From Candidatus Aminicenantota bacterium (GTDB taxonomy: Bacteria > Acidobacteriota > Aminicenantia > JAMOAD01): DNA of 40,455 nt. The stretch spans positions 1-40,455 of the forward strand of contig JAMOUT010000059.1 in the NCBI GenBank assembly GCA_027061995.1, in the 5' to 3' direction. The number at the start of each line of letters is the position of its first letter. Positions within the stretch are counted from its first letter, which is position 1. The position numbers and the translations under genes are program-made. Under the pieces are notes generated by a model. That model saw only the letters and a program-made list of their open reading frames with translations, was not told the DNA's origin and made no database searches. Below, one piece after another: positions 1-40,455 of this stretch.

Positions 1-83
1 TTGTAAACATCCAATAGCGAAGCTGATAGTGTTAATGAAAACAAAATTACAAAAAACAAAATAAAGTAAATTTTCTTTTTCAT
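1..83 (-). CDS. N-terminal fragment of a secreted protein (cut by window edge)
   Basis: Read on the minus strand, an ATG at 83-81 opens a frame that stays open to the window edge (27 codons). It begins MKKKIYFILFFVILFSLTLS and continues ASLLDVY, a lysine-rich start plus a hydrophobic stretch, which is a typical Sec signal peptide. A perfect AGGAGG ribosome site lies at 88-93, four bases before the ATG. The mature protein is outside the window, so no function can be given. The ribosome site and signal peptide together make this a confident gene start despite its short length. Confidence 0.75.
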   Translation of the reverse strand, partial: MKKKIYFILFFVILFSLTLSASLLDVY

Positions 84-100
84 CTTTCCTCCTATTTTAA

Positions 101-358
101 AGCTTAAAGCATAGAGCCTCGAAGCATCGGAGCTAAAAACATTTTCGGGCAGCTCCGCACCAATTTTTTTCTTATTCTTTGATTTACCCTCACAAGTTTT
201 TTCTCATTGTTACTCTCCCGATTTATAAATTGGTGCGGGATCTCCACTTTGTTTCGACTCTCAGGGCATCTAACTATCAAAACCCTCAGCTTTTGCACTG
301 TCTCGCACGGTTTTAAAAAAGCTCGAAGGCTTGGAAGCTTTGATGCTTTAAAGCTTTT
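101..358. repeat. Imperfect inverted-repeat element, non-coding
   Basis: The sequence at about 101-134 resembles the reverse complement of about 319-358; both contain AAGCTT, AAAGCAT and a CGAAGC/GAGCT-like word. An inner perfect 12-bp inverted repeat pairs 155-166 with 227-238. Short open frames run across the segment on both strands, but none has a ribosome site, a recognisable domain or normal composition, so I read it as non-coding. A diverged relative of one arm lies near 31800-31860. It could be a decayed MITE-like element or a dispersed intergenic repeat. Confidence 0.45.
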
Positions 359-542
359 CTTATTGATATCTTGGAATTTAATTATTCTATCGTTTTTTGG
401 AATAATAAAAGATTTGGAAAATTTTAAAGAAAACGGTTTTATTCTGTTAAGATTTAATCTTTTTGCCCCCATTTTCCCCTACCCTTGATATAAACGGATT
501 TGATTTTCCGCTCTCCGATTCCATAGTAAATGCAATATTTAC

Positions 543-564
543 AGAGAGAGAGAGAGAGAGAGAG
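543..564. repeat. (AG)11 dinucleotide microsatellite
   Basis: Eleven uninterrupted AG units lie in the non-coding stretch downstream of pyrC. No start codon, promoter or gene is clearly attached to it, so there is no direct sign of phase-variable expression. Confidence 0.9.
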
Positions 565-885
565 TAAAACCGTTCGTTCCCTTTAATCCTGCCATCTTAA
601 TTTTTCCGCCATTAATCATAGTCTTAACAATGTATCATATAAAATTATATTTTTTAAGGATCGGACAATTTTAATGAATTTCATATTTATTTTAATACAA
701 TCACAAATCATACATAATGATATATTTATTTTGTCCTAAAAAGATTACTTTTGTCGCCGGGTCGGGTTGTTCAGCGGTCAAAGCTTTTCGTGATTTTTAT
801 ATATTTGATAAGTATAATTATTTTATTAATTTATCTTTCAATACTTATGGTCATTTAATTCATCCTTCATAATTCATCAATATAT
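565..885. other. AT-rich intergenic stretch, no gene seen
   Basis: This lies between the AG tract and the end of pyrC. It is AT-rich apart from a short GC-rich patch around 755-785. I see no open frame with a ribosome site, no tRNA and no convincing terminator hairpin for pyrC. Confidence 0.6.
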
Positions 886-2163
886 CTATCTTTTAAACAC
901 CACTTTCCCTGATACTATTGTAATAACAGGAACTCCTTTTATCTCCCACCCTTTAAAAGGGGTGTTTTTCGCTTTGCTCTGAAATTTCTCGGAATCTATA
1001 ATCATCTTTTTCTCAGGATCAATAATTGTTATGTCAGCATCTTTTCCGACTTCAAGAGAACCTTTTGATTTAAGTCCCAATATTTTCGCCGGATTTACCG
1101 ATAAAAGTTCCGCAAATCTTTTTAGATTTATTATCCCTGACATAACCAGCTTATCAAAAACCAAACCTACCATTGTTTCAAGACCAATAATACCAAACGG
1201 TGCAAAATTGAATTCCAACTCTTTCTCATCTTCCGTATGTGGCGCATGATCGGAAGCTATAACATCTATAATACCTCTCTTTATACCATCAACCAAAGCC
1301 ACTCTATCCTCTTCGGTTCTCAAAGGGGGTTTCATCTTATAATTCGGGGAATATGTTGAAACAAATTCTTCGTTCAAAAGAAGGTGATGAGGTGTTACCT
1401 CTGCCGTTATATTTAACCCGTCCCTTTTCGCTTTCTCTATAAGTTCAAGACTCCACTTTGATGAAACATGAGCAATATGAAGTTTCCCGCCAACCTGTCT
1501 TAATATCTCTATATCTCGTGCTATTATAGAGGTCTCGGAAGCATCCGGAATCCCTCTTAATCCGAGTTTATAAGATAGTGGACTTTCATTTGCAACTCCG
1601 TCACCGGAAAGTTCCAACTCTTCCGCATGCTCTATTATTATTTTACCTATAATTTTCTGATACTCAAAAGCTCTTCTCATAACAATGGAAGATCTTACAG
1701 GGTATCCGTCATCTGAAAATCCCACGGCTCCGGCATCCGAAATATACCCCATCTCCACCAACTCTTTCCCTTTCAACTGTTTACTGACCGCTCCTATGGG
1801 AAAAACATTAACAACTCCCGCTTTTTTTGCTTTTTCAATTATATACGAGGTTACCCCTTCATTATCATTTATGGGGTCGGTATTCGCCATACACGCTATG
1901 GAGGTTATACCTCCGGCAGCAGCCGCTCTTGTTCCTGTTGCAATATCCTCTTTGTATTCATACCCGGGTTCTCTTAAGTGGGTATGCATATCAATAAGTC
2001 CGGGGAAAACAAAGAGTTTTTGAGCATCTATTATTTCAGCATTATCATCTTTCAAATCTTTATCTATTTTTTTTATTTTTCCGTCTTCGATTAAAATATC
2101 TATTTTTTCATCCATACTTTGTGCAGGGTCAATTACTCTTCCGTTTTTAATTATTAATCTCAT
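886..2163 (-). CDS. pyrC: Dihydroorotase (class I, PyrC)
   Basis: It catalyses the reversible cyclisation of N-carbamoyl-aspartate to dihydroorotate, the third step of de novo pyrimidine synthesis, in the cytoplasm. The 425-residue protein has the metal-binding HTHLREPG motif at residues 60-67, then SDDGYPV, IEHAEE, IAHVSS, TPHHLLL and SDHAPHTEDEK, the full amidohydrolase set of the long bacterial dihydroorotases. I chose the ATG at 2163 because GGAGGT precedes it at the right distance and MRLIIKNGRVIDP is the usual family N-terminus; a frame starting 17 codons earlier has no such support. The start lies 17 nt inside the end of pyrB, so the two are translationally coupled. Confidence 0.96.
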   Translation of the reverse strand: MRLIIKNGRVIDPAQSMDEKIDILIEDGKIKKIDKDLKDDNAEIIDAQKLFVFPGLIDMHTHLREPGYEYKEDIATGTRAAAAGGITSIACMANTDPINDNEGVTSYIIEKAKKAGVVNVFPIGAVSKQLKGKELVEMGYISDAGAVGFSDDGYPVRSSIVMRRAFEYQKIIGKIIIEHAEELELSGDGVANESPLSYKLGLRGIPDASETSIIARDIEILRQVGGKLHIAHVSSKWSLELIEKAKRDGLNITAEVTPHHLLLNEEFVSTYSPNYKMKPPLRTEEDRVALVDGIKRGIIDVIASDHAPHTEDEKELEFNFAPFGIIGLETMVGLVFDKLVMSGIINLKRFAELLSVNPAKILGLKSKGSLEVGKDADITIIDPEKKMIIDSEKFQSKAKNTPFKGWEIKGVPVITIVSGKVVFKR

Positions 2164-3079
2164 CACCACCTCCGGATATAAGATAAAGAACCGCCATTCT
2201 AACGGCAATCCCATTACTTACTTGATTTAAAATAACGGATCTTTCCGAATCCGCTATCTCTTTCATTAATTCAATCCCTCTGTTTATAGGTCCCGGATGC
2301 ATAACAATAGCATCTTTATCAGCCTTTTTTAATCTTTCTTTATTCAATTGATAATACTTTCGATACTCTCTGATAGAGGGGAAAAAACTTCCCGTTTGTC
2401 TCTCTTTTTGAATCCTTAACATCATAACAACATCAGAATTTTCAACAGCTTTATCAAGATTATATTCTATCTCAACCCCCATATTAATAAATTCTTCGGG
2501 AACCAAAGGTGGAGGACCCGAGAGAACAACTCTTGTATTATATCGGGTAAGCAAAAATATATTTGATCTCGCAACCCTACTATGAAGAATATCACCGACT
2601 ATGGTTATCTTTAAATCATCCAATTTACCTTTATGCTGTCTCATTGTCAAAGCATCCAAAAGAGCCTGAGTGGGATGTTCATGAAAACCGTCTCCAGCAT
2701 TAACAACGGAGCAATCGGAGAATGTCGTCAGATAATCGGGAGCTCCGGCCGCTCCATGCCTGACCACAAAGATATCGGGATGCATTGCTTCCAGATTTAA
2801 AACCGTGTCCCTGAAAGATTCCCCTTTGGACAAACTTGATGTGCTCCCTGAAAAATTAATCAAATCAGCGGATAACCTTTTTGCCGCCACTTCAAAAGAT
2901 ATCCTTGTTCTTGTGCTCGGCTCAAAGAACAGATTAACAACGGTTTTTCCCCTTAAAGCGGGAACCTTTTTAACACTTCTTTTAGAGACCTCAACCATAC
3001 TATCCGCAACATCAAGGATATGGTCTATCTCCTCTCTTTTCAAACCTTCTATTCCAAGAAGATGCTTTCTTTGAAACAT
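2147..3079 (-). CDS. pyrB: Aspartate carbamoyltransferase catalytic chain
   Basis: It condenses carbamoyl phosphate with aspartate to give N-carbamoyl-aspartate, the committed step of pyrimidine synthesis. The 310-residue length is normal for a catalytic chain. The carbamoyl-phosphate motif FFEPSTRTRISFE is at residues 51-63 and the mobile-loop lysine (SLSKGES) is at residue 85. HPTQALLDALT and HPGPINRGIE follow further on. No pyrI regulatory chain is present nearby. The start codon shares one base with the pyrR stop (TAATG), and the 3' end overlaps the pyrC start, so the three genes form one tight operon. Confidence 0.97.
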   Translation of the reverse strand: MFQRKHLLGIEGLKREEIDHILDVADSMVEVSKRSVKKVPALRGKTVVNLFFEPSTRTRISFEVAAKRLSADLINFSGSTSSLSKGESFRDTVLNLEAMHPDIFVVRHGAAGAPDYLTTFSDCSVVNAGDGFHEHPTQALLDALTMRQHKGKLDDLKITIVGDILHSRVARSNIFLLTRYNTRVVLSGPPPLVPEEFINMGVEIEYNLDKAVENSDVVMMLRIQKERQTGSFFPSIREYRKYYQLNKERLKKADKDAIVMHPGPINRGIELMKEIADSERSVILNQVSNGIAVRMAVLYLISGGGDEINN

Positions 3080-3624
3080 TATATCCCCTCCTCTTCAACA
3101 ATTAATACCTCATCTATTCCATCTATCTCTTTCACTTTTACTTCAACAATCTCTCTTTTTGATGTGGGAAGCACTTTCCCTATATAATCAGCCTGTATTG
3201 GAAGCTCTCTATGCCCTCTGTCTATTAAAACAAGAAGCTGAATGGCTTTCGGTCTTCCGAAATCCATAATTGAATCAAGAGCGGCTCTAACGGTTCTTCC
3301 CGAAAAAAGAACATCATCAATCAGAATTATGTTTTTGTCTGTTACATCAAAATTAATCTCGGTCCCCTTCACAATGGGGTTAGGTCCTATTTTAGAGAGG
3401 TCATCTCTATAGAGAGTAATATCAAGAATACCAAAATCTATCTTTACACCTTCATTCTTCTCAATAATTTCAAGTATTCTTTTCCCTATAATCACCCCTC
3501 TCGTCCTAATACCTATAATAGCAATCTCTTTTAATTCTCTGTTTCTCTCAACAATCTCCATAGCCAATCTTTTAATGGTTGTCGCTATCTTTTTTGAATC
3601 CATAATTCTCGCTTTTACTTTCAT
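3079..3624 (-). CDS. pyrR: PyrR: pyrimidine operon regulator / uracil phosphoribosyltransferase
   Basis: A type I phosphoribosyltransferase-fold protein of 181 residues. The PRPP loop is clear at about residues 100-114 (ILIDDVLFSGRTVRA). In Gram-positive bacteria PyrR binds UMP and the pyr mRNA leader to promote attenuation, and it has uracil phosphoribosyltransferase activity. Here it is the first gene of pyrRBC. AGGAGA lies eight bases before the chosen ATG; an internal ATG at codon 8 is possible. The likely promoter is so close that there is little room for a classical attenuator, so its regulatory mode here is uncertain. Confidence 0.93.
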   Translation of the reverse strand: MKVKARIMDSKKIATTIKRLAMEIVERNRELKEIAIIGIRTRGVIIGKRILEIIEKNEGVKIDFGILDITLYRDDLSKIGPNPIVKGTEINFDVTDKNIILIDDVLFSGRTVRAALDSIMDFGRPKAIQLLVLIDRGHRELPIQADYIGKVLPTSKREIVEVKVKEIDGIDEVLIVEEEGI

Positions 3625-3651
3625 TTTTTTTCTCCTGAAAATTATATACTG

Positions 3652-3680
3652 ATAATAACAAAATTCTTAATTTCTAACAA
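3652..3680 (-). promoter_or_regulatory. Sigma-70-type promoter of pyrRBC
   Basis: On the minus strand, TTGTTA (3680-3675), a 17-bp spacer and TATTAT (3657-3652) place the transcript start near 3645, about 20 nt before the pyrR ATG and just ahead of its ribosome site. Confidence 0.5.
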
Positions 3681-4006
3681 GATTATTTTTTTCTCTGAAA
3701 TTATTCCACCTTTTTTTATTTCGATTATTAAATAATAAATAATAATTCTCACCATCAAAGTTTCTACCTTAATTATTCAACTTTTTCATCCATTTTGACT
3801 TCCTAATATTTTATCTTTTAATCTTTCCCCTAACAACCAAAATATCTTTATTTGCTTAATCGTCGAGGATACCATATTTTATTATATCTTTCATGTTTTA
3901 CCATTTTCCTTATTCTTTTTTTTTAAATGTCAGACAAACTTGAAAATATTTTACTAAAATGGTAAACTTCTTTTTATGATGAATTTTTATGAGAACAGGA
4001 AGTAAT
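3681..4006. other. AT-rich divergent intergenic region between pyrR and phoH
   Basis: Very AT-rich. Apart from the pyrR promoter next to it, I find no further strong -35/-10 pair, hairpin or small gene. The phoH promoter must lie in its right part, but I cannot place it securely. Confidence 0.5.
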
Positions 4007-4954
4007 ATGGCTGATATAGACCTACCGTTTACCAATAGGGAAAAATTTAATAATCTTTTGCTTTCAAACAGAAAGAATATAAAGGATAAACTCGGGGTCG
4101 AATTAAATATAAGCGGAGATAAGATACAATTGGACGGAGACTCTTTTAATATAGAATATATAACACATTTTATAAAAGATTTGATTTCACTTGTTGAGAA
4201 CGGGGAAAACATAACTCAAAAAGATTTGGGAAAAATCATCTCTATTATTCCCGACGAAGACAAGGATAAACTTAAAACAATCACAAAAAAATCTGTTCTA
4301 TCCCCTTTTAACAGAAAAAAAGTCATGCCAAAAACATATAACCAACATATTTATATAAAAGAGATGATGAATAATGATATTGTTTTTTCAATAGGACCCG
4401 CCGGAACGGGGAAAACATACCTTGCAATGGCTTATGCACTTTCGGCTCTTAGTCGGAAGGAGATTAAAAGGATTATTTTAACAAGACCTGTTGTTGAAGC
4501 CGGTGAAAAATTGGGGTTTCTTCCCGGCGATATACCTCAAAAGGTAAACCCTTATTTAAGACCCCTTTATGATGCAATCTTCGACTTGCTCGACCCTGTT
4601 AAAGCAAGAATGTTTCTTGAGGATGAAACAATTGAAATCGCACCTCTTGCATATATGAGGGGAAGAACCTTAAATGATGCATTTGTTATTCTTGACGAAG
4701 CTCAAAATACGACCCATTCTCAAATGAAAATGTTCCTTACAAGGTTCGGATTCAATTCAAAAGCTGTTATAACCGGAGATATAACTCAGATAGACCTGAC
4801 AAAAAATCAAAAATCAGGATTAGTTGAAGCAGCAAAAATATTAAAAGGGATAAAAAGACTCTCTTTTCTCTATTTTACTGAAAAGGATGTAGTCCGACAT
4901 AGACTTGTAAAGGAGATAATTAAAGCTTATGAAAAACATGAGTATAAAAAATAG
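4007..4954 (+). CDS. phoH: PhoH-family ATPase (PhoH-like / YbeZ)
   Basis: A cytoplasmic P-loop ATPase of the PhoH/YbeZ family, usually encoded with ybeY and thought to act in RNA metabolism and ribosome maturation. Walker A GPAGTGKT is at residues 130-137, PVVEAGEKLGFLPGD follows, and Walker B VILDEAQN is at about 227-234. The N-terminal third is the small alpha/beta domain common in this family. I start at the ATG at 4007 because AGGAAG precedes it; an in-frame ATG at 3989 has no ribosome site. The gene heads a four-gene operon and its last 26 bases overlap the 7TM-HD gene. Confidence 0.92.
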   Translation: MADIDLPFTNREKFNNLLLSNRKNIKDKLGVELNISGDKIQLDGDSFNIEYITHFIKDLISLVENGENITQKDLGKIISIIPDEDKDKLKTITKKSVLSPFNRKKVMPKTYNQHIYIKEMMNNDIVFSIGPAGTGKTYLAMAYALSALSRKEIKRIILTRPVVEAGEKLGFLPGDIPQKVNPYLRPLYDAIFDLLDPVKARMFLEDETIEIAPLAYMRGRTLNDAFVILDEAQNTTHSQMKMFLTRFGFNSKAVITGDITQIDLTKNQKSGLVEAAKILKGIKRLSFLYFTEKDVVRHRLVKEIIKAYEKHEYKK

Positions 4955-7262
4955 TATTGATAATTTTAAAAAAGAGGAAAACGGGATATACAAATACTTT
5001 TTTAGTTTCTATTTTTGGATTTCACTTTTATTTGCCGTTATATTCACTTTTATAATATATTTTAATTATCAACCTCAAAAAAAATTAGACTATAAAATAG
5101 GAGATATAGCGAACTCAAACATAAAGGCTCCGCTCACATTTAAAATAATAAACAAAGAAGCAACCGAAAAGATGAAAAAAGAGGAACTTAAAAAGGTTCC
5201 GTTCGTATATGATTATATCTCTGACGCAAAAAAAACTTCGATGGAAAGACTTAATCGTTTATTCAAATATTTTTATAATTTTAATAAATACAAGCAAAGA
5301 ATAAAGGATGAATTCGGTCTTGAAATCGTAAAATCAGATTATAAAATAATATACAACAGGAAGAAATTAATAGAGATAAAAAATACTGTGAAAGGTATTC
5401 TTAATGAATTTTATAATAAAGATATTCTGTTAGACAAAGAAAAACTTATGCAAGAGGGAAAAACAGAAGCGATTCTTAATAAAAACGGGAAAAGATCGTC
5501 AATTTCACTAAATATTATTCAAGGGAATAAAAATGTCCGGGATTTTATTAAAAAATATCTGAAAAAAAGGAACAATTTTGTTTCCAATAACAGCAAATTC
5601 ATAGAAAACATAATATTCGCTGTTTTTGTTCCCATGTATAATAAGAATGAGAATGAATCAAAGCAACTTAAAATCTTAACCGAAAAAAACCTTACCCCGG
5701 TTTACAATCTGATTAAAAAAGGAAGAATGATTGTCAGAAACGGAGATGAGATAGATAGGAAAACCTATAACATAATATCCGAATTAAAAAAGCACCAACA
5801 GATAAATAAAAAACCTTTCTCATTAATTTTTGCAACTTTTCTTTTCATTTTCCTCATTCTTTCAATTGCGGGTTTCGTTATAAAAACATTTGAATTAAAA
5901 TATATAACAAATAAAAAAATATTTAATATAATTCTTATAAATCTACTATTATCATTAATTATCTATAAATTATATCTGCTTTTATCAATACTAACCGCAA
6001 ACAATGGCTCTGATATCTCCATAATAAGCAAAAAAACAGTCCATTTTCTTATCCCTTCCCAAGCTGGAAGCATTATCTTGGCTTTTCTTATTAACTTTAA
6101 TATTGCCATTATTTTCATCATCCTCATTACCATTATCGCAGGTATTTTTCTTATAAAAGATTATTATCTTTTACTCTTTCTCTTTATTACTGCAACCATT
6201 CCGGCACTTAAACTTAAATATTCCCGTCAAAACAAAAGAAGCGAACCGATTAAAATATCCTTATATATATTATTACCAATATCAATCGTATTAATCTTTT
6301 TTTACCACCTGCTCTTTCCTCTACACACATCATCGAATCATCTTTTTACGGAACTACTTGCAGCGGTAATCGGAGCAATAACAACCGCTGTAATAATCTC
6401 CGCCCTTATTCCCATTGAAGAATCAGCTTTTGATATAATATCAAATCTTAAACTTCTCGAATTATCAAATCTTGATTTACCAATCTTCAGAGAGATGGCA
6501 CTTAAAGCTCCCGGAAGCTATCAACACTCGCTTATGGTTGCTTCTCTCGCCGAGCAAGCCGCAAATGATATCGGATTAAATACAGCTCTTGTTCGATGTC
6601 AAGCTCTTTATCATGATATAGGGAAAATAGCACGGCCTGAATATTTCATAGAAAACCAAAGTGATAATAAAACTAACATACACAATACTTTACAGCCTGA
6701 AACAAGTGTTATATATATAAAAAATCATATATCTGACGGCATTGCCATTGCAAAAAAATTGGGACTTCCTCAACAAATCATAGACGGTATAAAGCAACAC
6801 CATGGAACCTCTCTTATAAAATATTTCTATAATAAAGCTCTTGATATTCAAAAGAATAAAAAACAAGCTGAGGATAAAAAAGAGCATGAAGAAAATAATA
6901 AAAACGGAAATGGAGATGAGATTAAACCGAATATTGATGAAAAATTATTCAGATATGCGGGACCAAAGCCTCAAACAAAAGAGACAGCGGTTTTAATGCT
7001 TGCTGACGCGGTCGAAGCATCTTCAAAATCCTTAACACACATAGAAGAGGGAACCTTTAAAATACTTCTTAAGAAAATATTTGCAAATATTATTGAAGAC
7101 GGACAACTTGATGAATCGGGAATAAGCTTGAAAGATTTGGTTATAATTTCCGATTCTTTCTTAAATATATTAAAAAACATATACCACGGAAGAATCTCTT
7201 ATCCGGGATTTGATTTTAATGAGAAAGAGGAAAATGGCGATAAACCTGATAATAAAGATTAG
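4929..7262 (+). CDS. pgpH: 7TM-HD membrane phosphodiesterase (PgpH-like)
   Basis: A large membrane protein (777 residues) of the 7TMR-HD family; characterised members such as Listeria PgpH hydrolyse c-di-AMP. The order is: one membrane helix at about 23-47, an extracytoplasmic domain to about 290, a block of about seven helices from about 297 to 500, then a cytoplasmic HD domain. Metal ligands are visible at H533 (YQHSLM), H562-D563 (YHDIGK) and H624-H625 (QHHG). A charged low-complexity insert rich in K, E and N lies at about 643-670, inside the HD domain. It sits between phoH and ybeY, its conserved place in many bacteria. AGGAG lies 13-14 nt upstream, a long spacing, so a start at the ATG at 4938 is also possible. 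Substrate is inferred from family. Confidence 0.9.
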   Translation: MKNMSIKNSIDNFKKEENGIYKYFFSFYFWISLLFAVIFTFIIYFNYQPQKKLDYKIGDIANSNIKAPLTFKIINKEATEKMKKEELKKVPFVYDYISDAKKTSMERLNRLFKYFYNFNKYKQRIKDEFGLEIVKSDYKIIYNRKKLIEIKNTVKGILNEFYNKDILLDKEKLMQEGKTEAILNKNGKRSSISLNIIQGNKNVRDFIKKYLKKRNNFVSNNSKFIENIIFAVFVPMYNKNENESKQLKILTEKNLTPVYNLIKKGRMIVRNGDEIDRKTYNIISELKKHQQINKKPFSLIFATFLFIFLILSIAGFVIKTFELKYITNKKIFNIILINLLLSLIIYKLYLLLSILTANNGSDISIISKKTVHFLIPSQAGSIILAFLINFNIAIIFIILITIIAGIFLIKDYYLLLFLFITATIPALKLKYSRQNKRSEPIKISLYILLPISIVLIFFYHLLFPLHTSSNHLFTELLAAVIGAITTAVIISALIPIEESAFDIISNLKLLELSNLDLPIFREMALKAPGSYQHSLMVASLAEQAANDIGLNTALVRCQALYHDIGKIARPEYFIENQSDNKTNIHNTLQPETSVIYIKNHISDGIAIAKKLGLPQQIIDGIKQHHGTSLIKYFYNKALDIQKNKKQAEDKKEHEENNKNGNGDEIKPNIDEKLFRYAGPKPQTKETAVLMLADAVEASSKSLTHIEEGTFKILLKKIFANIIEDGQLDESGISLKDLVIISDSFLNILKNIYHGRISYPGFDFNEKEENGDKPDNKD

Positions 7263-7653
7263 AAAACAGAGAATTAACAAAAGTAAGATTAAAAGGTTAA
7301 TTAAATTTTTGCAAAATTCACTTTCAATTGATAAAGTATCTCTGTCTATCGTATTTTGCGGCGATAAATTCATAAGGAAATTAAATAATCAATATAGAGG
7401 AATGGATGAAAGCACTGATGTTTTAAGCTTTGAATCAGGGGAAACAGAATATCTCGGTGATATTATCATATCAATACCGGATGTTTGGAAAACAGTTTTA
7501 AGGGAAAAAATCCCCATCGAAGAAGAGATACTAAGACTTGTAATTCACGGGTTCTTACACCTTCTCGGATATGAGCATAAAGAAAAAAACTCGATTATGA
7601 TAAAATTACAGGAAGAATTATTAAGTAAATTTAAACAAGAGGAAAATGATTAA
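7234..7653 (+). CDS. ybeY: Endoribonuclease YbeY (rRNA maturation factor)
   Basis: A zinc-dependent endoribonuclease involved in 16S rRNA 3'-end maturation and late 30S quality control. The signature HGFLHLLGYEH lies at about residues 105-115 and gives the three metal-binding histidines. The upstream core motif STDVLSFESGE is also intact. Length is 139 residues with the ATG at 7234, chosen because AGAGG lies just ahead and MAINLII matches the family N-terminus; TTG at 7210 and ATG at 7219 are in-frame alternatives. It overlaps the 3' end of the HD gene and the 5' end of the CorC gene. Confidence 0.93.
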   Translation: MAINLIIKIRKQRINKSKIKRLIKFLQNSLSIDKVSLSIVFCGDKFIRKLNNQYRGMDESTDVLSFESGETEYLGDIIISIPDVWKTVLREKIPIEEEILRLVIHGFLHLLGYEHKEKNSIMIKLQEELLSKFKQEEND

Positions 7654-8836
7654 TACTATGATAATATTTTTTACCCTTTTATTAAGTTGTTTGTTTTCAA
7701 TATGGGAAAACTCCCTTTTAAAAATCGAAAGATGGGAGTATCTGAAAATAGTCCAAAATAGAGATTCTGATAAATATCAAAAACTTACTTATATTGAAAG
7801 TTCAATCCCAATTTTAAGAAATCTGAAAAACCTTTTCTTTTTTATCGGTTTTATTATTATTTTGATAGTATTAATTAAAAAAACAGACCCTATGATTTTA
7901 ATACTATTTGTCGGAGGAAGTTTTATATTTATATATTTTATTCCATCACTCTTAATATCAAAAAAAATTTCGGTTTTCATTGTTAAAACACTGCTTCCTT
8001 TTCAAGCTTTTCTCAAAAGGATTTTCTCGAAAAACCAAATAGAGATAAAAGAATCAAATGATTCCGAAGATTATGATGATAAAATAGAGGCATATCTTTT
8101 CGAGGGTAAAGAAAGAAATATCATAACCGAAGAGGAAGAGGAGATGGTTGAAAAAATACTTTACTTCAAGGAGAGAACCGCAAGAGAAATTATGACCCCC
8201 CGTATAAATATCATAGGGATAGATGAAAATTCAACATTATCGGAATTAAAAAAATTGATAGTGCAGAAAAAAAGATCGAGAATTCTAATATACAGAAAAA
8301 GGATAGATAATATTGTAGGTATTATTATCGCAAAAGATGTTTTCAGGTATTGGGGACAGGATAGTATCATAATTAAAGATACAAAAAGCCTGATAAGAAA
8401 ACCCGTATATGTAACCGAATATATGAAAATATCAAGACTTTTAAAAATGCTGCAAAGGAAAAAACAAAAACTTGCCGTTGTAATGGATGAATATGGCGGG
8501 ATTTCGGGAGTTGTTACTGTTGAAGATATTATTGAGGAGATTGTCGGAGAAATCTATGATGAATATGAAAAAGAGGAGATAATGATAGAAAAATATGATG
8601 ATTATTATATAGTATCGGGGGAAACTCCGGTGGAAGATATAGAGGACCTTCTTGATACTGAGTTTGAAATGGGACAATCCGCCATAACAATCGGGGGATT
8701 AATCAATTTTATTCTCGGTAAATTTCCCGTGAAAGGGGAAAAACTGGTCCTAAACGGATATGAGTTTGAAGTAAAAGATATTTCGGAAAAAAATATAGAA
8801 AAAGTTATAATCAGAGAGAAAGGGAAACAGTCATAA
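7646..8836 (+). CDS. corC: CorC/HlyC-type CNNM-CBS membrane protein
   Basis: A membrane protein of the CNNM/CorC family, linked to Mg2+/Co2+ transport. The 396 residues comprise an N-terminal membrane region to about 120 (a hydrophobic first helix, then helices around 55-75 and 85-105) and two CBS modules. The first begins at EIMTPRINIIGID; the second contains AVVMDEYGGISGVVTVEDIIEEIVGEI. A C-terminal CorC/HlyC domain ends the protein. It begins eight bases inside ybeY with AGAGGAAAA before the ATG. The N-terminal membrane part is weakly conserved against textbook CNNM domains, so transport activity is inferred rather than seen. Confidence 0.9.
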   Translation: MINTMIIFFTLLLSCLFSIWENSLLKIERWEYLKIVQNRDSDKYQKLTYIESSIPILRNLKNLFFFIGFIIILIVLIKKTDPMILILFVGGSFIFIYFIPSLLISKKISVFIVKTLLPFQAFLKRIFSKNQIEIKESNDSEDYDDKIEAYLFEGKERNIITEEEEEMVEKILYFKERTAREIMTPRINIIGIDENSTLSELKKLIVQKKRSRILIYRKRIDNIVGIIIAKDVFRYWGQDSIIIKDTKSLIRKPVYVTEYMKISRLLKMLQRKKQKLAVVMDEYGGISGVVTVEDIIEEIVGEIYDEYEKEEIMIEKYDDYYIVSGETPVEDIEDLLDTEFEMGQSAITIGGLINFILGKFPVKGEKLVLNGYEFEVKDISEKNIEKVIIREKGKQS

Positions 8837-8894
8837 TACTCTTTTTTTAAAAAACAGATAATGTTATACTATATAATCTTAACAGGAGAAATTC

Positions 8895-9584
8895 ATGAAC
8901 AATAAAATACAAATAGGAGAATTTTTATTCAGATACCGAGGAATAATTCCCATTCCTTTTATTATCCTAATATTAATTTTCGGTTCAAAACCTATTTCTT
9001 TGAATTTTAATTATCTGCCCCATATAGCAATAATAATATCAATCATAGGGGAAATCATAAGGTTTACAGTGGCAGGTTATGCCAAAGGGGAAACAAGCGG
9101 AAGAGGGAGCAATATAGCAGCTGATTTTATAACGGATTATGGTTTATACTCAATAGTAAGAAATCCCCTTTATATTGGGAATTTTTTAATTTTTCTCGGA
9201 TTTGTCATGTATTCGGGAAACATATTATTCACAGTATTAGGCTCAATTTTATTTTTTATCTATTACCATTATATTGTTCTGGCGGAAGAAAACTTCTTAA
9301 AAACAAAATTCAATGATAAATTTGATACTTTTGTTAATCAAACCGGGAGATTTTTTCCCAAGCACCTGAAATACACCTCTCCACCTTATAAGTTTAATTT
9401 TAAAGCCGCTGTTTTCAGAGAAAAAGATACGATTTTCATATGGATTATCTCTTTTCTATTAATAGATGCAAGATTATCAGGATTTTCCGCACCAAACAGA
9501 TTTAAAACATTTATATTTATAATCTCTTTTCTGTTTTGGATTATAATAAACACATATAAAAAGAATATAACAGATAAAGTATAA
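8895..9584 (+). CDS. ICMT-like membrane methyltransferase family protein
   Basis: An integral membrane protein of 229 residues from the isoprenylcysteine carboxyl methyltransferase / phospholipid methyltransferase-like family. The diagnostic SAM-site motifs are VRNPLYIGN at about residues 88-96 and a later EENFLKTKFNDKF...F segment. About four helices precede and surround these motifs, and two more hydrophobic segments form the C-terminus. The substrate cannot be told from sequence; bacterial members modify lipids or are uncharacterised. AGGAGA lies ahead of the ATG, and a TATAAT at 8872-8877 with a poor -35 may be its own promoter, so it need not belong to the phoH operon. Confidence 0.78.
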   Translation: MNNKIQIGEFLFRYRGIIPIPFIILILIFGSKPISLNFNYLPHIAIIISIIGEIIRFTVAGYAKGETSGRGSNIAADFITDYGLYSIVRNPLYIGNFLIFLGFVMYSGNILFTVLGSILFFIYYHYIVLAEENFLKTKFNDKFDTFVNQTGRFFPKHLKYTSPPYKFNFKAAVFREKDTIFIWIISFLLIDARLSGFSAPNRFKTFIFIISFLFWIIINTYKKNITDKV

Positions 9585-9653
9585 AAATATAATGCCATAG
9601 ACAGTTATGAACATGCTAAAAATCGTAATATTTTATTATCTCTGAGGTTTTGA

Positions 9654-10595
9654 TTGGTTGATAAAAATAAACTCGCCGGAACAATATACGCTGTAGCCGC
9701 ATTCTCTTTGTGGGGAATACTCCCGATTTATTGGAAATTTCTGAAAAAAGTTGATTCAATAGAGATTCTCGCTTACAGAATACTTTGGGCTTTCGTTTTT
9801 TTTATTACCCTTATTTTCATTCAAAACAGATTTAAAGAATTAAAACAATCGATAGCGGATAAAAAAACAAGAATATTACTTATAATTGCAGCAATCCTTA
9901 TAGGTTTTAATTGGTTTCTCTATGTTTGGGCTGTAAACCATAATAAAATAGTTGAAGCAAGTATGGGTTATTATATAAATCCATTATTAAGTGTTGTATT
10001 GGGAGTTGTTTTTCTTAAGGAAAAACTTAAAACAGAGCAAATAATAGCTTTTTTTATCGCAATAACAGGGGTTTTAATAATGATATTAAGATACGGTAAA
10101 ATCCCGTATATAGCGTTAGCTCTCGCCATTATGTTCGGATCATACGGACTTGTTAAAAAACTCGTAAAAATAAAAAGTCTTGTTAGTCTGACAATAGAAA
10201 CTTTTCTCCTTGTTCCCGTTTCATTGTTAATTATTTTATCAAGAGAGATTCATGGTAAAGGGGTTATATCAAATAATAATTGGCTTTTTTTGTTCCTATT
10301 AATCTTTGGTGGTGTTCTTACAGCTCTTCCCCTTTTCTTTTTTGTAAAATCAACAAAAAAAATAAAATTATCAAGCATTGGTTTCATACAATATTTAAGT
10401 CCGAGTTTAAATCTTTTAATCGGAATTTTTATCTATAAAGAGATTTTCACGAAAACTCATCTTATCAGTTTTTTATTTATTTGGATTGCTCTTTTGATTT
10501 TCTCAATCTCAAACATAAAAGAGATGATGGTGAAAAACGGAGAAGAACAGAATCAACTAAAAAATAATTCTTCCGTCAATAATATTCATTCATAA
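9654..10595 (+). CDS. rarD: RarD, EamA/DMT-superfamily permease
   Basis: A ten-helix inner-membrane permease of the drug/metabolite transporter superfamily (313 residues). The RarD hallmark is seen at the N-terminus (YAVAAFSLWGILPIYWKFL) with SIEILAYRILWAF after it, and two EamA repeats follow. The transported compound is not known for most members. The start is a TTG at 9654: GAGGT lies six or seven bases upstream and the encoded N-terminus fits the family; no suitable ATG exists before the first helix. Its 3' end overlaps the convergent ArsC-like gene by 20 bp. Confidence 0.9.
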   Translation: MVDKNKLAGTIYAVAAFSLWGILPIYWKFLKKVDSIEILAYRILWAFVFFITLIFIQNRFKELKQSIADKKTRILLIIAAILIGFNWFLYVWAVNHNKIVEASMGYYINPLLSVVLGVVFLKEKLKTEQIIAFFIAITGVLIMILRYGKIPYIALALAIMFGSYGLVKKLVKIKSLVSLTIETFLLVPVSLLIILSREIHGKGVISNNNWLFLFLLIFGGVLTALPLFFFVKSTKKIKLSSIGFIQYLSPSLNLLIGIFIYKEIFTKTHLISFLFIWIALLIFSISNIKEMMVKNGEEQNQLKNNSSVNNIHS

Positions 10596-11025
10596 GATTA
10601 AATATCTTATCTTTTAATATATCTCTGACTTCTCTGAATTTTTCCATTGGTTGCCCTACGGGATCTTCAATTTCCCAATCAATCATCTTTTTATGAGGAT
10701 ACCAAGGACACTCCACTCCGCAACCGAGAGTTACAAGCAAATCGGTTTCACCTTCAGGTATCTCTTCAAGATGTTTGGAATATTGATGAGAGATATCAAT
10801 GCCTATCTCTTTCATACTTTCGACAGCACCTTCGGCAACCCAACCCGCGGGATGTGTTCCCGCACTATATATTGTAAACTCACTATTAAACTCTTTTTCA
10901 TTAAAATAATTAGCCCATCCTTCGGAAATCTGAGATCTGCAAGAATTACCCAAACATACAAAAAGGATTTTTCTGACTTTCTTTTTGTCCGTATCTTTTT
11001 CATTTTCAATATTTAAATAATTCAT
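10576..11025 (-). CDS. ArsC-type arsenate reductase / LMW protein tyrosine phosphatase family
   Basis: A 149-residue cytosolic protein with the P-loop CLGNSCRS at 24-31, then the second part TLGCGVECPWYP (C102, C106) and DPVGQP. The P-loop cysteine plus two later cysteines is the arrangement of thioredoxin-coupled arsenate reductases, which pass a disulphide from the P-loop cysteine to the later pair. No arsR, arsB or acr3 is nearby, so arsenate reduction is inferred from the residues, not the context. The gene starts 20 bp inside the end of lpxB with GGAGAA ahead of its ATG, so it is probably the last gene of the lpxB transcript. An N-terminal charged extension of about 15 residues precedes the fold. 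Confidence 0.82.
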   Translation of the reverse strand: MNYLNIENEKDTDKKKVRKILFVCLGNSCRSQISEGWANYFNEKEFNSEFTIYSAGTHPAGWVAEGAVESMKEIGIDISHQYSKHLEEIPEGETDLLVTLGCGVECPWYPHKKMIDWEIEDPVGQPMEKFREVRDILKDKIFNLMNEYY

Positions 11026-12154
11026 TATCTTTCTCCTTCAATTGTTTCCAAATTATGTATGCAGCTTTTTTAGAGCCGTTTTTTACACCTTCATATTGAG
11101 AAAGTATATTATCATATTCATCCATAAGAGATTTCACCCGTTGTTTATTATCGATAAATTCAACAGCAGCTTTAAATATATTCTCACCTGTTAAATCATC
11201 CTGAATTATTTCGGGTATTATTCTTTTTCCCGCCAATATATTCACTATGGAATAATTTGATATCTTTATAAAGGATTTTCCCATAATATATGTCGGTTTA
11301 CTCACTTTATATATTACAACAACAGGTTTTTTTAAAATCATCGCTTCAAAATTCGATGTTCCGCTCGTAGATATTATCACATCTGCATTTTTCATTACGG
11401 AATATTTATTTTCCGAATATACATCAACCCCTGTTTTTTCGTATTTTTTAAAATAAGAATCACTAAGATGAGAAGCTTTTATAAGGGAGAATTTTATATT
11501 ATTATATTTTTTTCTCAAAAGAGAGACAGCTTCCAAAATATGAGGAGTATGAAATTTTAGTTCAGAGCTGCGACTTCCCGGCATTAGGACAATATGAATT
11601 TTACCTTCGTGATTATATTTTTCGGCAGCCTCATTTTCCGATAATTGAGGTTTGACTATTTCAAATATCGGATGTCCCACAAATTCATAATCTATCCCCT
11701 CTTTTTCATATATTTTTTTCTCAAACGGGAATATTAAAAGGATTTTATCAACATATTTTTTTATTTTTTTTATCCTATTGTATCTCCACGCCCAAACAGT
11801 GGGAGATATATAATAAACAACTTTTATCCCCCTTTTTTTCAGTTGTTTTGCAAGAGAGAGATTGAAATCGGGAAAATCAATTAAGACAGCAAGCGATGGT
11901 TTTCTTTTATCCACCTCTTTTAATATATCTTTTTTTATATTTAAAATTCTTTTTATATGAAATATCACTTCAAATATTCCTATAAGGGAAAGTTCATTTA
12001 TATGATACAGATTATCACACCCCTCCTTTTGCATCATATCCCCCCCCGTTCCCCAAAAATCATAGTTAGGATCAAGCTTTTTAAATTCCTTTATCAACAT
12101 TGCCCCGTAATTTTCAGCTGAACTCTCTCCCGCAATTATAAGGATATTATTCAT
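11006..12154 (-). CDS. lpxB: Lipid-A-disaccharide synthase
   Basis: A GT19 glycosyltransferase that joins UDP-2,3-diacylglucosamine and lipid X into the lipid A disaccharide on the inner membrane face. The motifs are GESSAENYGAMLI near the start, GTGGDMMQKEG, the central VYYISPTVWAWR, then FVGHPIFE and the UDP-site LMPGSRSSEL. The 382-residue length is normal. I use the ATG at 12154, since GGAGGT lies upstream and MNNILIIAGESS is the family start; the frame opens eight codons earlier without support. It overlaps the upstream pseudopilin-like gene by 8 bp. Its presence implies an LPS-bearing outer membrane. Other lpx genes are outside the window. Confidence 0.94.
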   Translation of the reverse strand: MNNILIIAGESSAENYGAMLIKEFKKLDPNYDFWGTGGDMMQKEGCDNLYHINELSLIGIFEVIFHIKRILNIKKDILKEVDKRKPSLAVLIDFPDFNLSLAKQLKKRGIKVVYYISPTVWAWRYNRIKKIKKYVDKILLIFPFEKKIYEKEGIDYEFVGHPIFEIVKPQLSENEAAEKYNHEGKIHIVLMPGSRSSELKFHTPHILEAVSLLRKKYNNIKFSLIKASHLSDSYFKKYEKTGVDVYSENKYSVMKNADVIISTSGTSNFEAMILKKPVVVIYKVSKPTYIMGKSFIKISNYSIVNILAGKRIIPEIIQDDLTGENIFKAAVEFIDNKQRVKSLMDEYDNILSQYEGVKNGSKKAAYIIWKQLKEKDNELFKY

Positions 12155-12692
12155 TCCCACTCTTACCTCCGATAACAATGAATTCAGGTATTTTATCTTT
12201 TATTCCGTATGCAAAAAGCCATTCATCATAATACTCTTTCTTTTTATAAATCTTGTATCCTTTCTTATGAACAGGACTTACAACTCCCACGATCCTGTAT
12301 CCCCCTTTATATTTATCCCATAAATAATAGGGAATCACAACAAATTTTGATCTTCCCCCCTGTCTTGAAAGGGATACTATATTCCATTTCCCCTCTTTTG
12401 AGAATGGTTCTTTATAAAGTTTTCTTAAAATTTTTTTTTCATAAAGCTCTTTTAAACTTTTGGGAAAAGCTCCCGGATATTTTGTTTGATAGTTTCTTAT
12501 TGCAGTTACATATTGATTACCTCTGAAAATCAACTCCTGCTCATTGTCTCTTTTCAAAATATATTCCCACGATTCAAAAGATTTCAGGAACATTACAGAT
12601 ATAACAATTATCATAAAGAGAACCATTATATATAAGAATCCCCGTTTTCCTCTGTTTTTATCAACCTGTTTAATCTTCGTAAAAGATTTCAT
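12147..12692 (-). CDS. Pseudopilin-like membrane-anchored protein
   Basis: A 181-residue protein with a basic N-terminus ending KRGF, directly followed by a hydrophobic helix at about residues 19-37, then a soluble domain. The segment around RGNQYVTAIRNYQTKYPGAF with PKSLKELYE resembles type II secretion/pilin-type proteins in which an N-terminal helix leads into a short repeat of this form. The usual GFTLIE cleavage site is replaced by GFLYIM, so processing by a prepilin peptidase is uncertain. No other secretion or pilus gene is present. The start has no ribosome site but a strong extended -10 just upstream. It is the first gene of the operon with lpxB and the ArsC-like gene. Confidence 0.6.
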   Translation of the reverse strand: MKSFTKIKQVDKNRGKRGFLYIMVLFMIIVISVMFLKSFESWEYILKRDNEQELIFRGNQYVTAIRNYQTKYPGAFPKSLKELYEKKILRKLYKEPFSKEGKWNIVSLSRQGGRSKFVVIPYYLWDKYKGGYRIVGVVSPVHKKGYKIYKKKEYYDEWLFAYGIKDKIPEFIVIGGKSGNE

Positions 12693-12697
12693 AAAAA

Positions 12698-12706
12698 ATT
12701 ATAACA
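12698..12706 (-). promoter_or_regulatory. Extended -10 promoter, leaderless arrangement
   Basis: TGTTATAAT on the minus strand is an extended -10 element. The predicted start is near 12691, within the start codon (12692-12690) of the pseudopilin-like gene, so the mRNA would be leaderless. The -35 region (TTCAAA at 18-bp spacing) is weak. Confidence 0.5.
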
Positions 12707-12741
12707 TAAAAAACAGAATATTTTGAAAATAACACCTTTTC

Positions 12742-13431
12742 TTAGGAAATATCTCTTATCTTTATTTTTTTACCGAGAAATTTCGGTTTATTGTTAATTA
12801 AAAGATCAATGACCATTTTAACCCTTGCAAGTTTTTCCCTTATCAACACATGCAAACCGTATTTTGGTTCAATCCCTTTGGCAGCAAACCCTATTGCTTT
12901 TATCCCTTTTCTTTCGGCTATAAATATCGCTCTTTCAATATGAAATTTTTGAGAAATTATTGTTATTTTATTCAATCCGAAAACCTCTTTTGCACGAACA
13001 ACCGAATCAAAAGTCCTAAACCCAGCATAATCAAGATAAATTCTTTCGGGAGGAATTCCCATTTTTATCAAATCCTTTCTCATAAGTTTCGGTTCATTAT
13101 ACCTTATTCTTCTATTATCTCCGCTTACAATTAAAAACTCAACTTTCCCTTTTTTATAAAGTTGAGAAGCAGCTGTTATCCTGTATTTATAATACAGATT
13201 TATCTTTTTTCTCGCCCGATATTTTGATGTTCCAAGCACTAACCCGACTTTATTTCTCGGAATATCATATATTGAGCCATATATTTTATCTTTTGTATTC
13301 AAACTCACCAAAAAATCTATGAATAAAACCACAAAAACAGATATAATAAACAGGTAAAAAACAGATATTACTATTTTACGAATCAATTTTTTCAAATTAA
13401 AAATCCCTTTTGTTTTTTCCCCTATATTCAT
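12742..13431 (-). CDS. SanA/YdcF-like DUF218 membrane protein
   Basis: A 229-residue protein with one N-terminal membrane helix at about 20-42 followed by a DUF218 domain. Seen are GLVLGTS near the domain start, VSGDNR, the PERIYLDYAGFRTFDSVVRAK stretch in two parts, and QKFHIERAIFIAERKG. This is the layout of SanA, an inner-membrane protein facing the periplasm that affects envelope barrier function in enterobacteria; the biochemical activity is unknown. No ribosome site precedes the ATG; an extended -10 ends ten bases upstream. A TTG twelve codons in, preceded by AAGGGA, is an alternative start just before the membrane helix. Confidence 0.8.
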   Translation of the reverse strand: MNIGEKTKGIFNLKKLIRKIVISVFYLFIISVFVVLFIDFLVSLNTKDKIYGSIYDIPRNKVGLVLGTSKYRARKKINLYYKYRITAASQLYKKGKVEFLIVSGDNRRIRYNEPKLMRKDLIKMGIPPERIYLDYAGFRTFDSVVRAKEVFGLNKITIISQKFHIERAIFIAERKGIKAIGFAAKGIEPKYGLHVLIREKLARVKMVIDLLINNKPKFLGKKIKIRDIS

Positions 13432-13440
13432 AATACAATT

Positions 13441-13449
13441 ATTTTATCA
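13441..13449 (-). promoter_or_regulatory. Extended -10 promoter of the SanA-like gene
   Basis: TGATAAAAT on the minus strand places a start near 13434, only three bases before the ATG. The same nonamer occurs before the DUF89 gene and inside the ORP-like operon. Confidence 0.4.
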
Positions 13450-13497
13450 TAAAAGGAAAGAATGAAAAATGATTTTGATTATATTAAAATAATTTTT

Positions 13498-13546
13498 CAG
13501 ATTTTTCCGTATATAAGAATACTAAAACTTTTTCGGGAAAAATCTG
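13498..13546. terminator. Inverted repeat after the ORP-like operon (possible terminator)
   Basis: CAGATTTTTCC (13498-13508) pairs perfectly with GGAAAAATCTG (13536-13546) across a 27-base loop, just downstream of the last ORP-like gene. There is no pure T run after the stem, so efficient intrinsic termination is doubtful. Confidence 0.35.
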
Positions 13547-13565
13547 GATTATTGCAAAATTCTTA

Positions 13566-13898
13566 TTAATTCCTTCTCTGTTTTATCCACTCCGCAACAG
13601 CTTCATCAACAGTTTTCGCTTTTGTAAGAAAAGTTTCTATATTCAACTCTGTTACAAGTTTTTTTCTTGATTCCTCACCCATTCTTTTTGCAACAAAAAC
13701 CTTGCAATCATCAAGAAATTTTATAATAAGACGGGGGTCATCATGATGCTGACCTTTTGAATAGGGATTTACCCTTTTCTCAATCAGATTTCCCTCATCA
13801 TCATATATAAAATAATAGGGAGATATTCCAAAGTGCCCGACCCATAAACTCTTTTCATCTTTACCGACTCCTACGGCAATATACTTTCTCTCACTCAT
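13566..13898 (-). CDS. NifX/NafY-fold (dinitrogenase Fe-Mo cofactor family) protein
   Basis: A 110-residue single-domain protein of the PF02579 family, whose members bind iron-molybdenum cofactor precursors or, in orange proteins, a Mo-Cu cluster. The family pattern is visible as GVGKDEKSLWVGHFGISPYY followed by FIYDDEG, then NPYSKGQHHDD and a closing TVDEAVAEWI helix. The HH pair and a single cysteine (DDCKVFVAKRMG) are candidate metal ligands. It is the last gene of the ORP-like operon; GGAGG precedes its start, which overlaps the stop of the DUF59 gene (TAATG). No nifHDK genes are present, so a nitrogenase role is unlikely. Confidence 0.82.
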   Translation of the reverse strand: MSERKYIAVGVGKDEKSLWVGHFGISPYYFIYDDEGNLIEKRVNPYSKGQHHDDPRLIIKFLDDCKVFVAKRMGEESRKKLVTELNIETFLTKAKTVDEAVAEWIKQRRN

Positions 13899-14212
13899 TA
13901 ATTTTCCTCCTTTTCTTTTTCATCAAGTTGTTTAAGATACTCCATCGCTTGTTTTGCATAAACAAAATCAATAACTTCCATATCAACTTTTTTCACCCCT
14001 TCAACTTTTACTATAGCTTGCTTTATCATAAGAGCAAGTTGAATTCCTATGGGACAAATAAAAGCTGTAGGCTTAAAAACAAGGGAAACTTCTCCTGTTT
14101 TTTCATCAGCTTTCAAATCACGAACAAGCTTCAAAGACACGACATCCTGTCTTAATTCGGGATCATAAACCTGTTTAAGTTCATTTATTATTCTCTCTTC
14201 CAAATTATTCAT
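13898..14212 (-). CDS. MIP18/DUF59-family Fe-S assembly protein
   Basis: A 104-residue protein of the SufT/PaaD/MIP18 (DUF59) family, which helps deliver or mature Fe-S clusters. It has the usual start LEERIINELKQVYDPELRQD followed by VVSLKLVRDLKAD, then a beta segment and TAFICPIGIQLALMIKQAI with one conserved cysteine. The more common variant carries DPE and a TxxxCP motif; here the form is TAFICP, which fits. It overlaps the upstream ATPase by four bases (ATGA) and the downstream NifX-like gene by one, so the partners are clearly co-translated. A role in loading clusters onto the two ferredoxin-ATPases is an inference from position. Confidence 0.85.
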   Translation of the reverse strand: MNNLEERIINELKQVYDPELRQDVVSLKLVRDLKADEKTGEVSLVFKPTAFICPIGIQLALMIKQAIVKVEGVKKVDMEVIDFVYAKQAMEYLKQLDEKEKEEN

Positions 14213-15093
14213 TTTAATCCCTCTAATATTTTTTTAAACATCTTATCAAAAATATCTCTTAATTCCGGGCATCCGTCAGTTGTAAATTTCAGATCCACCA
14301 ATGAATCAACAACACACCTTGAAAAAGGGATTTCACCTATCACCGGAATATCTCTTTTATTGGCATAATCTTTTATTGATTGAGTGTTTTTTTCATTTAA
14401 AGTGGCTTTATTAATTATTATCCCTACGGGAACATTAAAATGTTTTGCGGTTGCTATAGCTCTCTCCATATCATGAATAGCCGAAAGAGTTGGTTCGGCG
14501 GCTATAATAGCATAACTTGCCCCGGACAGAGAGGATGTTACAGGGCAACCTATCCCCGGAGGGCCGTCAACAACGATTAACGGGATATCATTTTCATCGG
14601 TTATAAGATGAGCTTGATGTTTAACCATTGTAACAAGATTTCCCGAGTTTTCAGCTCCCGGATAAAGTTTTGCATGAACCATCTTACCGGAATTCGTATC
14701 CGATACATACCATTCTCCTACTGTCTGAGGTATCATATCAATCGCATCAACAGGGCAAACAAGTTGACAAAGGCCGCACCCGTCACATCTGAAAGGATTG
14801 ACTATATATTCCGAATTAATAATGTCTATAGCTTCAAATCTGCAATACTGCCTGCAAAGATCACATGAAGTGCATGCGTCATTTCTTATCTCTGCAATAG
14901 ATTTCCCGATAAAACTCTCTTTTTTAAGTATTCTCGGAGCAAGAAGAATATGCATATCAGCCGCATCAACATCAGCATCGGCAATAACAAATTCATATCC
15001 GTTTTTATAAAGCCAATTAACGAACGATGATGTTATGGTTGTTTTACCTGTTCCCCCTTTTCCACTTATAAACACTATCTCTTTTGCTCTCAT
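14209..15093 (-). CDS. MinD/ParA-type ATPase with inserted 2[4Fe-4S] ferredoxin domain (ORP-type)
   Basis: A 294-residue deviant-Walker-A ATPase: SGKGGTGKTT at 10-19, DADVDAADMH after the Walker region, and VVDGPPGIGCPV as Walker B/switch. Between the first and second parts of the ATPase sits a ferredoxin insert with Cys 74, 77, 80, 84 and 103, 106, 109, 113, enough for two [4Fe-4S] clusters. This architecture is typical of the ATPases in the Desulfovibrio orange-protein operon and of many anaerobic archaea and bacteria. It resembles its neighbour (15090-15923) in layout but not closely in sequence, so the two may form a heterodimer. Four-base overlaps join it to both neighbours. Confidence 0.9.
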   Translation of the reverse strand: MRAKEIVFISGKGGTGKTTITSSFVNWLYKNGYEFVIADADVDAADMHILLAPRILKKESFIGKSIAEIRNDACTSCDLCRQYCRFEAIDIINSEYIVNPFRCDGCGLCQLVCPVDAIDMIPQTVGEWYVSDTNSGKMVHAKLYPGAENSGNLVTMVKHQAHLITDENDIPLIVVDGPPGIGCPVTSSLSGASYAIIAAEPTLSAIHDMERAIATAKHFNVPVGIIINKATLNEKNTQSIKDYANKRDIPVIGEIPFSRCVVDSLVDLKFTTDGCPELRDIFDKMFKKILEGLK

Positions 15094-15923
15094 TTCAGCC
15101 TCCTTTCGATTTTCTGATAAAGCTCTTTCATCCCTTGCTCAAATCTCGCAAAAGGAAGTTCCCCTTTAGAATATCCTTTTGCTATCTCTTCCTCAAAAGG
15201 TATTCTGTAGATTATCTCTATGTTTTCTTTTTTCGCATACTCTTCCAAGCTCGTATTACCCTCTTTATACTTATTTTCAACAATGGAAAAAGGCTTACCG
15301 AGATCTCGAACAAGTTCCACTGTCAGAGAAAGATCATGTATTCCGAAAGGTGTTGGTTCGCTTACAAGCAAAACATAATCAACATCCCTTAGAACCTCCA
15401 CAACAGGACATGAAGTTCCCGGAGGAGCATCTATTATAACCTTTTCATCATCTTTAATCTCTCTTTTTACTGCACTGATTAATGGCACAGCCGTAGGCTC
15501 TCCGAGATTAAGCAACCCTCCTAGAAACCTGACATCTCCGGCTTTTCCCTTTCTTATAATACCCTTTTTTCTCGGAACTTCAACAAGAGCCCCCTTTTCA
15601 GGACAAACATAAGAACAAATTCCGCATGAATGACAAAGTTCGGGGAAAAAAAGCCACTTTTTTGTCGGTTTTATAATAACAAGAGCTTTATAAGGACATT
15701 CATCAGCGCAAATTCCGCAAAAGGTGCATTTATCATCTTTTATCTCGGGAACAAGTTCCGAAAAATCTTTTTCCTCCGTTATCTCTGGTTTTAAAAAAAA
15801 ATGACCGTTCGGTTCTTCCACATCAGTGTCAACATATAATGCAGGTCTGTTTGCATAAGCAAAGAGGGTTGTAAAGGTTGTTTTACCTGTCCCCCCTTTT
15901 CCCGATGCTATCGCTATTTTCAT
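15090..15923 (-). CDS. MinD/ParA-type ATPase with inserted 2[4Fe-4S] ferredoxin domain (second copy)
   Basis: A 277-residue paralogue of the downstream ATPase. The P-loop ASGKGGTGKTT is at 6-16; the ferredoxin insert has Cys 66, 69, 72, 76 and 97, 100, 103, 107; VIIDAPPGTSCPV is the Walker B/switch region, and its CP is the motif in Mrp/NBP35-like ATPases. The role is probably ATP-driven insertion or transfer of a metal cluster into the NifX-fold proteins encoded around it, by analogy with Mrp/ApbC scaffolds. That role is inferred. It overlaps the downstream ATPase by four bases and lies ten bases after the preceding NifX-like gene. Confidence 0.9.
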   Translation of the reverse strand: MKIAIASGKGGTGKTTFTTLFAYANRPALYVDTDVEEPNGHFFLKPEITEEKDFSELVPEIKDDKCTFCGICADECPYKALVIIKPTKKWLFFPELCHSCGICSYVCPEKGALVEVPRKKGIIRKGKAGDVRFLGGLLNLGEPTAVPLISAVKREIKDDEKVIIDAPPGTSCPVVEVLRDVDYVLLVSEPTPFGIHDLSLTVELVRDLGKPFSIVENKYKEGNTSLEEYAKKENIEIIYRIPFEEEIAKGYSKGELPFARFEQGMKELYQKIERRLK

Positions 15924-15932
15924 GATTTACCT

Positions 15933-16319
15933 CTATTCATTATGATGAGGAAATATTTTATCAGCTTGTTCATGAGATGTTGCCGACATAACCTCTTTTA
16001 ATTTTCCATTAAGATAATTTTTTATCGCTTCTTCTATTGTCATATCCTCATCAGCTTTATACATTTTTATATCACCCTCTTTTAATACTCTATGAGCATT
16101 AGGACCGAAATTAGTTGATATTGCAACCGTAGAACCTGTTTTAATAACAGTTTGGGCTAAAGAGATTCCTACGGATGATTGCCCCGCTTTATAAGGATTT
16201 TCTTTTGCTTCAAACTCTTTTGTTTCAGTATCATAAATTATAAAATAATCACACCTTCCGAATTTAGGATCTACCTTACTTTTTAAAGAATTACCCGTTG
16301 AAGTTATAAATATTTTCAT
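15933..16319 (-). CDS. NifX/NafY-fold protein with His-rich C-terminus
   Basis: A 128-residue PF02579 protein. The core is seen in KVDPKFGRCDYFIIYDTETK, NPYKAGQSSVGISLAQTVI, then ISTNFGPNAHRVL and a closing MTIEEAIKNYLNGKL helix. The GR-C pair in FGRCDYF and the His in NAHRVL are candidate metal ligands, and the tail ends KIFPHHNE, a possible metal-binding end. GGAGAG lies ahead of the ATG, and an extended -10 (16342-16350) upstream suggests a second promoter. The gap of 116 bases to the preceding gene holds a nested hairpin, so this gene may start a sub-operon. Confidence 0.83.
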   Translation of the reverse strand: MKIFITSTGNSLKSKVDPKFGRCDYFIIYDTETKEFEAKENPYKAGQSSVGISLAQTVIKTGSTVAISTNFGPNAHRVLKEGDIKMYKADEDMTIEEAIKNYLNGKLKEVMSATSHEQADKIFPHHNE

Positions 16320-16341
16320 TTTTTTCTCTCCTTTTTATACT

Positions 16342-16350
16342 ATTTTATCA
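16342..16350 (-). promoter_or_regulatory. Possible internal promoter (extended -10) in the ORP-like operon
   Basis: TGATAAAAT lies on the minus strand 22 bases before the gene ending at 15933, with GGAGAG between. The -35 region is poor. It would let the ATPase half of the operon be expressed without sigma-54. Confidence 0.35.
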
Positions 16351-16410
16351 CATCCCATAATAATTAACTCCTCCCCAAATTAATGGGGAGGAGTTATTCT
16401 TAAGGGATGT
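16350..16410. repeat. Nested inverted repeat between two ORP-like genes
   Basis: An inner perfect stem AACTCCTCCCC/GGGGAGGAGTT (16366-16376 with 16385-16395, 8-base loop) sits inside outer arms ACATCCC/GGGATGT (16350-16356 with 16404-16410). It is too strong to be chance. With no long T run after it on the minus strand, it is more likely an mRNA stability or attenuation element than a simple terminator. Confidence 0.7.
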
Positions 16411-16435
16411 TTATGAAAAAAACTCTGTTTTTCTA

Positions 16436-16987
16436 TTACCAGCCGCCTCTGCCAAATCCGCCGCCACGGCCTCTTCCCATTCCACCACCGCGACCGAATC
16501 CGCCTCCACGGCCTCTTCCCATTCCACCGCCACGACCAAATCCGCCGCCTCTGCCGAATCCGCCGCCAAAACCCGAACCAAATCCGCCTCCCATTCCTGT
16601 TCCGCCAAAACCACCTGCGGGCGGATAAGGGGGTTGCTGTGTGGGATTTTGAACCGCTTCCGAAAGCTGACCTTGTGAAGCCATTTTAAAAGCCTCGGCT
16701 ACATTCGTTCCTTCCGGTGCCGAAACCATCTGAATACCGGCACTTGAAAGAACCGAAGAAGCATTAGGACCAAATGCTCCGGATACAACAATTCCCACTC
16801 CTTGGGATGCAACAAATTGAGCCGCCGCTATTCCCGCTCCTGATGGTGATGCAGCATTAGGGTTTGGTAAAATTTGAACCGCATCAGGATTATTTGTGTC
16901 AAAAATCACATAAAACGGAGCTCTTCCGAATCTCGGATCAATAGGACCATTCAAATCTTCAGAGCTTGCTGTTACTAATATTTTCAT
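16436..16987 (-). CDS. NifX/NafY-fold protein with Gly/Arg/Phe repeat tail
   Basis: A 183-residue protein. Residues 1 to about 115 form a PF02579 domain: ILVTASSEDLNGPIDPRFGR, APFYVIFD, then GIAAAQFVASQGVGIVVSG, AFGPNASSVL and GTNVAEAFKMA. After a PPYPPAG linker the rest is low complexity, made of G, R, F and M in GGGFGRGGGMGRGR units. The DNA of the tail is a 42-bp tandem repeat (16452-16550). The tail resembles RGG/FG-rich segments, but its role is unknown. GGAGG within the end of the preceding gene serves as ribosome site (ATGA overlap). Confidence 0.85.
   Translation of the reverse strand: MKILVTASSEDLNGPIDPRFGRAPFYVIFDTNNPDAVQILPNPNAASPSGAGIAAAQFVASQGVGIVVSGAFGPNASSVLSSAGIQMVSAPEGTNVAEAFKMASQGQLSEAVQNPTQQPPYPPAGGFGGTGMGGGFGSGFGGGFGRGGGFGRGGGMGRGRGGGFGRGGGMGRGRGGGFGRGGW
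16452..16550. repeat. 42-bp tandem repeat encoding the Gly/Arg tail
   Basis: Two full units (16452-16493 and 16494-16535) and a partial third match with only a few changes. Each encodes 14 residues of glycine, arginine, phenylalanine and methionine. Copy number is likely to vary between strains. Confidence 0.8.
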
Positions 16988-17613
16988 TTTTCCTCCTTGT
17001 TATTTTTTTCTAATTCATTCAACCTTTTTTTATAAATATCAAGTTGATTTTCAAGTTGTTCAACCATATTTTTTAAAAACTCTTTCTCATTATAAATATT
17101 TGATTGCAGGGGAAACATTGGAAATCCCGGATTATAATATCCTCTATTCCATCCCCAACCTCTTCCGAAACCTTTTCCCCAACCGAAACCTCCGAAAAAA
17201 CCACTTGTTCCTACAAAAGGATTAAAAGTTTGACGACTCATTCCATAATTGTTTCCGTATTGGAAATTCCCTTTCACAGTTTGATTTGAATAATCTCCCC
17301 TTTCAATCTTTTCCACCGCATCTTTAACACTTATTCCCGTGGTTTCAACAAACATTTTAATTCCCGATGAATTTAAAATCATCGAAGAGTTAGGACCAAA
17401 AGTCCCTGATATCACGGCTTGAACCCCTTTCTCAATCACAAGTCGGGCTGCTGAAATACCCGCTCCCGAAGGTGTATTTACAAAAGGGTTTTGAACAATC
17501 TCCGCATTATCCGTATCTTCCGAATCCAAAATTATTAAAAACGGAGCTCTCGCAAACCTCATATCAACAGGAGAATTTAAATCTCCTGAGGATGCTGTTA
17601 CAAGAACTTTCAT
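16984..17613 (-). CDS. NifX/NafY-fold protein with FG/GW linker and C-terminal coiled coil
   Basis: A 209-residue protein. Residues 1 to about 110 form a PF02579 domain (VLVTASSGDLNSPVDMRFAR, APFLIILDSED, GTFGPNSSMIL, ISVKDAVEKI). A Gly/Phe/Trp-rich linker from about 125 to 160 follows (GFGWGKGFGRGWGWNRG). The C-terminus from about 168 is a heptad-like helix (EFLKNMVEQLENQLDIYKKR, then LNELEKNNKEEK), probably a coiled coil for oligomerisation, as in DUF5320-type proteins next to such clusters. GGAG precedes the ATG inside the preceding gene. It looks like a fusion of the NifX fold and a DUF5320-like end. Confidence 0.83.
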   Translation of the reverse strand: MKVLVTASSGDLNSPVDMRFARAPFLIILDSEDTDNAEIVQNPFVNTPSGAGISAARLVIEKGVQAVISGTFGPNSSMILNSSGIKMFVETTGISVKDAVEKIERGDYSNQTVKGNFQYGNNYGMSRQTFNPFVGTSGFFGGFGWGKGFGRGWGWNRGYYNPGFPMFPLQSNIYNEKEFLKNMVEQLENQLDIYKKRLNELEKNNKEEK

Positions 17614-17900
17614 TTTTTCTCCTCCTTGGGCTCATTTTGAACAGGGGTATCATACTGCATAGGATATCCGACTCCGGTATAAGGAATGGTATTTACAGGG
17701 TAATAACCTTGATTCATCCATCTCCACCCTCTCGGAAGACCGGACCAAGGACAGTATCCCATTGTTGCGCCATAACCACGGCCTCTTCCGATTCCAAAAC
17801 CTCTTCCTCTGCCAAAGCCTCTTCCCCTTCCGAAACCTTTTCCTCTGCCTAAACCAAAACCTCCTAAACCATAATAATAAGGATTCATATAGTTAAACAT
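17610..17900 (-). CDS. Gly/Arg-rich DUF5320-like protein
   Basis: A 96-residue protein dominated in its first half by GFGRGR-type hexamers (about 15-45), then GYCPWSGLPRGWRW and a Pro/Tyr-rich end. The combination of a GRGRG segment with an aromatic-GLP-GW motif resembles DUF5320 proteins, which are commonly encoded beside NifX/ferredoxin-MinD clusters and have no known function. A single cysteine is present. AAAAGGAGG precedes the ATG. The stop overlaps the next start (ATGA). There is no NifX domain, so it is an accessory factor of the operon, possibly a scaffold. Confidence 0.75.
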   Translation of the reverse strand: MFNYMNPYYYGLGGFGLGRGKGFGRGRGFGRGRGFGIGRGRGYGATMGYCPWSGLPRGWRWMNQGYYPVNTIPYTGVGYPMQYDTPVQNEPKEEKK

Positions 17901-17918
17901 ATCACACCTCCTTTTTAT

Positions 17919-18047
17919 TTATAATTTTGAGATTAGATTTTCAGCTGTTTTTATTTCTATAAATCCACCACTCTCTATCACTATCTCTTTTTTACCTTTT
18001 AAAACAAAATTATCCTTAATATTAAAATCACAATGTTTATTTCCCAT
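17919..18047 (-). CDS. Small 42-residue protein of the ORP-like operon
   Basis: On the minus strand an ATG at 18047-18045 opens 42 codons to a TAA at 17921-17919. The protein begins MGNKHCDFNIKDN, continues with a hydrophobic/charged alternation (KKEIVIESGGFIEIKT) and ends AENLISKL. GGGGG lies four bases upstream, and the ATG overlaps the 3' end of the first operon gene by 11 bases, a typical coupled arrangement. The next gene follows after 18 bases with its own GGAGG. I recognise no family. The residues form a plausible small beta fold with one Cys and one His. The coupling makes it likely real. Confidence 0.6.
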   Translation of the reverse strand: MGNKHCDFNIKDNFVLKGKKEIVIESGGFIEIKTAENLISKL

Positions 18048-18480
18048 ATTTTCCCCCTTTATTGAATCGTTTTCTGTTTTTTCCGAATCCACTTTTATTT
18101 CCGAACCCTCTTCTCAATCCTTTGCCCGTGTTGCCAAACCCTCTTCCTTTACCTTGACCGAATAAAGTAAAAATCGGAGAAAGTTTATTTTCAACAAACA
18201 TCATAGCCGCGGTATCAGGTTCCATAAAACCTCCGTTTATTATCTCTATCCCGTTTATATAGATATTTCTTAAAAAACCTCTCGGACCACCGCCGCATAT
18301 AACAACATCAACATTCTCTTCCTTCAATAATCCAACTATTTCAAGCGAATAATCAAGCAAAAGATTTACCGTTTTTTTATCCGTTATTTTCCCATTGTCC
18401 ATATCATAAATTACAAGTTTCTCCGAAAAATCCAATCTCGGAGCAACAATATTTTTAAAAACCGCAACCGCTACTTTCAT
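18037..18480 (-). CDS. NifX/NafY-fold protein, first gene of the ORP-like operon
   Basis: The protein has 147 residues from the ATG at 18480. Residues 1 to about 105 form the PF02579 fold: MKVAVAVFKNIVAPRLDFSE, LVIYDMDNGKI, VDVVICGGGPRGFLRNIYING. The end is basic and Gly/Phe-rich (GKGRGFGNTGKGLRRGFG, then KSGFGKNRKRF). The cysteine in VVICGGGPRG is a candidate metal ligand. In-frame ATG (18489) and TTG (18495) starts lie upstream, but the sigma-54 promoter at 18491-18506 predicts transcription from about 18480, so those codons would not be in the mRNA. The gene then has a leaderless message and a clean family-type N-terminus. Confidence 0.83.
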   Translation of the reverse strand: MKVAVAVFKNIVAPRLDFSEKLVIYDMDNGKITDKKTVNLLLDYSLEIVGLLKEENVDVVICGGGPRGFLRNIYINGIEIINGGFMEPDTAAMMFVENKLSPIFTLFGQGKGRGFGNTGKGLRRGFGNKSGFGKNRKRFNKGGKYGK

Positions 18481-18490
18481 ACTTTTCATA

Positions 18491-18506
18491 AGCAATTTTC
18501 ATGCCA
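18491..18506 (-). promoter_or_regulatory. Full-consensus sigma-54 (-24/-12) promoter of the ORP-like operon
   Basis: The minus strand reads TGGCATGAAAATTGCT, which fits every position of the sigma-54 consensus TGGCAYRNNNNTTGCW. The GC of the -12 element is at 18493-18492, giving a start near 18480, the A of the first gene's ATG. A divergent sigma-54 activator gene begins 139 bp beyond the promoter, which strongly supports this call. Confidence 0.9.
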
Positions 18507-18558
18507 TTGGAGAAAATATAATAAACACAATAATTCTAACAATCTCTTTCTTTCCTTT

Positions 18559-18619
18559 AAGTTGCATTTTGCATCTTATTGTTTCTTTATAATTAACCTA
18601 ACGCATCATCTTGCAACTT
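18559..18619. promoter_or_regulatory. Possible upstream activator site (inverted repeat)
   Basis: AAGTTGCA (18559-18566) and TGCAACTT (18612-18619) are perfect inverted copies 45 bases apart. Their centre lies about 109 bp upstream of the sigma-54 transcription start, the usual place for enhancer-type activator binding. The right arm overlaps the -35 box of the activator's own promoter. Confidence 0.45.
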
Positions 18620-18639
18620 TTTACAACAAATGATATAAT
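18611..18639 (+). promoter_or_regulatory. Sigma-70 promoter of the sigma-54 activator gene
   Basis: TTGCAA (18611-18616), 17-bp spacer, TATAAT (18634-18639). The predicted start is about 18646, on the ATG at 18645, so the transcript is probably leaderless; no ribosome site is present. Confidence 0.65.
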
Positions 18640-18644
18640 AATAT

Positions 18645-19928
18645 ATGGAAAACAATAATTATCTCCAAATAATAGATTATCTTTTTGAAGGAATTTTTAT
18701 AATAGATAATAATTTTACAATAGTTGGCATAAATAAAGCCGCATCCGAGATTACGGGATATACGAAAAAAGAAGCGGAGGGAAAACGCTGTTATGAGATA
18801 TTAAAAACAGATATTTGCAGAATAGATTGTCCCATCAAAAAACTGAAACAGGGAAAATCTGCGGATGAACGGATTATAAACATAATTACAAAAAAGAATG
18901 AGGAGAAACATATAAAATTAAAGATTTTCCCTTTTAATAATAATTGGATTGAGATTTTTCAGGATGTTACAAGAGAGGTAGAGCTCGAAAAAAGAATAAA
19001 CAAGAGATATATAATAGATGACATTATAACTTCCGATGAAAAACTTTTTGACCTTTTATCCGCTCTTCCCAAGATTGCTCTCAGTGATGTATCAGTTCTC
19101 ATAGAGGGGGAAAGCGGAGTCGGTAAAGAGGTATTTGCAACAGCTTTAAAGAATCTCAGTAAAAGGAAAGATCAACCCTTTGTCAAGATTAATTGCGCCG
19201 CCCTACCGGATACCCTTCTTGAATCAGAACTTTTCGGATATAAAAGAGGTGCTTTTACGGATGCCAAGAAAGATAAACCGGGACTGTTCATGCAGGCTCA
19301 CAAAGGGACTCTCTTTCTTGATGAGATAGGTGATATGAGCTTATCTCTTCAAGCAAAACTTCTAAGAGCCGTTGAGACCGGAGAGATTGTTCCCCTCGGA
19401 GGGATTGAATCGGAAAAAGTGGATGTCAGAATAATTGCGGCTACAAACAAAGACCTTTCGGTAGAAGTTAAAAAAGGAAAATTCAGGGAAGATCTTTTCT
19501 ATAGATTAAATGTTGTTAATATTAAAATTCCACCCTTAAGAAACAGGAAAAAGGATATCCCTCTTTTTATCGATTATTTTATAAATAAATTTAATATAGT
19601 TTATCGGAAAGATATTAAAGGGATTACCAAAAACGGACTGAATATCTTATTAAATTATGATTTTCCGGGTAATATAAGAGAACTTAAAAATATTATCGAA
19701 CATGCCTTTGTTTTTTGTGATAAGGATTTTATTGATACTGATGATTTACCAGATTACCTGAAAAACATTAAAGAGGAAAATACAGAAAAACCCCATCCCT
19801 TCAATGAAAAAGAGAGAATAATAGAGGCTCTTGAAATTACAAAATGGAATAAGAAAAAAGCGGCGGAATTATTAGAGATAGACAGGACAACACTTTGGCG
19901 TAAAATGAAAAAATACGGTTTATTATAA
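18645..19928 (+). CDS. PAS-domain sigma-54-dependent transcriptional activator
   Basis: An NtrC-type activator of 427 residues, likely controlling the divergent ORP-like operon. The N-terminal PAS domain (about 5-105) holds three cysteines at 49, 58 and 62 (DICRIDCP), which could sense redox state or bind a cluster. The AAA+ domain has Walker A GESGVGKE at 155-162 and the sigma-54-contacting GAFTDA at 202-207, with LFLDEIGD as Walker B. The C-terminal Fis-type helix-turn-helix is EALEITKWNKKKAAELLEID with RTTLWRKMKKYG. There is no receiver domain, so activity is set by the PAS domain rather than a kinase. It ends 24 bp before the tRNA-Phe gene on the other strand. Confidence 0.95.
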   Translation: MENNNYLQIIDYLFEGIFIIDNNFTIVGINKAASEITGYTKKEAEGKRCYEILKTDICRIDCPIKKLKQGKSADERIINIITKKNEEKHIKLKIFPFNNNWIEIFQDVTREVELEKRINKRYIIDDIITSDEKLFDLLSALPKIALSDVSVLIEGESGVGKEVFATALKNLSKRKDQPFVKINCAALPDTLLESELFGYKRGAFTDAKKDKPGLFMQAHKGTLFLDEIGDMSLSLQAKLLRAVETGEIVPLGGIESEKVDVRIIAATNKDLSVEVKKGKFREDLFYRLNVVNIKIPPLRNRKKDIPLFIDYFINKFNIVYRKDIKGITKNGLNILLNYDFPGNIRELKNIIEHAFVFCDKDFIDTDDLPDYLKNIKEENTEKPHPFNEKERIIEALEITKWNKKKAAELLEIDRTTLWRKMKKYGLL

Positions 19929-19951
19929 TCATTGTGAGTTTTATGAAAATG

Positions 19952-20024
19952 TGGCGAGGGACGGAATCGAACCGCCGACACGAAGATTTTCAGTCTTCTG
20001 CTCTACCGACTGAGCTACCTCGCC
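19952..20024 (-). tRNA. tRNA-Phe (GAA anticodon)
   Basis: The minus strand folds into a complete cloverleaf of 73 bases. The acceptor arm is GGCGAGG/CCTCGCC with discriminator A, the D arm is GCTC/GAGC, and the anticodon stem GAAGA/TCTTC encloses loop CTGAAAA, giving anticodon GAA. The variable loop is GTGTC, and the T arm GGCGG/CCGTC contains one G-U pair. CCA is not encoded. Confidence 0.97.
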
Positions 20025-20038
20025 ACGGTGAATAGAGT

Positions 20039-20067
20039 AATTTATCAAAAAACCATATCCGTGTCAA
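20039..20067 (-). promoter_or_regulatory. Promoter of tRNA-Phe
   Basis: Consensus TTGACA (20067-20062), 17-bp spacer and TAAATT (20044-20039) put the start near 20032, eight bases before the tRNA. Confidence 0.7.
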
Positions 20068-20138
20068 TACGGAAAATCTATTTCATTAAAAATTCTTTTC
20101 TTTATATTTTAAATATTCATTATCCGTTTGTTTTAATA

Positions 20139-20167
20139 TTTACATTTTTCCGATTTTTAGTTATAAT
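20139..20167 (+). promoter_or_regulatory. Promoter of the ferredoxin gene
   Basis: TTTACA (20139-20144), 17-bp spacer, TATAAT (20162-20167), followed by AGGAGG and the ATG at 20196. Confidence 0.7.
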
Positions 20168-20195
20168 TATACTTAATTAATATAGGAGGTTTGTG

Positions 20196-20459
20196 ATGGC
20201 ATTAATTATTACCGATGAATGTATCAATTGCGGTGCTTGTGTTTCAGAGTGTCCTAATGAAGCTATTTCCGAGGGAGATGAATACTTTGTAATCGATGCT
20301 TCCAAATGCACGGAATGTATCGGATGGTATGATGAGCCTCAGTGTGTAGAAGTTTGCCCCGTTGATAGTATTGTTCCCGATGAAAATAACAAAGAGACAA
20401 AAGAGCAACTTCTCGAAAAATTCAAAAAACTACACCCTGATAAAGAACCCAAAGTTTGA
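20196..20459 (+). CDS. 2[4Fe-4S] ferredoxin (YfhL/Allochromatium-like)
   Basis: An 87-residue cytoplasmic electron carrier. The first cluster motif is [12 protein letters not shown] near the N-terminus. The second is [18 protein letters not shown], with extra residues between its second and third cysteines, which is the pattern of Allochromatium/YfhL-type ferredoxins; such proteins have very low potentials. The ATG at 20196 is chosen because AGGAGG is six bases away; a GTG one codon earlier is in frame. It sits between the ORP-like locus and an Mrp ATPase, so it may supply electrons for cluster assembly (inferred). Confidence 0.93.
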
Positions 20460-20481
20460 TTTAAATTAATTTAAAAATTCC

Positions 20482-20511
20482 GGGGAGGCTTTGCCTCCCC
20501 TTTATTTATTT
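20482..20511 (+). terminator. Rho-independent terminator between ferredoxin and mrp
   Basis: A perfect 8-bp GC-rich stem GGGGAGGC/GCCTCCCC with a TTT loop (20482-20500) is followed by TTTATTTATTT. It separates the ferredoxin from mrp, or acts as an intercistronic attenuator that lowers mrp expression. Confidence 0.7.
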
Positions 20512-20522
20512 AGGAGGAGATA

Positions 20523-21320
20523 ATGGTTGATAAGCCAAAATTTATTATTGATAAAAAACCTTTAAAAGATGTTAAAAATATCATTGCGATCGGAAGCGGA
20601 AAAGGGGGAGTCGGGAAATCAACGGTTACCGTGAATCTCGCTCTTTCGTTAAAAAACCAAGGACTAAAAGTCGGCCTTCTTGATGCGGATGTTTACGGAC
20701 CTAATGTTCCCATGATGATGGGACTCTCCGGCACCCCTTCAATAACAGAGGATAAAAAAATCATACCTCTCGAAAAAGAGGGAATAAAAATATTATCTGT
20801 TGACTTTTTTGTTCAAGAGGATCAACCGCTTATATGGAGAGGACCTCTTGTCTCAAACCTGATTAATCAATTTGTTAATGATGTTGAATGGGGAGAACTT
20901 GACTATCTTTTAATTGACTTACCGCCGGGAACAGGAGATGTTCAAATCTCTCTTTCACAAAAACTTAAATTAACCGGTGGAATTGTTGTTACAACACCAC
21001 AGAAAGTAGCACAATACGATGTTAAAAAAGCTGTCAACATGTTTAAATCGGTCCAAGTTCCCGTTCTCGGAGTAGTTGAAAATATGTCCCATATTTTATG
21101 CCCCAAATGCGGAGAAAAAATATTCCTCTTTCCCCAAGGCGGAGGAGAAGAATTAAGTAAGATGTTTGACATTGAGCTACTGGGAACATTACCTTTTGAT
21201 CCCCAGGTATCCGCAAACAGTGATGAGGGAAAACCAATCGTCTTGGTATCTCCGGATAATCCCATCTCCAAAACATACAAGGAGATAGCGGAAAATTTAA
21301 CAAAGAAAACTTCAAATTAA
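20523..21320 (+). CDS. mrp: Mrp/ApbC/NBP35-type Fe-S cluster carrier ATPase
   Basis: A 265-residue deviant-Walker-A ATPase that binds and transfers Fe-S clusters. GSGKGGVGKS is at 24-33, the MRP signature DADVYGPNVPMMMG follows, and DLPPGTGDVQ is the switch region. A CPKC pair at 193-196 is the dimer-bridging cluster ligand. It lacks the N-terminal DUF59 domain found in many Mrp proteins; a separate DUF59 protein is encoded in the ORP-like operon at 13898. GGAGGAG lies ahead of the ATG. It is the third ATPase of this superfamily in 7 kb, but the only one without a ferredoxin insert. Confidence 0.94.
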   Translation: MVDKPKFIIDKKPLKDVKNIIAIGSGKGGVGKSTVTVNLALSLKNQGLKVGLLDADVYGPNVPMMMGLSGTPSITEDKKIIPLEKEGIKILSVDFFVQEDQPLIWRGPLVSNLINQFVNDVEWGELDYLLIDLPPGTGDVQISLSQKLKLTGGIVVTTPQKVAQYDVKKAVNMFKSVQVPVLGVVENMSHILCPKCGEKIFLFPQGGGEELSKMFDIELLGTLPFDPQVSANSDEGKPIVLVSPDNPISKTYKEIAENLTKKTSN

Positions 21321-21329
21321 TTTTATATT

Positions 21330-22211
21330 ATGAAAACAAAAAAGCCCTATATTATCAATATAGGGCTTTTTTTATTAACCCTTATCACTACAACTGTCGT
21401 AGGAACATTATCCTATCTCTCTTTTGAATTTTATAATAAACAACTTCCGACTGAATTTATCAAAAATTATCTTTTTAAACCGGAAAATCATTTATACGGT
21501 TTATACTATTCCTTACCTCTTTTAATAACTCTTTTCGCTCATGAGATGGGACATTATCTTATGTGTAAAAAATATAATATTGAAGCCACCCTCCCCTATT
21601 TCATACCGGCACCCACTCTTGCGGGAACTTTCGGAGCGGTCATAAAAATAAAAGAACCCTTTTACTCGAAAAAATCACTGTTTGATGTGGCAATAGCCGG
21701 TCCTCTTCTAAGTTTTTTTCTCTCAATACCTATTCTTATATACGGAATCTCATTATCAAAAATTGTTTCAGGACCTATGCCCGAAGGGGGGTTCGGACTC
21801 GGAGAACCCCTTATCTTTAAACTTATCTCATCTCTGCTCTATAAAAACCTTCCCCCGACAACGGACCTATTGATACATCCTCTCGCTTTTGCAGGCTGGT
21901 TCGGCATCCTTGTAACAGCATTTAATTTACTTCCAATAGGGCAACTTGACGGAGGCCATATCCTTTATGCAATATCACCAAGACTTCATAATATTTTTTC
22001 ATATATAATCATAGGTTTGCTTATTATATCAGGATTTATTTTTTGGCAAGGGTGGTTTCTTTGGGCTGTTCTTATTATGATATTCGGAACAAAACATCCT
22101 CCGGTTTACGGAGATTCCGGAGAACTCGGCAAAAACAGAATTTTTCTTTTTATCCTGATTATTATTGTCTTTATTCTTTCCTTTACCCCGAACCCTATCT
22201 TTATAAAGTAA
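21330..22211 (+). CDS. Site-2-protease-type M50 membrane metalloprotease
   Basis: A 293-residue polytopic membrane peptidase of the M50 family, of the kind related to plant EGY proteins. HEMGH is at 71-75 and the third zinc ligand is in LPIGQLDGGH (D207). About six or seven helices surround them, the first at about 8-28. Such enzymes cut transmembrane substrates, often anti-sigma factors or signalling proteins; no substrate candidate is evident here. No ribosome site precedes the ATG, which lies nine bases after mrp. A strong terminator-like hairpin covers codons 3 to 15, so expression is probably limited at that point. Confidence 0.88.
   Translation: MKTKKPYIINIGLFLLTLITTTVVGTLSYLSFEFYNKQLPTEFIKNYLFKPENHLYGLYYSLPLLITLFAHEMGHYLMCKKYNIEATLPYFIPAPTLAGTFGAVIKIKEPFYSKKSLFDVAIAGPLLSFFLSIPILIYGISLSKIVSGPMPEGGFGLGEPLIFKLISSLLYKNLPPTTDLLIHPLAFAGWFGILVTAFNLLPIGQLDGGHILYAISPRLHNIFSYIIIGLLIISGFIFWQGWFLWAVLIMIFGTKHPPVYGDSGELGKNRIFLFILIIIVFILSFTPNPIFIK
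21338..21373. terminator. Perfect bidirectional terminator hairpin inside the M50 coding start
   Basis: A perfect 16-bp inverted repeat (21338-21353 with 21357-21372, 3-base loop) with core AAGCCCTATATT/AATATAGGGCTT, an A run at its left and a T7 run at its right end. It has the textbook look of an intrinsic terminator for mrp, yet it lies within the first codons of the M50 gene. Confidence 0.75.
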
Positions 22212-22325
22212 TATTTAATTCTTAAAATCAGATATTTTATTCTGTATCATTGTTTAATAATATAGTAAAATATCAGATATTCGGGTAAAATATATAATAA
22301 TATAATAGTTTTACGGAGGAAGAAG

Positions 22326-22529
22326 ATGAGTGAAAACAATATTTCGGAAATTGATAAAGAGTTGCTTGATATTCTTGCATGCCCTGTTTGCAAAACAGAG
22401 GTTAAACTTACCGAAGATAAAAAAGGGTTAAGATGTGTTAATTGCGGTAGAATTTATCCCATAAGAGACGGTATTCCCGTAATGCTTGTGGATGAAGCGA
22501 CTTTCACCGATAATCAAAATAAAGGTTAA
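22326..22529 (+). CDS. Trm112-like (UPF0434/YcaR-type) zinc-ribbon protein
   Basis: A 67-residue protein with LLDILACPVCK (Cys 19 and 22), GLRCVNCGRIYPIRDGIPVM (Cys 37 and 40) and a short acidic tail, the usual Trm112/YcaR pattern. Family members activate methyltransferases in eukaryotes and archaea; the bacterial role is not defined, and no partner enzyme is beside it. GGAGG precedes the ATG. The upstream region is very AT-rich, with several possible -10 boxes that I cannot rank. Confidence 0.88.
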   Translation: MSENNISEIDKELLDILACPVCKTEVKLTEDKKGLRCVNCGRIYPIRDGIPVMLVDEATFTDNQNKG

Positions 22530-22538
22530 AATTATTAC

Positions 22539-22567
22539 TTGACTTAAAGAAAAATAGAAATTATACT
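22539..22567 (+). promoter_or_regulatory. Promoter of pmbA, leaderless
   Basis: TTGACT (22539-22544), 17-bp spacer, TATACT (22562-22567). The seventh base after the -10 box is 22574, the A of the pmbA ATG. No ribosome site is present. Confidence 0.75.
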
Positions 22568-22573
22568 TAAAAA

Positions 22574-23923
22574 ATGGATTTTGAAGAAAAAGTAAAAGAT
22601 ATTATAAATCTTTCAAAAAAGATGGGAGCGGAAGAATCCGATATTACCATTATTCTTAATAATATTAAGGACATGGAGATTAGGAACGGAAAATTGGAGA
22701 AATTTTCCGATAATATCAGCAGGAAAGGTAAACTAAGATTATTTAAAAAAGGGAAAAGCAGTATCATCTATTTTTCCGAATTTAATGATAAAAAGCTAAA
22801 AAACCATATTATGAAATCACTGTCATTTCTCGAACTTTCAACTGTTGATTTTGCCAATACCCTTCCGGCTGAAAATGAAATAGGAAAAGTTAAAAATGAC
22901 CTTGATTTGTATGATAAAAATAATATGGGATTTTCAATAAACAGATTAACAAATAATCTTATTAAGATGGAAAATTCCGCTTTCGATTATAGCTCCAAAA
23001 TAAAACATAGTGAAGGAGCATCCTATCAATTCATCGAAAGCGAGATATTTTTCGCAAATTCACAGGGATTTTTATCCGATTTTAAGACAAGTTCTCACTC
23101 TTATTATATTTCAGTAATCGCAGAAGAGAACGGAAGAAAGGAGGACGGATCTTATTGGAGTGAAAATATCCATTTTAATTCTCTTGAAATTCCGGAATTC
23201 TTAGGGGCAAAAGCGGCTGAACAAGCTGTCGGGAAAATAGGCTCCAAAAAACCTTTAACAGGGGAATATACCGTTGTTTTTAACAATCTTAGTGCAAGTT
23301 CAATATTGGAAGAATTTGCCGAAATGATTAGAGGGGATCTTATTTATAATAAAAGTTCTTTTTTTTCTGAAAAATTGAATGATAAAATAGCATCCGATAA
23401 AATCTCCATAGAAGATAATCCTTTGATAAAAGGGTTAGTTATGTCAAGACCTTTTGACGGAGAGGGAGTATTATCAAAACGAACCGAAATATTGGAAAAA
23501 GGGGTGCTAAAATCTTATCTGTTAAACACTTATACCGCCAACAAGTTAAAAATTAAAAACACCGGTAATTCTCTATTGTCAGCGGAATCCGATCAAATCT
23601 CCCCCTCCAATTTTTTTATAAAACCTTCTGATATTGATGAAACTGATTTAATAGATTCCGTAAAAAAGGGGATATATATAACTTCAATAATGTCTGCCGA
23701 TAATATAAATAAAACAACAGGCGATTTTTCATGGGGAGCAGAAGGTTTTATGATTGAGCGGGGAAAACTTACAAACCCTTTAAGTGAATTTACGATAGCC
23801 GGTAATATTATGAATCTTTTTCAAAATATAGTTGAAATCGGTGATAATTCGGATTTCAATAGAAACACTATCTCTTCGCCATCTTTTATGGTGGTTAAGG
23901 GAATAACAATAGGAGGTAGATAA
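22574..23923 (+). CDS. pmbA: TldE/PmbA-family protease subunit
   Basis: A 449-residue protein of the TldD/PmbA family. It carries the family N-terminus (KKMGAEESDITI), a middle region ending in FDGEGVLSKRTEILEKG, and the C-terminus GDFSWGAEGFMIERGKLTNP. It lacks the HExxxH active site of TldD, so it is the non-catalytic PmbA/TldE partner. TldD/TldE complexes degrade or mature peptides, for example modified peptide natural products. No tldD is in this window. Its promoter abuts the ATG (leaderless). The stop shares a base with the next gene start (TAATG). Confidence 0.9.
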   Translation: MDFEEKVKDIINLSKKMGAEESDITIILNNIKDMEIRNGKLEKFSDNISRKGKLRLFKKGKSSIIYFSEFNDKKLKNHIMKSLSFLELSTVDFANTLPAENEIGKVKNDLDLYDKNNMGFSINRLTNNLIKMENSAFDYSSKIKHSEGASYQFIESEIFFANSQGFLSDFKTSSHSYYISVIAEENGRKEDGSYWSENIHFNSLEIPEFLGAKAAEQAVGKIGSKKPLTGEYTVVFNNLSASSILEEFAEMIRGDLIYNKSSFFSEKLNDKIASDKISIEDNPLIKGLVMSRPFDGEGVLSKRTEILEKGVLKSYLLNTYTANKLKIKNTGNSLLSAESDQISPSNFFIKPSDIDETDLIDSVKKGIYITSIMSADNINKTTGDFSWGAEGFMIERGKLTNPLSEFTIAGNIMNLFQNIVEIGDNSDFNRNTISSPSFMVVKGITIGGR

Positions 23924-24666
23924 TGAAAAAAACAATAGTTCTTATTTTTATCATCATTTTGGGGATATCTTTTATTTATTCCTCGGAAACAACAAAAAAA
24001 GAAGATTTTTTTAAGAGAATCGATAATCTTTTTGAAATGCGTAAAGATGTATCAAATCTGAAAAAAGGGATTGCCCTTCTTGAAAATTATGTTAAAAAGA
24101 ATCAATCCTATGATGCTTATTGGAGACTTGCAAAATTCTATTATCAATACGGAGAAAGAGTTCCCAAAAATAAAAGAAAAAACATTTTTTTTAAAGCGGT
24201 GAACTATGGAAGAAGAGCCCTACTTTACAATAAAAACAGAGTTGAAGGACATTTTTGGCTCGGAGTCGCTTACGGAAAATACGGAGAAGCAAAAGGGATT
24301 TTCAAAAGTTTATCCTTGGTAAAACCCATAAAGCAAGAGATGAAAAGGGTGATTGAATTGGATGAAAATTATGAATGCGGGGGAGCATACAGAGTTCTCG
24401 GGAGATTATATTTCAAAGTTCCCGGAATTATGGGGGGAAGCAAATCAAAATCTCTCGAATATTTATTAAAAGAAAAAAAGATGTGCCCCTCTAATATTCT
24501 CGGAAGATATTATCTTGCGGATACATTAAGAAAAGTCGGAAAGAAAAAAGAAGCGATTGCAGAATTGGAATATATTTTAAATTTAAAAGTCGTTGATCCG
24601 AGATGGGCTCCAGAATATGATTTGGTCAGAAAGGATGCGGAAAAATTATATAAAAAATTAAAATGA
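23923..24666 (+). CDS. Exported TPR-like protein
   Basis: A 247-residue protein with a signal peptide (about 1-20, ending IYSSE) and helix-pair repeats: NLKKGIALLENYVKKN, YDAYWRLAKFYYQYGER, EGHFWLGVAYGKYGEAKGI, GAYRVLGRLYFKVPG and LGRYYLADTLRKVGKKKEA fit TPR-like units. The middle GYG/KSLSLVKPIK region resembles the TatT-type TRAP-associated periplasmic proteins, but no TRAP transporter genes are here. AGGAGG precedes the ATG. It overlaps the following gene by four bases and may work with it in the periplasm. Confidence 0.75.
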   Translation: MKKTIVLIFIIILGISFIYSSETTKKEDFFKRIDNLFEMRKDVSNLKKGIALLENYVKKNQSYDAYWRLAKFYYQYGERVPKNKRKNIFFKAVNYGRRALLYNKNRVEGHFWLGVAYGKYGEAKGIFKSLSLVKPIKQEMKRVIELDENYECGGAYRVLGRLYFKVPGIMGGSKSKSLEYLLKEKKMCPSNILGRYYLADTLRKVGKKKEAIAELEYILNLKVVDPRWAPEYDLVRKDAEKLYKKLK

Positions 24667-25577
24667 AAAATATAAATAAAATATTAATTTTCCTATTATT
24701 AATTAATTTTTCCATTCTCTCTTTCACAAAAGAAAGGATAAATTTCATAAAAAAAGGGAATGATTTTTATTTTTTCAAATACTCTGGAAAAACGATTTCC
24801 ATGAAAAAGAATAATAGTAAGTTTGAGCCTACATACATTGATATCCCGACAGAATCACTGCAAAATATAAATTTCAGGAAAATTAATAATAATTTTTACC
24901 TATACATCAAAATCAACAATAATAAACTGATATACAAACTCAATAATAAAAGATGGGAAAAGATAGTTTGTATAGAACAATCCGATATTAAAAAAGGATT
25001 ATTTCCCGAACCATATAATAAAATAGAAAACCTTAATAAAAATAATTCCGATTTTCAATTTGGGGAAATAAAGAACAATATTATAATTTCCGGTAATATA
25101 AGATATATTCTTCCCGAAACATTCGACACTTTTTATATGGAAAAAGATAAAATATATACACTAAGCTATCAAAAGGATACTCTCTTAATTAAAAAGTTTA
25201 AGGTTAAAGCGGGACTCCCTTATCCTCCACTTAATGTCATAAGAACTTTTGAACACAATTATTCATTGTATTCGGAAGAATATCTTAATAAAATCAGTTG
25301 GGCTCCAAACCCGATGAATTCAACAATCTTGAATTATTATATATATAAAAGAGATACCAAAGTCTCGGACTCTAATTTTGTCTTTGAGGCAAAAATAACT
25401 CCCAAAACATATTTTTATCTTGACAGAGAGCTAAAAAAAGAGGATGAAAACAGATTTGTTTACGGAGTCTCGGTTGTGGATATAACTCTCGGAGAAAGTG
25501 ATATTGTAACAACAACGGGAAAAACGATAAAACCTACAATAGGACCTATAAAAGCATATTGCTTTAATAATCAATAA
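24663..25577 (+). CDS. Secreted protein with C-terminal fibronectin-III-like domain
   Basis: A 304-residue protein with an N-terminal signal peptide (about 1-20, INKILIFLLLINFSILSF). The first two thirds are beta-rich and Asn/Lys-rich with no family I recognise. From about residue 195 (PYPPLNVIRTFE) to 290 the pattern SWAPNPMNSTILNYYIYKRD with FVYGVSVVDITLGES resembles a fibronectin type III domain. No lipobox cysteine is seen. It overlaps the TPR gene by four bases without its own ribosome site, so translation is coupled. The function is unknown; an envelope or surface role is inferred. Confidence 0.7.
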   Translation: MKNINKILIFLLLINFSILSFTKERINFIKKGNDFYFFKYSGKTISMKKNNSKFEPTYIDIPTESLQNINFRKINNNFYLYIKINNNKLIYKLNNKRWEKIVCIEQSDIKKGLFPEPYNKIENLNKNNSDFQFGEIKNNIIISGNIRYILPETFDTFYMEKDKIYTLSYQKDTLLIKKFKVKAGLPYPPLNVIRTFEHNYSLYSEEYLNKISWAPNPMNSTILNYYIYKRDTKVSDSNFVFEAKITPKTYFYLDRELKKEDENRFVYGVSVVDITLGESDIVTTTGKTIKPTIGPIKAYCFNNQ

Positions 25578-25588
25578 GGAGAATTTTA

Positions 25589-26902
25589 ATGGAAGAAGCA
25601 ATTAAAAAATATCCGTTTTTTCATCCCGCAACAAAATTGTATCGTTTCAGTATTCTTATATTTGTGAGTCTTCTGACTTTCGGAAGCTATTTTGCTTATG
25701 ATATCATAGGCGCTGTTGCCCCCACACTTGTCAGAGAACTCGGTGCAAAAAGGGGAACCATAGGAAGTTTTTACACTATGTATAGCATTGCAGCGATTCT
25801 CTCGGTTTTCATAGGGGGACTTTTAATTGATAAACTTGGAACAAGAAAAGCCAGCATGATATTTTCCATTCTGGTTTTCATAGGAGCTGCCATAGTTGCC
25901 TTTGCCAATAGTATTCCGATTCTTTTTCTCGGAAGATTTATTTTCGGAGCGGGAGCCGAACCTCTTGTTGTAGCTCAAAGCGCTATTCTTGCGAAATGGT
26001 TTAAAAACAAGGAGCTTGCCCTCTCTTTCGGATTAGCTCTAACCGTCAGTAGGCTCGGAACTCTTTTTAGTTTTAACACAGGTGAATTGATTTCAAAACA
26101 TTACGGCAGTTATAAATATGCATTATATGCAGCAGTTATTTTTGTTTTAATCTCACTTGCAGCAAACATAATATATATTTTCATGGATAGATACGGAGAG
26201 AAAAAATTAAAATTAAAGGAAGAGGGTTCGGAAGAGAAGATAGTATTTAAGGATATTAAAACATTTAATTCCTCATTTTGGTATGTAACAATTTTATGTG
26301 TTACTTTTTATTCCGCCATATTCCCTTTCACAGCTCTATCAACTGACTTTTTTGTGGATAAATGGCATATACCCCGAGTCGCACCTGCAGGAGGAAGTTT
26401 TATGCATCAGGTTTTCAATAATTTTTTTCATATGTTTAATACTGCCGGAGGTATTACATCCATTATTATTTTTGCATCCATGATTGCCGCCCCTTTTGCG
26501 GGATATCTTGTTGACAAAATAGGTAAAAGAGCTTCCCTTATGATCATAGGCTCTCTGATTATGATTCCGGCTCATCTGCTGATGGGGATAACTCACATAA
26601 ATCCAATCTATCCCATGATAGCTCTCGGTGTGGCTTTTGTTCTTGTTCCCGCCGCAATGTGGCCGTCAATCCCTCTTGTAATAGAAAAGGAAAAAGTTGG
26701 AACAGCTTTCGGACTAATGACTACGATTCAAAATATAGGTCTTGCCCTCTTTCCTTTTCTTAACGGAAAATTGAGAGATATAACCCATAATTATACCGCA
26801 AGCATGATTATGTTTTCCGCTCTCGGTTTTATCGGATTAATATTTGCATATCTATTAAAAAGAGCTGACGCCAGAAATGGCGGAGTTTTGGAAAAACCGT
26901 AA
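25589..26902 (+). CDS. MFS transporter
   Basis: A 437-residue major facilitator superfamily permease with about twelve helices. The loop 2-3 signature is seen as GGLLIDKLGTRKASM at about 72-86, and the equivalent repeat in the second half is GYLVDKIGKRASLM. A longer loop around residue 265-285 (APAGGSFMHQ) separates two helices of the second half. The substrate cannot be told; the general form fits organic acid or nitrate-type carriers. AAGGAG lies ahead of the ATG. It follows the FN3-like gene by eleven bases and may share its transcript. Confidence 0.88.
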   Translation: MEEAIKKYPFFHPATKLYRFSILIFVSLLTFGSYFAYDIIGAVAPTLVRELGAKRGTIGSFYTMYSIAAILSVFIGGLLIDKLGTRKASMIFSILVFIGAAIVAFANSIPILFLGRFIFGAGAEPLVVAQSAILAKWFKNKELALSFGLALTVSRLGTLFSFNTGELISKHYGSYKYALYAAVIFVLISLAANIIYIFMDRYGEKKLKLKEEGSEEKIVFKDIKTFNSSFWYVTILCVTFYSAIFPFTALSTDFFVDKWHIPRVAPAGGSFMHQVFNNFFHMFNTAGGITSIIIFASMIAAPFAGYLVDKIGKRASLMIIGSLIMIPAHLLMGITHINPIYPMIALGVAFVLVPAAMWPSIPLVIEKEKVGTAFGLMTTIQNIGLALFPFLNGKLRDITHNYTASMIMFSALGFIGLIFAYLLKRADARNGGVLEKP

Positions 26903-26924
26903 ATAAATATTTTCGAGGTAAGAA

Positions 26925-27848
26925 ATGAAAAAAAAATTAATTTTATTATCAATTATTCTTTCAGTTGCTTTTATTTTCATATCAAGTTGTAAAAAACAGG
27001 AAAATCCCGAGATAAAAAAGTGGAAAACAGCGATTCTCAAAAAAAGAGCTGCCGAAGACAAGGAATTTAAAACTTCACCCACATCCCCGATAGCAGGATT
27101 AAACAGATTAACGGCATCTCCCGATAAAACAAGTTATATTATTTTTAAAGAGGGAAATTTTGAACTTATAAATAAAAAAACCGATGATAGTTTAATATCC
27201 GTATTTAAAAAAGATAACAAATGGTTTTGGGAAGTTTTTGATAAAGACTTTTTTTGCAAAGCTTCGGGAAAACCGGTTGAATCAGGGAAACCACTTGAAG
27301 GAGATATCACTTGTAAATATAATAGATACAACTTTCTCGTTTATCCCCTTGATTCAAGATTGGTTCTTGTATCTTTTGACCCGGAAAAAAAAGAGGTAAA
27401 GGAATTTACCCGCAGATACTATTATCCGCCAAATCCCGATTACAGAGTCAAAGCAAAAATTATAAGACTCGACAAAAAGGATGAAGTTAAAATGATAACA
27501 AGTCAGAATCTTATTAAGACATCTTATAGATACGCAAGAATAGAATTTAAAATCAACGGGAAAAAGGAACATCTGTTTGCCTATAAAAAAGATCTCTCGA
27601 AAAAACCCGGCGAAGGATATCTCTTTATCCCGTTTAAAGATAAAACAAACGGAAAAGAGACATACGGAGCGGGAAGATTCCTTGAAATCAAAGAACCTGC
27701 GGGAGACAGTTTTATCCTTGATTTTAACGAAGCTTTTAACCCTCTATGCAATTATGCTCCCGTATGGAATTGTTCATATCCCCCTTCGGAAAACATACTT
27801 AATATTCCGATAAAAGCGGGTGAAAAAAAGTATCCTATAGAACATTGA
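26925..27848 (+). CDS. DUF1684 lipoprotein
   Basis: A 307-residue lipoprotein: the signal peptide ends in the lipobox ISSC, so Cys 22 or its near neighbour is lipidated. The mature part is a DUF1684 protein: KKRAAEDKEFKTSPTSPIAG near the start, YPPNPDYRVKA in the middle, then FIPFKDKTNGKETYGAGRFL and DFNEAFNPLCNYAPVWNCSYPP at the end. DUF1684 is widespread, but its activity is not established. The conserved cysteine pair (NPLC, WNCS) may form a disulphide in the periplasm. GAGG lies before the ATG. It ends 20 bases from the convergent rdgB gene. Confidence 0.85.
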   Translation: MKKKLILLSIILSVAFIFISSCKKQENPEIKKWKTAILKKRAAEDKEFKTSPTSPIAGLNRLTASPDKTSYIIFKEGNFELINKKTDDSLISVFKKDNKWFWEVFDKDFFCKASGKPVESGKPLEGDITCKYNRYNFLVYPLDSRLVLVSFDPEKKEVKEFTRRYYYPPNPDYRVKAKIIRLDKKDEVKMITSQNLIKTSYRYARIEFKINGKKEHLFAYKKDLSKKPGEGYLFIPFKDKTNGKETYGAGRFLEIKEPAGDSFILDFNEAFNPLCNYAPVWNCSYPPSENILNIPIKAGEKKYPIEH

Positions 27849-27867
27849 TTAAGACAATATAATAGAA

Positions 27868-28470
27868 CTACAAAATAATATTTTTATTTAAATTTAAATA
27901 TTTGACCATTTTTTTTATGGCTCTTCCTCTGTGAGAATATAAATTCTTAATTTCAGGTTCTATTTGAGCAAAGGTTTTTTTTAGCGGTTTATAGTAAAAC
28001 AGAGGATCATACCCGAATCCGTTTTCCCCCGTCGGTTTTTCCGTAATATAACCGCAAACTTTACCTTTAAATGTTTTTATTGTTTTTCCTTTAAAAGCCA
28101 AAGCTATTACTGTTATAAAACAAGCTTTTCGCTCCTCACCTTTTTTATTTTTAAGTTTATCAAGAATAATCCTATTTCTCTCCTCATCCGTTTTTCCTAT
28201 TCTTGCGGAATATACCCCCGGAAAGCCATTCAGAGATTCAACCGATAAACCGGAATCTTCCCCTATTACAGGATAATCACTTATCTTTGAATAGAATAAA
28301 GCTTTTAAAATAGCGTTTTCTTCAAAGGATGCTCCTGTTTCCTCAATATCATAATGATCCTTAAATACCTCATCCATACTTTTTATTATATAATCTGTAT
28401 CTTTAAAATATGATTTAAATTCTCTTAATTTTCCCGGGTTTTTCGTTGATAGTATTAAAATCTTATGCAT
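27868..28470 (-). CDS. rdgB: XTP/dITP pyrophosphatase (RdgB/HAM1)
   Basis: A 200-residue housekeeping enzyme that hydrolyses non-canonical purine triphosphates (dITP, XTP) to monophosphates to keep them out of DNA and RNA. STKNPGKLREF is at the N-terminus, GEDSGLSVESLNGFPGVYSAR follows in two parts, GENGFGYDPLFYY is the substrate loop and SHRGRAIKKM closes the fold. The start overlaps the end of mgtC by eight bases. Confidence 0.95.
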   Translation of the reverse strand: MHKILILSTKNPGKLREFKSYFKDTDYIIKSMDEVFKDHYDIEETGASFEENAILKALFYSKISDYPVIGEDSGLSVESLNGFPGVYSARIGKTDEERNRIILDKLKNKKGEERKACFITVIALAFKGKTIKTFKGKVCGYITEKPTGENGFGYDPLFYYKPLKKTFAQIEPEIKNLYSHRGRAIKKMVKYLNLNKNIIL

Positions 28471-29119
28471 CTATCTCTTCTAATTTGAATTCCTTTACCC
28501 CTTCCAATGAATAAGCCCTGCTGATGATACTATCCCTATCAAAATCTTGTGCCGAAAACATAAAATCCCAATAATATATGGTATCTATTTTTCCGTGTGA
28601 AAAATTTATTATTGATTTTTCATCTATCTTGAATTTTTCAAAAATATCATTATTTTCCAAAGGAAATGTTGATTTTATTGATAGTTTGTATTTTTTCTCC
28701 ACCATCTCTATTCTGTCCTCAATAGACTTTAAAACCGCCAATATAATAACTATGAAAAATGTTGATACAACTGCAACTATATAATAACCTGCTCCTATTG
28801 TAATTCCTATTGAGGCCGTAACCCATAGAGTTGCGGCTGTTGTTAAACCGTGAATCTCGCCCCCTTTTAATTTCATAATTGTTCCAGCTCCGAGAAAACC
28901 TATTCCCGTTATAATATTAGCTGCAATTCTCGAAGGATCACCGAGAAAATGGGAGCCCATTTTAACAAGCTCAAAAGAGATAATTGTTAAAAGAGTTGAA
29001 CCATAACAAATGAGTATCATTGTTCTGAATCCCGCCGCCTTACCCTTAAAACCTCTCTCTATCCCTATAAGTCCTCCGAGAAAAAAAGATAATAAAAGTT
29101 TAAGCAATATTATTTTCAT
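28463..29119 (-). CDS. mgtC: MgtC/SapB-family membrane protein
   Basis: A 218-residue inner-membrane protein. Helices fill residues 1 to about 130, with the family motifs GGLIGIERGFKGKAAGFRT, NIITGIGFLGAGTIM and GLTTAATLWVTASIGI. A soluble C-terminal domain of about 75 residues follows, ACT-like in the best-known members. MgtC proteins affect magnesium homeostasis and ATP synthase activity in pathogens; in other bacteria the function is open. AGGAAAA precedes the ATG. It is cotranscribed with rdgB downstream and perhaps with the zinc-ribbon gene 16 bases upstream. Confidence 0.9.
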   Translation of the reverse strand: MKIILLKLLLSFFLGGLIGIERGFKGKAAGFRTMILICYGSTLLTIISFELVKMGSHFLGDPSRIAANIITGIGFLGAGTIMKLKGGEIHGLTTAATLWVTASIGITIGAGYYIVAVVSTFFIVIILAVLKSIEDRIEMVEKKYKLSIKSTFPLENNDIFEKFKIDEKSIINFSHGKIDTIYYWDFMFSAQDFDRDSIISRAYSLEGVKEFKLEEIDA

Positions 29120-29134
29120 CAGATTTTCCTACTA

Positions 29135-29398
29135 TTAATTTTCATCACTTTTCTTTGATATAAGTTTTTCAAATTTTTCCTTTGCTTCCTCTTTTTTCTT
29201 TTTTCCTATCAGGAAAGCTGAATCCATCCTTTCGTCAACTTTCTCTTTTTTTATAACCTCTTTTTTAAGAAGATCTTCAAGAGAATGCTTTTTTTTCTCT
29301 CTGTTTTTCTCAACTTTAATTATCTCTTCACTTTCTTTATCAATCCACAAAACAGTTCTGCATCTCGGGCACATTATTTTCATAATATTATCACTCAT
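29135..29398 (-). CDS. Small CPRC-motif charged protein
   Basis: An 87-residue protein with CPRC at about 10-13 and otherwise highly charged helical sequence rich in K and E (KKKHSLEDLLKKEVIKKEKV). A single CxxC is half a zinc ribbon, so it may dimerise around a metal or be part of a decayed ribbon. I recognise no family. There is no ribosome site. A TGTTATCAT extended -10 lies about 14 bases upstream, so it may be leaderless. It precedes mgtC and rdgB. Confidence 0.65.
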   Translation of the reverse strand: MSDNIMKIMCPRCRTVLWIDKESEEIIKVEKNREKKKHSLEDLLKKEVIKKEKVDERMDSAFLIGKKKKEEAKEKFEKLISKKSDEN

Positions 29399-29642
29399 GA
29401 TTTATGATAACAAAAAATCAATAATTATTAAAGATTATCTATAAATAATCACTACTGTCCCGAAAAAAGATAAAATTGAAAAACCATGTTTAAACTATAT
29501 CGAGCAGTCGTCTCTTTGTGTAGCAAAGCAACTTCAACCTAAGCAACCGATTTCATGACAAAACAATATTTTGACGAATATAGATTCCTTTATTTTATTA
29601 TTAAAAAGAGCTATAATTTCAGATATTCGTAGGAGGTTAATT
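29399..29642. other. Divergent intergenic region before the M3 peptidase
   Basis: It holds the extended -10 for the leftward small gene and, for the rightward gene, TATAAT at 29612-29617 with a weak -35 (TTTATT) and AGGAGG at 29631-29636. No RNA gene is seen. Confidence 0.5.
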
Positions 29643-31757
29643 ATGAAAAAAGTTAGTCTATTATTTATTGTCTTAATTCTTTTTACTGTTTTATATTCAA
29701 GAGGGAATAATAGTGATAATCCTTTCTTTCACCCTTTTAAAACACCTTTCGGTGCGCCCGATTTTACCAAGATAAAAACAGAGCATTATATGCCCGCATT
29801 TAAAAAAGGGATAGAGGAACATCTTGAGGAGATAGACACCATAGTAAATAATAAAGCAAAACCGACTTTTAAGAATACAATCGAAGCTCTTGATAGGAGT
29901 GGGGAGCTTTTAAGAAAAGTTTCTTCGGTATTTTTTAATCTTCTTGCAGCTGACACTAATGATAAAATGCAGAAAATAGCACAGGAGATTACCCCTCTTC
30001 TTTCAAAACATGAAGATGATATTCTGCTTAATGTAAAGCTTTTTGAAAGGATAAAAGATGTTTATAAACAGAAAGACAGATTAAAACTAAACACAGAACA
30101 AAAGACCGTTCTCGAAAAATATTATAAGGATTTTGTTCGAGGCGGAGCAAACCTTTGTGAGAAAAATAAAGAAAAACTCAGAGAGATAAATAAAAAAATC
30201 TCTCTTTTGACTCTTAAATTCGGAGAAAATCTTCTTAAAGGGGATAATGAATGGAAAATGGTTTTGGATAAAGAGAGTGATCTTAAAGGACTTCCTCAAG
30301 ATATTATTGAGGGTGCCGCAAAAGCAGCTGAAAAAGCGGGCTTAAAAGGTAAATGGCTTTTCACCCTTCATAAACCCTCTTGGATCCCTTTTCTACAATA
30401 CTCCGAAAGGAGAGATTTAAGAGAGAAAATATATAAAGCATGGATGAACAGAGGGGATAATAATGATAAATATGACAATAAAAACATAGTGAATGAAATA
30501 GTGAATCTCAGACTTGAGAAAGCAAGATTATTCGGTTTTAAAAATCATGCTTCTTATGTCCTTGATGTTAATATGGCTAAAACTCCTGATAAAGTTTATG
30601 ATTTGCTTTATAAGGTTTGGAAACCCGCTTTGGAAAGAGCGAAAGATGAAGCGAAAGAATATCAACTGATGATATATAAAGAGGGTAAAAAATTCAAACT
30701 TATGCCTTGGGATTGGTTTTATTATGCGGAAAAAATGAGAAAAGAGAGATATGCTCTTGATGATAATATGCTTAAACCATATTTTGAACTTGAAAATGTC
30801 AGAAAAGGGCTTTTTATGGTTGTTAATAAATTATATGGAATCAAATTCATAGAGAGAAAAGATATCCCTGTTTATCATAAAGATGTAAAAGTTTTCGAGC
30901 TTAAGGATGCGGACGGAACCACCATAGGAATAATATATATGGATAATTATCAGAGAGCTTCAAAAAGAGGGGGAGCATGGATGGATGCTTTCCGAAAAGA
31001 GGTTAGAATTGACGGTAAAAGAATAATACCGATAGTTTATAATGTAACAAATTTTCCTCCGAAGATTCCGGGAAAACCCGTTCTTTTAAACATTGATCTG
31101 GTTAGAACAATGTTTCATGAATTCGGACATGCTCTCCACGGGTTATTATCTCAATGCACATATTACAGAGTTTCGGGAACAGAAGTTTCAAGAGATTTCG
31201 TGGAACTTCCTTCTCAAATAATGGAAAATTGGGCAATCGAACCCTCTGTTATGAAGATGTATGCAAAGCACTATAAAACAGGTGAGCCTATTCCCGATGA
31301 ACTTATTCAAAAGATAAAAAAATCAGGTTATTTTAATCAGGGATTTGCAACCGTTGAATATCTTGCCGCATCTTTTCTTGATATGGATTGGCATACCATA
31401 ACTGAAAACAAAAAATACGATGTTGATAAATTTGAAAAAGAAGCCATGGGTAAAATCGGTCTCATTTCCGAGATAATACCGAGATACAGAAGCACATATT
31501 TTGCTCATATATTTGCGGGCGGATATTCCGCTGGATACTACAGTTATATATGGGCAGAGGTTCTTGATGCCGATGCTTTCGCACTTTTTAAGAAAAGAGG
31601 GATTTTCGACAGGAAAACCGCAACCGATTTCAGAAACTATATACTTGCAAAAGGAGGGTCAGAAGATCCTATGATACTTTATAAAAAGTTCAGAGGAGAG
31701 GAGCCATCGATAGAACCTTTGTTAAAAAGAAGAGGATTACTCAAAAAGGATAAATAA
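29643..31757 (+). CDS. dcp: Exported M3-family metallopeptidase (Dcp-like peptidyl-dipeptidase)
   Basis: A 704-residue zinc peptidase of family M3 that cleaves short peptides. HEFGH is at 492-496 in MFHEFGHALHG, and the conserved C-terminal GGYSAGYYSYIWAEVLDADA with a PGKP segment upstream mark the oligopeptidase fold. The protein begins with a signal peptide (MKKVSLLFIVLILFTVLYS), so it is periplasmic or surface-bound, unlike the cytosolic enterobacterial Dcp. I start at the ATG at 29643 because AGGAGG precedes it; a frame opening 24 codons earlier has no support. It probably feeds on imported or extracellular peptides. Confidence 0.92.
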   Translation: MKKVSLLFIVLILFTVLYSRGNNSDNPFFHPFKTPFGAPDFTKIKTEHYMPAFKKGIEEHLEEIDTIVNNKAKPTFKNTIEALDRSGELLRKVSSVFFNLLAADTNDKMQKIAQEITPLLSKHEDDILLNVKLFERIKDVYKQKDRLKLNTEQKTVLEKYYKDFVRGGANLCEKNKEKLREINKKISLLTLKFGENLLKGDNEWKMVLDKESDLKGLPQDIIEGAAKAAEKAGLKGKWLFTLHKPSWIPFLQYSERRDLREKIYKAWMNRGDNNDKYDNKNIVNEIVNLRLEKARLFGFKNHASYVLDVNMAKTPDKVYDLLYKVWKPALERAKDEAKEYQLMIYKEGKKFKLMPWDWFYYAEKMRKERYALDDNMLKPYFELENVRKGLFMVVNKLYGIKFIERKDIPVYHKDVKVFELKDADGTTIGIIYMDNYQRASKRGGAWMDAFRKEVRIDGKRIIPIVYNVTNFPPKIPGKPVLLNIDLVRTMFHEFGHALHGLLSQCTYYRVSGTEVSRDFVELPSQIMENWAIEPSVMKMYAKHYKTGEPIPDELIQKIKKSGYFNQGFATVEYLAASFLDMDWHTITENKKYDVDKFEKEAMGKIGLISEIIPRYRSTYFAHIFAGGYSAGYYSYIWAEVLDADAFALFKKRGIFDRKTATDFRNYILAKGGSEDPMILYKKFRGEEPSIEPLLKRRGLLKKDK

Positions 31758-31787
31758 ATTTTTAGTTAATAATTATTTATATTAAAT

Positions 31788-31860
31788 AACTGAAAGCTCA
31801 AGACTCAACATTTTGTTTCGCACCGATTTAAAAGAAGTTCAAGGCTCGGTAATTTAACAA
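31788..31860. repeat. Diverged copy of the 319-350 repeat arm
   Basis: The segment around 31819-31849 aligns with about 305-335 at roughly three bases in four over 31 bases (CGCAC...TTTAAAA...AAGGCT.GG). It lies between the M3 peptidase and the small Cys-rich gene. The rest of this 190-base gap is AT-rich with no gene. Confidence 0.35.
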
Positions 31861-31947
31861 TTTTTCTGTTTTCTGTTGAACTTAGTGAAAGTATGTTATC
31901 AGTATATAAATGTCATATGTTTAATTTAAGCTGATTAGGAGTTTTCA

Positions 31948-32184
31948 TTGCTTGGTAAAAAAAAGGATTATCCGAAAACAGGTTCAAATATGTGTAAATG
32001 GTATCCTGTTTGTCCCGTGAAAAGATTTGATGATTCGGGAATAATAGATAAAAAATGGGTGAAATCATATTGTAAAGGTAAATGGAAAACTTGCATCCGT
32101 TTTCAGATGGAGGAAAAAGGGGAATATCACCCCGATTGGATGCTCCCTGACGGAAGTCTTGATTTAAAATTGAAAAACGGATAA
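31948..32184 (+). CDS. Small conserved Cys-rich protein
   Basis: A 78-residue protein with MCKWYPVCPVKRF, WVKSYCKGKWKTCIRFQMEE and HPDWMLPDGSLD. Four cysteines in two pairs (CxxxxxC and CxxxxxxC spacing) suggest a bound metal or Fe-S cluster. I recall short proteins of this form in several anaerobic Proteobacteria, but no function that I can vouch for. The start is TTG at 31948, with AGGAG six bases ahead. It ends exactly where the convergent methyltransferase ends. Confidence 0.75.
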   Translation: MLGKKKDYPKTGSNMCKWYPVCPVKRFDDSGIIDKKWVKSYCKGKWKTCIRFQMEEKGEYHPDWMLPDGSLDLKLKNG

Positions 32185-33333
32185 TCATTTTTCAAAAACG
32201 GAAAAGATTTCAAAATGGTCTGTCTGAGGAAAATTATCTATTATTTTAAGTTTTATCGGTTTATAACCATACTCCGAAAGATAATAAAGATCCCTTGAGA
32301 AAGTTGCCGAATCACAAGAAAAAATTATTATTTTCTTAGGATTATTCTTAATCAATTTTTTAATAATCCTATTTGTAAGACCGCCACGGGGAGGATCAGC
32401 CAAATATATATCAGCCGCCGATATACCCGTTTTAATAATATCTTTTTTTATAACTTTAATATTATTTACCGAATTTAGTTCCAGATTATCTTTTTGAGCT
32501 TTTATATTCTCTTCCGATATCTCGTAAGAAAGCCCTTTTTTTATATATCTTGAAAGTAAAACAGTGAAAAAACCAACTCCGCTGAACAGATCTATCCCAA
32601 TATCATACTTATGATTTTCAAGCTCTTCTTCAAGAACAGAGATCATTTTATCAAGCATATAAAGATTGGATTGTATAAAATTCAGAGGATTAAATATAAA
32701 TTGAAAATCACTTGATTTAAATAATACCTCTTTTTGTTTTGTTAAAAAGTTAGTCTTCCCTCTTTCTCTTAATAGTGCGGAAACATTATCACCATCGGTT
32801 AAAACAATAATCTCCCCTTTCTTAATATCTTTTATTTTTTTACTGTTTTTCAATTGTTTTATAAATTCAGTTACTATTTCCGGCACAAGAAGACAATCAT
32901 TTATTTCAACAATATCATTAGTGCCCCTTTTATAAAAACCGATTTCCCCGTTTTCAATTTTAAAAATCGTCCGTGTTCTATATCTGTTTTCAGGAGAAGA
33001 TATTGTCTTTATCTTAAAATCAGGTATATATTTGCCTATTTTTTTAAGATTATTAAGGAATATCCCTTTTTTCACCTCTGATTGTCTTTCATATTTTATA
33101 TGTCTGAAATTACAACCACCGCAAGAATCATAAAAAGGACAATCCGGTTTTACTCTGAAAACCGATTTTTCAATTATTTTAACAGGTTTACCCCATAAAA
33201 CCGATTTTCTTTTACCCGAAATTTCATATTCAATCAACTCACCGTCAATTACACCTTCGACTAAAACTATCCCCTTTTCGGAAGGGATAATCCCAACTCC
33301 TCCCTTTCCTATTGATTTAACCCTCCCTATCAT
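32185..33333 (-). CDS. rlmD: RlmD/RumA-type 23S rRNA m5U methyltransferase
   Basis: A SAM-dependent RNA m5U methyltransferase (382 residues). A TRAM-like RNA-binding domain occupies about 1-55 (IGRVKSIGKGGVG at the start). A [4Fe-4S] site follows with Cys 65, 71, 74 (CPFYDSCGGC) and a fourth in NDCLLVP. The catalytic domain has DLFSGVGFFTVLLSR for SAM, LADPPRGG, and SCDSATFSRDL with the nucleophilic cysteine. I start at the ATG at 33333, twenty bases after cysC, since MIGRVKSIGKGG is the normal TRAM start; the frame extends 32 codons further upstream into cysC. The ribosome site is weak (CGGAA). Which base of 23S rRNA is targeted cannot be told here. Confidence 0.9.
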   Translation of the reverse strand: MIGRVKSIGKGGVGIIPSEKGIVLVEGVIDGELIEYEISGKRKSVLWGKPVKIIEKSVFRVKPDCPFYDSCGGCNFRHIKYERQSEVKKGIFLNNLKKIGKYIPDFKIKTISSPENRYRTRTIFKIENGEIGFYKRGTNDIVEINDCLLVPEIVTEFIKQLKNSKKIKDIKKGEIIVLTDGDNVSALLRERGKTNFLTKQKEVLFKSSDFQFIFNPLNFIQSNLYMLDKMISVLEEELENHKYDIGIDLFSGVGFFTVLLSRYIKKGLSYEISEENIKAQKDNLELNSVNNIKVIKKDIIKTGISAADIYLADPPRGGLTNRIIKKLIKNNPKKIIIFSCDSATFSRDLYYLSEYGYKPIKLKIIDNFPQTDHFEIFSVFEK

Positions 33334-33352
33334 AGGGTCATTCCGAGATAAC

Positions 33353-33958
33353 TCAGATAATATTTTTTTCTTTAAGATAATTGATAACTGTTTCCGTCTC
33401 TTCCTCGATTGTTTGATTGTCAGCATCAAGAATTATCTCGGGTTTAAGAGGTTCCTCATAGGGAGCGGATATTCCGGTAAATTCCTTTATCTCACCCGAT
33501 CTTGCTTTTTTATAAAGTCCTTTCGGATCTCTGCTTTCGCATGTATCGATAGATGCTTTAACAAAAATCTCTATAAATCTACCCTCTCCCGCAAGTTCTC
33601 TGCAAAAATCCCTGTCTTTTCTGTAGGGGGAGATAAAAGCGGTTAAAGCTATAACTCCCGAATCAATAAAAAGATTTGCAACTTCGGATATCCTTCTTAT
33701 ATTTTCGGCTCTGTCTTCCGGAGAAAATCCCAGATTCTTGTTCAAACCATGTCTTATATTATCTCCGTCAAGAACATATGCTAATTTCTTTAATTCATGA
33801 AGCTTATTGGCGACTTCATTCGCAATTGTTGATTTACCCGAGCCTGATAATCCCGTAAACCATAAAATAACCCCTTTTTGATTTAATAATTTTTCCCTGT
33901 CTTCCCTCTTCACCTTATGTGAATGCCAAACAACATTGGTAGATTTTTTCTCTGTCAT
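33353..33958 (-). CDS. cysC: Adenylylsulfate kinase (APS kinase)
   Basis: It phosphorylates adenosine 5'-phosphosulfate to PAPS, for sulfate assimilation or sulfotransferases. The 201 residues carry GLSGSGKST at 36-44, VLDGDNIRHGLNKNLGFS, EDRAENIRRISEVA and the KASIDTCESRDPKGLY region, all standard. AAGGAGG precedes the ATG. No ATP sulfurylase or PAPS reductase is in the window, so the product's use is unknown. It is followed by rlmD on the same strand. Confidence 0.94.
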   Translation of the reverse strand: MTEKKSTNVVWHSHKVKREDREKLLNQKGVILWFTGLSGSGKSTIANEVANKLHELKKLAYVLDGDNIRHGLNKNLGFSPEDRAENIRRISEVANLFIDSGVIALTAFISPYRKDRDFCRELAGEGRFIEIFVKASIDTCESRDPKGLYKKARSGEIKEFTGISAPYEEPLKPEIILDADNQTIEEETETVINYLKEKNII

Positions 33959-33982
33959 ATTTTCCTCCTTTTAATGTGATAT

Positions 33983-34011
33983 AAAGTATCAAAAATATAA
34001 CTTATTTTCAA
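33983..34011 (-). promoter_or_regulatory. Possible promoter of cysC-rlmD
   Basis: TTGAAA (34011-34006), 17-bp spacer, TACTTT (33988-33983) on the minus strand. The -10 box is only partly matched. Confidence 0.4.
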
Positions 34012-34105
34012 GTGGATAAAAACTGATGAAATTAATAATAATAAACTTTATATTATTTTTAAAAAACTTATTTATTATTAAATCATAAAATTAAAACAAA
34101 CCTAC

Positions 34106-34134
34106 TTGAAAAATAGTTCAGGATAATATAAAAT
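34106..34134 (+). promoter_or_regulatory. Promoter of tRNA(CAU)-tilS
   Basis: TTGAAA (34106-34111), 17-bp spacer, TAAAAT (34129-34134), predicted start near 34141, six bases before the tRNA. Confidence 0.65.
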
Positions 34135-34146
34135 ACCCAATTATAT

Positions 34147-34218
34147 GGCGGTGTAGCTCAGGGGTAGAGCAAACGGCTCATATCCGTTGCGTCGGGGGTT
34201 CAAATCCCTCCATCGCCA
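34147..34218 (+). tRNA. tRNA with CAU anticodon (Met elongator, or Ile2)
   Basis: A complete cloverleaf of 72 bases. The acceptor GGCGGTG/CATCGCC has one G-U pair and discriminator A. The D arm is GCTC/GAGC, the anticodon stem AACGG/CCGTT encloses loop CTCATAT, and the T arm is GGGGG/CCCTC-type. CCA is not encoded. G1-C72 pairing and the stem lacking three G-C pairs rule out an initiator. The body resembles elongator tRNA-Met, but the tilS gene starts 13 bases later, so tRNA-Ile2 (whose C34 TilS modifies) is a real alternative. Confidence 0.9.
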
Positions 34219-34230
34219 TTTTTTTTATTT

Positions 34231-35586
34231 ATGACAAAAATATTTCTTAAATTCAAACAAAGTATTGAAAAATACGATTTAATCACAAGAAACGATAATA
34301 TCCTTCTATCTTTCTCAGGGGGCCCGGATTCAACCGCGCTTGCATTGCTCCTTCTGAAACTTAAAAAATACATTGATTTTGATTTTTCCCTGATTTATTT
34401 TAATCATAATTTGAGAGATGACAGTGATTTTGAGGAAAAACATGTTCGTGAGTTTGCGGAAAAATTCTCTTTACCTCTTATTGTCATACACCTTAATAAT
34501 CTTAAATCGATAAAATCAAATATCGAAGAAAAAGCGAGGGATGAAAGATATAAATTATTAAAAAGAGAGGCAAATAAAGGAAATTTTAATAAAGTGGCAA
34601 CAGCACATAATCTTAATGATCAGGTGGAAACATTTTTTATAAGACTTTTCCGAGGCAGCGGAAGCGACGGATTATCCTCGATCCCCGTAATTCGTGAGAA
34701 TCTCTTTATAAGACCTCTTATTGAGGTAAAAAAGCGGGAGATTCTCTCATATCTTGATTCTTTAAATATCTCTTATATAATTGATAAAACCAATAAAGAA
34801 CCGAAATATTTAAGAAATAAAATCAGAAATAGTTTAATCCCCCTTATAGAGAAAGAATTTAATCCCTCAATATTAAATACTGTCCGAAATATAATAGATA
34901 TTTTAAAATATAATGATGATTTTATTAATGAGATATGTTTGACTAAAATAGAAGAGCTTTTGATAAACAGAGATAAACTTAATATCCGAAAATTAAAGAA
35001 AGAGAAAGAAGCTGTTCGAAGAGGTATAATAAGGGAATATATAAAAAGAATCAAAGGTGATTTGAGAAAAATAAGTTATAAACATATTGAAACGATTCTA
35101 TCTTTAAAAGAGGGGCAAAAAACAGTTTTACCCGACGGACTGACATTAACGATTGGAAAAGGGATTTTGCAAAAATATAAAAAAAAGGAAACAGAAAATT
35201 TCCTATACACAATAGATAAAATCCCGATTTCCTTTCATATTAAAGAGATTGGAAAACATGTTAAAATTTACAAATCAAAAATAAAACCTGTTTATGATGA
35301 TTCAAGAAGGGGTATTTTGGATTTAAACAAGATAGAATTACCTATAATGGTAAGAAACAGAAAACAGGGGGACAGATATAAACCTTTCAGGTCAAAAGCA
35401 AAATCAAAAAAATTAAAAGAGATTCTCATAGACAAAAAAATCGAAAAAGATATCAGGGATACCCTTCCTCTGTTTATTAATGGAAAAGGAGAGATTATTT
35501 GGATGCAAAACTTACCTGTATCCGATTATTTTAAAACCGAAAAAAATACAAAAGAATTTTTAATTATAGAGATTGAAAAAAAATGA
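34231..35586 (+). CDS. tilS: tRNA(Ile)-lysidine synthase
   Basis: It attaches lysine to C34 of tRNA-Ile2 (CAU), changing its decoding from AUG to AUA. The PP-loop SGGPDST is at residues 29-35. NHNLRDDSDFEE, then TAHNLNDQVETFFIRLFRGSG with DGLSSIP, and the C-terminal RNA-binding domains (RNRKQGDRYKPFRSKAKSKK) complete a 451-residue long-form TilS. There is no ribosome site: after the tRNA come T8 and a few bases, then ATG. The gene is probably transcribed with the tRNA and translated from a very short leader made by tRNA 3' processing (inferred). Confidence 0.94.
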   Translation: MTKIFLKFKQSIEKYDLITRNDNILLSFSGGPDSTALALLLLKLKKYIDFDFSLIYFNHNLRDDSDFEEKHVREFAEKFSLPLIVIHLNNLKSIKSNIEEKARDERYKLLKREANKGNFNKVATAHNLNDQVETFFIRLFRGSGSDGLSSIPVIRENLFIRPLIEVKKREILSYLDSLNISYIIDKTNKEPKYLRNKIRNSLIPLIEKEFNPSILNTVRNIIDILKYNDDFINEICLTKIEELLINRDKLNIRKLKKEKEAVRRGIIREYIKRIKGDLRKISYKHIETILSLKEGQKTVLPDGLTLTIGKGILQKYKKKETENFLYTIDKIPISFHIKEIGKHVKIYKSKIKPVYDDSRRGILDLNKIELPIMVRNRKQGDRYKPFRSKAKSKKLKEILIDKKIEKDIRDTLPLFINGKGEIIWMQNLPVSDYFKTEKNTKEFLIIEIEKK

Positions 35587-35624
35587 TGATTATTATTCGA
35601 TTTTTTCAGTTTAATTCCTTATGC

Positions 35625-35653
35625 TTGAAATAAAATTTAAAATTTAGTAATAT
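35625..35653 (+). promoter_or_regulatory. Promoter of the EF-G-like gene
   Basis: TTGAAA (35625-35630), 17-bp spacer, TAATAT (35648-35653), start near 35660, followed by AGGAGG at 35669-35674. Confidence 0.6.
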
Positions 35654-35680
35654 TATGAACAAAAATTTAGGAGGATTTAA

Positions 35681-37774
35681 ATGAAAGAATATACTACTCA
35701 AGAGATTAGAAACATTGCGCTCATCGGACACGGTAATTCGGGAAAAACATCTTTGACATCAGCTATGCTCTTTGATGCGGGTGTGGGAAACAGACTAACA
35801 AAAGTTGATCAAGGAAACACTATCACGGATTTCGAGCAAGAGGAAATCGATAGAAAAATAACCATAAGCACAGGTGTTGCTCATATTGAATGGAATAAAA
35901 TAAAAATAAATATTCTCGATACTCCCGGATACGGTAATTTTTTATGGGATGCTCAAGCCGCATTAAGAGTCGTAGAGGGAGCACTCGTTATGGTTGACGC
36001 ATCATCGGGAGTTGAGGTTCAAACAGAGAAGGGGTGGAAATATGCATCCGATTATGGAGTATCAAGAATAATCGTAATTAATAAGATAGATAGAGACAGA
36101 GCGAGTTTTGATAAAGCGGTGGACAGTATTCAGGATGTTTTCGGAAGAGGATGTATCCCTGTTCAGCTTCCTATCGGAGAAGAGGGGAATTTTAAAGGTG
36201 TTGTTGACCTTATCAATATGAAAGCTTTTGTTTATGAAACCGATGAAAGCGGTAAATTTCAGCAGTCTGATATCCCCGCTGATTTAAAAGATAAAGCCGA
36301 AGAAAAAAGGATGGAGATGGTGGAGATGATTGCGGAACAGGATGAAGAGATTCTTAATAAATATCTTGAAGAGGGGGAACTTTCAACCGAAGATATTATC
36401 AAAGGGTTAAAAGAAGGGGTTAAAAATGAAGAATTATTCCCTATCGTTGTAACTTCAGCCGGAATGAATATCGGAGTTCAGCAGATACTTGATTTGGTTG
36501 TTTCAATCATCCCGTTTCCGGGGGAAACAGGGGAAATCAAGGCAAAACAAAAAGAGGAAGAGATTTCAATCAAAGTTGACTCTTCCGAACCTTTTTCAGC
36601 TTTCATTTTCAAAACTCTTTCGGATCCTTATGCGGGAAGAATAAATATTATGAAAGTTTATTCGGGAACTTTAACACCGGATAGAGTTGTTTTAAATACG
36701 GTAAAAGAGAAAGAGGAAAAAATTGCAAATCTTGTTCTCCTCATGGGTAAAGAACAAACTCCCGTTGAAAAGGTTAATGCGGGAGATATTGTTGCAACAC
36801 TTAAATTAAAAGAGACTTTGACCAATGATACTCTGGCGGATCCTAAAAGGCCTGTTATATTTGAGCCTATCAAGTTTGCGGAAGCTTCCATCTCTTTTGC
36901 TCTCGAACCTAAAACAAGACAGGACGAAGATAAACTTTCAACAGCTCTTACAAGAATCGGAGAAGAGGATCCCACTATCAAATACAGAAGGGATGCTCAA
37001 ACAAAAGAACTTGTTATATCGGGAAACGGACAGCTTCATATTGAGATTATCGTCTCAAAATTAAAGAAAAGATTCGGTGTCGATGTTCTTCTGAAACCGC
37101 CTAAGATTCCTTACCTTGAAACAATAAAAGGAAAAGCTGATATAGAAAGTAAATATAAAAAACAGACCGGCGGAAGAGGACAATACGGACATGTTAAAAT
37201 AAAACTCGAACCAATTCAAAGGGGAAAAGATTTTGAATTTGTGGATGAAATTTTTGGTGGTGCCATCCCTAAGAATTATATCCCCTCGGTTGAAAAAGGG
37301 ATACAGGAAGCAAGACAAAAAGGGATTATAGCGGGATACCCTGTTGTTGATTTTAAAGTCGTTCTCTATGATGGTTCTTATCATGATGTTGATTCATCCG
37401 ATATGGCATTTAAGATAGCATCATCCATGGCATTTAAAAGAGGGGTTAAAGAGGCGAAACCTACTATCCTCGAACCTATTATGAATGTGGAAATATATGC
37501 ACCCGAAGATCAGATGGGAGATATTATGGGAAATCTCAACGGAAGAAGAGGGAAACCTCTCGGAACAGAGCAAAGAGGAAAGATGAGTATAATCAAGGCA
37601 CAGGTTCCTCTTGCGGAGATGCTTGATTTTGAACCCACCTTAACATCGATAACCGGTGGAAGAGGCTATTATACAATGGAGTTTTCCCATTATGAAGAGG
37701 TTCCCGCACAAGTTCAACAAAAGATAATCGAACAGGCAAAGAAAGAGGGAAGGATTCAGGAAGAGGAAAGTTAA
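35681..37774 (+). CDS. EF-G paralogue (EF-G-2-like translational GTPase)
   Basis: A 697-residue translational GTPase with the five EF-G domains. P-loop GHGNSGKT is at 16-23, RKITISTG replaces the usual switch I RGITI, DTPGYGNF is at 80-87, and NKIDRD follows. The canonical EF-G reads AHIDAGKT and DTPGH; here Asp is Asn and the catalytic His is Tyr84, the pattern of the EF-G-2/EF-G-like family rather than the main elongation factor. The C-terminal part (GGRGQYGHVKI, YHDVDSSDMAFKIA) is well conserved. AGGAGG precedes the ATG. No ribosomal-protein genes are nearby, another sign that it is not the str-operon fusA. Its role in translation is unclear. Confidence 0.88.
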   Translation: MKEYTTQEIRNIALIGHGNSGKTSLTSAMLFDAGVGNRLTKVDQGNTITDFEQEEIDRKITISTGVAHIEWNKIKINILDTPGYGNFLWDAQAALRVVEGALVMVDASSGVEVQTEKGWKYASDYGVSRIIVINKIDRDRASFDKAVDSIQDVFGRGCIPVQLPIGEEGNFKGVVDLINMKAFVYETDESGKFQQSDIPADLKDKAEEKRMEMVEMIAEQDEEILNKYLEEGELSTEDIIKGLKEGVKNEELFPIVVTSAGMNIGVQQILDLVVSIIPFPGETGEIKAKQKEEEISIKVDSSEPFSAFIFKTLSDPYAGRINIMKVYSGTLTPDRVVLNTVKEKEEKIANLVLLMGKEQTPVEKVNAGDIVATLKLKETLTNDTLADPKRPVIFEPIKFAEASISFALEPKTRQDEDKLSTALTRIGEEDPTIKYRRDAQTKELVISGNGQLHIEIIVSKLKKRFGVDVLLKPPKIPYLETIKGKADIESKYKKQTGGRGQYGHVKIKLEPIQRGKDFEFVDEIFGGAIPKNYIPSVEKGIQEARQKGIIAGYPVVDFKVVLYDGSYHDVDSSDMAFKIASSMAFKRGVKEAKPTILEPIMNVEIYAPEDQMGDIMGNLNGRRGKPLGTEQRGKMSIIKAQVPLAEMLDFEPTLTSITGGRGYYTMEFSHYEEVPAQVQQKIIEQAKKEGRIQEEES

Positions 37775-37804
37775 TTTTTTTAAAATAAATTTAAAAGGTG
37801 AAAT

Positions 37805-38692
37805 ATGTTAGTTAAGGAAACAAATTTTAAGGATTTGAATTTTATCAAAAAAGGTAAGGTCAGAGATATTTATGAACTTGAAAACTCATTGCTTCTTATT
37901 GCAACAGATAGAATCTCAGCTTTTGATTTTGTTCTCCCGTCGGTGATCCCATGCAAAGGGATTGTTCTGAATATGATATCCTTATTCTGGTTTGAGTTTT
38001 TCAAAAATAATGTTCAAAATCATCTCATCTATTCCGATATTGATGAATTTCCCGAAATAGTAAAAAAATACAAAGATGAACTAAAAGGAAGGGCGGTAAT
38101 AGTTAAAAAATTAAAACCTCTCCCTTTTGAAATAATAGTCAGAGGTTATATTACGGGCTCGGGTTGGAAATCCTATAAAAAAAACAGAGAGATATCGGGG
38201 ATAAAATTACCCGACGGTTTAAAGGAAAGTGAAAAATTTCCCGAACCCATATTCACCCCGACAACAAAAGCTGACGAAGGGCATGATATGCCGGTATCAA
38301 TAGATGATATGAAAGCTGTTCTCGGAAATGAGATAACCGAAAAAATAAAAGAAAAAGCGATAGAGATATATAATAAAGCTGCTGATTATGCCGAGAAAAA
38401 AGGGATAATCATAGCGGACACAAAATTTGAATTTGCAGTTCACGAGGGAGAGCTTATCCTTATAGATGAAGTTTTAACTCCCGATTCATCGAGATTCTGG
38501 CCTCTTAAAGAGTATGAACCCGGAAAAACTCAAAATAGTTATGATAAACAATTCGTGAGAAACTATCTTTTAAACTCTTCTTGGGACAGAAAGAGTGTTC
38601 CTCCCCCACTGCCCGATGATATTATTGAAAAAACCTCTTCATTATACAAAGAGATATATCATCTTTTAACCGGCAAAAAAATAGACTGTTAG
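37805..38692 (+). CDS. purC: SAICAR synthetase (PurC)
   Basis: It joins aspartate to CAIR in purine biosynthesis. The 295-residue protein is of the longer yeast-like type: KKGKVRDIYEL, LLIATDRISAFDFVLPSVIP, RGYITGSGWKSY, TTKADEGHDMP and IDEVLTPDSSRFW are all in place. AAGGTG precedes the ATG. The cvpA gene follows after one base, a coupling also seen between purine genes and cvpA in other bacteria. Confidence 0.95.
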   Translation: MLVKETNFKDLNFIKKGKVRDIYELENSLLLIATDRISAFDFVLPSVIPCKGIVLNMISLFWFEFFKNNVQNHLIYSDIDEFPEIVKKYKDELKGRAVIVKKLKPLPFEIIVRGYITGSGWKSYKKNREISGIKLPDGLKESEKFPEPIFTPTTKADEGHDMPVSIDDMKAVLGNEITEKIKEKAIEIYNKAADYAEKKGIIIADTKFEFAVHEGELILIDEVLTPDSSRFWPLKEYEPGKTQNSYDKQFVRNYLLNSSWDRKSVPPPLPDDIIEKTSSLYKEIYHLLTGKKIDC

Positions 38693-38693
38693 A

Positions 38694-39188
38694 ATGACAG
38701 GACTTGATTATCTTCTTATCGGAATTATCAGTTTTTTCATTGTTTACGGATTAGTTAGCGGTTTTATATCAAGTGTGATATCAATCCTTTCCACAATCAT
38801 AGGATTTGTTCTTGCTTTTAAATTTAATATAATTATAGGAAAACAACTTCCTTTGGCAGAGAATGCGGGGAGAATGGTTGCTTTTGTTCTAATTGTTATC
38901 CTCGCCATAATCGGAGGTAAACTAATATCTTTCTTATTAAAAAAAATGCTTTTCGGTTCGCTGAAATTAGCTGACCGATTGTTCGGCGGAATCATCGGTT
39001 TTATCGAAGGGTTCGCTATAGCATTCGGAATAGTGTATCTACTTGTTGTTTTTGCCGGAAGTAAAATTACAATGAAAAAAAATTCATTTTCATATTTTGT
39101 TTTTGACACGGGGAAGAGAGTTGTAAATTTTATTCATAAAAACGAGATTAAACAAAACTATGGCGGAAGGTCTAAAAGAAAAATTTGA
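38694..39188 (+). CDS. cvpA: CvpA-family membrane protein
   Basis: A 164-residue inner-membrane protein with about four helices (2-20, 25-45, 60-80, 100-122) and the family start GLDYLLIGIISFFIVYG followed by LVSGF. CvpA is needed for colicin V export in E. coli and for envelope stress tolerance elsewhere. It begins one base after the purC stop with no ribosome site, so translation is probably coupled. The 3' end overlaps the Fis-like gene by 29 bases. Confidence 0.85.
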   Translation: MTGLDYLLIGIISFFIVYGLVSGFISSVISILSTIIGFVLAFKFNIIIGKQLPLAENAGRMVAFVLIVILAIIGGKLISFLLKKMLFGSLKLADRLFGGIIGFIEGFAIAFGIVYLLVVFAGSKITMKKNSFSYFVFDTGKRVVNFIHKNEIKQNYGGRSKRKI

Positions 39189-39384
39189 ATCAATTGCCAA
39201 TTTCACGGTGGAGAACAACCTGTCTTTCAGAGAGGTAATAGAAGAATTGGAAAAGAATCTTATAAAAGCCGCGCTTAAAAAAACAAACTATAATAAGAAA
39301 AAGGCTGCCGAACTTTTGAATATCCATAGAAACACTTTTAATATAAAAGTAAAAAAATATAAGATAAAGAGAAATCTAAAATAA
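39160..39384 (+). CDS. Fis-type helix-turn-helix protein
   Basis: A 74-residue protein whose C-terminal half (LIKAALKKTNYNKKKAAELL, NIHRNTFNIKVKKYKI) is the Fis/NtrC-type helix-turn-helix. The N-terminal half (residues 1-30) is a short helical segment. It is the size of Fis but has no attached AAA+ domain, so it should bind DNA on its own as a dimer, perhaps as a nucleoid protein. It starts inside cvpA without a ribosome site, in a different frame. It could be the missing DNA-binding part of another regulator, but the size is right for a free protein. Confidence 0.8.
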   Translation: MAEGLKEKFESIANFTVENNLSFREVIEELEKNLIKAALKKTNYNKKKAAELLNIHRNTFNIKVKKYKIKRNLK

Positions 39385-39424
39385 TTGAATTTTATCTTTA
39401 AATTTATATTTTTCTCCCCTGTTT

Positions 39425-39453
39425 TTTAAAAGAATACAAATATATGATAAAAT
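39425..39453 (+). promoter_or_regulatory. Possible promoter of the DUF89 gene
   Basis: TTTAAA (39425-39430), 17-bp spacer, TAAAAT (39448-39453), with TG extending the -10 box. AGGAGG and the ATG at 39488 follow. Confidence 0.45.
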
Positions 39454-39487
39454 ATCTCAAATATTTTCAAGTTATAGGAGGAAAAAG

Positions 39488-40348
39488 ATGAAGATAGAGC
39501 TTGAATGCTTCCCATGCCTTTTCAATCAATTAAACAGAACCTTAAAATTAATAACCGATGACAAATTTAAAATAAAAGAGATAATAGATGAAATGGGAAT
39601 CAGATTAAAAAACATAAATTTCGATATGAGTCCACCTGAAGCCGGAGCTATCTTATATTCTCTGATTAATGAAAGATTAAAAATAAAAGACCCTTATCAA
39701 AACATAAAAAAAGAAAGTATAAAACTCGGAATAAAACTTTATCCGGAATTAAAAAAACAGGTGGAAGAATCCGAAGACAGATTATTGGAATCTGTTAAAA
39801 TAGCGATAGCCGGTAATATTATAGATTTCGGAGCACAGGAAGAATTTGATATTCAGAAAGAACTCTTAAAAATCAAAGATGAGGAGTTTAATTTAAGTGA
39901 TTATAATCGTTTCAAAGATAAAATAAAAGATTCAAATCAGATTCTTGTTATAGGTGACAATGCAGGGGAAACTGTTTTTGATAGAATATTATTGGAAGAA
40001 TTTAAAGATAAAAAAATAATATATGCGGTCAGAGGATTCCCCACTATAAATGATGCTACAAGAGAGGATGCCATAGCTTCGGGAATTGATAAACTTGCAA
40101 ATATCATAACAACTGGAAGCAATATACCGGGAGTTGTCATCAATAAAACTTCAGAAGAATTTAATGATTATTTTTATAATTCTGATATTGTTATAAGCAA
40201 AGGGCAGGGGAACTATGAAACACTGTCTGAAATTGATAGGGATATCTTTTTCCTGTTTAAAATAAAATGCTCGGTTGTTTCAAATAAATTAGACTTACCT
40301 ATTGGCGAATCAATCCTCCGTTATAAAACCCTAAAAATCGAACAATAA
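39488..40348 (+). CDS. DUF89/ARMT1-like metal-dependent phosphatase family protein
   Basis: A 286-residue protein of the DUF89 family, related to metal-dependent carbohydrate-phosphate phosphatases. The N-terminal domain begins ELECFPCLFNQ with Cys 7 and 10. The Rossmann-like part carries LVIGDNAGETVFDRILLEE, the conserved Asp-Asn metal site, and ISKGQGNYETLSE near the end, with KIKCSVVSNKLDLP after it. Family members hydrolyse damaged sugar phosphates; the substrate here is unknown. AGGAGG precedes the ATG. Confidence 0.87.
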   Translation: MKIELECFPCLFNQLNRTLKLITDDKFKIKEIIDEMGIRLKNINFDMSPPEAGAILYSLINERLKIKDPYQNIKKESIKLGIKLYPELKKQVEESEDRLLESVKIAIAGNIIDFGAQEEFDIQKELLKIKDEEFNLSDYNRFKDKIKDSNQILVIGDNAGETVFDRILLEEFKDKKIIYAVRGFPTINDATREDAIASGIDKLANIITTGSNIPGVVINKTSEEFNDYFYNSDIVISKGQGNYETLSEIDRDIFFLFKIKCSVVSNKLDLPIGESILRYKTLKIEQ

Positions 40349-40396
40349 CTGTAAAAATAGTGGCAAGAAAGCAAAGAATATTATAAAATATAGTAT

Positions 40397-40442
40397 CTTC
40401 ACCCACCAAGGAGAAAATTTACTTTTCACCTAGTGGGTGAAG
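40397..40442. repeat. Long imperfect hairpin at the right edge
   Basis: CTTCACCCAC (40397-40406) and GTGGGTGAAG (40433-40442) are perfect inverted copies, and the bases inside (AGGAGAAAA against TTTTCACCT) extend the pairing with one bulge and a mismatch. It follows the DUF89 gene but has no T run, so it may be the end of a neighbouring element outside the window. Confidence 0.6.
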
Positions 40443-40455
40443 AAATAAACCACAA

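Follow-up and report, generated by a model that had tools for sequence, protein, structure and literature searches.

Sequence evidence points to a bacterial, sigma-54-switched, IssA-like variant, apparently built on an ORP-type gene set, in the 40,455-nucleotide stretch of DNA analysed here (the window, contig C59), which belongs to a genome of 2.36 Mb that is 95% complete. We see about an even chance that the locus combines an inducible iron-sulfide store of the IssA/IssX kind with a delivery operon of the ORP type. IssA (PF2025) of Pyrococcus furiosus consists of a 109-aa Di-Nase domain and a 70-aa tail, and stores thioferrate (PMC5524996). IssX is an uncharacterised clade from non-thermophiles with similar tails (Vaccaro et al. 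2017, PMC5524996), and the ORP complex of Desulfovibrio vulgaris is DVU2103-2109 (PMC3897727, PMC6345978). The locus bears on iron and sulfur storage in anaerobes that have no oxygen-driven ferritin chemistry; in the literature found, IssA is the only characterised thioferrate protein.

ORF and domain annotation of the window recovered, at 13566-19928, every gene listed in an earlier note on this DNA. Nine annotated minus-strand genes and a 42-aa ORF, lettered A to J in order of transcription, form two predicted transcription units, with the activator gene opposite the first:

18645-19928, plus strand: REG, one-component sigma-54 activator, PAS-AAA+-HTH_8, with a GAFTDA loop (domain search)
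18560-18625, either strand: candidate activator-binding palindromes GTTGCAAGATGATGC and GATGCAAAATGCAAC (inverted-repeat sequence)
18491-18506, minus strand: predicted sigma-54 promoter TGGCATgaaaaTTGCT of the A-E operon (motif score)
18037-18480, minus strand: A, Di-Nase domain and 44-aa cationic Gly/Lys/Arg/Phe tail, 147 aa, pI 12 (ATG at 18480)
17919-18047, minus strand: B, 42-aa orphan ORF overlapping the end of A
17610-17900, minus strand: C, tail-only protein of 96 aa, high in Gly, Arg and aromatic residues, with no domain (composition)
16984-17613, minus strand: D, Di-Nase domain, Gly/aromatic segment and DUF5320 coiled-coil end (domain search)
16436-16987, minus strand: E, Di-Nase domain (residues 1-113) and 70-aa IssA-like tail (domain search, composition)
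16365-16396, minus strand: terminator- or attenuator-like hairpin with a 13-bp stem, between E and F
16320-16360, minus strand: predicted F-J promoter, sigma-70-like, extended -10 (TGaTAAAAT) (sequence)
15933-16319, minus strand: F, short tail-less Di-Nase protein (Pfam)
15090-15923, minus strand: G, MinD-type ATPase with two [4Fe-4S] motifs and Orp3/Orp4-like architecture (domains)
14209-15093, minus strand: H, second MinD-type ATPase with two [4Fe-4S] motifs (domains)
13898-14212, minus strand: I, DUF59/FeS_assembly_P protein (1.5e-12)
13566-13898, minus strand: J, divergent Di-Nase protein, 110 aa (Pfam)

The five proteins of NifX/NafY fold proposed earlier are all accounted for. Four exceed the Pfam cut-off for Di-Nase (PF02579), at 13566-13898, 15933-16319, 16436-16987 and 16984-17613. 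The fifth, A (annotated as 18037-18495), is under it (22.9 vs 26.3 bits), and is assigned by a match to the Di-Nase region of MrpORP (5.5e-8), as well as by an AlphaFold model that matches solved Di-Nase folds. Three of the five lie in unit 1 and have cationic or glycine/aromatic tails, and two (F and J) in unit 2. The DUF59 protein, the PAS-AAA+-HTH activator and two MinD ATPases, each with a ferredoxin insert of two clusters, are likewise present, and the supposed DUF5320-like protein proved to be a DUF5320 domain (7.2e-10) that forms the C-terminus of D. No counterpart of B was noticed in relatives in an unsystematic look. Counterparts of C occur in genomes of the window's own family (f1) and of a second family, f4, where they carry GRGWGRGW repeats (L050, 9256-9678; L053, 5806-6174).

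The earlier note described one minus-strand cluster under sigma-54 control. Unit 1 (A-E, 18480 to 16436) and unit 2 (F-J, 16319 to 13566) are instead split by the hairpin at 16396-16365 and the promoter before 16319. A single operon is rejected on account of this hairpin, conservation of the promoter before F and separate loci in G001, G003, G004 and f4; terminator, promoter and synteny thus define two units in the sequence. F is preceded by TGTGATAAAATAGTAT in the window and by the near-identical GTGATAAAATACTAT in f4 relatives, in which GTGATAAAATA-TAT also stands ahead of F, while genomes of the genus g2 have TTGACA...TATTAT instead. Sigma-54 control stands for A-E, the only genes that TGGCATgaaaaTTGCT is predicted to serve, and falls for F-J, with its sigma-70-like promoter and no sigma-54 site upstream in the window sequence. 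Since the F-J(I) operon lies at another locus in G001, G003, G004 and f4, A-E and the activator form a separable module; in these genomes A-E is followed by unrelated genes, for example RecJ or an LptA-LptB-rpoN type gene run. The A-E operon of G003 includes a CoA-disulfide-reductase-like flavoprotein gene, whose start coincides with the stop of A.

The repeat tails had been taken for extras of an extended ORP variant. They are present, but they resemble IssA and not ORP, and are the most informative feature of the locus. The IssA tail contains 11 Pro, 15 Gly, 7 cationic and 14 aromatic residues (pI 10.7), and is Pro-rich first and then rich in Gly, aromatic and cationic residues (PMC5524996). 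Compared with this published description, E has a similar division (113 + 70 aa), the same order of regions (Pro-rich, then Gly/Arg/Phe) and a high pI (12). Its tail holds 38 Gly, 8 Arg, 9 aromatic and 5 Pro residues with zero Asp, Glu or Cys, and thus has more Gly and less Pro than that of IssA. This composition is kept in ten sequences (the window and nine orthologs) though the sequence varies, with fractions of 0.52-0.57 for Gly, 0.06-0.12 for Arg+Lys and 0.11-0.19 for aromatic residues, and essentially no acid. In the AlphaFold models of both E and A the domain is of high confidence and the tail is predicted to be disordered (pLDDT about 46-61 in the E tail), and the IssA-like tail architecture is also seen in part in A and D. 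Unlike IssA, the window set is bacterial, is sigma-54-controlled with a dedicated activator, and comprises several tailed paralogues and a tail-only protein.

As in IssA, a cluster-ligating set of cysteines is missing: D and E have none and C has one. This would make ligation hard if A-E were an Fe-S assembly scaffold or repair set that moves individual [4Fe-4S] or [3Fe-4S] clusters, stores no polymer and uses its tails only for docking to the ATPases, and a separate tail-only protein fits polymer wrapping better. We consider such a set unlikely, even with the DUF59 protein and with the company that related clusters keep, which argues for an iron-sulfur role: FUR-family genes stand beside F-J-type clusters in four genomes of family f5, G052 has NifU_N beside its cluster, and G006 has a fusion of NifU with Mrp. 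These associations, together with the flavoprotein gene in the A-E operon of G003, equally speak for the iron-sulfide store. The discrete-cluster proposal also draws on MrpORP, whose Di-Nase domain binds an Fe-S cluster and whose ATPase domain hands clusters on to Orp proteins (PMC6345978).

Gly/Arg-rich tails might also bind nucleic acid or phase-separate in an unrelated stress response, with the Di-Nase domain as a small-molecule sensor. The tails of E and C are RGG-like in composition and in this resemble RNA-binding tails at large. Against this, the genes that lie next to them and recur with them encode iron-sulfur proteins, and tails of the same kind are documented in IssA, which binds thioferrate (PMC5524996); this proposal is very improbable.

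The Di-Nase domains were compared with ORP by structure and by sequence, and the relationship claimed earlier holds in part. Foldseek searches with the models of E or A returned only Di-Nase structures at low E-value, the best match for E being ORP of D. gigas (38% identity). The C-terminal Di-Nase domain of MrpORP (NF041136) is the best NCBIfam match for A, at the value given above, and for F (9.3e-9), but the best phmmer match for the Di-Nase domain of E is MTH1175, so that this domain is roughly as near to ORP as it is to MTH1175. In the tree, D and E are sister paralogues (support 100/96) with F next to them (84/82); the anchors ORP and MTH1175 are left unplaced, and no IssA sequence was among the anchors. 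A decision between ORP and IssA from the Di-Nase domain alone was dropped because the tree and the searches disagree. A further Di-Nase protein of the genome (158 aa; G000:C52:38856-39128, L047) groups with TM1816/PH0822-type proteins.

A single scan of genome contigs gave 12 loci, which only sample the spread across phyla. The activator, A, a small gene, F, G and H stand together in L054 and L092 (same class) and in L061 and L062 (Deltaproteobacteria), a conserved neighbourhood that speaks for the earlier ORP reading. L054 and L092 also encode MrpORP (526.8 and 537.1 bits, cut-off 450), and the small gene of L054 carries a Pfam-confirmed DUF5320. As in the D. vulgaris ORP system, the window has a Di-Nase protein, a sigma-54 promoter (for A-E only) with a cognate activator, and a pair of ATPases that resemble Orp3/Orp4 by domain architecture with two [4Fe-4S] motifs each. 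In the activator the loop reads GAFTDA, as reported for DVU2106, the Desulfovibrio orp activator (PMC4641369). Unlike in D. vulgaris, the ATPases are in a separate, non-sigma-54 unit, and the window has long tails, DUF59, extra Di-Nase proteins and no sign of Mo. It also has no MrpORP: the Mrp protein at 20523-21320 is plain (314.9 bits vs 450) and is without a Di-Nase domain. The match to the ORP system that the earlier note had seen extends to the neighbourhood and the loop, and stops at MrpORP and the control of the ATPases. Without MrpORP in the window, the ORP comparison is good for ancestry, and membership is not proven.

A true ORP system would carry a Mo-Cu or other thiometallate cluster in an Orp3-Orp4-Orp8 complex, perhaps with a part in cell division of the sort proposed for Desulfovibrio, and its tails would be decoration. 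The conserved neighbourhood, MrpORP in L054 and L092, the GAFTDA loop, the fold of E and the presence of MoeA in the window's own genome all speak for it. We find it improbable, as the window is without MrpORP and the ATPase operon, which the sigma-54 promoter does not serve, lies apart from A-E in near relatives. Moreover, ORP of D. gigas is a chain of 120 residues that has no tail of this kind, and in E it is the tail that is conserved; ORP does not explain a Di-Nase domain followed by a 70-aa tail, Pro-rich and then Gly/Arg/Phe, at pI 12. MoeA is also missing from 7 of 7 f4 genomes that carry A-E and F-I (two are listed as 100% complete), which represent one lineage and thus one observation, not seven. 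Its absence from the whole of this module-carrying family argues against a role for Mo: a Mo-Cu cluster in the window proteins is not indicated by the sequences, and Mo is unlikely to be the metal of the locus.

Two further roles were considered and rejected. NifX and NafY, the nitrogenase cofactor chaperones, have the Di-Nase fold in common with the window proteins (Foldseek matches 1p90 and 9ian), but no nitrogenase-type D/K protein (PF00148) was found in the window's genome or in 59 relatives, which rules out a nitrogenase cofactor role and agrees with the earlier remark that nifHDK genes are lacking. Replacement of ferritin by the module has no pattern behind it. No ferritin was found in the window's genome, but ferritin is present in 54 of 60 genomes, most module carriers included.

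REG contains a strongly supported Sigma54_activat domain (4.4e-68), together with PAS and HTH_8 domains. Three PAS cysteines (C49, C58 and C62) are invariant in 14 of 14 aligned activators, a set that could hold an Fe-S cluster or act as a redox switch. Activators of f1 (the window included), f4 and L061 have a GAFTDA loop; those of L054, L056, L062 and L092 have GAFTGA. The promoter TGGCATgaaaaTTGCT scores 28.5 of 29.5 in a simple weight scheme, which 0 of 300 shuffles reach, and is one of five exact TGGCAY-N5-TTGCW sites genome-wide (0 in the reversed control). Among relatives, a sigma-54 site (score >=26) lies at most 60 nt upstream of 12 of 15 activator-adjacent A genes, against a background rate of 0.0025 per 60 nt. 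The candidate palindromes take the form TGMAACA-N3-TGTTKCA in relatives; the best within the window is weak (p about 0.065), and such p-values are circular because the consensus was drawn by eye from the same sequences.

In the model we propose, the three cysteines of the PAS domain would let the activator respond to a redox or iron-sulfur signal; the activator would then bind the upstream palindromes and turn on A-E via the sigma-54 promoter seen in the sequence. In P. furiosus, sulfide induces IssA when iron is ample (PMC5524996). The Di-Nase domains of E, D and A would nucleate an anionic iron-sulfide polymer, probably thioferrate-like, which the disordered cationic/aromatic tails and the tail-only C may wrap and cross-link, so that A-E would store iron sulfide by analogy with Pyrococcus IssA. 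The separately expressed ATPases, DUF59 protein and short Di-Nase proteins of F-J could serve in loading or unloading Fe-S units and in handing these over to target proteins. Near relatives keep the two operons apart, so we only infer that they cooperate. In its fullest form, an inducible thioferrate-type store of anaerobic bacteria, switched by a sigma-54 activator with a three-cysteine PAS sensor, made of several tailed scaffolds and a free-standing tail protein and evolved from the ORP set, the proposal is tentative and somewhat more doubtful than the pairing of store and delivery operon. If true, ORP and IssA would be two outputs of one ancestral iron-sulfur system. A bacterial IssA-like set tied to ORP genes would give both one testable function, iron-sulfide buffering, and its sigma-54 control would supply a defined regulator as a starting point.

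Several smaller observations were made at the locus and in relatives. Just past tRNA-Phe, a 2[4Fe-4S] ferredoxin gene and then the plain Mrp carrier gene lie at 20193-21320 on the plus strand, outside the operon; they are possibly functional partners. Gene A starts about 11-14 nt past the -12 GC with no ribosome-binding site (18506-18478, minus strand), so its mRNA looks leaderless. The same arrangement is seen in L041, L042, L049, L050, L051, L053, L061, L087 and L093, and in L054, L064 and L092 gene A is instead preceded by a leader with a site that resembles AAGGAG or AGGAGG. L038 (G003) and L040 (G004) keep the -24 element TGGCAY before A and have a degenerate -12 GC (TTTAT), which suggests a weakened or changed promoter in the genus. 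The other four exact sigma-54-type sites are on contigs C7, C10, C43 and C54 of the same genome, G000 (L098-L101); two of them are 33-38 bp ahead of a gene, which in L099 is ComEA-like with a helix-hairpin-helix (as read by eye) and in L101 encodes a secreted repeat protein. A damage-control phosphatase (ARMT1/DUF89) follows F-J or ORP-type clusters in L078 (9455-10336, Pfam-confirmed) and, by sequence resemblance, in L079 (7816-8688) and L054 (9149-10246).

What the first reader, a model, noticed from the sequence alone, without database searches (positions are those of the whole stretch)
16436..18480. Four neighbouring proteins share FG/RG-rich low-complexity tails
The products of 18037-18480, 17610-17900, 16984-17613 and 16436-16987 all carry stretches of G, F, R and W (GFGRGR, GGFGRGGGMGRGR, GWGKGFGRGWGW), three of them attached to a NifX domain. 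RGG/FG-like segments in other systems support weak multivalent contacts, RNA binding or condensates. Their repetition across one operon points to a shared assembly or scaffold role for the cofactor proteins.
Basis: partly seen in the sequence, partly recalled or inferred. Interest (0 to 1): 0.65.

Follow-up and report, generated by a model that had tools for sequence, protein, structure and literature searches.

The report
Conserved iron-sulfide scaffold-like operon with RG tails
Four adjacent genes of an uncultured anaerobic bacterium (Candidatus Aminicenantes) encode proteins with conserved, positively charged, floppy glycine-arginine-aromatic segments like that of the archaeal iron-sulfur storage protein IssA, so this looks like an unstudied bacterial system that may hold iron sulfide in a protein-mineral particle.

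Summary
These four genes are the four most glycine-rich of 42 in the window. Two descriptions need correcting: B (17610-17900) is almost wholly low-complexity rather than tailed, and C (16984-17613) carries its Gly/aromatic segment between a NifX domain and a coiled-coil helix, and matches Pfam DUF5320.

The set A-B-C-D recurs in the same gene order in 9 related Aminicenantes genomes, apart from losses at contig ends and one inserted gene. It sits beside the same PAS-sigma54 activator wherever the contig reaches that far (9/9 including the window). A sigma54 -24/-12 site precedes gene A in 7/9, and a terminator hairpin follows D.

D's tail keeps about 50% Gly, about 10% Arg+Lys, aromatics and a terminal Trp, whether the surrounding DNA is 33% or 54% GC. 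In the closest pair its dN/dS is 0.05. AlphaFold leaves it unstructured. Slippage or drift alone is therefore rejected.

The closest characterised system is IssA of Pyrococcus furiosus, a NifX-domain protein whose cationic Gly/aromatic tail is proposed to wrap thioferrate in storage nanoparticles. I propose a multi-subunit IssA/IssX-like iron-sulfide scaffold under sigma54 control (confidence 0.5). The chemistry is untested. RNA binding has no specific support.

The parts
18037..18480 (-). Gene A: divergent NifX-like domain with basic (K/R/G/F/N) tail, 147 aa
   Evidence: PF02579 at 23 bits, below cut-off; tail pI 12.0; own clade on the NifX tree
17610..17900 (-). Gene B: 96-aa GFGRGRG/aromatic protein with no recognised domain; one invariant Cys
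16984..17613 (-). Gene C: NifX domain, disordered Gly/aromatic segment, C-terminal helix; NifX-DUF5320 fusion
   Evidence: PF02579 and PF17253 above cut-off; AlphaFold
16436..16987 (-). Gene D: NifX domain, Pro-rich linker (QQPPYPP), 58-residue GFGRG/RGG tail ending in Trp
18491..18506 (-). Predicted sigma54 -24/-12 promoter TGGCATGAAAATTGCT
   Evidence: 1 mismatch to TGGCACGN4TTGCW; same site upstream of A in 7/9 loci
18559..18619 (.). Possible activator-binding site: inverted repeat AAGTTGCA / TGCAACTT, arms 45 nt apart
   Evidence: weak evidence, not the same sequence in all relatives
16365..16396 (-). Terminator-like hairpin after D, 13 bp stem
18645..19928 (+). Divergent activator: PAS with three invariant Cys, sigma54-interaction AAA domain, Fis-type HTH
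13566..16319 (-). Adjacent ORP-like operon: tail-less NifX, two MinD/ParA-type ATPases with ferredoxin insert, FeS_assembly_P protein, NifX-like protein; probably a separate transcription unit
   Evidence: on other contigs in the same-family relatives

Best explanation
Genes A-D are one sigma54-controlled unit encoding a multi-subunit, IssA/IssX-like iron-sulfide scaffold. Proposed working: a redox- or Fe-S-sensing PAS activator turns the unit on. The NifX domains of C and D bind Fe and sulfide and start an anionic iron-sulfide (thioferrate-like) chain. The disordered cationic Gly/aromatic segments of A, C and D, and the low-complexity protein B, wrap that chain by charge and aromatic contacts and cross-link subunits into particles. 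C's coiled coil adds oligomerisation. The stored Fe-S then feeds Fe-S proteins, possibly the neighbouring ATPases. Shown here: architecture, conservation, selection, disorder prediction, and predicted promoter and terminator. Inferred: ligand, particle formation, sensing, storage role.
For: Set conserved in order in 9 relatives, always beside the same activator where the contig reaches, with a sigma54 site in 7/9. D tail dN/dS 0.05 and composition constant against GC bias. Tails unstructured by AlphaFold. Tail make-up like IssA's: IssA 70 aa with 15 Gly, 7 cationic, 14 aromatic, pI 10.7; C segment 64 aa with 15 Gly, 5 basic, 16 aromatic, pI 10.3; D pI 12.0. Nearest solved sequence to C and D is MTH1175, called IssA-type by the IssA authors; the C/D clade shares a 60-row supported group with it that excludes ORP. 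In one relative a CoA-disulfide reductase gene lies inside the module; SipA (IssA) and the sulfur reductase Nsr are both induced by sulfur in Thermococcales.
Against: P. furiosus IssA itself was not in the tree. The best fold match of D is ORP, not MTH1175. D has no Cys, whereas IssA has one in its tail. D is richer in Gly and poorer in aromatics than IssA. In one family C has lost its Gly segment. Ferritin is present in most module-bearing relatives. No biochemical data.
Confidence: 0.5

Rival explanations
1. The module is an accessory of an ORP-type complex: the tails hold NifX/ORP subunits and the MinD-like Fe-S ATPases together while a discrete metal-sulfide cluster (Mo/Cu or Fe-S) is built or passed on, without mineral storage.
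For: ORP-like ATPases, a tail-less NifX and a PAS-sigma54 activator are adjacent; the D. vulgaris orp operons are sigma54-controlled by a cognate activator with palindromic sites; D's best fold match is ORP 2WFB.
Against: A terminator-like hairpin separates the units; in same-family relatives the ATPase operon lies on other contigs and shows no sigma54 site; by sequence C and D are nearer MTH1175 than ORP.
Confidence: 0.25
2. The RG/RGG segments bind RNA or DNA, and the four proteins form a nucleic-acid condensate or chaperone, as RGG proteins do elsewhere.
For: D has six RGG and eight RG motifs; B has eight RG; the segments are basic and predicted disordered.
Against: No RNA-related gene in the unit; the folded partners are NifX domains of metal-sulfide families; RGG triplets are absent from A, B and C; IssA offers a non-RNA precedent for the same chemistry.
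Confidence: 0.12
3. The segments are neutral low-complexity sequence spread by repeat slippage.
For: D has a 42-bp repeat in 2.3 copies and B has 18/36-bp repeats; tail lengths vary.
Against: Tail dN/dS 0.05 with no gaps in the closest pair. Composition constant over 33-54% GC with F-to-W/Y exchange and a constant terminal Trp. At least 9 gains or losses of Gly-rich tails on the NifX tree, so the composition recurs.
Confidence: 0.04

Closest known systems
IssA (SipA, PF2025) of Pyrococcus furiosus and the uncharacterised 'IssX' clade (Vaccaro et al. 2017, PMC5524996)
   Same: NifX/IPR003731 domain plus disordered, cationic, Gly/aromatic-rich C-terminal region; in D preceded by a Pro-rich stretch; composition conserved rather than sequence
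   Different: Here several co-encoded proteins instead of one homomeric protein; includes a protein that is nearly all low-complexity (B) and a coiled-coil fusion (C); D lacks Cys and is richer in Gly; sigma54 control
ORP (orange protein) complex and orp operons of Desulfovibrio vulgaris (PMC3897727, PMC6345978)
   Same: NifX-type proteins, paired MinD-like ATPases with ferredoxin motifs nearby, sigma54 activator beside the genes
   Different: RG-tailed A-D have no counterpart in the ORP component list given in those papers; the ATPase operon is separable from the tailed module; C and D are nearer MTH1175 by sequence
Pfam DUF5320 (PF17253)
   Same: C passes the Pfam cut-off (40.4 vs 27 bits); Gly/Arg stretch then C-terminal helix; DUF5320 genes sit beside NifX genes across the class
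   Different: C lacks the DUF5320 head (MPRGDRTGPxGxGPxTGRG) and is fused to NifX; B resembles it only in composition

Membership tests
IssA (iron-sulfur storage) | NifX/IPR003731-type globular domain | tested here: met
   C and D above the PF02579 cut-off; A below it
IssA (iron-sulfur storage) | Disordered C-terminal tail, cationic, Gly and aromatic rich, after a Pro-rich part | tested here: met
   D. C has the composition but the segment is internal
IssA (iron-sulfur storage) | Falls in the IssA clade of the NifX-domain tree | tested here: inconclusive
   C/D group with MTH1175 and apart from ORP, but P. furiosus IssA was not available
IssA (iron-sulfur storage) | One Cys, in the tail (reported for the P. 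furiosus protein; not stated to be required) | tested here: not met
   C and D have no Cys
IssA (iron-sulfur storage) | Binds thioferrate and forms 20-300 nm particles | not testable with these tools
   Needs biochemistry, XAS and TEM
ORP complex | sigma54 promoter and adjacent cognate activator | tested here: met
ORP complex | Orp3/Orp4-like ATPases encoded with the module | tested here: inconclusive
   Adjacent here, on other contigs in same-family relatives
ORP complex | Mo/Cu sulfide cluster on the NifX-type protein | not testable with these tools
   Needs purified protein
DUF5320 (PF17253) | C scores above the curated cut-off | tested here: met
   40.4 vs 27 bits
DUF5320 (PF17253) | B scores above the cut-off | tested here: not met
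   No match for B; profile match to DUF5320 covers only the Gly/Arg run
RGG RNA-binding proteins | RGG/RG motifs in a disordered basic segment | tested here: met
   D only for RGG (six)
RGG RNA-binding proteins | RNA binding by the RGG segment | not testable with these tools
   Needs a binding assay

The most novel reading that the evidence does not exclude
A bacterial multi-component iron-sulfide mineral condensate: four proteins share one compositional code, including a nearly all low-complexity 'glue' protein and a coiled-coil linker, under redox-sensing sigma54 control, and together they build and release an Fe-S store that so far is known only from the single-protein IssA system.
Probability: 0.25. 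Interest if true: 0.82.

Novelty: new variant of a known kind. Interest (0 to 1): 0.55.

Why it matters
IssA is the only characterised thioferrate protein I found, and its tailed bacterial relatives have been named but not studied. A conserved bacterial operon that spreads the tail chemistry over four proteins would make the open question of how anaerobes store iron and sulfur directly testable. It would also give a first functional context for DUF5320, for which I found no functional literature.

Tried and rejected
Slippage or drift as sole origin: rejected by dN/dS, composition constancy and the fixed terminal Trp. Replacement of ferritin by the module: ferritin is absent here but present in 7 of the 9 other module-bearing genomes, so dropped. 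Homology of B to DUF5320: the profile match covers only the Gly/Arg run, so not claimed. A viral-contig search with the D tail region found no relative. My first sigma54 scan had an error in the -12 check and found nothing; it was redone. P. furiosus IssA was not obtained, so a direct tail and tree comparison with it was not possible.

Full report
WHAT IS THERE. The window is a contig of a Candidatus Aminicenantes genome: orthologous loci carry that name in the public records, and they are genomes of the same family and class as the window. On the minus strand four genes run 18480 to 16436. I call them A (18037-18480), B (17610-17900), C (16984-17613) and D (16436-16987). Ranked by the most Gly in any 30 residues, these four are the top four of 42 genes (20, 16, 12 and 11; next 8). 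D's tail has no other match in the genome.

CORRECTIONS TO THE DESCRIPTION. C and D carry clear NifX domains; A's is below Pfam's cut-off. B has no recognisable domain. C's Gly/aromatic segment is internal: residues 124-201 match DUF5320 (E 7e-10, above cut-off). AlphaFold gives C a NifX domain, a disordered stretch 112-173 and a helix 176-208, and D a NifX domain at pLDDT about 90 with a tail near 45.

CONSERVATION. Nine relatives (three of the same family, six of another family in the class) hold the same set in the same order, apart from losses at contig ends and one inserted gene. The activator at 18645-19928 (PAS, sigma54-interaction domain, Fis HTH) has an orthologue next to the module wherever the contig reaches far enough: 8 loci plus the window. 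Three Cys in its PAS domain are invariant in the five aligned. A -24/-12 sigma54 site precedes A in 7 of 9 with 0-1 mismatches, and degraded versions sit at the same place in the other two. A 13-bp hairpin follows D. So A-D look like one transcription unit, separate from the NifX/ATPase operon at 16319-13566, which lies on other contigs in the same-family relatives. More distant families of the class carry a more distant activator of the same type (about 41%) near tailed NifX and canonical DUF5320 genes.

SELECTION, NOT SLIPPAGE. Repeats exist at DNA level (42 bp x 2.3 in D; 18/36 bp in B). But D's tail keeps Gly 0.49-0.56, Arg+Lys about 0.10, almost no acid, and a final Trp in 7 of 7 complete copies, while locus GC ranges from 33 to 54% and F is exchanged for W/Y. 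Between the two closest genomes D's tail aligns without gaps with dS 0.54 and dN 0.03, ratio 0.05, against 0.09 for the domain. Gly alternates with other residues (GxGxG) more than in shuffles, strongly in B and D, weakly in A and C. On a tree of 134 NifX domains C and D form one clade (100/96) and A falls in another. Well-supported branches force at least nine gains or losses of Gly-rich tails, so the composition has been gained or lost repeatedly (few columns, many open forks, and the label was set by a simple rule).

WHAT IT WORKS LIKE. IssA of P. furiosus is a NifX-domain protein with a 70-residue tail: Pro-rich, then cationic, aromatic and Gly-rich, pI 10.7, predicted unstructured. It stores Fe and S as thioferrate in particles of 20-300 nm. 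Its authors propose that the tail wraps the anionic chain, note that composition rather than sequence is conserved in the tail, and mention uncharacterised non-thermophilic 'IssX' proteins with Gly-rich, high-pI tails. C's segment is close to that composition (15 Gly, 5 basic, 16 aromatic of 64, pI 10.3); D has the Pro stretch followed by a more Gly-rich tail, pI 12. The nearest solved sequence to both C and D is MTH1175, which those authors describe as an IssA-type protein with little or no tail; ORP comes second. Fold comparison puts ORP first. In one relative a CoA-disulfide reductase gene, closest to structures deposited under that name, is inserted between A and B. SipA (the earlier name of IssA) and the sulfur reductase Nsr are both induced by sulfur in Thermococcales; that Nsr belongs to this enzyme family is my own knowledge.

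PROPOSED MECHANISM. The activator senses redox or Fe-S status through its PAS Cys (inferred; recalled as precedent from D. vulgaris OrpR, not verified here) and fires a sigma54 promoter. C and D bind Fe and sulfide on the NifX domain and start an iron-sulfide chain. The tails of A, C and D, plus B, cover and cross-link it, and C's helix oligomerises. The store feeds Fe-S proteins, possibly the adjacent ATPases. Architecture, conservation, selection and predicted disorder are shown; ligand, particles and sensing are inferred.

RIVALS. An ORP-type cluster-assembly complex is the main rival: weakened by the separable ATPase operon and the sequence affinities, supported by the regulator layout and the fold comparison. 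RNA-binding RGG condensates cannot be excluded but have no specific support. Neutral slippage alone is rejected. Against the favoured model: no direct tree with P. furiosus IssA, no Cys in D, one family in which C has lost its Gly segment, and ferritin present in most module-bearing relatives.

NOVELTY. The component idea (tailed NifX protein holding iron sulfide) is known. What is new is a conserved multi-gene bacterial unit in which four proteins, one almost only low-complexity and one a NifX-DUF5320 fusion, share that chemistry under sigma54 control. I found no functional paper on DUF5320 and none on this arrangement, in an open-access library only.

Noticed in passing
18480-18506, and the same place in L123-L130: The start codon of gene A lies at +1 to +3 of the predicted sigma54 start site in all nine loci examined (seven with a recognisable -12), suggesting near-leaderless sigma54 transcripts.
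   Followed up: partly
about 17919-18047, minus strand: A 42-codon ORF (MGNKHCDFNIKDNF...) lies between A and B, overlapping the end of A; it may be a real small gene (read).
   Followed up: no
L123:4933-6285: A CoA-disulfide reductase-like gene is inserted between A and B in one relative.
   Followed up: partly
L051, L053, L054, L131, L156, L159, L160, L166: Small proteins with a Gly/Arg-rich head and a zinc-ribbon-like CxCPxCG...CPKCGT end recur beside NifX and DUF5320 genes.
   Followed up: no
whole genome G000: No ferritin-family gene was found in this 95% complete genome, although 35 of the 40 genomes searched have one; could be an assembly gap.
   Followed up: partly
L062:5692-6168 (G000 contig 52): A second NifX locus in this genome has an acidic, coiled-coil-like tail instead of a basic Gly-rich one.
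   Followed up: no
L153:4022-4606, L157:4100-4588: NifX followed by a Gly/Arg-rich, helix-ended region also occurs in Bathyarchaeota; in L153 it matches DUF5320.
   Followed up: partly

Follow-up and report, generated by a model that had tools for sequence, protein, structure and literature searches.

TilS is the enzyme that separates the decoding of isoleucine AUA codons from that of methionine AUG codons. In the 40,455-nucleotide stretch of Candidatus Aminicenantota DNA analysed here (the window, from a host genome assembly of 2.36 Mb in 104 contigs that is 95% complete), tilS begins immediately behind a tRNA with a CAU anticodon, which raises the question of what this tRNA is and whether its promoter and its 3' maturation take part in the expression of TilS. 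AUA makes up 466 of the 981 isoleucine codons (47.5%) in 22 ORFs of the window, and with such heavy use of this codon the dose of TilS should matter; the genome is AT-rich, and its AUA codons put a heavy load on tRNA-Ile2 and TilS.

Anatomy of the tRNA/tilS junction

The locus comprises the following features:
33353..33958, minus strand: cysC (adenylyl-sulfate kinase), the divergent neighbour that bounds the unit (ORF list, profile match)
34106..34134, plus strand: predicted sigma-70-type promoter, -35 box TTGAAA (34106-34111), 17 bases, -10 box TAAAAT (34129-34134) (consensus scan)
34147..34218, plus strand: elongator tRNA-Met(CAU) as assigned below, A73 at 34218, CCA not encoded (ARAGORN; Rfam RF00005)
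34219..34230, plus strand: 12-base spacer, the presumed tilS leader, without a Shine-Dalgarno site (sequence, Shine-Dalgarno check, leader comparison)
34231..35586, plus strand: tilS, tRNA(Ile)-lysidine synthetase, 451 amino acids (TIGR02432, TIGR02433, PF01171 and PF11734 over cut-off)
35681..37774, plus strand: EF-G gene (fusA), with its own AGGAGG site (ORF list, profile match, Shine-Dalgarno check)

The tilS ORF matches TIGR02432 with 184.9 bits (cut-off 93.6) and is the only match to this profile in the whole genome; its C-terminal domain matches both TIGR02433 and Pfam TilS_C (PF11734) over cut-off, and its product has the PP-loop motif SGGPDS. The tRNA was called by ARAGORN and scores 64.6 bits against RF00005. 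Directly 3' of A73 lies a run of eight T (34219-34226), and 12 bases separate A73 from the ATG of tilS at 34231. The order of CAU tRNA, T8 run and tilS start given in a preliminary description of the locus is borne out, as are its claims that no ribosome binding site precedes tilS (no Shine-Dalgarno match in the preceding 20 bases) and that processing of the tRNA 3' end would leave a leader of about 12 bases, which is counted here as the 12 bases from 34219 to 34230. Elsewhere in the window, AGGAGG-type sites occur before cysC, fusA and the ORF at 39488, whereas a site is likewise absent before rlmD and before the ORFs at 38694 and 29398, taking the starts as called. The genes preceding the pair, cysC and rlmD, are opposite to it in direction, and neither hpt nor ftsH was found after tilS in the window by ORF list and profile matches.

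Among the 54 loci of the class Aminicenantia that have 60 bases of sequence upstream of the tRNA, all contain a promoter match scoring at least 9.25 within those 60 bases, compared with 10% of shuffles, and the -10 box ends 8-13 bases before G1 in 51 of them. It would be a very unlikely alternative that tilS has a promoter of its own within the tRNA or the spacer while the tRNA transcript ends at the T-run, making the two genes mere neighbours. T-runs commonly follow tRNAs directly in this genome, where they could terminate tRNA transcription, and the preliminary description takes the T8 run for a possible partial terminator, but no hairpin-plus-T terminator was called in the sequence between the tRNA and tilS, and the best promoter match within the tRNA and spacer scores 8.25, so near the shuffle mean of 7.76 (a mean derived from upstream regions) that a hidden tilS promoter is unsupported. 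In 27 of the 54 class loci, A73 and the ATG are separated by 8-16 bases (exactly 8 in 13), a distance that cannot accommodate a second promoter; these 27 short leaders are 72% T, without GG or GAG. The other half of the class loci have a gap of 34-312 bases or an uncertain start, so the near-leaderless form is limited to some families, the family of the window included. Transcription of the two genes as one, as the preliminary description had supposed, is probable, there being a predicted promoter before the tRNA and none found for tilS alone. As read from the sequence, the locus shows features of a tRNA-headed mRNA operon: a predicted promoter before the tRNA and no terminator called before the coding sequence.

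Identity of the CAU tRNA

The tRNA was identified from its acceptor pairs and by comparison with tRNA-Ile2, with E. coli tRNAs and with relatives from the class. According to the part of PMC12514573 that was accessible, E. coli TilS reads C4:G69 and C5:G68 as its dominant identity elements, and tRNA-Met was barely or never a substrate of the TilS enzymes tested. This C4/C5 pattern is present in E. coli ileX and absent from metT and metU. The window tRNA, with its CAU anticodon, carries G4-C69 and G5-U68; its anticodon stem is AACGG/CCGTT, not the GGG/CCC stem of an initiator, and its first pair is G1-C72. ARAGORN found 43 tRNAs in the genome stretches read (tRNA-Ile-GAU and tRNA-Ala-UGC being absent among them), of which three have a CAU anticodon. 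A separate CAU tRNA on another contig (C29:9555-9628) carries C4-G69 and C5-G68, and the third (C79:107008-107079, locus L018) has an initiator-type GGG/CCC anticodon stem and is the initiator candidate; in the stretches read, one elongator Met gene was seen.

The matches listed for the C29 tRNA in E. coli are at eight genome places, all annotated as tRNA-Ile; the one place examined lies in a prophage. The window tRNA gave weak matches in E. coli BLAST, seven of the eight listed being tRNA-Asn, and it was the class comparison, not this search, that decided its identity. All 53 of the tilS-adjacent class tRNAs compared have G4, G5 and the loop CTCATAT. C29-like tRNAs from the class, 29 from 30 loci of the 59 genomes with a match, have C5-G68 and the loop CTCATAA in every case among the matches listed, and pair 4-69 is C4-G69 in 25 of these 29 and U4-G69 in four. 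The two sets separate at pairs 3-70, 4-69 and 5-68 and at loop base 38. On these features of sequence, the window tRNA is an elongator tRNA-Met and the C29 tRNA is tRNA-Ile2.

The preliminary description had proposed that the tRNA might be tRNA-Ile2, the enzyme gene being expressed off the 3' tail of the very tRNA that the enzyme modifies. A CAU anticodon adjoining tilS invites this proposal, but it is hardly credible and was rejected: G4-C69 and G5-U68 stand in place of C4-G69 and C5-G68, and a better candidate for tRNA-Ile2 is found in the same genome, at C29:9555-9628, and in its relatives. Of the circumstances that the preliminary description had itself set against this proposal, an elongator Met identity and a separate tRNA-Ile2 were found, whereas an independent tilS promoter was not. 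A CAU tRNA should therefore not be named from its neighbour gene. With the window tRNA assigned as elongator tRNA-Met, tilS follows a near-cognate tRNA that is not a substrate of TilS. Autoregulation by binding of TilS to the tRNA part of its own mRNA is held unlikely, since the tested enzymes hardly use tRNA-Met, as far as the accessible part of PMC12514573 goes. A partnership with TmcAL was dropped, because this genome has no match to PF05636 (4 of 14 controls have one). Behind the tRNA-Ile2 (L005 769-1482, G000:C29), an ORF with a TTG start lies 17 bases downstream; AAGGAG precedes the TTG, and the product is a coiled-coil/C4 zinc-ribbon protein.

Conservation of the linkage

A tilS gene was matched in 56 of 60 class genomes, the genome of the window included, and its locus was read in 55 of the 56 (G046, which offers only a fragment, was left out). 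In 54 of the 55, a CAU tRNA, tRNA-Met, precedes tilS in the same orientation; the contig of the 55th (L079) begins inside the apparent 3' end of such a tRNA. In G001, tilS is divided between two contigs and the tRNA is on the contig with the tilS start. The linkage is stronger than the preliminary description supposed. As for other neighbours, flanks of roughly 1.5 kb, shorter where a contig ended, show cysC, rlmD, fusA and purC beside tilS in none of 55 other class loci. Counting all flank ORFs, 18 of 1080 locus pairs from different families have an upstream gene in common, and 47 of 1119 have a downstream one; within families, the corresponding figures are 55 of 246 and 70 of 259. Generic frozen synteny was rejected as an explanation, since the neighbours in the window are not kept beside tilS and flank genes are rarely common between families. 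As controls, two further tRNA junctions of this genome were followed through 30 loci each: tRNA-Ser(GCU)-mutS recurs in 4 and tRNA-Arg(ACG)-tadA in 3, and every one of these loci belongs to the family of the window. The tRNA-Met/tilS pair has thus persisted where these two junctions have not. The class-wide order, the promoter in place and the lack of conservation of the two control junctions argue that the linkage is more than chance. The tRNA-Met/tilS pair is not the sole old pair of a tRNA and a protein gene; another is tadA followed on the same strand by tRNA-Ser(CGA), which was found in 25 of 30 class loci (L230-L259), within 200 bases in 23.

Conservation of this kind could arise by promoter lock-in, an explanation to which we give an even chance. 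It shares co-transcription with the unit proposed below, minus the functional tie: lacking its own promoter, tilS would be stuck behind an essential, apparently single-copy tRNA, any break would cost the expression of TilS, and no tuning of dose would be involved. Spacers that cannot hold a promoter, seen in 27 of 54 loci, and the one elongator Met gene seen in this genome favour lock-in, as does the count that 21 of the 43 tRNAs have a same-strand ORF of at least 60 amino acids (homology unchecked) starting within 50 bases downstream, by which the plan is general in this genome. That the other close junctions were not kept in the class speaks against lock-in, as a weak test since mutS need not be essential, and so does the occurrence of the pair with longer gaps, with an intervening gene or in divergent orientation in some lineages, in which lock-in would be expected to be weak. 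For the conservation within the class, lock-in and a regulatory tie are about equally good explanations; lock-in accounts less well for the cases with a gene between the tRNA and tilS.

At loci L014, L021, L006 and L212, ORFs that lack a clear Shine-Dalgarno site likewise start 8-12 bases downstream of a tRNA; the junctions are tRNA-Ser(GCU)-mutS (gap 8), tRNA-Leu(CAG) and a 167-amino-acid ORF (gap 12), tRNA-Lys(CUU) and a 474-amino-acid ORF (gap 11), and tRNA-Val(CAC) and an ORF of at least 503 amino acids (gap 8). The plan is therefore not unique to tilS in this genome. TadA deaminates A34 of tRNA-Arg(ACG), and this tRNA lies 19 bases before the GTG of tadA (L027 4560-5300, G000:C33), as in 3 of 30 tadA loci; a pair of substrate and enzyme, the kind sought at tilS, thus exists elsewhere in the genome. 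The tadA frame (L027 4653-5228) runs through the whole of tRNA-Ser(CGA) (5080-5173) and ends just within the next tRNA, tRNA-Ser(GGA), so that excising the tRNA would remove the tadA stop codon.

A tilS search joined with a tRNA pattern search extended the comparison to a sample of 149 Acidobacteriota genomes. Linkage on one contig was recovered in 14 of the 15 class genomes in the sample, the 15th being G001. Outside the class, 127 genomes have tilS and at least 107 of these also have a CAU-tRNA match among those listed; in 50 of the 107, representing 23 of 51 families, the listed matches place a CAU tRNA no more than 1.5 kb before tilS, and 48 of the 50 have both genes on one strand. Forty of these 50 loci were examined: 39 have the CAU tRNA, with G4 and G5 in all 39, and the 40th is cut by a contig end. 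Five large groups (f16, f29, f31, f35 and f39) are without the linkage among the matches listed. The tilS frame of L290 and L303 (families f12 and f38) continues without a stop across the entire tRNA, and there is no ATG, GTG or TTG between the tRNA and the conserved part of TilS, as if translation of TilS began within the tRNA sequence; translation and tRNA release would then exclude each other, the opposite of the model for the window. By eye, L310-L319 mostly give the same open-frame picture, although L318 and L319 do have a TTG.

Beyond the phylum, the linkage becomes sparser. Here 80 named loci were considered, in whose flanks no Ile2-type tRNA was called. Nine are class-like (L095-L099, L101, L102, L104 and L124, of which L096 and L104 were assigned to the class by tRNA and contig). 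In 7 of the other 71, several of which are cut short upstream, an elongator-type tRNA lies within 3 kb upstream of tilS: Latescibacterota (L100), Desantisbacteria (L116), Acidobacteriota (L133, on the opposite strand), Omnitrophota (L143), Clostridiaceae (L148), Acidobacteria (L170) and Atribacteria (L171). Provided that the numbering of contigs matches that of records, Clostridium L144, L162 and L166 have elongator-type tRNAs 3.0-4.1 kb upstream of tilS; the pattern search, which covered 40 named genomes, gave no such place beyond these three and perhaps L119 and L168. The tilS-hpt-ftsH cluster of Firmicutes shares the tilS family with the locus in the window, where hpt and ftsH do not follow; an elongator tRNA lies upstream of this cluster in L148 (tRNA-fMet, tRNA-Met, spoIIE, tilS, hpt, ftsH) and, directly, in L171 (tRNA-Met, tilS, hpt, ftsH), hpt being assigned by its phosphoribosyltransferase domain in both.

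A predicted tRNA-headed unit and its relatives

The arrangement is best described by a model that we consider likely, in which tRNA-Met and tilS are transcribed together from one tRNA promoter and the tilS mRNA is left with almost no leader once the tRNA has been released. The predicted anatomy and its conservation give good support to co-transcription of the two genes. The promoter would drive elongator tRNA-Met and then tilS as a two-gene transcription unit, and the tilS mRNA would be made by read-through past the tRNA, since no second promoter fits between the genes. Cutting at the tRNA 3' end would give a tilS mRNA with a 12-base U-rich leader, from which translation would start without a Shine-Dalgarno site. 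In the precursor, a stable tRNA 12 bases from the AUG would crowd the ribosome, so release of the tRNA would help translation; in the predicted fold, the spacer and the AUG are unpaired both in the precursor and after removal of the tRNA. TilS is needed in few molecules, and the output of a strong tRNA promoter would be lowered to that level by the absence of a Shine-Dalgarno site, by the shortness of the leader and perhaps by pausing or termination where the tRNA meets U8. With both genes on one promoter, the dose of TilS would track that of tRNA-Met, the near-cognate tRNA that is to be left unmodified.

This two-gene unit is favoured by the mere 12 bases between tRNA and ATG behind a divergent upstream gene, the elongator identity of the tRNA from acceptor pairs and class comparison, the promoter in a fixed place in 54/54 class loci, the same tRNA before tilS in 54/55 class genomes with gaps of 8-16 bases in 27/54, the persistence of the pair while flank genes turn over and the controls remain at 4/30 and 3/30, the unpaired spacer and AUG, and the precedent of a tRNA excised from the head of an operon, E. 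coli metY-nusA-infB (PMC6511841, seen in part). Against it stand the gaps that are longer or uncertain in the other half of the loci, by which the near-leaderless form is not general, the loci L290 and L303, where the lack of a start codon after the tRNA disagrees with release before translation, and the absence of the linkage from many Acidobacteriota. A further point against the unit concerns RNase Z, for which this genome, 95% complete, gave no match above the curated cut-off, candidate ORFs being judged by eye; the cut at the tRNA 3' end is thereby left without a named enzyme. Its gene may have escaped the assembly, or another enzyme may do its work. Many tRNAs of the genome have no encoded CCA, although RNase Z has no match over cut-off.

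Bacteria have other old pairs of a tRNA and a protein gene, tRNA-Thr/tuf and tRNA-Trp/secE, and this genome has junctions that, by eye, we take to resemble them. Unlike tilS, tuf and secE here have a Shine-Dalgarno-like site before the start, and unlike TilS, their products are not enzymes that discriminate the adjoining tRNA. In the tRNA punctuation of mitochondria, excision of tRNAs makes the ends of mRNAs that have almost no leader. The predicted tilS unit is like it in that tRNA excision would create an mRNA end with hardly any leader, and differs in being a bacterial single-gene unit with putative processing. The plan of the unit is most like that of E. coli metY-nusA-infB, with another tRNA, another partner and a near-leaderless junction. 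In the E. coli metY-rimP-nusA-infB operon, as described in the accessible part of PMC6511841, an initiator tRNA heads the operon of IF2, the protein that handles this tRNA, promoters precede the tRNA, and the tRNA is cut out. A CAU tRNA at the head of a protein operon and a promoter before the tRNA are common to both. The metY operon differs in its initiator tRNA, in a further promoter at the 3' side of metY and in cuts by RNase III (same part of PMC6511841), and metY and rimP are 206 bases apart in E. coli, compared with 12 bases between tRNA and tilS; the unit in the window has an elongator tRNA, and its partner is a tRNA-modifying enzyme that should reject that tRNA. A tRNA-Met/tilS unit was not described in the literature searched, which was mostly titles and abstract openings with little subscription literature, and the parts seen of phage and plastid tilS papers hold nothing on tRNA linkage.

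A bolder reading, which we regard as doubtful, is that 3' maturation of tRNA-Met creates the translatable tilS mRNA and so keeps TilS in step with the competitor of its substrate, in an old arrangement kept for AUA/AUG decoding. Its age would be reflected in its presence in Acidobacteriota and its traces in Atribacteria, Clostridiaceae, Omnitrophota, Latescibacterota and Desantisbacteria. If true, this would be tRNA punctuation in bacteria with a control function for the enzyme that divides the CAU pool between isoleucine and methionine. The probable class-wide tRNA-Met/tilS unit, which in the family of the window has no Shine-Dalgarno site, lends itself to testing whether tRNA maturation sets the dose of an enzyme of decoding fidelity and whether tRNA punctuation occurs in bacteria.
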